The notes beneath the pieces are model-generated. The model saw nothing but the letters and a program-made list of their open reading frames with translations. It was not told the DNA's origin and ran no database searches. A stretch of 33,916 nucleotides of DNA, taken from NCBI GenBank assembly GCA_016936495.1, contig JAFGXT010000021.1, positions 1-33,916 of the forward strand, in the 5' to 3' direction. The position numbers were made by a program, and so were the translations under genes. Position 1 is the first letter of the stretch. Each line of letters begins with the position of its first letter. Shown one piece after another: positions 1 to 33,916 of the stretch. This DNA is from Victivallales bacterium. Lineage in GTDB: Bacteria; Verrucomicrobiota; Lentisphaeria; Victivallales; SZUA-371.

Positions 1-330
1 CCCCTGGGCATAGGCGGTAAATCAGCTCCCGCCCGGCTGGTTTTTGCCACTAATCCCGGTTCCGCAATCAATGCCACGATGGTTGATCTCGGCGACCGTT
101 ATCATCTGGTGGTTAATGAAGTTGAGGTGGAAAAACCAGATGCTCCTTTGTTGAAGCTTCCGGTGGCAAGTACCGTTTGGACGCCAAAACCCAATTTCGC
201 CGAGGCTGCCAGAAGATGGATCGAGGCGGGTGGTGCTCATCATTGCGTTCATACTCCGGTATTGACTACCGCTCACATGCTCGACTTTGCACGCATGAGT
301 GGAGTGGAAACGATTGTTATCGGGGATTGA
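1..330 (+). CDS. araA: L-arabinose isomerase, C-terminal part (5' end outside window)
   Basis: The frame is open from base 1 to a TGA at 328-330 and gives the last 109 residues of an L-arabinose isomerase, the cytoplasmic Mn-dependent enzyme converting L-arabinose to L-ribulose. Seen: the start PLGIGGKSAPARLVF, then MVDLGDRYHLVVNEVE, the WTPKPN stretch and the GGAHH motif, whose histidine is a metal ligand in the family, and a normal C-terminus ending VIGD. The internal ATG at 79 is not a start because family similarity continues upstream of it. About 390 residues are missing to the left. No other arabinose gene is in the window, so its operon must lie upstream. Confidence 0.93.
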   Translation, partial: PLGIGGKSAPARLVFATNPGSAINATMVDLGDRYHLVVNEVEVEKPDAPLLKLPVASTVWTPKPNFAEAARRWIEAGGAHHCVHTPVLTTAHMLDFARMSGVETIVIGD

Positions 331-365
331 GCTGAAAAAGACAGAGGATGAGAAAAAGAATACAC

Positions 366-444
366 GCCAGTCACGGCTTCATACTAACAGCCTTGGGGGA
401 GGCAATATTTTTGGGGGAGAGTTAGGTCTGAAGCCGTGACTGGC
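366..444. repeat. 16-base perfect inverted repeat with nested stems
   Basis: Bases 366-381 and 429-444 are perfect reverse complements. Inside them CTAAC (384-388) pairs with GTTAG (421-425), and GCCT/AGGC can form a small inner stem. The loop holds two G-rich pieces around AATATTTTT. It starts 36 bases after the araA stop, so it could end araA transcription, but no T-run follows the stem. Part of it (368-413) resembles bases 6407-6441, so it may instead be a dispersed repeat or MITE-like remnant. Confidence 0.6.
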
Positions 445-551
445 ATATACTCAAGGACTTTATCTCACCCTAAATTCATACTAAAGTAGTATTGATTGCG
501 AACTATTCAACCCCGATTTTGTATTTTATGTTAAAAAAATCACTTTTAAGC

Positions 552-794
552 TCAATAATCAAATAGTTCGGTGAGCTTGTATTCTTTTCCTACAGCCTGA
601 CTTATGGCGTTTCTGACTTTCATCTTTATGTTGGTCGTCAGTCGGCGCCCCTTGCAGGCTTTGCCGACCATCTTGTGCGTGAGCTGCTGGGTTGACGCCG
701 CCACTAGATCGTGAGCCGTCAACTCATGCCGCTCCATAAGCGAGGTGATGGGTTGCTCTCCCAGATTATGATTTATTATTTCATTCATCCGCAT
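552..794 (-). CDS. Small putative helix-turn-helix protein, 80 aa
   Basis: This codes for an 80-residue basic protein with no signal peptide or membrane segment. Residues 20-75 read like a compact helical DNA-binding fold: ELTAHDLVAASTQQLTHKMV, a basic KGRRLT segment, then a helix ending in KEYKLTELFDY. I do not recognise a named family with certainty; the look is of an XRE/Cro-like domain. It lies 66 bases downstream of aroC on the same strand, so it may be co-transcribed with ychF-aroK-aroC or have its own promoter in that gap. Two starts are possible (ATG at 794 and at 788); AGGA and AAAGAG sequences lie upstream of both. It could be a small regulator, but no target is evident. Confidence 0.75.
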   Translation of the reverse strand: MRMNEIINHNLGEQPITSLMERHELTAHDLVAASTQQLTHKMVGKACKGRRLTTNIKMKVRNAISQAVGKEYKLTELFDY

Positions 795-860
795 GTGCTC
801 TTTTTTCCTGAATTATAAATTCTCTGCAAATACCGCATAAAGTGAGCCATTTTAGCTGTT

Positions 861-1916
861 TTATACCAATAAAGCTTTCTGCCGTTTGAGATGATCTGCC
901 AGGACGATTGCGGTCATTGCCTCGACAACAGGGACGATACGAGCGAAAATACAAGGGTCATGTCTGCCGAAAGTCTGACATTCCGCATCGTTGCCATTGG
1001 TGTCTATGGTCTTCTGAGACAAGGATATAGATGGTGTTGGTTTTACCGCTATCCGGAAGATGATGTCCTGTCCGGTGGAGATGCCGCCGGTTATGCCGCC
1101 GGCGTTGTTGCTGAGGAATCCGGCGGAAGTTATTTCATCATTATTTTCTTTGCCGGTCATATCTGCGGCGGCGAATCCGGCGCCGAATTCAATACCTTTG
1201 ACCGCGCCCAGGGAAATTATTGCCTTGGCAATATCCGCGTCGAGTTTGTCAAATACCGGCTCTCCCAGTCCCGCGGGAACGCCGCTGACTACACATTCGA
1301 CGATACCGCCGACGCTGTTGCCTTCGGTGCGCGCGGCGACAATTTTTTCTATAATCTTTTTAGCCGCTTCGGCGTCGGCGGCGCGTACGATATTCTTTTC
1401 TATTTCATCAAAATCAATGTTCTCGCATTCAATGCCCGCGCCGCGTTTTACGTAAGCGGTAATCTTAATGTTTTCCTGTTTGAGAATCATTTTAGCCACC
1501 GCGCCGGCGGCGACACGTGCCGCGGTCTCGCGTCCTGATGAACGCCCGCCGCCGCGATAATCGCGATAGCCGTATTTGCGTTCATAGGCAAAATCCGCAT
1601 GCCCTGGACGGAATATATCCTTGATCTTATCATATGAGATCGGTCTTGCATCCCGGTTTTGAACCATCATCATAAGGGGCGTGCCGGTAGTCTTGCCGTG
1701 GAATACTCCGGACATTATATGGATCATATCCGATTCCTGGCGCGGAGTGGACACATCCGACTGCCCGGGTCTGCGGCGATCCATATCTTTCTGGATAAGT
1801 TTTTCCGACAGTTCCATGCCGGGAGTTACTCCCTCGATTATCACCCCTACGGCTCCTCCGTGGGACTCGCCGAAAGTCGTGATCCTGAATTCCTGTCCAA
1901 ATACGCTACCGGGCAT
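861..1916 (-). CDS. aroC: Chorismate synthase
   Basis: This enzyme makes chorismate from 5-enolpyruvylshikimate-3-phosphate with reduced FMN, the last step of the shikimate pathway, in the cytoplasm. The 351 residues match the usual family length. Seen: the N-terminal signature FGESHGGAVGVIIEG, the FRPGHAD motif, the basic YGYRDYRGGGRSSGRETAARV region that binds FMN and substrate, and the late GRHDPC motif. The ATG at 1916 has AAGGAG eight bases upstream, inside the end of aroK, and the two genes overlap by 11 bases. This suggests translational coupling of consecutive pathway steps. Confidence 0.97.
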   Translation of the reverse strand: MPGSVFGQEFRITTFGESHGGAVGVIIEGVTPGMELSEKLIQKDMDRRRPGQSDVSTPRQESDMIHIMSGVFHGKTTGTPLMMMVQNRDARPISYDKIKDIFRPGHADFAYERKYGYRDYRGGGRSSGRETAARVAAGAVAKMILKQENIKITAYVKRGAGIECENIDFDEIEKNIVRAADAEAAKKIIEKIVAARTEGNSVGGIVECVVSGVPAGLGEPVFDKLDADIAKAIISLGAVKGIEFGAGFAAADMTGKENNDEITSAGFLSNNAGGITGGISTGQDIIFRIAVKPTPSISLSQKTIDTNGNDAECQTFGRHDPCIFARIVPVVEAMTAIVLADHLKRQKALLV

Positions 1917-2445
1917 TGATCTTCTCCTTGATTCTGCTGAAAATTAAGCTTCTGGCTTCGCTGAGCGGCAAATCATCCATCTCAATAACCAAATCGGCGC
2001 AGTCCAGATAATACTTCTCCCGCCGCTGGTAGAGCTCAATAAAACTCTCAAGCGGACGGAGCGGATCAACAAAAGACGGCAGTCCGCGCCGTTTGACTCT
2101 TTTAAACAGTACTTCCGGGGGGGGCTTCAAAAACACGGTGAAGCCGAGTTGTTTCATGTCCGCTTGTATTGTCTCATTGATCGGCATCCTCCCGCCCATA
2201 GACACGACGTTGCGCTGTCCGAGCTTGAGTAGCAGGCGCATGACTTCTTCCTCCAGCTCGCGAAAGCCCTCGTCTCCGATGCGGTCAAAAATTTCCCGCA
2301 CTGAAAGCGCACATGTGTTGCGGCGATTATACATATCCATGAGCACATCATCTGTGTCATAGAACTTGTAGTTCATTTCCGCCGCAAATGCCTTGCCGTG
2401 AGTGGTCTTGCCACAATGTTTCATGCCGATAAATACAATATTCAT
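1906..2445 (-). CDS. aroK: Shikimate kinase
   Basis: The product phosphorylates shikimate to shikimate-3-phosphate with ATP. It is 179 residues from the chosen ATG at 2445, which has TTGGAG six bases upstream; a TTG at 2457 is in frame but coincides with that ribosome site. Seen: Walker A loop GMKHCGKTT near the N-terminus, the FYDTDDVL segment with shikimate-binding aspartate, the VSMGGRMP glycine turn, and a lid region with VKRRGLPSF. The family often has GGG in the turn; here it is GGR, a mild divergence. It lies between ychF (19 bases upstream) and aroC (11-base overlap). Confidence 0.92.
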   Translation of the reverse strand: MNIVFIGMKHCGKTTHGKAFAAEMNYKFYDTDDVLMDMYNRRNTCALSVREIFDRIGDEGFRELEEEVMRLLLKLGQRNVVSMGGRMPINETIQADMKQLGFTVFLKPPPEVLFKRVKRRGLPSFVDPLRPLESFIELYQRREKYYLDCADLVIEMDDLPLSEARSLIFSRIKEKINAR

Positions 2446-2464
2446 ATAATGCTCCAAGTCCGGT

Positions 2465-3562
2465 CTAGACCGAAAACCTTACATGGATCACATCGCCATC
2501 CTCGACCACGTAATCCTTGCCTTCTATACGTAATTTGCCTGCGGTCTTTGCCGCGTTCCACCCCTTGCAACTGACCATGTCTTTGTATGATACCGTTTCC
2601 ATGCGGATAAATCCTCTGCATAGATCTGTATGAATTTTGCCCGCCGCCTGCGGAGCCGTGGCACCGTGTTCGACCGTCCAGGCGTGTGCCTCCTGAGGTC
2701 CTACTGTAAAAAATGTGATATAATCAAGCAGTTTGTATCCCGTATGAATGACTTTCACCAGACCGCTTTCGCCGATTCCCATATCTTCCAGAAAATCCTG
2801 GGCTTCCTCTTCGGACAACTGAGCGAGTTCCTCTTCGATCTTGCCACATACCGGAATTACTTCCATGCCTTTTTCCGCCGCAAATTTGACCAGCGCGGCG
2901 GTGGTATCGTCTTTGCCGAAAGAGCTTAAGGTTTCTTCGTCGACGTTGGCGACGACAAACGCCGGTTTCATGGAGATAAGTCCGAGCTGTTCGGCGGTTT
3001 CCACTTCAGCCGGATCTTCGCGATCGTATTGGGGAATTTCGCCGTTGCCGAGCGCGTCGGCAAATCTGCGTGCCATTTCCATTTCCAGCTTCATGTCTTT
3101 ATCGCCGGTACGCGCAGCTTTTTTGCTTTTCTGAAGTCGTTTTTCGAGGGATTCCAGATCGGATAACATCAGTTCGGTCATGATGACTTCGAGGTCGTTG
3201 ACTGGATCCAACTTTCCGTCCACATGTACCACGTCGGCGTCGGCAAACGCCCTGACGACATGCGCCACGGCGTCGACATTACGAATATGCCCCAGGAACT
3301 GATTGCCGAGACCTTGACCCTGACTCGCGCCTTGAACCAGTCCGGCGATATCGATGAATTTCAATGTCGTCGGAATTATTTTTTTAGAGCCTTCCAGTTC
3401 TGCCAATACTTTCAGGCGTTCATCTGGAACGGGTACGACGCCGGTATTCGGTTCAATCGTGCAGAAAGGGAAGTTTGCGGCGGCCGCGCCTCCCTTGCTT
3501 AACGCGTTAAAAATAGTGGATTTGCCCACGTTGGGCAGTCCGACGAAACCACATGAAAAACC
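2465..3562 (-). CDS. ychF: Redox-regulated ATPase/GTPase YchF (Obg family)
   Basis: YchF is a cytoplasmic P-loop ATPase of the Obg family that associates with ribosomes. The product is 365 residues from the ATG at 3562, the usual family length and usual N-terminus MGFSCG. An ATG at 3595 would add 11 unusual residues; AAGG eight bases before 3562 supports the shorter form. Seen: P-loop GLPNVGKST (about residues 9-17), FPFCTIEPN switch I, DIAGLV switch II, the NVDE motif in place of the GTP-specific NKxD, and a C-terminal TGS domain ending GDVIHVRFSV. A 12-base palindrome (2461-2472) covers its stop codon. It is the first gene of the ychF-aroK-aroC run. Confidence 0.95.
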   Translation of the reverse strand, partial: GFSCGFVGLPNVGKSTIFNALSKGGAAAANFPFCTIEPNTGVVPVPDERLKVLAELEGSKKIIPTTLKFIDIAGLVQGASQGQGLGNQFLGHIRNVDAVAHVVRAFADADVVHVDGKLDPVNDLEVIMTELMLSDLESLEKRLQKSKKAARTGDKDMKLEMEMARRFADALGNGEIPQYDREDPAEVETAEQLGLISMKPAFVVANVDEETLSSFGKDDTTAALVKFAAEKGMEVIPVCGKIEEELAQLSEEEAQDFLEDMGIGESGLVKVIHTGYKLLDYITFFTVGPQEAHAWTVEHGATAPQAAGKIHTDLCRGFIRMETVSYKDMVSCKGWNAAKTAGKLRIEGKDYVVEDGDVIHVRFSV

Positions 3563-3601
3563 CATATACATAACCTTTTGTTTGTTTTTTTTCAACTTAG
3601 C

Positions 3602-3629
3602 GCTATAATCTACACCACATTTGCGTCAA
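3602..3629 (-). promoter_or_regulatory. Probable sigma-70-type promoter for ychF
   Basis: On the minus strand TTGACG (3629-3624) is followed after 16 bases by TATAGC (3607-3602). It lies 40 bases before the ychF start. The -10 box matches only four of six consensus positions. Confidence 0.45.
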
Positions 3630-3699
3630 GCTCAAAAGCAAAAACAAAGAAATATTAAGCTTATATGGATTTTTTTGTGGTTTCGTGGTCGTCGTTTTT

Positions 3700-4659
3700 T
3701 TATTTGCAGAGCGATATGAGGTAATTGACGTCGGCGGTGGCTACCGCTTCGAACGTGTCGGCGGCGCCGTAATATATTTTTACTTCGCCGTCATCTTCCA
3801 GAATCATTCCGCCGGGGAATATCACACTGCCGCGAAAACCGTCGATCTCATATTCGTGCTCAGCTTTAAGCAGTGGTTCCTTGTATATGCCTATGACCTT
3901 TGAGGGATCATCAAGGTCAAGCAACGCCAGTCCGCCATAATATTCTTTTCTCCAATCGCTTGTCTCCCAGCCTTTGAGAAGTTTGTCCTCATGTTTCCAT
4001 ACCGCGTGGAATGTTGTCAGCCATCCCGCTGAGGTTTTTACCGGCGGAGCTCCGGGGCCGATCTTGGAGTTGGCGAATGGCACATCTTCGGTACCCAGCA
4101 CCAGACGGGTATCACCCCAGTAGCGGCAATCCGGGGATTCGGACATCCATATGTCAAAACGTTCCTTGTAGCCGCGACCGTATTCAGGGAAGGGGCGCTC
4201 CAGGCGGATGAAATTTCCCTTGATCTTTTCGGGAAACAACACCATGTTGCGATTGTCAGGAGTGCTCATTGACAATATTTCATATGAGTCAAAGTCATCG
4301 GTTACCGCCACTCCGCCGCGTACGCCATGCTCGGTGTCCACCGCAAAGCACATGTAGCATCTGCCATCGATGACCGTCAGCCGCGGGTCGTAGAAACGGG
4401 ATATTTCCGGATCGTCCTTGATCTCTATCCAGGGCGTTGGTTGAGTTTCCCAATTCAGACCGTCGTCGCTGAATGCCACGCCGATATTGGTGCCTTTATC
4501 TTTCTGTCCGCCCGGGAAAAAACCGTAATCATTTCTGAATACCATGATATATTTGCCGTTATATTTGGTTACTCCGGCATTGAATACGAGAGACGAATTG
4601 TACGGGATGTTCTGTGCCGATAATACCGGATTGCCGGAATATTTTATCAGACCTTTCAT
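3700..4659 (-). CDS. Glycoside hydrolase family 130 enzyme (mannoside phosphorylase or mannosidase type)
   Basis: This is a 319-residue five-bladed beta-propeller protein of the GH130 type. The family acts on beta-mannosides, mostly by phosphorolysis to mannose-1-phosphate. Seen: NAGVTKYNGKYIMVFR, the RFYDPRLT motif with the conserved catalytic Asp (about residue 91), FANSKIGPGAPPVKT, a TFHAV stretch, and the closing VIFPGG...YYGAADT motif. There is no signal peptide, so it is probably cytoplasmic and takes imported oligosaccharides. Its ATG overlaps the regulator stop as ATGA, and its ribosome site (AGGAG) lies in the last regulator codons, so the two are coupled. The exact linkage used (beta-1,4 or beta-1,2) and phosphorylase versus hydrolase activity cannot be told from sequence alone. 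Confidence 0.9.
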   Translation of the reverse strand: MKGLIKYSGNPVLSAQNIPYNSSLVFNAGVTKYNGKYIMVFRNDYGFFPGGQKDKGTNIGVAFSDDGLNWETQPTPWIEIKDDPEISRFYDPRLTVIDGRCYMCFAVDTEHGVRGGVAVTDDFDSYEILSMSTPDNRNMVLFPEKIKGNFIRLERPFPEYGRGYKERFDIWMSESPDCRYWGDTRLVLGTEDVPFANSKIGPGAPPVKTSAGWLTTFHAVWKHEDKLLKGWETSDWRKEYYGGLALLDLDDPSKVIGIYKEPLLKAEHEYEIDGFRGSVIFPGGMILEDDGEVKIYYGAADTFEAVATADVNYLISLCK

Positions 4660-5717
4660 TTTGAAACTCCTAGTGATTTTACAGATTCTCTTATTATTAA
4701 TTCGAGTTTGATTTCCTCTCTGAAATCCTTGGGCAGCAAGTTTTTCTCCAGGTAGCTCACCGCTTTGTCCACGCCGCGCACCCCTATTTCCAGCTTGGGG
4801 ACGGCGATGGTAGTCAAGCCGGGAACACTTAAGGATGAGTAAAAAAGGTTGTCGAAACCGACTATACTTATATCGTCGGGCACCTTCAAGCCGTAGTTGT
4901 GAGCCTCCTTGATTATGCGTAATCCAGAACCGTCATTGGCGCAAAATACCGCAGTTGGAGGATTTTTGCCGCGCATGAGAGCAAGCAGTGCTTCCTCAAA
5001 TCCGATGTTGCTGGGTATCTCATATTCGGGGCGCAGTTCTATGCCCGCATCTTCAAGCGCCTTGCGGTAACCGCACAGACGCGAATAAAATGACATGTTC
5101 TGTTTGTTTTCCACCACATGCACTATTCTGCGATGTCCATTGGCGATAAGATGGTTGACTGCTTTCTGCGCTCCGGCAAAGTCATCAATGAAAACCGAGG
5201 GAAAATTCCCGCCGGAGTAATTATAGCCGAGCATCACCACCGGCACAAATTTAGCCGCTTCATGAAAGACCTCCGGATAGTCCGTGGAAACCGCAAGGAT
5301 CGCATCGACTTTGCGTGCGCCGCCTTTATTGCCCAGCGGTACCAGTTTTTCAATATCGCTTTCTATGATAAGGTGATAACCGTATTTCTGCGCCTGAAAG
5401 ACCGCGCCTGAAAAGATTTCCAGATAAAACGGACTTATATTTCCCATGGCTCCAAGAACACGTTCAGGCACCACAAAGCCCAGTCCGCTGGTACGGGTAA
5501 CTTCCCGATCCGGAGTGGATACAAATATCCCGCGCCCGTGCTCGCGTGAAAGCAATCCCTTTTCCACCAGATTTCCTACCGCGCGGCGTACCGTCAGGTA
5601 TGATACCCCGAAGCGTTCCGCCAGCTTCCGCTCTGGAGGCAGATTCTGACATAATTTGCCGGAAAGTATTTCCGTTCTCAGTATTTCTTCTATTTCGCTG
5701 TATTTGTTGTTTTTCAT
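4656..5717 (-). CDS. GntR-type DNA-binding domain fused to LacI-type sugar sensor
   Basis: This is a 353-residue regulator from the ATG at 5717. Residues 1-70 form a GntR-type winged helix with PPERKLAERFGVSYLTVRRAV and the wing GRGIFVS. Residues about 80-345 are a periplasmic-binding-protein-like ligand domain of the LacI/AraR kind, with VVMLGYNYSG, VFIDDFAGAQKAV, AVFCANDGSG and ISIVGFDN. It overlaps the GH130 gene by 4 bases, so it probably senses a mannoside and controls that enzyme and itself. An in-frame ATG at 5747 is not credible because it falls inside the promoter. The predicted transcript start lies about 3 bases before the chosen ATG and there is no ribosome site, so translation may be leaderless. 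Confidence 0.9.
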   Translation of the reverse strand: MKNNKYSEIEEILRTEILSGKLCQNLPPERKLAERFGVSYLTVRRAVGNLVEKGLLSREHGRGIFVSTPDREVTRTSGLGFVVPERVLGAMGNISPFYLEIFSGAVFQAQKYGYHLIIESDIEKLVPLGNKGGARKVDAILAVSTDYPEVFHEAAKFVPVVMLGYNYSGGNFPSVFIDDFAGAQKAVNHLIANGHRRIVHVVENKQNMSFYSRLCGYRKALEDAGIELRPEYEIPSNIGFEEALLALMRGKNPPTAVFCANDGSGLRIIKEAHNYGLKVPDDISIVGFDNLFYSSLSVPGLTTIAVPKLEIGVRGVDKAVSYLEKNLLPKDFREEIKLELIIRESVKSLGVSK

Positions 5718-5726
5718 AATACATAT

Positions 5727-5755
5727 ATTGTAATTGCTATATAGCAATTAGTCAA
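5727..5755 (-). promoter_or_regulatory. Promoter with 20-base perfect palindromic operator
   Basis: On the minus strand TTGACT (5755-5750), a 17-base spacer and TACAAT (5732-5727) form a strong promoter. The perfect palindrome TAATTGCTATATAGCAATTA occupies 5731-5750, filling the spacer, where a bound repressor would block RNA polymerase. The first gene start is only 9 bases below the -10 box. I infer autoregulation by the adjacent GntR/LacI protein. Confidence 0.8.
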
Positions 5756-5837
5756 TGTTTTTTAAATAAATTTTCATAGAATAATGAGGATAAACGATGG
5801 ACGCGCTCTTTGCTGTTTTTTATTTCTTGTTTGACAG

Positions 5838-6254
5838 TTACAGGTCTGAGGTGTTCCGGCGGATCTTCTTAAGCTCGGAACGCTGTTTTTTATGTTCCAG
5901 ACGTCTTCTCTTTGATGCGTTGGTGGGTTGGGTCTTTACTCTTCGCGGGGCTTTTATAAGAGCTGAACGCAATATGTTTTCCATTTTCAGGTAGGCTTCT
6001 TGACGGTTAAGCAGTTGGGTTCGATGGGTTCTGGCTTCTACAATGAGTTCTCCGGCGGTGTTGATGCGTCTGGCAAGTTGCGTGAATATTCTGGATTTGA
6101 CGCTGTCCGGAAGTGATGACGAGGCTACATGGAAGCGCAGGCGTACCGAGGTTGCCACCTTGTTTACATTTTGTCCGCCCGGGCCGCTGGAGCAGGTAAA
6201 TTCTTCGCTGATCTCGGCGTCGGAGATAGATAGATGGTCATTGATTTTTATCAC
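5838..6254 (-). CDS. arfB: Alternative ribosome-rescue factor ArfB (YaeJ-type peptidyl-tRNA hydrolase)
   Basis: ArfB enters stalled ribosomes lacking a stop codon and hydrolyses the peptidyl-tRNA. The 138-residue length matches the family. Seen: the catalytic GGQ in SGPGGQNVNKVATSVRLRF (GGQ near residues 26-28) and the basic C-terminal tail with KRRRLEHKKQRSE that enters the empty mRNA channel. The start is GTG at 6254 with AGGA eight bases upstream. Its first 17 codons lie in direct repeat copy A (6205-6380), and a diverged copy of those codons is found 4.9 kb away at 11065-11130. It lies 84 bases beyond the start of the divergent-side GntR promoter region and appears to be its own unit. Confidence 0.95.
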   Translation of the reverse strand: MIKINDHLSISDAEISEEFTCSSGPGGQNVNKVATSVRLRFHVASSSLPDSVKSRIFTQLARRINTAGELIVEARTHRTQLLNRQEAYLKMENILRSALIKAPRRVKTQPTNASKRRRLEHKKQRSELKKIRRNTSDL

Positions 6255-6380
6255 CGCATAAATCCTGTAGTGCTGTTATCTGTCAAATTGCGTCCTTGTA
6301 AATAGACTTGCGCAAATCAGAAAGTCAAGTGGAGCATCGATCAGGAAACATTTATGGTCATGGATCTGTTGCTCAGCGCC
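6205..6380 (+). repeat. Direct repeat copy A (arfB 5' end, spacer, IclR 3' remnant)
   Basis: This segment aligns with 11081-11257 in the same orientation. My hand alignment shows 11 substitutions and one single-base indel in 177 columns. It holds the first 17 arfB codons, the arfB upstream spacer, and a 39-base remnant of the end of an IclR-type gene. It forms the left border of the 4.7-kb glycoside hydrolase cassette. Confidence 0.92.
6341..6379 (-). pseudogene. 3' remnant of an IclR-type regulator gene
   Basis: Read on the minus strand, this gives ALSNRSMTINVS and a TGA. It matches the end of the intact IclR regulator at 11218 (ALGNRSMTINVS). Upstream of it the frame meets a stop and similarity ends. 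It marks the place where the IclR gene once continued, or where the duplicated segment breaks off. Confidence 0.8.
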
Positions 6381-6406
6381 ATAAATTAGTGATTTTTATG
6401 TAAACG

Positions 6407-6441
6407 CAGTGACGGGTTCAGTGGGGAGAAAAATATTTTTG
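6407..6441 (+). repeat. Sequence related to the 368-413 repeat
   Basis: CAGTGACGGGTTCA here matches CAGTCACGGCTTCA at 368-381 in 12 of 14 positions. After a gap of about 11 bases the match resumes over a TGGGGAG...AATATTTTTG stretch. It lies just inside the left border of the cassette. It may be a small dispersed repeat; only two partial copies were seen. Confidence 0.4.
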
Positions 6442-6472
6442 ATTTTTTTCGCTGTCTCATGTGAATGGTTAG

Positions 6473-6501
6473 TTGACTTATTTATATCACTATGATATAA
6501 T
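6473..6501 (+). promoter_or_regulatory. Strong promoter with dyad operator for the cassette regulator
   Basis: TTGACT (6473-6478), a 17-base spacer and a consensus TATAAT (6496-6501) lie 29 bases before the regulator start. The arms TTATATCA (6482-6489) and TGATATAA (6493-6500) form an 8-base inverted repeat with a 3-base centre, spanning the spacer and the -10 box. I infer binding by the regulator at 6530. Confidence 0.8.
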
Positions 6502-6529
6502 ATAAAAAGAAAACATTAGGAATCCAGTC

Positions 6530-7603
6530 ATGAGAAAGAGCAAGGCATTTAAGTTGGAAGCTATTTTATCCGAACGGATAAGGCTTGGAGATTACGCGTT
6601 TGTGCGTTTTCCGTCCGAACGCAAACTTGCCGAGGCTTTCGGAGTGACGCAAATGACCGCGAGGAAGGCGGTCCTCAATCTGGAAAGCCAGGGGTTGCTA
6701 AAACGACAGGCAAATGGCACGCTCAGCGCCGATGCCGTCGGGATCGGCAAGAAGGGACGTATTGCGATTCTGATGCCGACCTATCCGTCAAACTACCATT
6801 TCATGTGCCATGAAATTGTTATGCAGACAGCTGAGACAAATGGCTGGCAATGCCGGACATCGCTGTATATGCATTGGGATGACGCAATATTAGAAGAGAC
6901 CTTGAAGAATTTTGATGGAGTTTTTATCGTGGCCGTGTCTGAAAAAATGCCGGAGCGCATTGCCATGATGATAAGAAAAGCCGAAACTCCTTTAATTTGT
7001 CTTGGGGGAGATCTCTCCGGGCATGGCATTCCGTCTCTGACCATGACTTCAAATAACCTTGTACCAATGCTAGTTGAACATTTGATGAGCCAAGGACATA
7101 AACAAATAGATTTCTTCAATGCTCAGCCTGAAGCGAACACTGTACTAAGGAATATAAAGGATTGGCGGGCAATGTTGAGAAAATCTAAACTCAGTGGAAA
7201 ACTTTTTAATGTTGTGGTTGAGTCGTATGGCAATAGCTATTTGATGGCTCTTGAATTTATAAAGACACAACTTTCATCTGGTACTTTTAATTCTAAATGC
7301 CTGCTTTGCAATAGTATCGCCGAGGCCATCGGAGCTTGCCGCGCCTTGGCAGATCATGGTCTCATGGCGGGTCGAGATGTTGCTATTGCTTCAATTGGAG
7401 GAAATGATATGGCAAAGTTATACATACCTTCAATAACATATGCAACTGCAACGAATTATTCCAGCGGAGTCAAACGTTGTTTGGAATGGATGTCAGGATC
7501 GTCTTGCCTTTGGAACGATGGGTTGCTGATTTGGGCTGATAATAGTAAAATATTTACCGGAGAATCAAGTATGAGCTATAAACCTCATTCGAAGACATGT
7601 TAA
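6530..7603 (+). CDS. GntR-type winged helix fused to LacI-like sensor domain
   Basis: This is a 357-residue transcription regulator. Residues 1-65 show the winged helix with FPSERKLAEAFGVTQMTARKAV; the wing (RQANGTLSAD) is weaker than in its relatives. Residues about 74-340 look like a LacI-type periplasmic-binding fold: GRIAILMPTYPSN, FDGVFIVAV, LVEHLMSQGHKQIDFFN, CLLCNSIAEAIGACRAL, and VAIASIGGND. The ATG at 6530 has AGGA eight bases upstream. It opens the cassette and probably controls itself and the downstream pseudopilin and hydrolase genes in response to a sugar. Its sensor half is more diverged than that of the regulator at 4656-5717, so the ligand cannot be guessed. Confidence 0.87.
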   Translation: MRKSKAFKLEAILSERIRLGDYAFVRFPSERKLAEAFGVTQMTARKAVLNLESQGLLKRQANGTLSADAVGIGKKGRIAILMPTYPSNYHFMCHEIVMQTAETNGWQCRTSLYMHWDDAILEETLKNFDGVFIVAVSEKMPERIAMMIRKAETPLICLGGDLSGHGIPSLTMTSNNLVPMLVEHLMSQGHKQIDFFNAQPEANTVLRNIKDWRAMLRKSKLSGKLFNVVVESYGNSYLMALEFIKTQLSSGTFNSKCLLCNSIAEAIGACRALADHGLMAGRDVAIASIGGNDMAKLYIPSITYATATNYSSGVKRCLEWMSGSSCLWNDGLLIWADNSKIFTGESSMSYKPHSKTC

Positions 7604-7728
7604 TATTTCTCGCGTTAAAACACATATCGCGTAGATATATATTAAGAGATATTATTTTATAATTAAGTGATGATTACAGGTAAAAAGAAAATGTATAAAT
7701 CGCAAAAGCACACAAGGAGATGGGAAAA

Positions 7729-8367
7729 ATGTTGACTTGTAAATTTCAAACGGATAGATATGGCTTGCGTGGCAAAATAAAGCTGAGCAAATATAACTCA
7801 TTATGGTTGAATGTGTTCACTCTAGTTGAACTCCTTGTTGTTATAGCCATTATTGCAACATTGGCAGCTATGCTTCTTCCCGCTTTAGGCAAAGCTAGAG
7901 AGAAGGCTAAAGAAATTACCTGCAAAAGCAATCTTAAACAACTTGCTGGTGCGACATTTCTTTACAGCATGGACTATGATGATCACACTCCATATCAGAC
8001 TTCGGCGTTGCTTTGGCACAGAAATATATATCCTTACATTAATCCGTCAAGGACATCTGCTTCATGGAGTGCAGATAAACCTAAAGTCTATTTATGTCTT
8101 TCTGACTTAAGTCCTTATGCTGATCGCCTCAGTTATGGATTTAATCGATATATGAAAGGGAAATTTATACATATCAGGTTTAATCCAATTATGATGGCGG
8201 ATTGCAGTGATGATTCTTTCTCTGGAGCAACTCCAGTGTATGAAGACGGACAGCTTGAAAGACGACATAATAAAGGCGATAATCTTGTGTTTGTGGATCA
8301 ACATGTTGAGTGGAGAACTGATTTGCCGAACAATGATATAGAGCCTGATTTATGGTTTAAACATTAA
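7729..8367 (+). CDS. Type II secretion/type IV pilin-like pseudopilin (DUF1559-like)
   Basis: This is a 212-residue protein with a 29-residue leader, then the prepilin segment [20 protein letters not shown] with the conserved Glu five residues into the mature form, and the [13 protein letters not shown] helix. The globular part contains [11 protein letters not shown] and a late [17 protein letters not shown], a version of the H-x9-DG motif of DUF1559 proteins in which DG is DQ. The residue before the cleavage site is Val, not the Gly that prepilin peptidases usually need. The ATG at 7729 is preferred: AAGGAG lies nine bases upstream, while the ATG at 7720 directly abuts that site. It sits between regulator and hydrolase, 39 bases before the hydrolase gene. 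Confidence 0.85.
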
Positions 8368-8406
8368 TTATTATTAAGAAAAAATTAAAGAAAGGAGGGT
8401 TTAACT

Positions 8407-10494
8407 ATGCTCATTCAATATTACTTTTTACTCAATATAACTCGTTTGTTATGCTGTAGAGGGAGAATTTTTGCATCAAACTATTGTAAGGCGGGGAATG
8501 GGATACAATGGATTATAATTGTTTTTGCTTTTTCGACGTTTTTTTTGCGGTCAGCGGCTGCTGCTGCGGCGGCGGCAGAAGATGAACTGTTAATTGGGTC
8601 GACTCTTCATTTTCAACAACGTAAAGGTATGGTTAAAGAAAATCTGAGAGTGTTTAAGGATGCCGGTTTTATTTCTCCGCGGGCTGGGATTCGGTGGCAT
8701 AACTGGGAAACGAAACGTGGCGTTTATAAGCCTAATGAGTATTATTCCATGTATATCGATTATATGGAACAGGCTACAGCTTTGGGTTTAATGCCAATGC
8801 AGACTATAACCAGTAGCAATCCAATTTATGAAAAAGGCTACCCGAAATCTCGTGAAGCGATAGAGGCATTTGCTGGATTTTGTGAATATGTGGTACAAAA
8901 GTATAAAGGAAAATGCTATCTTTATAAGATCTGGAATGAGTGGGATAGAGGGGGTGGCGTGTCGAGAGAATTTAGGGGACAAGGTGATGCGGCGAGTTAC
9001 GTGAGGTTGGCTGCGGCTGCATATCCCAGAATGAAAGCTGTGGATCCTTCAATTACAGTGATTGCCAATTCTGTTTGTACCGGGGAAAAGTTTTTTGAGC
9101 AGACTCTTAAAGAAGGAATACTTAATCATTGTGACGGGGTGGCATTTCACTCCTATCACTATCGCTTGCCAGGCGATGCACGCAAACCTGAAGCGTACAT
9201 AAAACGCATTAAAGGCATTGCAAGATTGTTACTGAAATACAATGACGGAAAAGACTTTCCGTTGTACTTGACCGAAACCGGCTGGCCTAACTTCACGAAA
9301 CGCGGTGGTTCTACTGACGAGGAAACGGCTGATTATATAGCTAGAACTTTCCTTTTAGTAAAAACTATACCTTCAGTTAAAGGGCTCTGGTGGTATGGCT
9401 TTCAAGATGACGGATTAAATCCTGAGCACAATGAAGATAATTTTGGAATTGTCAGGACGGATCTCACGCCTAAACCTGCGTTTTATGTCATGCGCTCAAT
9501 CGCTGAAATTGTACGGAAAGGGCGCTTTGTGGAAAAAATGAAAAGTCCAGACGATGGACTCGTTGCTCTAAAATTTAAAATGCCCGATGGGCGCGATGTT
9601 CTAGCCGCCTGGAGCGTGGTGGATAGTGTCAATATGAGCGTGACTCTCAATAGCCCAGGGATTCCGAAAGATACTCTGATGGTATTTTTTGCCGGATATG
9701 AGCCGCTTGAGCGCGACTGGGGTATGCGCGAATGGACGGCAAACCGGAATGCGCCATTTATTCCTGATGCTTTCCAGTTTACGGTCAAATCCAGGCCTTT
9801 CATTGTTATCGGAGATCTCACGTCGATATCAATTGCACAAGTCAAGCGTATTGCTTTTTCAGATGTTTCTGCGGGTACGGGCGGGAAACCGCAAATCCCG
9901 GCCCGGGTCGGCTCTTCCAGGCCAGTCGGAAAGAATCCTGTTAAATACGCGCTGGGAAATCCGGAAAATTACCGTTCCCTCAGCTCAAAAGTATACGGAG
10001 GAAGCTCAGATATTGATGCCGGATTTTATGTTTCCTGGGAAAAGGATGCGCTCACGCTCTGTGTGGAGGTAATGGATAATATTCATGAACAGGATGAGGC
10101 GATTGATGGCATGTGGAGCGGCGACTGCGTGCAGGTGGCGTTTCAGTCATTCGACAAAAAAGCCGATTCCCAACTCTACTCCGAATACACCCTGGGGTTG
10201 AACAAAGGAAAATCGCTTGTCTATCGTGAGATTTCCCAACTGAAACAGCCCGCGGGTTTGGCGAAAAATGTCAGCCTGAACGTAAAGCGCGAGGGCAATA
10301 AGACCATCTGTATGGCAAGATTTCCGGTCAGCGAACTGGGTTTGCCGAGCTTAAAGGACGGCATGATATTTGGATTTTCACTCCTCGTCAACGATTGCGA
10401 CAAGAAAGTCAGAAAAGGTTATCTGCGCTGGGGGGACGGCATTGGCAGCGGCAAAGACCCTTCCGCTTATAACTGGATCAGAATCGAGGAATAG
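8407..10494 (+). CDS. Secreted clan GH-A glycoside hydrolase with C-terminal CBM9-like domain
   Basis: This is a 695-residue exported enzyme. A hydrophobic segment (about 33-50) followed by eight alanines serves as signal region; the N-terminus before it is unusually long. Residues about 60-400 look like a TIM barrel of the retaining clan A, resembling GH39/GH5 relatives: acid/base Glu178 in YKIWNEWD and nucleophile Glu290 in YLTETGWP, with HSYHYR and WWYGFQDD between and after. Residues about 515-695 resemble a CBM9-like domain (VSWEKDALTLCVEVMDN, ending YLRWGDGIGSGKDPSAYNW), related to the C-terminus of the enzyme at 27748-31080. AAAGGAGG lies eight bases before the ATG. GC content rises sharply near 9580, inside the gene. 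Substrate unknown. Confidence 0.88.
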   Translation: MLIQYYFLLNITRLLCCRGRIFASNYCKAGNGIQWIIIVFAFSTFFLRSAAAAAAAAEDELLIGSTLHFQQRKGMVKENLRVFKDAGFISPRAGIRWHNWETKRGVYKPNEYYSMYIDYMEQATALGLMPMQTITSSNPIYEKGYPKSREAIEAFAGFCEYVVQKYKGKCYLYKIWNEWDRGGGVSREFRGQGDAASYVRLAAAAYPRMKAVDPSITVIANSVCTGEKFFEQTLKEGILNHCDGVAFHSYHYRLPGDARKPEAYIKRIKGIARLLLKYNDGKDFPLYLTETGWPNFTKRGGSTDEETADYIARTFLLVKTIPSVKGLWWYGFQDDGLNPEHNEDNFGIVRTDLTPKPAFYVMRSIAEIVRKGRFVEKMKSPDDGLVALKFKMPDGRDVLAAWSVVDSVNMSVTLNSPGIPKDTLMVFFAGYEPLERDWGMREWTANRNAPFIPDAFQFTVKSRPFIVIGDLTSISIAQVKRIAFSDVSAGTGGKPQIPARVGSSRPVGKNPVKYALGNPENYRSLSSKVYGGSSDIDAGFYVSWEKDALTLCVEVMDNIHEQDEAIDGMWSGDCVQVAFQSFDKKADSQLYSEYTLGLNKGKSLVYREISQLKQPAGLAKNVSLNVKREGNKTICMARFPVSELGLPSLKDGMIFGFSLLVNDCDKKVRKGYLRWGDGIGSGKDPSAYNWIRIEE

Positions 10495-10504
10495 GAGTAT
10501 TGAT

Positions 10505-11071
10505 ATGAGAATCTCAGCCGCCATTCTTATTGTCACAGTTGCCATGGCCAGTCACGCCATGGGCAAGGGCCCCCTGGTCATAGGCTCTTTTGCCAACCGG
10601 GCCGTCAATGGTTGGGCATACTCCAACGGCAAGGAGTTCCCCGGAGCCCAGGGCAATATGGCCATTGTCAAGGCTCTGGACACCGCCAGCGGCTTTGCCG
10701 CCTACCTTGAAGGAGCCTTCGGTAAGGGCGGCGGTTATGTGGCTTTCGGTCGCAAACTCGCCAAGCCATTACCATTTAAAAGATTATCCTTCAAGATTAA
10801 AACTCAAGACTACGACTCTATCAAACTCAGGCTTATCGATGGCAGCGGACAGATCCATCAGCAGACCATTGATTTGAAGGACGACGAAGACTGGCAGGAT
10901 ATCAATGTCGAGAAAGCGTCCGGCAAGGGATATGTTTTCTGGGGAGGAGCGAAGGACGCGAAATGGCATGACCCATTGACGGGAATCACTCTGATGCTTA
11001 GCAAAAACAGCCTGAAACCGGGTCTGAAAGTAGGTAAAGCATATTTCGCTGAAATAAAACTTTATCAATAA
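10505..11071 (+). CDS. Small secreted beta-sandwich protein, possibly carbohydrate-binding
   Basis: This is a 188-residue protein with a signal peptide (MRISAAILIVTVAMASHAMG). The rest reads like a single galactose-binding-type beta-sandwich: GGGYVAFGRKLAKPLPFKRLSFKIKT in two pieces, SIKLRLIDGSGQIHQQTIDL, a DWQDINV strand and the end KVGKAYFAEIKLYQ. No catalytic motif is visible. The ATG follows the hydrolase stop by 10 bases with GGAG in the gap, so it is the last gene of the cassette. I infer a binding or accessory protein for the glycan attacked by the hydrolase. The family is not named with certainty. Its GC content is higher than that of the first cassette genes. Confidence 0.75.
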   Translation: MRISAAILIVTVAMASHAMGKGPLVIGSFANRAVNGWAYSNGKEFPGAQGNMAIVKALDTASGFAAYLEGAFGKGGGYVAFGRKLAKPLPFKRLSFKIKTQDYDSIKLRLIDGSGQIHQQTIDLKDDEDWQDINVEKASGKGYVFWGGAKDAKWHDPLTGITLMLSKNSLKPGLKVGKAYFAEIKLYQ

Positions 11072-11130
11072 GCAACTGCCTCGCTGAACTCGGCGTCGGA
11101 GATAGATAGATGGTCATTGATTTTAATCAC
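11065..11130 (-). pseudogene. 5' fragment of arfB
   Basis: Read on the minus strand from a GTG at 11130, the fragment gives MIKINDHLSISDAEFSE, identical to the arfB start apart from one residue, then runs into unrelated codons and a TGA at 11065-11067. The GGQ domain is absent. Its tail overlaps the stop of the gene at 10505-11071 by 7 bases. It is the broken end of direct repeat copy B. Confidence 0.85.
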
Positions 11131-11257
11131 CGCGTAAATCCTGATAGTGCTGTTATCTGTCAGATTGCGTCTTTGTAAATAGACTTGCGCAAATCAGAAA
11201 GTCAAGTGTAGCATTGATCAGGAAACATTTATGGTCATGGATCTATTGCCCAATGCC
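11081..11257 (+). repeat. Direct repeat copy B (arfB fragment, spacer, IclR 3' end)
   Basis: This aligns with 6205-6380 at about 93% by hand count. Here the IclR end is part of an intact gene and the arfB part is the fragment, the reverse of copy A. It forms the right border of the glycoside hydrolase cassette. Confidence 0.92.
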
Positions 11258-11985
11258 GCGCTGATTTTCGCGGCAACGTCCAGCAATGCCATCACCACTT
11301 TTTCACTATGTTCGCCTACGAACCGGTACTTGGGGATATAGCTGCCGACCGCCGCCACCATCTTGTGTTCCGCGTCAAAAACAGGAAACCCGACTTGAGC
11401 TAGATAGTAGTTGTTCAGTAATACCAAGCCATTGCCTTCTCTGATTTTTTTCAACTCCTCAAATAACTTTTCAATAGTGGACGCCTCCTCCCATTCACCT
11501 CGGGGCAGACCTGCGGCGGCGACCAGTTCTTTGACCTGCGCCTCAGGCTGCCACGCCAGCAGAATGCGCCCGGTGGCGGTGTTGTAAATATCCTCGATTA
11601 CCGTAAGATTGTAATTCACTTTTAGTTTTCCTCCTGAGCCGGATTCGCACAAAATATACCTCTTCCTGCCGTTGATAACGCACAGTAAAGCGGGTTCACT
11701 AAGGGTTTTGGAATATATGCGCAACAGGTGATCCGCCGCTTCGACCAAGTCCGGACGATATGCCGGAGAATGACATAAACGGTTCACCGCCGGTCCTAGA
11801 CGGTATCCTTTGCGAGTGCCCAGGCGCTCAAGATAACCCAGCTCCACCATGCTGTTGGCTATATGAAAACATGTTGCCGACTGAACGTCTATGATCTTTG
11901 CCATTTCCGCTATTGACCATACCCGCAATGGGTCGATTGCCACTTCTTCCAGTATCTTGAACGCTCTGCCTATTACCTGTATCAT
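11218..11985 (-). CDS. IclR-family transcription regulator
   Basis: This is a 255-residue regulator with an N-terminal winged helix (VIGRAFKILEEVA, then WSIAEMAKIIDVQSATCFHI) and a C-terminal IclR effector domain (NTATGRILLAW, KIREGNGLVLLNN, FPVFDAEHKMVAAVGSYIP). The family usually senses small aromatic or sugar-derived ligands. The ATG at 11985 has GGAG 13 bases upstream; a TTG at 11997 is in frame but only one base after that site. It is divergent from the DUF6259 gene with 184 bases between, so it likely controls that gene. Its last codons lie in direct repeat copy B. Confidence 0.9.
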   Translation of the reverse strand: MIQVIGRAFKILEEVAIDPLRVWSIAEMAKIIDVQSATCFHIANSMVELGYLERLGTRKGYRLGPAVNRLCHSPAYRPDLVEAADHLLRIYSKTLSEPALLCVINGRKRYILCESGSGGKLKVNYNLTVIEDIYNTATGRILLAWQPEAQVKELVAAAGLPRGEWEEASTIEKLFEELKKIREGNGLVLLNNYYLAQVGFPVFDAEHKMVAAVGSYIPKYRFVGEHSEKVVMALLDVAAKISAALGNRSMTINVS

Positions 11986-12004
11986 TTTATCTGTCAATCT
12001 CCGC

Positions 12005-12025
12005 TTATTTAATAATATTAAATAA
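12005..12025. promoter_or_regulatory. 9-base inverted repeat, candidate IclR operator
   Basis: TTATTTAAT (12005-12013) and ATTAAATAA (12017-12025) are perfect reverse complements with a 3-base centre. The repeat abuts the -10 box of the IclR promoter on its downstream side. AT-rich chance pairing cannot be excluded. Confidence 0.45.
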
Positions 12026-12053
12026 TGATAATGTAAAAAATAGAGTTTGTCAA
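12025..12053 (-). promoter_or_regulatory. Promoter for the IclR gene
   Basis: On the minus strand TTGACA (12053-12048), a 17-base spacer and TATCAT (12030-12025) match the sigma-70 consensus well. It lies about 40 bases before the IclR start. Confidence 0.7.
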
Positions 12054-12068
12054 ATTATTTTACATTAT
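12028..12068. promoter_or_regulatory. 11-base perfect inverted repeat overlapping the IclR promoter
   Basis: ATAATGTAAAA (12028-12038) and TTTTACATTAT (12058-12068) are perfect reverse complements separated by 19 bases. The arms flank the promoter spacer and -35 box of the IclR gene, a typical place for autoregulation and for control of the divergent gene. Confidence 0.6.
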
Positions 12069-12092
12069 TTAAGTATAAAAACTGAAAAGATA

Positions 12093-12121
12093 TTGACAAT
12101 AGCCAATATTGCTTATAAAAT
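12093..12121 (+). promoter_or_regulatory. Promoter for the DUF6259 gene
   Basis: A consensus TTGACA (12093-12098), a 17-base spacer and TAAAAT (12116-12121) lie 49 bases before the gene. ATATTG (12090-12095) and CAATAT (12104-12109) form a small dyad over the -35 box. Confidence 0.7.
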
Positions 12122-12169
12122 AATATACCATAGGAACCGGTATTATTGATTATATTCATAAAATAAAAC

Positions 12170-14233
12170 ATGAGAGAAAGTATGTATACTTTGGAAACGG
12201 ACAAGTTGGCGTTTTCTCTGAATCAGAGAGGACTTCTTGAATCATTGACGCACGTGGCGACCGGGCACGATTACGCGGGAAACGGTGGTCTGTGGCGAAT
12301 CATCTACAGTCGCGGACTGGAACTGGAACTCATGGCGTCGGCTGAAAACAGCGTGCCCGCGATAAGCCAGCAGGGCGATTCTCTTATTCTTGAATATCCA
12401 ACGCTGACCGAGGAGTCGGGAGCTACATTGGACGTTCGTCTGGTTATCGGCGTAGAAGTAATTGGCGACGAACTGCGTTTTTCCGCGGAGATCAGCAACA
12501 ACGCGGCGGGCGTTGAAGTCCGCGAACTGCATTTTCCCCTGATAACCCATTGCAATATCAGTCCGGGACAGCGGCTTATATGGTCAAGCAACACCGGACA
12601 ACGCTTTGAGAACGTTCTTAACTTTGTCCGTTCCGCTTATACTCGTTATATGGCGAAAGACAATTTTGAAATACGCCGGAGCTGCCTGTACCCCGGTGTT
12701 GCTTCCACCAATGCTTTTGTACTGGAAAATGATACAGAGGGGCTGTATTTTGCCAGTTATGATACGTCTTTTCAATTTACGCTCCATCTGCTCGGAGCGG
12801 ATCAGCATGGACTGAATCCCGCCATGGTAAAATATCCGTATATTAAAGAAGGGAAGAGCTGGAAGGCGGAAAATTATGTACTTTCGCCTTATCGCGGTTC
12901 CTGGCATGTCCCTGCCGAAAAATATAAAGCTTGGGCTTCCAGCTGGTTTGGAAACCGCAAAACCAACCCGGACATAGAAAGCATGAATGGCTGGCAGCGG
13001 ATCATCATGCGCCACCAGTATGGAGAACAGCATTATCGCTATGACCAGCTCGAAGAAATCTGCAACGACGGTCTGAGCGCGGGCATAAACACCTTGTTCA
13101 TGTTTGGCTGGCACCGCGATGGGCATGACGCCGGATACCCGGATTATTCCGCTGATGAATCACAGGGCGGACTCCCCGCGCTCAAGGAAAACGTCCGCAG
13201 GCTACACCGTGCAGGCGGCAAGTTGATTGTCTATTTTAACGGTCAGCTTATTGATATGAACACTCCTTTCTACAGGGAGATCGGAAAACGCATTTCCGTG
13301 AAAAAAGCCGATGGCAATGAACACATGGAAGTATATGCTTTCGGAGGCAACGGCACCGCACTGCGTGAGTTCGGCAATAAGACTTTTGTAACCGCCTGTC
13401 CAACCTGCCCGGAATGGCTTGATGAATTAAAAAAATGTGTGGATACAGCAATCGAACTCGAAGCCGACGGCGTGTTTTTTGACCAGTTGGGCTGGATCAG
13501 CCGTCCGTGTTACGACCCCAGCCATGGACATCCGATCCCATTGATGAACCCGCTGAAAGCTAAATCTGAAATGCTTGGCGAGATCGATAAATATATCAAA
13601 GAGCGCTGTCCAAGCATGTCTCTGGGGATAGAATGGATTTCTGACGTTACCGCCCGGCATGTTGACTATGTTCACAATATAACCGGTGGTACAGATGTCG
13701 CCAATGACTGGCAGGGCAAAGGGGAACCACCACGCTACACCAGTTTCATGCAATGGTTCAGCTATATTTTTCCGAGTGTTCGCCTTAGCGACCGCGAAAT
13801 ACGCGATGATAACGACATTGAACGCCGTGTCAATCACGCCCTGATATATGGCTTGCGCAGTGACGTGGAAATATTCCGTTGCCGCAAAACCATCGCCACT
13901 ACACCACACTATCGGCAATACCTCAAAGAGGCAAATCGCCTGCGTGATGAATATCGTGACGTCATACTCAACGGTGAGTTTCGCGATAATGATTATTTTC
14001 AATCGGATTCCAATGAGATCATTGCGTCATGCTTCACTCAAGGCGACAAGCTCGTGGTAATGGCAACACAAAGTCATCGTGAAAACTTGACTTTCAAACT
14101 CAAGATAGATGGTTTTAAACTGACGCAAACGGATGGATTGAATACGTGGGATGCCTCCACTACCGATGGGAACACATACGATATTGAGCTAGGCCGCCAC
14201 GGTCTCGTCCTGCTGCTGTTAGACAAGGAGTAA
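12170..14233 (+). CDS. DUF6259-type putative glycoside hydrolase
   Basis: This is a 687-residue protein without signal peptide. The N-terminal third is beta-rich (NQRGLLESLTHVATG, then ELRFSAEISNNAAGVEVREL), as in sugar-hydrolase super-sandwich domains. The middle looks like a TIM barrel: GINTLFMFGWHRDGHD, GKLIVYFNGQLID, and DGVFFDQLGW near residue 438, a typical place for a catalytic Asp, followed by SLGIEWISD. A short beta domain closes it. I place it in DUF6259 from overall look; no activity is established by sequence. Its regulator is probably the divergent IclR gene. An ATG at 12182 (MYTLETDKL) is an equally good start; neither has a strong ribosome site. Confidence 0.82.
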   Translation: MRESMYTLETDKLAFSLNQRGLLESLTHVATGHDYAGNGGLWRIIYSRGLELELMASAENSVPAISQQGDSLILEYPTLTEESGATLDVRLVIGVEVIGDELRFSAEISNNAAGVEVRELHFPLITHCNISPGQRLIWSSNTGQRFENVLNFVRSAYTRYMAKDNFEIRRSCLYPGVASTNAFVLENDTEGLYFASYDTSFQFTLHLLGADQHGLNPAMVKYPYIKEGKSWKAENYVLSPYRGSWHVPAEKYKAWASSWFGNRKTNPDIESMNGWQRIIMRHQYGEQHYRYDQLEEICNDGLSAGINTLFMFGWHRDGHDAGYPDYSADESQGGLPALKENVRRLHRAGGKLIVYFNGQLIDMNTPFYREIGKRISVKKADGNEHMEVYAFGGNGTALREFGNKTFVTACPTCPEWLDELKKCVDTAIELEADGVFFDQLGWISRPCYDPSHGHPIPLMNPLKAKSEMLGEIDKYIKERCPSMSLGIEWISDVTARHVDYVHNITGGTDVANDWQGKGEPPRYTSFMQWFSYIFPSVRLSDREIRDDNDIERRVNHALIYGLRSDVEIFRCRKTIATTPHYRQYLKEANRLRDEYRDVILNGEFRDNDYFQSDSNEIIASCFTQGDKLVVMATQSHRENLTFKLKIDGFKLTQTDGLNTWDASTTDGNTYDIELGRHGLVLLLLDKE

Positions 14234-14424
14234 TCGAAACTGTACAATAATATAAACATGACCGGAGAACGGGAAACATGAAAACATAAAAATCAGACCT
14301 GACAGATTTTCAGTGCGTTATGATGTAAAAAAATATTAAGTAGATTGCATCTTGCTGTATAGTGATATATGTTTCACTGGTTGCAGTAATTGTAGTTTTC
14401 TGATACGAAAAACAAGGGGATGCT

Positions 14425-14721
14425 ATGGAAATCACAGAAATAAATGAAAATGGTAAACTGATTCTTCAACTTGATGGCAGATTTGATGCGCTTGCCTCGC
14501 TGGAACTGGAAAAGAAGCTGGGTAAGAGTTTGAAGGGGATCAATGAGCTGGTTTTTGATTTCGCCAATGTAAAGGTGATAGCCAGCGCTGGATTGCGCGT
14601 ACTGGTTCAGACAAAAAAGCAGATGAGTGGTCAGGGAGCTATGAAAATCATAAATATCAATGATTCCGTACGCGAGATACTGACGATCACAAAGCTCATC
14701 AAATTGCTTGATGTGGAATGA
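14425..14721 (+). CDS. STAS-domain anti-sigma-factor antagonist
   Basis: This is a 98-residue SpoIIAA/RsbV-like protein made only of a STAS domain. Seen: GKLILQLDGRFDA, ELVFDFANVKVIASAGLRVL, where Ser54 is the site phosphorylated by the partner kinase, and KIININDSVREILTITKL. Such proteins free a client (usually a sigma factor) from its anti-factor when unphosphorylated. AAGGGG lies five bases before the ATG. The stop overlaps the next gene as ATGA. It is the first gene of a four-gene operon; the 191 bases upstream hold no convincing promoter that I could pick out. Confidence 0.92.
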   Translation: MEITEINENGKLILQLDGRFDALASLELEKKLGKSLKGINELVFDFANVKVIASAGLRVLVQTKKQMSGQGAMKIININDSVREILTITKLIKLLDVE

Positions 14722-16943
14722 AAAAAGCATTTCAAAAGTGGCTTTTTTTATTTGTACTGCTTGCGTTTATTCTGACTTTTACGGGCTCTTATATGGTTCA
14801 GACCGCGCTGGCTCATCGCGCGGCTGAAGTTCTGATCCGGGTCAAGCTCAAGGCTGCCTGTGCCCAGCTTGATAATGCCTGCAAGAATTATGAAGAAATC
14901 GCGGTGGTCATCCATGATAAAATTCTGCTCCGTGCAGATTATCTGGCATTGTGGCTGAAATATCAACCGGAAACCATTCACAATCAAAAAGAGCTTGGGC
15001 GCTTGTGCAATATATTAAAAGCTAGTCAGATGCGGATTTGTAATGCGGCAGGCGTCCAGATTGCGGCGGCCCCCAGGGATCTCCCTCCGGAAGTTGTTCC
15101 TGCGACTGTTGTTGCTTCCAGACCGCCTGTGCGTATTGTTATTCCCCACAAATTCAAAGCGGCTGACGGTAGTTATGATATTGAGCATGATGTTTATATT
15201 TCCCGTCTTGACGCGCCCGGTTTTATTTTTCTGAAGTACTATTCGCACAGCTTGAATATTGCTTACGATCATACTGATATAAAACTTTTTGCGGAGAGTT
15301 TCAGAATCGGAGCTGGAGGGGGGATCATCATCGCCAGAGGAGACGATATTTTATGTGACGGAACGTTGGATGTCAAAGAATTCAGGCTTTCGGAACTTGG
15401 GCTGCAAGATCAGACTCAGACCAGTTACAATAAGGTTGTTATTAATGAGACCCCCTATTTCGGAGTGAGCCTTAAGTATAAAGAGTACAATATCATTGGT
15501 TTGTTGCCGCTTTCAGAACTTTATGAACGCCGGAACCAGCTGTTGCTATTGCTAAGCGTCGGGTATATGATTCTCTTCAGCGTGGTATTCTGGGCGATCT
15601 CTGCTCTGGTTGAATACAAGGTAATCAAAGGCATTCAGGGAATATGTGCGTCATTAAACAGAATCACCTCCGGGGATCTCTATGCCAGAGCCGATGTGCA
15701 TTCCTCTCCTGAATTCATCCAGCTTTCCACTGGTATCAACAGTACCGTAAGTGCTCTCAGGGAAGCGATCAGCGAGGCGGGCAGACGTTATGAAAATGAA
15801 TTAAAGCTTGCCGCCGCTATTCAAGCCTCCGCCCTGCCGCGACCGGATTCGCTCAAACCGCGTCAAAATGAAGTCGAACTTTACGCGACGATGACCGCCG
15901 CACGGGAAGTAGGCGGAGATTTTTATGACTTTTTCTGGATCGACGACACTCATCTTGCGTTTCTTGTTGCCGATGTGTCGGAAAAGGGAATTCCTGCCGC
16001 GTTGTTTATGATGTCGGCCAAGACATGGATTAAAAGTCTGGCGAAGTCGCGTCTGGAACCGGCTGCCGTCTTTACGGAAGCCAACCGGATGTTGTGCTTT
16101 GATAACGATACCGGAATGTTCGTTACAGTATTTTTCGGTATCCTGGATTTAAGCTCCGGATTGCTTAGATGTATTAACGCCGGGCATAATCCGCCTCTGC
16201 TCAGGCGTGCGAACGGTAATTATGAATTCCTCCGTCTGGAACCAGATTTTATCCTGGGTACACTGCCGGACGTGGAATATCATCAGGAAACGCTAACCCT
16301 GAAGCACGGAGATCGCCTGTTCCTCTATACCGATGGCGTTACCGAGCAGATTAATTCCGGCGAAGAGGAATTCGGCAGTGAACGTCTGCTTACCAGTCTG
16401 GAACGTTTCGGCAAAGATATTCCGGAAGAGCTTGCCGGCCATATTTATGGACAATTAAAAGAATTTCAGGGCGATTCGCCGCAATATGACGATATCACCA
16501 TGCTGATTTTGGATTATCGCCCTGAACGGCTCACCCTTTCCGCCGAAGTGGAGGAATTGCCAAAGCTCCAGAATTATCTGGAACAGGTCTGCGCCCGGAA
16601 TCATCTTGGAGAGGATATTGAAAACCACCTTCAGATTATCGCGGAAGAAGTGTTTATCAATATCGTCAATTATGCGTATGAAGATAAAGAAGGCGGAGTT
16701 TCGGTTCTTTTCCGCTATGATCCTGAAATCCAATCGGCGCAGCTTGTCTTTACCGACTCGGGCATTCCCTACGATCCGCAAATGGTTTCCGCTCCTGATT
16801 TAAGCGAAGACTCAGGAGACCGTCAGCCCGGTGGACTGGGTATATTCCTGATCAAAGAGCTGGTGGATTCTATGGATTATCAACGTAAAGATGACAGAAA
16901 TATACTTGTACTGACAAAGACAACAGGAGGCACAAAATTATGA
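14718..16943 (+). CDS. Membrane RsbU/SpoIIE-type phosphatase fused to RsbW-type kinase
   Basis: This 741-residue protein carries both opposing activities of a partner-switching system. Membrane segments at about 7-28 and 274-298 enclose a 245-residue extracytoplasmic sensor. A HAMP-like region follows (about 300-355), then a PP2C phosphatase domain (about 365-600) with metal aspartates in REVGGDFYD, VADVSEKG, YTDGVTE and YDDIT. Residues about 605-735 form a GHKL ATPase domain: N-box AEEVFINIVNYAY, G1 DSGIPYDP, G2 GGLGIFL. The phosphatase should dephosphorylate the STAS protein encoded just upstream (4-base overlap), and the kinase-like domain should phosphorylate or sequester a partner. The stop overlaps the next gene as ATGA. 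Confidence 0.93.
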   Translation: MKKAFQKWLFLFVLLAFILTFTGSYMVQTALAHRAAEVLIRVKLKAACAQLDNACKNYEEIAVVIHDKILLRADYLALWLKYQPETIHNQKELGRLCNILKASQMRICNAAGVQIAAAPRDLPPEVVPATVVASRPPVRIVIPHKFKAADGSYDIEHDVYISRLDAPGFIFLKYYSHSLNIAYDHTDIKLFAESFRIGAGGGIIIARGDDILCDGTLDVKEFRLSELGLQDQTQTSYNKVVINETPYFGVSLKYKEYNIIGLLPLSELYERRNQLLLLLSVGYMILFSVVFWAISALVEYKVIKGIQGICASLNRITSGDLYARADVHSSPEFIQLSTGINSTVSALREAISEAGRRYENELKLAAAIQASALPRPDSLKPRQNEVELYATMTAAREVGGDFYDFFWIDDTHLAFLVADVSEKGIPAALFMMSAKTWIKSLAKSRLEPAAVFTEANRMLCFDNDTGMFVTVFFGILDLSSGLLRCINAGHNPPLLRRANGNYEFLRLEPDFILGTLPDVEYHQETLTLKHGDRLFLYTDGVTEQINSGEEEFGSERLLTSLERFGKDIPEELAGHIYGQLKEFQGDSPQYDDITMLILDYRPERLTLSAEVEELPKLQNYLEQVCARNHLGEDIENHLQIIAEEVFINIVNYAYEDKEGGVSVLFRYDPEIQSAQLVFTDSGIPYDPQMVSAPDLSEDSGDRQPGGLGIFLIKELVDSMDYQRKDDRNILVLTKTTGGTKL

Positions 16944-18520
16944 AAACCAAACAGATCAATGATCATCAGCTTCAATTCCTCAAGCGTTGCGGGTCTTTTC
17001 CCATCGCTTACTCCGCGGCCTATGGTAACCTGATGACGGCGTTTGAAGTCCCGGAAGGCTTTATCGCCGACGTGGAGATCGGCAATGAACGCATTGTACT
17101 CGGCGACCCTTTCTGCTCGCCAGAAGATTTACCGGTGGTTGTAGAGAAGTTTCTTACTGAAACGAAAAAAAACAAGCTGTCTCCTATCGTTCTTCAATGC
17201 AGCCATGACACCGCGCTTGCCTTTGTCAAGCATGGTTTCAACGCCAATCATATGGGGGTGGAAACCAATATAGACCTGAGTAAATTCAAAACCGAAGGCA
17301 GAAAGCTATCCAGAGTACGCCACTGGATTACAGCGGCGCAAAAAGCCGGTACCAGCGTAGTGGAGCTTTCCACTCAATCGCAGGAAACCATTGATCTGAT
17401 CGGCTCTATCTCAGAAACCTGGCTCAACGGGAAAGCCAATACTCAGGAACTGAATCTGCTAACCCGTCCACTGGTGCTTGATTATGAACCAGATACACGC
17501 TTATTCTGTGCCTGCACCGAAGGTCAGGTCGTCGCCTTTGTCTTGTTCGAACCGATGTATAAAGATGGTAAAATAATCGGGTACATGGCGGACTTTGTCC
17601 GCAGGCTGGATAATGCCCCCAAGGGATGTTTTGACCTTATTTATCAGGAAGCCGGACAGATATTCAAAGCTCAAGGCGCCACCACTTTGTCTTTCGGACT
17701 GTCGCCGCTTGCCGATATGGAAAACAATGAGAATATCCATAATCCGTTGATTACCACAATTTTTAACATGAATTACAATTATGGCAACGATATGTATGCC
17801 TATCAGGGACTCGACGCCCACAAAAAAGCTTATTACGATGGCGGAGAAACCGTAACCCGTGTTCCCAAATATCTGGTGATCGGAGGTTCATTCCCTATAA
17901 ATCAGGTTCTCTATGTATTCCGATTTATCGGGGTCATTCCCGATCAGAGCTATTTTGCTTCGATCAAACATTTTGCATCATGTATCATCAAAGGCTATTT
18001 CTCTCAACATAAAGTATCCAAAACAGCCGAAAAAGAAAAAATCACCGAAATCGCCAACGAAGTGGTCAAAGGTGTACCGTCGAATAAAATCGCCGGAGAT
18101 ACAAAATCCAGTGTTTCGCTTGTCGGAAAAATCGCCTCGGCCATCACCGACGGCTTTCGGGCAATGGCACCCCAGATCGAACAGCAGACATTGTTTTTTG
18201 CCGGACATTTTAACGAGGATACCGAAAAGATATATGTTAAGGTATCAAACATTGCCGACGGCGAAAAAGAAATCCATTTCGTCCATAATATCGTCTTTGT
18301 ACCATATAAAAGTGGCTACAACCTGATTATGACCGTTGAGGTCGACCCGGACATGACGGTAGCGAAAACCTATCAAATCGCGGAAAAATTGAAGGAAAAA
18401 ATCAGTAAACGTATCCCGGAAATACTTTACGCGCGTATTGAGTTCAAACCGGATGGCTCTTTTTTCAGCATGCTTGAAAGTCAGACAATCGATAATACCG
18501 CCGATGAGGATATTACCTGA
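16940..18520 (+). CDS. DUF2156 (MprF-like GNAT) protein with CDF-like C-terminal domain
   Basis: This is a 526-residue cytoplasmic protein. Residues about 15-320 match the DUF2156 or phosphatidylglycerol lysyltransferase-like acyltransferase fold: VLGDPFCSPEDLPVVVEKFL, a second-half IIGYMADFVRR, and TLSFGLSPLAD. Residues about 322-415 are a linker. Residues about 425-505 resemble the cytoplasmic dimerisation domain of cation diffusion facilitators, most clearly in LIMTVEVDPDMTVAKTYQIA and the following amphipathic helix, yet there is no transporter membrane part. I know of no standard protein with this pairing. The gene overlaps its upstream neighbour by 4 bases, so it is translated with the switch proteins and may be their output. 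Confidence 0.8.
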   Translation: MKTKQINDHQLQFLKRCGSFPIAYSAAYGNLMTAFEVPEGFIADVEIGNERIVLGDPFCSPEDLPVVVEKFLTETKKNKLSPIVLQCSHDTALAFVKHGFNANHMGVETNIDLSKFKTEGRKLSRVRHWITAAQKAGTSVVELSTQSQETIDLIGSISETWLNGKANTQELNLLTRPLVLDYEPDTRLFCACTEGQVVAFVLFEPMYKDGKIIGYMADFVRRLDNAPKGCFDLIYQEAGQIFKAQGATTLSFGLSPLADMENNENIHNPLITTIFNMNYNYGNDMYAYQGLDAHKKAYYDGGETVTRVPKYLVIGGSFPINQVLYVFRFIGVIPDQSYFASIKHFASCIIKGYFSQHKVSKTAEKEKITEIANEVVKGVPSNKIAGDTKSSVSLVGKIASAITDGFRAMAPQIEQQTLFFAGHFNEDTEKIYVKVSNIADGEKEIHFVHNIVFVPYKSGYNLIMTVEVDPDMTVAKTYQIAEKLKEKISKRIPEILYARIEFKPDGSFFSMLESQTIDNTADEDIT

Positions 18521-18523
18521 TTA

Positions 18524-19408
18524 ATGAATACCTCTTCGTCTTTAATTGCGTCGACCCCTTTAGGACAAGTGGCTTATCGCCTTGAAGGCGGGTCTGGTCC
18601 CTTGCTGGCTGGACTTCACGGCTCACCGGGGTCGGCGGAACAGATATTAATGGTTATGGACAAAATGGGACTTGATTCCTCATTGTGCCGGCGCCTCGCC
18701 ATTGATCGTGCCGGCTACAAAGACACCCCGCTCAAAAACTGCCGGAAGATGTCGGAGCAGGCGGATCTTTTTGCCGCACTGCTTGATGAACTTCATATCG
18801 AAGCGCTGGATGTACTAGTGGCTTTTTCCGGCGGGGGAATCATGGCGCTTGAGTTTGCCGTGCGTCATCCGCGGCGGGTCAAAAAACTGTTGCTGCTTTC
18901 TGCGGTTACTGGAGCTCATTCTCCATATCATCGCACCTGGTTTAACAGGATCATATTTACCGCTCCAGTTATGAACTTTCTGGTGACGATATCCTATCTG
19001 TTCCCTCAAATTGCGGTTAAACACATGATCGCCTTTATGAGTACGTTCAGTTCCCGCACGGTCAAACAGGAGTTTCGAAAGGTAAACGCATGCTCTTCCG
19101 ATCGGGATTTTATATTGAATCTCCTGCGGTTGAACAGTCCTTTCGGACGCCTATGCACGGGCTGGAAGAATGATACACATGAATTTCATCAAGCGAATAT
19201 CAACGATTACGCTGAACTTGATTTACCTGTGCTTCTGCTACATGGGCGCTATGATTCGGATGTCGATTTCTCTTATTCCGAGGATCTGTATAAATCTCTT
19301 GATTGCGCATCCCTGATCGAGGTCAAAGATGGATATCATCTGTTGATGGTCGGCGAACGTTTCAGAGATGTCCAGGAGCGGATATTTGAATTTTGCGGAA
19401 TAAGGTGA
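18524..19408 (+). CDS. Alpha/beta hydrolase
   Basis: This is a 294-residue alpha/beta-fold hydrolase, last gene of the STAS operon and 3 bases after the previous stop. Seen: oxyanion-hole HGSPGS (about 32-37), the nucleophile elbow VAFSGGGIMAL with Ser102 (Ala replaces the first Gly of GxSxG), Asp244 or Asp246 in LHGRYDSDVDF, and His272 in KDGYHLLM. Residues 140-180 form a hydrophobic cap that may bind lipid or membrane. There is no ribosome site of note, as expected for coupled translation. Possible substrates are lipids or peptidyl esters; the DUF2156 neighbour makes a lipid link plausible but unproven. Confidence 0.88.
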   Translation: MNTSSSLIASTPLGQVAYRLEGGSGPLLAGLHGSPGSAEQILMVMDKMGLDSSLCRRLAIDRAGYKDTPLKNCRKMSEQADLFAALLDELHIEALDVLVAFSGGGIMALEFAVRHPRRVKKLLLLSAVTGAHSPYHRTWFNRIIFTAPVMNFLVTISYLFPQIAVKHMIAFMSTFSSRTVKQEFRKVNACSSDRDFILNLLRLNSPFGRLCTGWKNDTHEFHQANINDYAELDLPVLLLHGRYDSDVDFSYSEDLYKSLDCASLIEVKDGYHLLMVGERFRDVQERIFEFCGIR

Positions 19409-19496
19409 TGAGACTAATGTCGCTCCCGTCTGTTTGACCCTGAGGCTCTAATTTTACCATTTGAATTTTTATTGCGAAGCAATACTTGCGGTAATA

Positions 19497-20306
19497 TCAC
19501 TTGGCTACAGCGCTTCGTTGGTCGCTGTTTAGCTTGAGGTATGCCTCAAAGTAGCGTTTGCCGAATTCACGCAAGGACGCCGCGTCAAAATGCACCTGGT
19601 CGGGATTGCAGGTTAAACCGTCTGAACCTACAAACGCGGCATTTCTGTCCTTAAGCACCACATCCCGTTGAGCCTTGTCCACCATCACCCGGTAGGAGTT
19701 CCATTTTTTGAACTTGCCCAGTTGTCCGATGATCACCGGAAGCTCCGGCATTCCAAGGTCTTTCCTGAAACGCGCGATCAGCTCGCTGAGGTTTTTCTCG
19801 TAAAGTGGAGCCGATTTCGCGCTGCAATCTCCCTCGCCCTGATGCCATAATATCGCCTTGAGCTCGCCATCCTTCATCGCCAACCGGGCACGCTTTATCG
19901 CATCATCATAAGGATGGCTTTTGGTCTGCTTATGGTAAGCGCCCGGCACCCAGGTTCCAATTGGTGACCCGCCGCAAGCGCAGGGAATTAAACCCACGGT
20001 TATATCCGGATACTTCTTCGATACTAATATTCCGAAGGTACGCCCGAGACCCACTCCCGCTGCGCGTTTGTCAAAATGGATGGGATCCACCGCCGCAACC
20101 CATTTCCCGTCCTTGTTCAGCGACAACACTCGTTCAACAACTTCCTTGTCTTCCGCCTCAATTTTGCCACGACCAGCCATATTAGACTGCCCGACCAACA
20201 AGAATAAATGAAATGTACTTTTTTCTATTTTGATTTTCTCATCCGCAAACACTCCGCAACTCATCGTTGCGATCAACATCCATACACACGCTTTGAAAAA
20301 ACTCAT
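19497..20306 (-). CDS. Secreted SASA-type carbohydrate acetylesterase (sialate O-acetylesterase-like)
   Basis: This is a 269-residue exported SGNH-fold esterase of the SASA/CE6 type that removes O-acetyl groups from sugars. A signal peptide (1-21, ending GVFA) is present. Seen: LLVGQSNMAGRG with catalytic Ser41, the ACGGSPI glycines (112-113), WHQGEGD (about 154-160), and the late DQVHFD with Asp236 and His239. AAGGA lies nine bases before the ATG at 20306. It is divergent from the SGNH hydrolase gene at 20574, sharing a 267-base control region, so the two esterases may be induced together. Xylan or sialic acid acetyl groups are both possible targets. Confidence 0.9.
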   Translation of the reverse strand: MSFFKACVWMLIATMSCGVFADEKIKIEKSTFHLFLLVGQSNMAGRGKIEAEDKEVVERVLSLNKDGKWVAAVDPIHFDKRAAGVGLGRTFGILVSKKYPDITVGLIPCACGGSPIGTWVPGAYHKQTKSHPYDDAIKRARLAMKDGELKAILWHQGEGDCSAKSAPLYEKNLSELIARFRKDLGMPELPVIIGQLGKFKKWNSYRVMVDKAQRDVVLKDRNAAFVGSDGLTCNPDQVHFDAASLREFGKRYFEAYLKLNSDQRSAVAK

Positions 20307-20486
20307 ACCATATTTTCCTTTATATCCGCATTAACACGGGCTTTTTGATCGGCGAAAACGGCGAACCAAATCAGTTTCGCTTTCAACTATTTCAATATAC
20401 TTCTCTAACATTTAAAATGCCAGCGAGTCTATTTTTTTTATTACGCACTATTAATTTGTGGCACTATTGACTTTAATTTAGATCGC

Positions 20487-20514
20487 TTGATTTACTGCTT
20501 GCGGGAAGTATATT
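20487..20514 (+). promoter_or_regulatory. Possible promoter for the SGNH hydrolase gene
   Basis: TTGATT (20487-20492), a 16-base spacer and TATATT (20509-20514) lie 59 bases before the gene. The match is moderate. The rest of the 267-base divergent region shows no clear operator. Confidence 0.4.
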
Positions 20515-20573
20515 GAGAACGGCAATGTTTTCGATTCGCAAATTTAAGTGCCAAACAAAGGAGAATTAGGAAA

Positions 20574-21893
20574 ATGTATCTATTCAAACTTGTAAGCTGC
20601 TTCACCCTGATGGCAGCGGTAATTTTTCCGGTTTCGGCGGCATCAGATTATCCGCTTCGTGATAAAGTCGAGTGTACTCCTCGAGCAGGTATGCCCAATT
20701 TTATAGCTAAACTCAATGCCGGTAAAGAAGTAATCATCGGTTATCTGGGCGGCAGTATTACCGCTCAGGATGGCTGGCGGGTACTCAGCCGCAAATGGTT
20801 TCAGAAAGAATATCCCAAGGCTAAAGTCAAGGAAATCCACGCGGCTATCGGCGGCACCGGTTCTAATCTTGGCGTCTTCAGGCTTGAACACGATGTCCTG
20901 AAATATAAGCCCGATCTGCTGTTTGTTGAATTCGCGGTGAATGATGCCGGAGCCCAACCTGAAAATATTAAGAAGGCAATGGAGGGTATTGTTCGCAAGA
21001 CCTGGAAAATGTATCCGGATTGTGATATTTGTTTTGTTTACACTATAACTTTCCGGGATATCGAACAGCTGAATAAAGGCAAGATGAAGCGTTCCGCCAG
21101 CGCCATGGAGGAAGTCGCCGACTATTATCATATCCCCTCGATCCACCTGGGGCTTGAAGTCGCTAAGTTGGTGAAGGAAGGCAAAGTGGATATGAAAGCT
21201 CAAAAGGTGGAAATGACCCGGGTGTCCGGCGACGAGCTCAATGAAAAATCCGTCATGCCGATAGGCAAGGATGGCAAGATTCCTTTTTCAAAGGACGGGG
21301 TTCATCCCTATACTGATACCGGTCATACTTTTTATCTGAACGCAATTGTCCGTTCCATGCCTGACATTATCAAAGCCGGTTCCAGCCCCGTAGCGCATAA
21401 GGTAGGAAAACCGATGCTGACTGACAATTGGGAAAACGCCGGCATGTATCCGCTTTCTGACGCAAAAATGAGCGGCAAGTGGACTCCAACAGCCGATTCG
21501 CTTGCCCAGCGTTTCGGTAAAAGAATGCCTAAACTCTGGAAAGGCGAACCCGGCGCGGAACTCGAATTCAAGTTCACTGGCACCAAGGTCGCAATCTATG
21601 ACCTGTTGGGACCTGACTGTGGTAATCTGGAAATTATACTCGACGGTAAAAAACGCATCGTCAAACGAATTGACGGCTACTGCACGTATCATCGACTGGC
21701 AATCCTTTCCGTCGGCGACAAATTGCCGAACCAGGAACACACGGTTGTAATAAAAGTCCTTGGCGATAAATTGGACAAAAACAATGTTCTGTTTGAACGC
21801 AACCGTGCCGACTTGGAGAAAAATCCCCAAAAATATGAAGGTGCCAACTGGTACGCCGGAGGCATTTTTGTCATCAGCGAATTGAAAAAATAA
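20574..21893 (+). CDS. Secreted SGNH/GDSL-type esterase with C-terminal beta domain
   Basis: This is a 439-residue exported protein. The signal peptide covers residues 1-23. The SGNH domain (about 35-265) has all four blocks in family style: GYLGGSITAQ with Ser61, IGGTGSN, FVEFAVNDAG, and DGVHPYTDTGH with Asp and His. Residues about 300-439 form a beta-rich region (LEFKFTGTKVAIYDLLGPDC, then IILDGKKRIVKRIDG), typical of an accessory sandwich domain in carbohydrate esterases. AAAGGAG and AGGA precede the ATG. It probably deacetylates a plant or host glycan together with the divergent SASA enzyme. An isolated lipase role is less likely given the context. Confidence 0.88.
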   Translation: MYLFKLVSCFTLMAAVIFPVSAASDYPLRDKVECTPRAGMPNFIAKLNAGKEVIIGYLGGSITAQDGWRVLSRKWFQKEYPKAKVKEIHAAIGGTGSNLGVFRLEHDVLKYKPDLLFVEFAVNDAGAQPENIKKAMEGIVRKTWKMYPDCDICFVYTITFRDIEQLNKGKMKRSASAMEEVADYYHIPSIHLGLEVAKLVKEGKVDMKAQKVEMTRVSGDELNEKSVMPIGKDGKIPFSKDGVHPYTDTGHTFYLNAIVRSMPDIIKAGSSPVAHKVGKPMLTDNWENAGMYPLSDAKMSGKWTPTADSLAQRFGKRMPKLWKGEPGAELEFKFTGTKVAIYDLLGPDCGNLEIILDGKKRIVKRIDGYCTYHRLAILSVGDKLPNQEHTVVIKVLGDKLDKNNVLFERNRADLEKNPQKYEGANWYAGGIFVISELKK

Positions 21894-21946
21894 TTTGTCT
21901 GATGGTCCTGTTAAAGGTTAAAAAAAGAAAATTTACATATCAGTTA

Positions 21947-21994
21947 TTGACTTACGGGTTTTGAATGTTTATATTAGTTAGTAAAGTTAACTAA
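21947..21994 (+). promoter_or_regulatory. Promoter and ROK-type operator for the nag operon
   Basis: TTGACT (21947-21952), a 17-base spacer and TATATT (21970-21975) form a promoter. TTAGTTA (21974-21980) and TAACTAA (21988-21994) are perfect arms around a 7-base centre, over the end of the -10 box and the expected transcript start. This resembles known XylR/ROK operators (TTAGTT...AACTAA), so autorepression by the ROK protein is likely. Confidence 0.75.
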
Positions 21995-22007
21995 CATAAA
22001 GAAAAGC

Positions 22008-23129
22008 ATGAATAATATAGAAAGAGTGTTGAGTATAATAAGGGATGGTCGTGGATTGTCGCGGGCGGATATTGCGCGCGGCAGCGGTTTGAGTAAGCCG
22101 TTTGTTTCGGCGGTGGTGGATAAGCTTATAAGTGGCGGATTTGTGCTGGAGACTGGTAAAGGGGAGGCGTCTCGTGGCGGGGGGAAGCGTCCGACTTGTC
22201 TAAGTTTGAACGCGGCGGAGTTTGGCGCGATAGGCATTGACGTAGGTCGCGGTGGAATGGCTCTGAGTGGTGTTTTATATGACGGCATGCTTAATGAAGT
22301 AAATCATGTAAGCGTGGATTTTGAAAACCGTTTTGAGGCGATATGCGCGGCGATAGTGGAATTGACTGGAAAACTTTTGTCAGGGAATCGGCGCATAAAG
22401 GTAAAGGGCATTGGTATAGCGGTATCGGGCATTGTTGATGGTAATGAGATCGTACTCAGTTCTAATTTCGACCTGACGGGAAGGAATCTTGCGGGAGAAG
22501 TCGAAAAACAAACCGGTCTGCCGGTATTTGTCTCAAATCGCGCGCGCCTTGCGGCGCTGGCCGAATTTGAACAGGGGTGTGCTTGCGGATGTCCTGATTT
22601 TCTATATTTATCTATCGGGAGAAGCGTGGGAGGAGTGATTTATTCAGGCGGAAAACTTTTTCCCGGAGCTGATGGCAGAGCCGGGGAGTTAAGGAGTTAT
22701 CCCTTGGCTTATGAGGATGCGGGCAAAGTGAAAGTGGGTACTCTTGAAGAGCTGGTAAATGAACCGGCTCTGCTTGCGGAAATTGCCGCTGTTATCGGCG
22801 GAGAGATTGATTTTGAAGAAGTCGTCAGGCGTTATGATGCGCGGGATATTTGCTGTCGCCGGAGTGTGGAGCGTAACGCGAGATTGCTGGGACAGGCGGC
22901 GACGCATCTTGTCAGAGTACTGGATCTGCCGTTGATTATAATCGGAGGAGAGGCAAGGCGTTTTGGCGATGATTACATTGCCGGCTTTGTCCGGGGTATG
23001 CGTGAGGCATGGCCGGAGTCGGAACAAATTCAGGTGGAGGCATCTAAATTCGGAGCGGCAGGAACCGCGCTGGGCGCGGCGATGACTATAGTAAGAAAGA
23101 GTTTAATGAACGTAAGTGAAGCAGAATAA
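22008..23129 (+). CDS. ROK-family transcription repressor
   Basis: This is a 373-residue NagC/XylR-like protein. Residues 1-60 form a winged helix (LSRADIARGSGLSKPFVSAV). Residues about 70-370 form the ROK sugar-kinase-like domain with GIDVGRGGMALSGVLYDG, IGIAVSGIVDGNEIV and SIGRSVGGVIYSGG. The family's zinc-binding CxCGxxGC motif is missing: after DGRAGE the chain goes on with RSYPLAYEDAGK. A CACGC sequence earlier (after EFEQG) is in another place. It is the first gene of an operon with nagB (10 bases) and nagA, so its likely effector is an amino sugar or its phosphate. The ribosome site is weak. Confidence 0.9.
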   Translation: MNNIERVLSIIRDGRGLSRADIARGSGLSKPFVSAVVDKLISGGFVLETGKGEASRGGGKRPTCLSLNAAEFGAIGIDVGRGGMALSGVLYDGMLNEVNHVSVDFENRFEAICAAIVELTGKLLSGNRRIKVKGIGIAVSGIVDGNEIVLSSNFDLTGRNLAGEVEKQTGLPVFVSNRARLAALAEFEQGCACGCPDFLYLSIGRSVGGVIYSGGKLFPGADGRAGELRSYPLAYEDAGKVKVGTLEELVNEPALLAEIAAVIGGEIDFEEVVRRYDARDICCRRSVERNARLLGQAATHLVRVLDLPLIIIGGEARRFGDDYIAGFVRGMREAWPESEQIQVEASKFGAAGTALGAAMTIVRKSLMNVSEAE

Positions 23130-23139
23130 AGGAGCGAAA

Positions 23140-23874
23140 ATGAAACTGAATATTTTCAAAGACAAAGAACAGAACGGCGCGGCGGCTGCCGCCGCCGGAG
23201 CGGAGTTGATACGTCAGGCATTGGCGGAAAGAGCGGAAGCGAATATTATTGTGGCGACTGGCGCAAGTCAATTTGATATGTTGTCAAGCTTGGTGAAAAG
23301 CGAGGGGATAGACTGGTCAAGGGTGAGGATGTTTCATCTGGATGAATATGTCGGGCTTCCTGAGACCCACCCTGCGAGTTTTAGAAAATATCTTAAGGAA
23401 CGTTTTGTTGATCAGTTGCCGGAAAAATTATTGGAATGTAATTTTGTTGATGGCGGGGATGACCCGGAGCAGGCTTGTATTGAACTGGATAGAAAAATCA
23501 GACAATATCCCGTCGATGTGGCGTTTGTGGGAATAGGTGAGAACGGGCATCTGGCGTTTAATGACCCGCCCGCTGATTTTGAGTTGGAACAGGCGTATAT
23601 CGTGGTGGAATTGGATGAGGCTTGCCGTAAACAACAGTTGGGGGAAGGCTGGTTCCCGTCGCTGGAGGATGTGCCGCGTAAAGCTATATCTATGAGCATA
23701 AAACATATAATGAAAAGCAAAGCGATAATATGCACTGTTCCCGACGCCAGAAAAGCCGAGGCGGTGAGAAATTCACTGAAGTTGGAAGTCTCTAATCTGC
23801 ATCCGGCGTCGATACTGCAACGGCACGAACAATGTTTGATATTTGTTGACGAAGCCGCTGCCTCTTTATTGTAA
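23140..23874 (+). CDS. nagB: Glucosamine-6-phosphate deaminase
   Basis: This cytoplasmic enzyme turns glucosamine-6-phosphate into fructose-6-phosphate and ammonia. The product is 244 residues, close to the family size. Seen: the phosphate-binding loop VATGASQFDM, MFHLDEYVGL with Asp68, THPASFRKYL, and the catalytic loop VGIGENGHLAFNDP with His137. The ATG at 23140 has AAAGGAG five bases upstream; an ATG at 23116 would begin inside the end of the ROK gene and lacks such a site. It lies between the ROK repressor and nagA, which makes its substrate. Confidence 0.94.
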   Translation: MKLNIFKDKEQNGAAAAAAGAELIRQALAERAEANIIVATGASQFDMLSSLVKSEGIDWSRVRMFHLDEYVGLPETHPASFRKYLKERFVDQLPEKLLECNFVDGGDDPEQACIELDRKIRQYPVDVAFVGIGENGHLAFNDPPADFELEQAYIVVELDEACRKQQLGEGWFPSLEDVPRKAISMSIKHIMKSKAIICTVPDARKAEAVRNSLKLEVSNLHPASILQRHEQCLIFVDEAAASLL

Positions 23875-23880
23875 GAAAAA

Positions 23881-24813
23881 ATGGTGGACGTGATGAACAG
23901 TATTCCGGGATATGTGGATCTTCAGGTGAATGGTTATAAGGGCGTGGATTTTTCATCGCCCGGTTTGAGTGCCGACGCCTTTGTTATGGCGGCCGAAGCC
24001 TTGTTTGACAGTGGTACTGTGATATTTCTGCCTACACTGGTTACATCGTCTTTGGACGTCTATCGCAGAAATCTGACGTTGATCCACGCGGCGGTGTCCG
24101 GGCACGGGCTTGAAGCGCATATTCCCGGAGTTCATCTGGAGGGGCCATTCATCTCCCGCCTGCCGGGCGCGGTTGGATGTCATCCGTTTGAATATGTGCT
24201 TGATCCGGATTGCGACGTGCTCGCTGAATTTATTGATTGTTCCGGCGGGATGTTGAAATTGTTGACGGTTGCCGCCGATTCTCCCGGGGCAGGGGAGTTC
24301 ATTGCATACGCCACTGAACGGAATATAGTTGTTTCTCTGGGACATCATCTGGCGAATTCCGCGCAGATACGGACGGCGGTTGACGCCGGAGCTAAGGCTC
24401 TTACTCATCTTGGCAACGGTCTGCCCAATGAATTGCCGCGTCATGATAACCCTATATGGAACGCTCTCGCCTGTCGTGAGCTTACGCCAATGCTGATCGG
24501 GGATGGACATCATTTGCCGGATAACTTTATCAGGTGTGTGGCGGCGATGAAAGGCGCGGAAAATCTAATCATTGTCAGCGATGCTTCTCCGGCAGCCGGG
24601 CTTGCGCCCGGCATGTATGAAATATGGGGCAATCGCGCTATATTGGAACCTGACGGCAGATTGCACAATCCGCAAAAACAGTGCCTGGTCGGTTCCGCGT
24701 CAAATATGTCCCAGTGCATGATGTATCTGCGCGGATTGGATATATTCGACGACGCGGAACTGGATATGATAGGTTATTATAATCCATTAAAACTCATCGG
24801 ACTCACAAAATAA
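23881..24813 (+). CDS. nagA: N-acetylglucosamine-6-phosphate deacetylase, short form
   Basis: This enzyme removes acetate from N-acetylglucosamine-6-phosphate, feeding nagB. At 310 residues it is shorter than the usual 370-390: it begins directly at PGYVDLQVNG and lacks most of the N-terminal beta-sandwich strands; the end (IGYYNPLKLIGLTK) is also short. The active site is kept: metal ligand Glu87 in HLEGPF, His155 in LGHH, His176 in THLGNG, substrate His pair in GDGHH, and catalytic Asp234 in IVSDAS. The start could be the ATG at 23881 or at 23893 (GGTGG just upstream). It is last in the ROK-nagB-nagA operon. Confidence 0.88.
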   Translation: MVDVMNSIPGYVDLQVNGYKGVDFSSPGLSADAFVMAAEALFDSGTVIFLPTLVTSSLDVYRRNLTLIHAAVSGHGLEAHIPGVHLEGPFISRLPGAVGCHPFEYVLDPDCDVLAEFIDCSGGMLKLLTVAADSPGAGEFIAYATERNIVVSLGHHLANSAQIRTAVDAGAKALTHLGNGLPNELPRHDNPIWNALACRELTPMLIGDGHHLPDNFIRCVAAMKGAENLIIVSDASPAAGLAPGMYEIWGNRAILEPDGRLHNPQKQCLVGSASNMSQCMMYLRGLDIFDDAELDMIGYYNPLKLIGLTK

Positions 24814-24819
24814 AAAAAG

Positions 24820-24840
24820 TACAAGCTCAGTTGTATTTTT
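24820..24840 (+). terminator. Weak terminator-like hairpin after nagA
   Basis: TACAA (24820-24824) and TTGTA (24831-24835) can pair around a six-base loop, followed by five T. It lies 6 bases after the nagA stop. The stem is short and AT-rich. Confidence 0.35.
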
Positions 24841-24897
24841 CAGATAGTAAGTTTATGCAATCTGTTTTGAAGTTGAAACATTCCGAATGATTCATCG

Positions 24898-24927
24898 ACG
24901 CACCTGGACGGAAAAGTCCGGGTGCGT
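24898..24927. terminator. Bidirectional terminator-like hairpin between nagA and sulfatase
   Basis: ACGCACCTGGAC (24898-24909) pairs with GTCCGGGTGCGT (24916-24927) with one T-G wobble around the loop GGAAAA. It sits between two convergent genes. No long T-run follows on either strand, so termination strength is uncertain. Confidence 0.65.
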
Positions 24928-24936
24928 TATCTATTA

Positions 24937-26433
24937 TTAAAAGTCGCGGGTGTATCCCGGCTCGTTCAGAACAAGGAAGTCGTGGTCTTGAATAATCAGA
25001 CCGGCGTCCGGATTCTTTAAAAAGCTATCATCGTAAGGCGGATATAACCGCCAGTCAAGACCATCTCCGGTTTCCGTGTACGCTTCTTTCGCTTCCACCG
25101 AATGCAAATATTCCAGCAGGATTTTTTTGATCTTGAGCTTCTCTTTCTCAACCAGACAAAGTCCGGCAAGATTACGGGTGTCGTTGGGATCAAGGCGGCG
25201 GTCAAACAGAAATTCCCGGTTGTCCCTAGCTGAATACACGTATTTAAAATCATTGCCAACCGCCATATAGATAGCGCTTTCTGCCTGAGAAAATTGGGAA
25301 AAGACATGTTCACGCGTTGAGGCTCCTGAAACAATACTTGTCAGATCGACTCCATCCATCTCTATCCCGTCGGTATCACATCCGGTTACGGCGGTAACGG
25401 TAGGCATAATATCGACCAGACTGACCGGATGGGTACATATTTCATCCGCAGGAAAGTAATGCGGATAACGGATTATCAGCGGTACTTTTGAGGAGGCGTC
25501 ATGCATGCCACGTTTGCCAAAACAATTAAAATCACCTAGATATTCGCCATGGTCGGACGCGAAGATCACCATGGTGTTTTCCAGCTCGCCTTTGACCTCC
25601 AGTGCCGCCAGTATCCTGCCTATCTGGAAATCTACAAATGAGATGGTAGCATAATAGTAGGCCTTCATATTGCGAAGCATTTGATTATCAATACCCTGAT
25701 CGCGATATTTATAACGATTCTGATGATGGTTCACCCAGGTCAATAAACTATCGCTGTCTTTCGGAGTTAGCGGCAACGGCATTAATGGAGAACGATAAAG
25801 TTTATGCCATGGTTTGGGCGGCGCAAATGGCGGGTGCGGATGGATAAAGCTGGAAAACAGCATCCACGGTTGATCCTTGTTGCTGCGGGTATTGATGAAA
25901 TCTATGCTGCGGTCGCTTACCCAGCGGCTTGGATGATGTTCGGCGTCATGCAGCGAAATTTGTGGAATGTAATACATTTCACCGCGGGTGCCGTGAGGTT
26001 CATCAAAATCAAGATCGTTTTCCTGAAGCCAGCGGCAATAGTCGTCGGTTGCCGGATCTGAACAACATTCTTCCTGAATCTGACGGCTGTCGAAACCGCG
26101 TAACGCTGCTTTGTCTGGTGTGAAATGACACTTGCCGATTGCGGCGGTAAAGTAATCGTTCCGCCCAAGTATGCCCGGCATGGAATGACCGTTGTCAGGC
26201 GGCATGTTATAGTTGTCGAAAACTCCGGTCTTCTGCGGGTAGAGACCGTAATGCATGCAACAGCGGGCGGGGATGCATACCGGTGACGGTGAATAGCAGG
26301 AAGTGAAAGCTGTGCCTTCATGAACCAGACGATCAAGATTAGGCGTTCGAATCGTTGTGTTTCCCAATGCATGAATGGTGTCGGCTCTCTGCATATCGGT
26401 GAAAATTAATAGAACGTTGGGTTTTTTTCTCAT
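24937..26433 (-). CDS. Family S1 sulfatase (formylglycine type)
   Basis: This is a 498-residue alkaline-phosphatase-fold sulfatase. Seen: metal-binding start PNVLLIFTDMQR, the sulfatase signature PVCIPARCCMHYGLYP with Cys53 in CxPxR (converted to formylglycine by a maturase not in this window), HPHPPF, and the second metal site FASDHGEYLGD. No signal peptide is visible, so it probably acts in the cytoplasm or the leader is atypical; many glycan sulfatases are exported. GGAG lies eight bases before the ATG at 26433. It is divergent from an AraC regulator, its likely activator. The substrate, likely a sulfated polysaccharide fragment, cannot be told. Confidence 0.93.
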   Translation of the reverse strand: MRKKPNVLLIFTDMQRADTIHALGNTTIRTPNLDRLVHEGTAFTSCYSPSPVCIPARCCMHYGLYPQKTGVFDNYNMPPDNGHSMPGILGRNDYFTAAIGKCHFTPDKAALRGFDSRQIQEECCSDPATDDYCRWLQENDLDFDEPHGTRGEMYYIPQISLHDAEHHPSRWVSDRSIDFINTRSNKDQPWMLFSSFIHPHPPFAPPKPWHKLYRSPLMPLPLTPKDSDSLLTWVNHHQNRYKYRDQGIDNQMLRNMKAYYYATISFVDFQIGRILAALEVKGELENTMVIFASDHGEYLGDFNCFGKRGMHDASSKVPLIIRYPHYFPADEICTHPVSLVDIMPTVTAVTGCDTDGIEMDGVDLTSIVSGASTREHVFSQFSQAESAIYMAVGNDFKYVYSARDNREFLFDRRLDPNDTRNLAGLCLVEKEKLKIKKILLEYLHSVEAKEAYTETGDGLDWRLYPPYDDSFLKNPDAGLIIQDHDFLVLNEPGYTRDF

Positions 26434-26475
26434 TTTTTTATCTCCATAAATATGATTTAAAGATTGTGTATTATA

Positions 26476-26504
26476 ATTATATATGTATAATTGTATTATG
26501 ACAA
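26476..26504 (-). promoter_or_regulatory. Promoter for the sulfatase gene
   Basis: On the minus strand TTGTCA (26504-26499), a 17-base spacer and consensus TATAAT (26481-26476) lie 43 bases before the start. A palindrome ACAATATTGT (26501-26510) overlaps the -35 box and may be part of a regulator site. Confidence 0.65.
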
Positions 26505-26539
26505 TATTGTTATAAGACTATATATAGGGGTATCGGACT

Positions 26540-27409
26540 ATGCAGGAGTTAAATTGGAGTAACATTGCACCGGAGATTCGCGGTGCCAACTATTTTGAAT
26601 CATCACAAGTTCATCTCGGACCGCGTTTTAATTATGCCTATCAATTGCTTTATGTGTTTCAAGGAACCGGAATTGGCATTGTTAATTCCAAAAAATTTCT
26701 GCTTGAACCTGGTACATTTTGTCTTTACGGTCCCGGAGATCGACATGAATTCCGCTGTTCCGGTTCAGAAATAATGGCACTTGGAACAGTCAATTTTTCC
26801 TGGCGGCTGGAGACTTCTGATAGATTGTCCTTTGGCAACCGCACACTTGCGGATCTGCCGCCTGATTATCAGAATCAGGCTGATCCGTTATACCGGATTG
26901 CCGGGCTGCCGGACATTCCATTCGTATTGACTATTCCCGACAGAATGCGTTGCAGTCTGGAAAAGTTTTTGCGTGAGACCGGTCTGGGCTATCGTAACTC
27001 CGACGACGCCTCCAGAATCCTTAAATATAAGGCCGCCTTGCTGGAAATCGTCCATATATTAGTTCTGGTCTGCCGTGAAACTTCCGGGTATAGGCAACAC
27101 CCCGTCATCATTGCTTCTCAAAAATATATTCGTCAGCACTACGCCGCCGACATTAGTCGCCGCGACGTAGCACAGTCTATAGGAATCAGTGAAAGTTATC
27201 TTACTGCCTTGTTGCGGCATGAACTGCAAACTAATTTTACAGACTTCCTCACCGCAATCCGGATGGAAGCGGCAATAGAACTGTTGCAATTCAGCCGGAT
27301 GAGTGTAAAAGAAATTGCAGCGCGAATCGGGTTCAATGACTATAGTTATTTTGTTACGCGTTTTCGTAACTGTTACGGCTTATCTCCAGGGGAGTTCCGG
27401 CGACGTTAA
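26540..27409 (+). CDS. AraC-family transcription regulator
   Basis: This is a 289-residue regulator. The N-terminal half is a cupin-like sensor: NYAYQLLYVFQGTGIGIV, FLLEPGTFCLYGPGDRHEF. Residues about 190-289 hold the two helix-turn-helix units: DISRRDVAQSIGISESYLTA and SVKEIAARIGFNDYSYFVTR, then FRNCYGLSPGEFRRR, the usual end of the family. AGGGG lies ten bases before the ATG at 26540. The gap of 106 bases to the divergent sulfatase is AT-rich with several dyads. It probably activates the sulfatase gene in response to a sugar from sulfated glycan breakdown. Confidence 0.92.
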   Translation: MQELNWSNIAPEIRGANYFESSQVHLGPRFNYAYQLLYVFQGTGIGIVNSKKFLLEPGTFCLYGPGDRHEFRCSGSEIMALGTVNFSWRLETSDRLSFGNRTLADLPPDYQNQADPLYRIAGLPDIPFVLTIPDRMRCSLEKFLRETGLGYRNSDDASRILKYKAALLEIVHILVLVCRETSGYRQHPVIIASQKYIRQHYAADISRRDVAQSIGISESYLTALLRHELQTNFTDFLTAIRMEAAIELLQFSRMSVKEIAARIGFNDYSYFVTRFRNCYGLSPGEFRRR

Positions 27410-27514
27410 GATTTATCATTTATATATTGGGTTTGGGTTTTTGTTTGGCGCATTCTGGCGAGTTTTTTTCTTGTTTTTCCATTTGCAATACATATTTCGT
27501 GTGAAAATAATTTT

Positions 27515-27676
27515 GCCGAACGACACATCAGACCTATCGTCATCGCGCGAAAACTCAATATCGGGTGTCAATTGGAACGTGGCATGAATACCCGCGAAGT
27601 TCTGATGTCAATTCTTCATACCGCTAAAACTCATTGGACGTTCAAAGTAAGAACGCCGAAAGTCTGTCTTGTTTGA
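27515..27676 (+). pseudogene. C-terminal remnant of an IS66-type transposase
   Basis: The frame gives AERHIRPIVIARKLNIGCQL and ERGMNTREVLMSILHTAKTH, which resembles the C-terminal end of IS66-family transposases, then drifts to a TGA at 27674. The same frame stays open upstream to about 27450 but no transposase-like sequence is seen there. This is the only content I can identify in the gene-free stretch 27410-27747; no inverted repeat end was found. It lies just left of the second glycoside hydrolase cassette. Confidence 0.6.
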
Positions 27677-27747
27677 TGCTCCAATGTAATAATGTGTTTG
27701 ACCCCGATCTTTACTCCTTGATAGTTTTATATATCGATATTAGCAGT

Positions 27748-30700
27748 TTATTTTTTCCTGATCGTTCCGTATAATGTGGGATCTTTACTACTGCCTATGC
27801 CATCGCCCCAATGAGAATAGCCTATTCTGCCTGTACCATCATTTTCGTTGATCAACAGAGAAAAACGAATAGAATCCATATCGGATATGACCATTGGATA
27901 AAGTTCTGATTGTTTCAAGCGTATGATATAGCGCATTCCTCCTGGAATTTCTTCTGTTTTACATAATATGGTCTGATCAGTGAGATAATCGCTCGGCATA
28001 GTGTAATCACTTGGAAGATCTCCTCCCAATGTTGGAGCACCAAGTTTCATAACCTTGATTTTATTTGTCTGATCTTTTCCAATGGCTAACTCAACTCTGT
28101 CCATTTTGTAACCTTTTCCAACTGCATCAAATCCAACCTGAACAGAATCGCCCAGCCAGAGGAATCTGGAGTTCTTAGCTGGTATGAAATTTGTATCTGA
28201 TGTTTCAATCACCAATTGAAATGTTCCGTTAACAATGGCGACCGCAAAACGAGAAGAGCAATCAAACTTCTTTCCATAACTATGTATTTTCCAGTCCTGT
28301 TCGTTCCATACTGCATTACTGGGAATAAAATTTCCTTTGTCATCAACTATGTCTTTGTCAGAAAAAACTCCAGAGGGTCCTTTCAGCTTAAGGGACGGTC
28401 TGTTTGTATGAAAAACATCTATCTTTTCTGATTCTTGCGGAATAGACTTTGTATTAGTGATATAATAAAAATCTCCTGGATTTAAAGTAAAACCATTAAT
28501 AGCTACAGTCTGACCTTCCCAGTTTTTTATTTTAGTGTTGTCAGTAAAATATTTTGACAGCTTTTCCGGACATTTTGTAGGTGTATCTTCGTTATGCCAT
28601 ACAACAAGAACAGTTTTTCCCCCATTGCTATAACTTACCCCGTTTATCTCGCCAAATTTGTACTGTCCGATGTAATCACATGATTGAGGGAAACTGGCCG
28701 CGAATTCATGAAGAACGAGCGCGCAATGACGCGGCATTAAATATGGAACAGAATCAAACAGCCCAATTGCTTGAGCAGAGTAATTTCCATATGTTGGATG
28801 ATGAAGCAGACCATCCCTGCGGATCCAGCCAACCGCATTAAAGGCCACGACGTCACTAACGCCGCAAGTTTTCATCCGTAAGAGATCAAGCAGCATACCT
28901 TTGGATATTTCGCGTTCAGTCGAAAGGGGATTCAATTGTGGAGGCTTATCACTAGAGGAAATTAGAACAGCATGCCATTCTCCAGAAGTGTATACAGGAG
29001 ATTTGTCTCCGTATTTTGATTCAACAGAACGAAAACTATCTGGGTATGAATCGCGTCCATGAAATGGCAGAACATCAAAATACTTTCTTGCTCCCAGTTT
29101 TAACATACGGTCATAAAATCCAAGATAACGCTGCCCGATTCCTCCAAACCAGATTTCTGCATTGGGATCTTCCGCTCTGATGGCCTGACTGGCATCCTTG
29201 AACATCTCCAGAAAATTTTCAGGAGTATCATTCCAAAACATGGAAAAACCAGGGAAATGCGGTTCATTCCATATCTCATAACGATGAATTCCAATTTTCT
29301 TATAATGCTTGGCTATTGTTCCCCAGAATTCACGGGTATATTCGTTTTTTTCCGGTTTGACAATTTTCCATTGATGCCCACCGCGCACCTGCGTGGTTGA
29401 GTCAGCCTGTGAAGAAGCCCATTTAGGAATACCCCAGATATTCAAAACAGATCTGTTTCTCAAGGGGCCAAGATTTTCGATGAAATCATCAAGGAAGAAA
29501 TTGAATTTGCCGCGTTCCGGTTCAAAGTCAGCCCATGTGCTGTCATGCATTCGAATAAAACTCCCCCCCATAAAACGTATAGCCTTTACCCCTCGTTCTG
29601 ACACCCCGTCTCTAAGTGCACGCGGGCTTGTGCTGAGAGAAAATCCCAACCATTTAGCTTGAAGAGTACCACGAGGAGCTGAAGATACCGCAATTTGCAG
29701 ATATTTTTGCTCCAAAGGAATAAGCTTCAACTCTCTTACTGTCCTTTCATTGAATGGTTCGATTACCGGAAATTCCTTTCCGCCAACCACTGCGTGAAAT
29801 TCAATAAGATAAAAGCCGGGTTCAGCAGGCTCAAAAGACCAACCTTGAGTTTGAAATTCTTTAATATCAATATGCTTTCTGAATAATTCTTTTTCTTTTG
29901 AGTCACGAACTATTCCGATAACAGATTCAACCTCAGGAGCACAAATTCCTTTAAAAGGCTTTACTTTCACTTCTTCTCCCAAGTGATACCATCCTCCATA
30001 CCTATTAGCCCTGGGATAGAAATATCCATGCTGTCTTCCCACACAAAGAGAACTGTACCATAGAGCACCATGAGCTTTTGTGCTTTCAGAGCTGTTTCCT
30101 AGAAATACCCTGAAAAATGTCGCTTCCTTTGGAATATTATTTTCTGCTATATAATCATTTATATCGATCCAACCCGTGTCCGAAATTGAAACCGGCAACT
30201 TAACATCTACTGTATGAAGCAGTTCTTTAGTTTTGTCCAGAAAACATATTTTCACCACAGGTTTTGCCCCTGCAAAATCGCTGGACTTTCTTATTTTTAA
30301 TTTTACTTGAATTGCTTTGCCGGGTTTTAGCATTATTGGGATACACATCCAGCCAGTCGTGCCTTTGCTTGTCGCGTTAACTTCCAGTGCTCCTGCCATT
30401 TTTTTTGATATGCGATCCTTTGGGTTGATTGAACCTTCATTGAACGCACACCGATCCCAGCCAGACGGGTCTGTGAAAATCCGCGAACCTCCTTTCCATT
30501 TCGGATAGCCAAATCCCTCTCTTAACATATAACTGATAGGATATGAAGCTATTTCAACTTTACTGTCTGCTGATAGCGTCGGTGTCCATTCCGCACTGTT
30601 GGATTTTACGTTAATGTCCATCTTGGTTACCGTCAAATTCCTGACTCGAAAAGTTCCGGTCTGATGCCAGCCAAATAAGTTTAAATATACACGTTTGGTT

Positions 30701-31080
30701 GTTTCGTTTGTTTTAAATGTTCCTGAACAATCGACAAACTCGCTTGTTGGTTTGGTATAATAAAATACGTTGATACGCTTTTGGGGCAGAAATGTTTTTG
30801 ACCATGCCACACATTGTACCGTGATATCGCCGGATATTTCGGCTGAGACACGGTAGCTGCTGTTGGGAGCAACGTCAAGAGTATATTTAATACCCGATTT
30901 GGGAGGGATCACCTGACAAAGCATCATATCTTCTTTCTGGGTTAATATAGCATTTTCATCGTTCGTCCACATAGATGGGGTGATTTCTAGTGCGTCTCCT
31001 TTCAAACAGATCAATAATATCGCAATTATACAATAGAGACATGACGGGAAAGAATATACTATTTTATCTTGAATTCTCAT
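27748..31080 (-). CDS. Large secreted clan GH-A glycoside hydrolase with multiple beta domains
   Basis: This is an 1110-residue exported enzyme. The signal region is about 9-31. Residues about 32-155 and 185-350 look like beta-sandwich binding modules, 355-450 like an Ig-type module. Residues about 460-800 resemble a TIM barrel of retaining clan A: WGIPKWAS, acid/base Glu606 in RYEIWNEPHFPGF, and candidate nucleophile Glu701 in YTSGEWHAV. Residues about 920-1110 form a CBM9-like domain ending IGYSHWGDGIGSSKDPTLYG, akin to the end of the enzyme at 8407-10494. AAGGA lies six bases before the ATG. It is the last gene of a regulator-pseudopilin-hydrolase unit. The DNA is AT-rich compared with central genes. 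Substrate unknown. Confidence 0.87.
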   Translation of the reverse strand: MRIQDKIVYSFPSCLYCIIAILLICLKGDALEITPSMWTNDENAILTQKEDMMLCQVIPPKSGIKYTLDVAPNSSYRVSAEISGDITVQCVAWSKTFLPQKRINVFYYTKPTSEFVDCSGTFKTNETTKRVYLNLFGWHQTGTFRVRNLTVTKMDINVKSNSAEWTPTLSADSKVEIASYPISYMLREGFGYPKWKGGSRIFTDPSGWDRCAFNEGSINPKDRISKKMAGALEVNATSKGTTGWMCIPIMLKPGKAIQVKLKIRKSSDFAGAKPVVKICFLDKTKELLHTVDVKLPVSISDTGWIDINDYIAENNIPKEATFFRVFLGNSSESTKAHGALWYSSLCVGRQHGYFYPRANRYGGWYHLGEEVKVKPFKGICAPEVESVIGIVRDSKEKELFRKHIDIKEFQTQGWSFEPAEPGFYLIEFHAVVGGKEFPVIEPFNERTVRELKLIPLEQKYLQIAVSSAPRGTLQAKWLGFSLSTSPRALRDGVSERGVKAIRFMGGSFIRMHDSTWADFEPERGKFNFFLDDFIENLGPLRNRSVLNIWGIPKWASSQADSTTQVRGGHQWKIVKPEKNEYTREFWGTIAKHYKKIGIHRYEIWNEPHFPGFSMFWNDTPENFLEMFKDASQAIRAEDPNAEIWFGGIGQRYLGFYDRMLKLGARKYFDVLPFHGRDSYPDSFRSVESKYGDKSPVYTSGEWHAVLISSSDKPPQLNPLSTEREISKGMLLDLLRMKTCGVSDVVAFNAVGWIRRDGLLHHPTYGNYSAQAIGLFDSVPYLMPRHCALVLHEFAASFPQSCDYIGQYKFGEINGVSYSNGGKTVLVVWHNEDTPTKCPEKLSKYFTDNTKIKNWEGQTVAINGFTLNPGDFYYITNTKSIPQESEKIDVFHTNRPSLKLKGPSGVFSDKDIVDDKGNFIPSNAVWNEQDWKIHSYGKKFDCSSRFAVAIVNGTFQLVIETSDTNFIPAKNSRFLWLGDSVQVGFDAVGKGYKMDRVELAIGKDQTNKIKVMKLGAPTLGGDLPSDYTMPSDYLTDQTILCKTEEIPGGMRYIIRLKQSELYPMVISDMDSIRFSLLINENDGTGRIGYSHWGDGIGSSKDPTLYGTIRKK

Positions 31081-31169
31081 TGTTTTTCCTTTTATGTTTT
31101 ATTTAATTTTTGTGCTTGTTATTAATAATCACCTTATCAACCCCAAATTGCGTCCGGAACACATATTTC

Positions 31170-32003
31170 TTATATTGCATCATTCCAGGATGCGGCGGCG
31201 TCGTTTATATACAAATTTATAAATTCCATGTCGCCTTCACGTAATTCGTTATTATTTTGGGATTCCACATGCCCGTCAGCATAGCCCATATTGCACTTTT
31301 TACTATGACGAAGTACTGCCCCATAAGGCGAAGCCGCAGAACGTACTTCTCTCAGCATAATCCAACATCCTCCTCCATAAGATGGACAACGACTGTCGCC
31401 CGTAATGATGATTTTAGACGTTTTTTTCATTTTTATTGTAAAATAACCGACAAATCCGTTTGTACTGGTATTGGAAAAATAAAAATTGCCAAGCGAATTA
31501 TTTGAAGAAGGATCTCTTCCAATTGAATCGGAAAGGTTGTATCTCCATGTTCCATAGACGCCACGCATCAGTTGCTTGTGGGGGTCTCCAGAATTAACTT
31601 CCAACATATCGGAAGGACAATGCAAGACGGCTTCATCATGTAAATACTTCGAGTTATCGCTTGGGCTGTTTAATGAACTGGCCAGCAACACCGCACCATA
31701 ACTTTTTATATAACCATTAACAGGAACGCCGCTGATCATCCATTCGTTATAATCACTGGCATACTGAGATTGAGCCAGCATAATTTGTTTTTGGTTATTG
31801 CTACACATTGAACTTCTGGCTTTATCACGCGCTTGGTTTAAAGCTGGAAGTAACATAGATGCTAAAATTGCAATAATTGAAATTACAACAAGCAGCTCGA
31901 TAAGTGTGAACGTGTTGTAGTTATTTAGTCTTAGAAAGTCGCTTACCCCGAAAAAATCTGAGATTTTTACGATCTTATTGGTTTGATGTTTGTGTTTTTT
32001 CAT
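31170..32003 (-). CDS. Type II secretion/type IV pilin-like pseudopilin (DUF1559-like)
   Basis: This is a 277-residue protein with a 31-residue leader, the prepilin helix [20 protein letters not shown] and [13 protein letters not shown]. The globular part has [20 protein letters not shown] and the late [17 protein letters not shown], the H-x9-DG-type motif with intact DG. The residue before the cleavage site is Thr rather than Gly. GGAGG lies nine bases before the ATG at 32003. It follows the regulator by 42 bases and precedes the hydrolase by 89, the same order as in the cassette at 6381-11080. It probably works with a type II secretion machine encoded elsewhere. Confidence 0.87.
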
Positions 32004-32045
32004 TTTGGGGAACCTCCATTAATTTTTTTCGATTTTTTTTATTAT

Positions 32046-33125
32046 TCACATTATATTGGATATGTTTTTTACACTTTGTCGATTAATCAGCATCGGCACA
32101 ATTTCCTCCTCTATAGATTTTGTACGATCGTCAATATATTCATTAATACAGTTTACCAGTTTTATACCAAGCGCCTCTGCAGGAAATTTAACTGTAGTCA
32201 ATGGTGGACAGGTAAACTGAGAATAATACTGGTCATCAAAACCAATTACACTAATCTGATCCGGAATAATTAGCCCTAAAGAGTATATTTCCGAATACAT
32301 ATACATTGACATTTTGTCAGAAAGACAAGCAATTGCTGTAACGCCTTTATCTTTGGAAAAAAAATAATCGGCGGCTTTTTTATATTCAATTTCATTTTCC
32401 GCACGTTTTGATGGAATCAGGAAAACATCCAAATTCCCTCCTCCTTTTTCCAAAGTATTTTTCAATCCCTGATAACGAGTGTTGAAATCATATCCATAAG
32501 CGACATGTCTTTGTTTAAATAAAAGACATCCAACGTTATAATGTCCATTTTCCAATAAGTATTTTGCCATCAGGCATCCACCGGCATAATTATCAGGAGC
32601 TATATAATTATAATCAAAACTTTTTTTATTAATAACAATCAGTTTCTGTGCTCTACTTTCAAGAACTTTAAGACTTTCCGCATCTTCAAAAGCAAATGCA
32701 ATAATAACGGCATTATCCCACGGTAGTGAGAGATCGCCAGTTATTTTATTTAAAAAAAGAATATTTGATTTCACTCTGGAATCAGCATAGTCCATGAAAG
32801 TAGTAAATATGGATAGGATCAAAGGATTAACTTGTTGACATACCGGCATTACAAAAAAGACTTGCAAAACAGATGAACTTATGCGTTTTTCTATAATTTC
32901 TACTGCTGACTCTGAAACATATGCTCCACTGCGTGGACGTCGTTCAATGATTCCTGCTTGTTCGAAATCCTTTAACACAATTCGTGCTGTATTGCGACTG
33001 ACATTAAAATATTCAGAGAGTTTGCGTTCTCCTGGTAATTTAGTTCCAGCCCGATAAATTCCTCCGGTAATCTCACGAGACAATTTTCTGCTCATGCTGC
33101 TCGGCTTGTCTGTAATTGGATTCAT
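32046..33125 (-). CDS. GntR-type winged helix fused to LacI-type sensor
   Basis: This is a 359-residue regulator from the ATG at 33125. Residues 10-72 form the winged helix (GTKLPGERKLSEYFNVSRNT and the wing RPRSGAYVS). Residues about 85-350 form the LacI-type sensor: KLIVINKKSFDYNYIAPDNY, GGCLMAKYLLENGHYNVG, TAIACLSDKMS, ISVIGFDDQYYSQFTCPPLT. An ATG at 33206 is in frame but lies above the promoter; one at 33155 is possible. AGGAAG lies 12 bases before 33125. It opens the second regulator-pseudopilin-hydrolase unit and likely controls all three genes. Confidence 0.9.
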   Translation of the reverse strand: MNPITDKPSSMSRKLSREITGGIYRAGTKLPGERKLSEYFNVSRNTARIVLKDFEQAGIIERRPRSGAYVSESAVEIIEKRISSSVLQVFFVMPVCQQVNPLILSIFTTFMDYADSRVKSNILFLNKITGDLSLPWDNAVIIAFAFEDAESLKVLESRAQKLIVINKKSFDYNYIAPDNYAGGCLMAKYLLENGHYNVGCLLFKQRHVAYGYDFNTRYQGLKNTLEKGGGNLDVFLIPSKRAENEIEYKKAADYFFSKDKGVTAIACLSDKMSMYMYSEIYSLGLIIPDQISVIGFDDQYYSQFTCPPLTTVKFPAEALGIKLVNCINEYIDDRTKSIEEEIVPMLINRQSVKNISNIM

Positions 33126-33156
33126 TGTAAGCTTGTTCTTCCTATAAATAAACATT

Positions 33157-33199
33157 AAACTGATACCTTTATTATACCAGTTTATAAAAATATAGTCAA
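33157..33199 (-). promoter_or_regulatory. Promoter and dyad operator of the second cassette
   Basis: On the minus strand TTGACT (33199-33194), a 17-base spacer and consensus TATAAT (33176-33171) form a strong promoter. AAACTGATA (33157-33165) and TACCAGTTT (33175-33183) are inverted arms with one mismatch, covering the -10 box and transcript start. Autoregulation by the gene at 32046 is inferred. Confidence 0.78.
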
Positions 33200-33247
33200 T
33201 AGACAAAATAAAAAAAATGGAAATATTCTATGGTATGAAAATTGGAA

Positions 33248-33742
33248 GACGGCAGTCTCAAGCAGTATTGACACGCTTTTTTTTAATTCTTTAATTTCAG
33301 CTTGTTTTTGTTTGTGATAATTGGATCTATAATGGTATTTGCATGTATCATACAGATTATATTTCACCTCGCAAGCTTATCTGGAAGGAACGATTCATGA
33401 TAAAAATCAAAGATCCGCGGCAAACGGAAATGCTCGACCGTTTTTCCGTGCTGCTGGGACCTGCGGCATATCGGCGCATGAAAGAAGGCTGGCAGGGATG
33501 CTTTCGCGAATGTATTTTATATTTACGGCTGGAGGTTGTGGGAAAATTAGCTAAGGACTTTTCAAAGTTGCCTGGCTCTGAAACCAAGGAGCTGTTTTCT
33601 ATGGCGGGATTGATGGTGATAAAAGATTTTTTCAACTGGACAAATGAAGAGGCAATTGCGCGACTTTGATTGATTTCTCATGCCAACAAAAAGATTAACA
33701 ATCTACCGCCTGTTTCGCCAGTAGCAGTGTGAGACTGCCGTC
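33248..33742 (+). mobile_element. Truncated insertion sequence with 13-base terminal inverted repeats
   Basis: GACGGCAGTCTCA (33248-33260) and TGAGACTGCCGTC (33730-33742) are perfect inverted repeats bounding 495 bases. Inside is the N-terminal part of a transposase (33397-33669) and nothing else. No target-site duplication is visible next to the repeats. It looks like an internally deleted, non-autonomous element. From 33743 to the window end I see no gene. Confidence 0.75.
33397..33669 (+). pseudogene. N-terminal fragment of a DUF772-type (IS1182/IS5-like) transposase
   Basis: The 90 residues start with MIKIKDPRQTEMLDRFSVLL and continue with GCFRECILYLRLEVV, ETKELFSMAGLMVI and the end WTNEEAIARL, then a TGA. 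This is the typical layout of the N-terminal DUF772 domain of such transposases; the catalytic DDE part is absent. AAGGA lies seven bases before the ATG at 33397; an ATG at 33343 is also in frame. It is enclosed by the 13-base inverted repeats, so the element kept both ends but lost most of its gene. Confidence 0.75.
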
Positions 33743-33916
33743 CGCTTGTGGCAAAAGTTTTTTGAATAATCGCTTTCAAGGGTTGAAAAAAGTTTTAAAA
33801 GTGATATGTGTTTATCCCGGTAAGAGCTTTTTCATGTCATCCATTCCTGTTTTTTGCAATATCGATGGATTGGGATTGGATTTATTCTTTTTTTTTGCTA
33901 TTTTATATAAATTAAA

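Follow-up and report, generated by a model that had tools for sequence, protein, structure and literature searches.

The open reading frame at 16940..18520 (+ strand) of a Victivallales contig raises the question of why an enzyme related to the lipid aminoacyltransferase MprF should end in what resembles the cytoplasmic domain of a metal transporter, and what that domain could do there. The frame, preceded by AGGAGG, lies in the 33,916-nucleotide stretch of DNA that was analysed as a whole (the window) and encodes a 526-aa fusion of an LPG_synthase_C domain, a helical linker and a ZT_dimer domain (Pfam). An earlier note on this DNA had proposed such a pairing, a DUF2156 domain with a tail of cation diffusion facilitator (CDF) type and no transporter, and we found both the pairing and the missing transporter to be real.

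Residues 35-298 (17042..17833, +) match PF09924 (LPG_synthase_C, formerly DUF2156) over the entire double-GNAT domain with 167.5 bits against a cut-off of 27.5 (E=4.5e-49). NCBIfam returns MprF for the fusion protein (8.3e-31) and weak CDF matches for the tail, and among PDB structures the N-terminal part comes closest to lysyl- and alanyl-phosphatidylglycerol synthases (4v36, a lysyl-PG synthase, at 1.4e-20). This catalytic domain of 250+ residues is common to the fusion protein and the MprF/LpiA aminoacyl-PG synthases (PF09924; PDB 4v36, 7duw), from which the former differs in lacking the N-terminal membrane flippase domain (LPG_synthase_TM), in bearing a C-terminal ZT_dimer domain and in being encoded in a STAS/SpoIIE operon. 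Inspection of the 526-aa sequence revealed no clear transmembrane helix, and Pfam gave no Cation_efflux match, so that the six-helix transmembrane domain that precedes the C-terminal domain in CDFs is absent. The sole PF03706 (LPG_synthase_TM) match in the genome is a stand-alone protein of 358 aa on a different contig; pgsA is present. Judged by its family, the fusion protein would be a soluble, aminoacyl-tRNA-dependent lipid aminoacyltransferase of the MprF catalytic-domain type, and its substrate could be a lipid other than the one assumed here.

The linker between the two domains (residues 362-428; 18023..18223, +; EIANEVVKGVPSNKIAGDTKSSVSLVGKI) is conserved, occurs in fused members only and has no match in Pfam. 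By eye it is faintly helix-turn-helix-like, and the segment right after it shows a weak alignment to the CDF region that precedes the cytoplasmic domain. A full-length AlphaFold model of the fusion protein was discarded (pLDDT 35.6).

Residues 430-494 scored 25.4 bits (E=1.5e-5) against PF16916 (ZT_dimer), 1.3 bits short of the curated cut-off of 26.7, and given a score just below the cut-off we examined the tail (residues 429-505; 18224..18454, +) by further methods. We searched the PDB with a profile made from five fused tails (those of four synthases and of one hydrolase, the known set) and containing no transporter sequence. The earlier note had allowed for assignment of the tail to another fold; 27 of the 28 matched chains were CDF cytoplasmic domains, led by 6vda (1.6e-6) and followed by 2zzt (1.9e-6) and, at 0.001, MamB. 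Across 388 genomes of the phylum and 137 of the order the same profile matched, beyond the fused proteins, mostly CDF transporters, recognised as such from their N-terminal sequence; the exceptions were isolated spurious frames and the C-terminus of phenylacetate-CoA ligases (PaaK), which matched weakly. Long open frames matching the profile (L098-L102) were considered as extra fusions and proved to be CDFs or a spurious frame.

In profile-profile comparison, where the pairwise E-values lack database calibration and only rank counts, the tail matched 14 CDFs at 97.8% over 78 columns, ahead of a PaaK control at 92.4% over 59 columns. An AlphaFold model of residues 340-526 was of modest quality (mean pLDDT 54.8, core 70-81), and almost all top Foldseek matches to it were CDF cytoplasmic domains (best E 2e-3). 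We therefore rejected another ferredoxin-like fold, the PaaK matches being weak, partial and behind the CDFs in every test. The tail is a genuine CDF cytoplasmic domain, alike in sequence profile and predicted fold to those of TM0876, MamB, MamM and YiiP (PF16916), from which it differs in having no transporter, in the replacement of conserved ligand histidines and in being joined to soluble enzymes. In the genomes searched here ZT_dimer otherwise occurs only on CDF proteins.

Among 137 genomes of the order, a survey of homologues found four with the fusion: that of the window, G322 (83% identity), G347 (78%) and G052 (37%), with identities among the fused proteins of 37-83%. Its recurrence in three further genomes argues against an assembly artefact. 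G322 was also the one relative recovered in a narrow scan of GTDB contigs with a single query sequence, where it appears as a Victivallaceae MAG; among plasmid records, none covered 80% of the fusion-protein query. In distant members from G200, G188, G191 and G255 the alignment stops at about residue 360 and there is no tail. G055, of the same family as G052, holds a 54-residue tail remnant (L094:8588-8752; G055:C40) with synthase, STAS and hydrolase all missing nearby, evidently a decayed copy.

Rarity, and a remnant indicating that the gene can be lost, are what might be expected if the tail were a tolerated leftover of a chance fusion with a CDF gene and had no specific role. We give this explanation little credence, given that the tail persists at 37% overall identity, that two tails occur within the G052 operon, and that constraint on the tail equals that on the catalytic domain. 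Between the window and G347, dN/dS is about 0.045 for the ZT part and 0.054 for the catalytic domain, rough values with dS near saturation, and by this measure the tail is under purifying selection similar to that on the enzyme itself.

The earlier note had further suggested that the tail might either dimerise the enzyme or respond to metal. CDF cytoplasmic domains bind metal and grow more compact (PMC6465983), and a metal sensor could work in the same way here, metal tightening a CDF-like dimer and thereby switching the synthase on or off. Site C of YiiP is formed by H232, H248, H261, H283 and D285 (PMC6465983). We located these columns by alignment with YiiP and compared them with 27 CDF domains of the same phylum, in which His occupies the H232 position in 19, the H248 position in 22, the H261 position in 23 and the H283 position in all 27, and the D285 position is E in 23. 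The window's fusion tail has H449, T465, Y478, E501 and K503, keeping one of the five. Across the five fused tails the residues are H/H/H/Y/D, T/T/T/T/S and Y/Y/Y/N/K at the H232, H248 and H261 positions, E in every case at H283, and K/K/E/A/L at D285.

A histidine at the H232 position in three of five tails would suit a metal sensor. The tails of G052, however, carry His at none of the five, and since H248, H261 and H283 are replaced in all five tails, the last by E where CDFs are invariant, a YiiP-like metal site is absent, though a metal site of some other kind may exist. Metal sensing was rejected on these grounds and strikes us as very improbable. The other half of the suggestion survives, on homology only: ZT_dimer forms dimer contacts in YiiP (PMC6465983), dimerisation of the enzyme stays the best reading of the tail, and a dimer that forms constitutively would be in keeping with the missing metal ligands.

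The fused gene was also thought to stand in a partner-switch operon, and the Pfam assignments of its neighbours agree. A STAS protein of 98 aa, putatively of the anti-sigma-antagonist type (14425..14721, +; PF01740 1.2e-12, TIGR00377 1.1e-13), carries a Ser in the phosphorylation-site motif VIASAGLRVL. It is followed by a membrane sensor (14718..16943, +) with hydrophobic segments near residues 9 and 276, a SpoIIE (PP2C) phosphatase domain at residues 409-600 (PF07228, 3.5e-51) and a HATPase_c_2 kinase domain at residues 608-734 (PF13581, 3.1e-23), in which the motifs GGDFYD, DGVTE and DDITML and the N-box EEVFINIVNYAYED are intact. Phosphorylatable Ser, kinase and phosphatase, the components of a STAS partner switch, are all present in the window. 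Overlaps of 4 bases join the sensor gene to the genes on either side, and 3 bases separate the synthase-ZT gene from an alpha/beta hydrolase gene. The order STAS, SpoIIE-HATPase, synthase-ZT, hydrolase is kept in the window, G347 and G052, and in G322 up to the contig end. The G052 sensor consists of HAMP and SpoIIE domains and no HATPase, which leaves the partner switch of that operon incomplete.

It is plausible, by analogy, that the fusion protein is the output or target of the switch. SiaABCD is likewise an operon of PP2C phosphatase, STAS-like protein and downstream enzyme, in which STAS-like SiaC binds and activates SiaD, the enzyme encoded with it (PMC8457831). The present operon differs in that its enzyme is a putative lipid aminoacyltransferase rather than a diguanylate cyclase, and in that kinase and phosphatase reside on a single protein.

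The hydrolase (294 aa; 18524..19408, +; PF12146 4.6e-11, PF00561 2.6e-9) has its catalytic motif, with nucleophile S102 in AFSGGG and His272, and no ZT tail. Its G052 counterpart, encoded after the synthase, has 416 aa, including a ZT_dimer domain of its own at 335-404 (26.1 bits); this second tail is new here. We scored it with a profile made from the four synthase tails only, which gave 40.1 bits for the G052 hydrolase tail and no more than 26.7 for the best of the CDF domains tested, and it has E, like the synthase tails, where CDFs have the invariant His. Given this score and the common E, the two G052 tails probably descend from each other or from one fused ancestor, and independent recruitment of each from a transporter is improbable. 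Homology (31-35%) links the hydrolases of the window's clade and of G052, so that the hydrolase either acquired a tail or shed one, and because the window-clade enzyme has none, pairing of synthase and hydrolase through tails cannot be general. The same tail on the neighbouring hydrolase of this one relative points to a docking module used a second time and not to a metal sensor.

Docking could instead be to STAS or another switch partner, the tail then not being a dimeriser of the enzyme at all. The STAS/SpoIIE pair does lie upstream of the fused gene wherever the locus is long enough, and the binding of SiaD by SiaC offers a model (PMC8457831), but pairing between tails is the simpler account of the second tail in G052, the one on the hydrolase, and we consider docking of this kind unlikely. 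A further point against it is that we know of no contact between a ZT_dimer and a STAS domain.

The reading that we prefer is dimerisation or assembly through the tail. MprF owes both the positioning and the dimerisation of its catalytic domain to the membrane domain, and on its own the catalytic domain shows no activity in vivo (PMC8131360), so that a soluble version needs a substitute dimeriser, for which a ZT tail is a natural choice, since dimerisation is its known job. The CDF-derived tail, deficient in its metal site, would thus act as a constitutive protein-protein dimerisation or assembly module standing in for MprF's dimerising membrane domain. In the window's clade the tails would form synthase homodimers; in G052, where both enzymes bear them, they could yield a synthase-hydrolase heterodimer in the cytosol.

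The adjacent hydrolase probably strips the aminoacyl group, making synthesis and removal a pair. In Agrobacterium tumefaciens the synthase LpiA and the hydrolase AcvB are encoded together and bind each other (PMC13197417), and LpiA-AcvB is likewise an aminoacyl-PG synthase gene next to an alpha/beta hydrolase gene. A direct AcvB-synthase complex was shown there. AcvB is periplasmic and of the VirJ type, whereas the window's hydrolase has no VirJ (PF06057) match in Pfam, giving Hydrolase_4/Abhydrolase_1 instead, and no strongly hydrophobic N-terminal segment or evident signal peptide; the G052 hydrolase differs from AcvB also in its ZT tail. As supporting context, four other genomes of the phylum have unfused soluble LPG_synthase_C genes that adjoin alpha/beta hydrolases.

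A synthase and a hydrolase sharing one compartment would need control, which would explain the partner switch; the STAS/SpoIIE-HATPase system probably sets the balance, via binding of STAS to the synthase assembly. For the model as a whole, a flippase-less aminoacyl-lipid synthase with a metal-free ZT dimerisation or assembly tail, an opposing hydrolase and partner-switch control, we put the chances at slightly better than even. The stronger version, in which the opposed enzymes are joined by paired metal-free CDF-type domains and their balance is set by a phosphorylation partner switch, we offer only tentatively and rather doubt.

With ZT_dimer transferred to two enzymes of a single operon and its metal site gone, nature has separated the dimerising role of the domain from the metal-sensing one. 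The locus would also offer an explanation, open to test, for the working of a soluble aminoacyl-lipid synthase that has no dimerising membrane part like MprF's, and is a candidate case of lipid aminoacylation controlled by a partner switch.

Several further arrangements were seen in the course of these searches. Unfused soluble synthases on rhizobial plasmids were rejected as relatives of this system, as they have no tail and the three loci inspected (L103, L104, L105) have no STAS, SpoIIE or hydrolase neighbours; in all three the LPG_synthase_C gene is divergent from an NAD(P)/FAD-dependent oxidoreductase gene. The unfused LPG_synthase_C genes of G200, G188, G191 and G255 (L035-L038; 370-379 aa) lie immediately downstream of alpha/beta hydrolase genes; they come from two families of the phylum, and three of the hydrolases belong to another subfamily than the window's. 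In G126 (L039:5783-7919) a VirJ-family hydrolase gene is followed by an LPG_synthase_C region apparently broken into several frames. Finally, CDF transporters of the same class carry a tandem pair of ZT_dimer-like domains (L077:787-1959, L085:1258-2412, L075:2-412).
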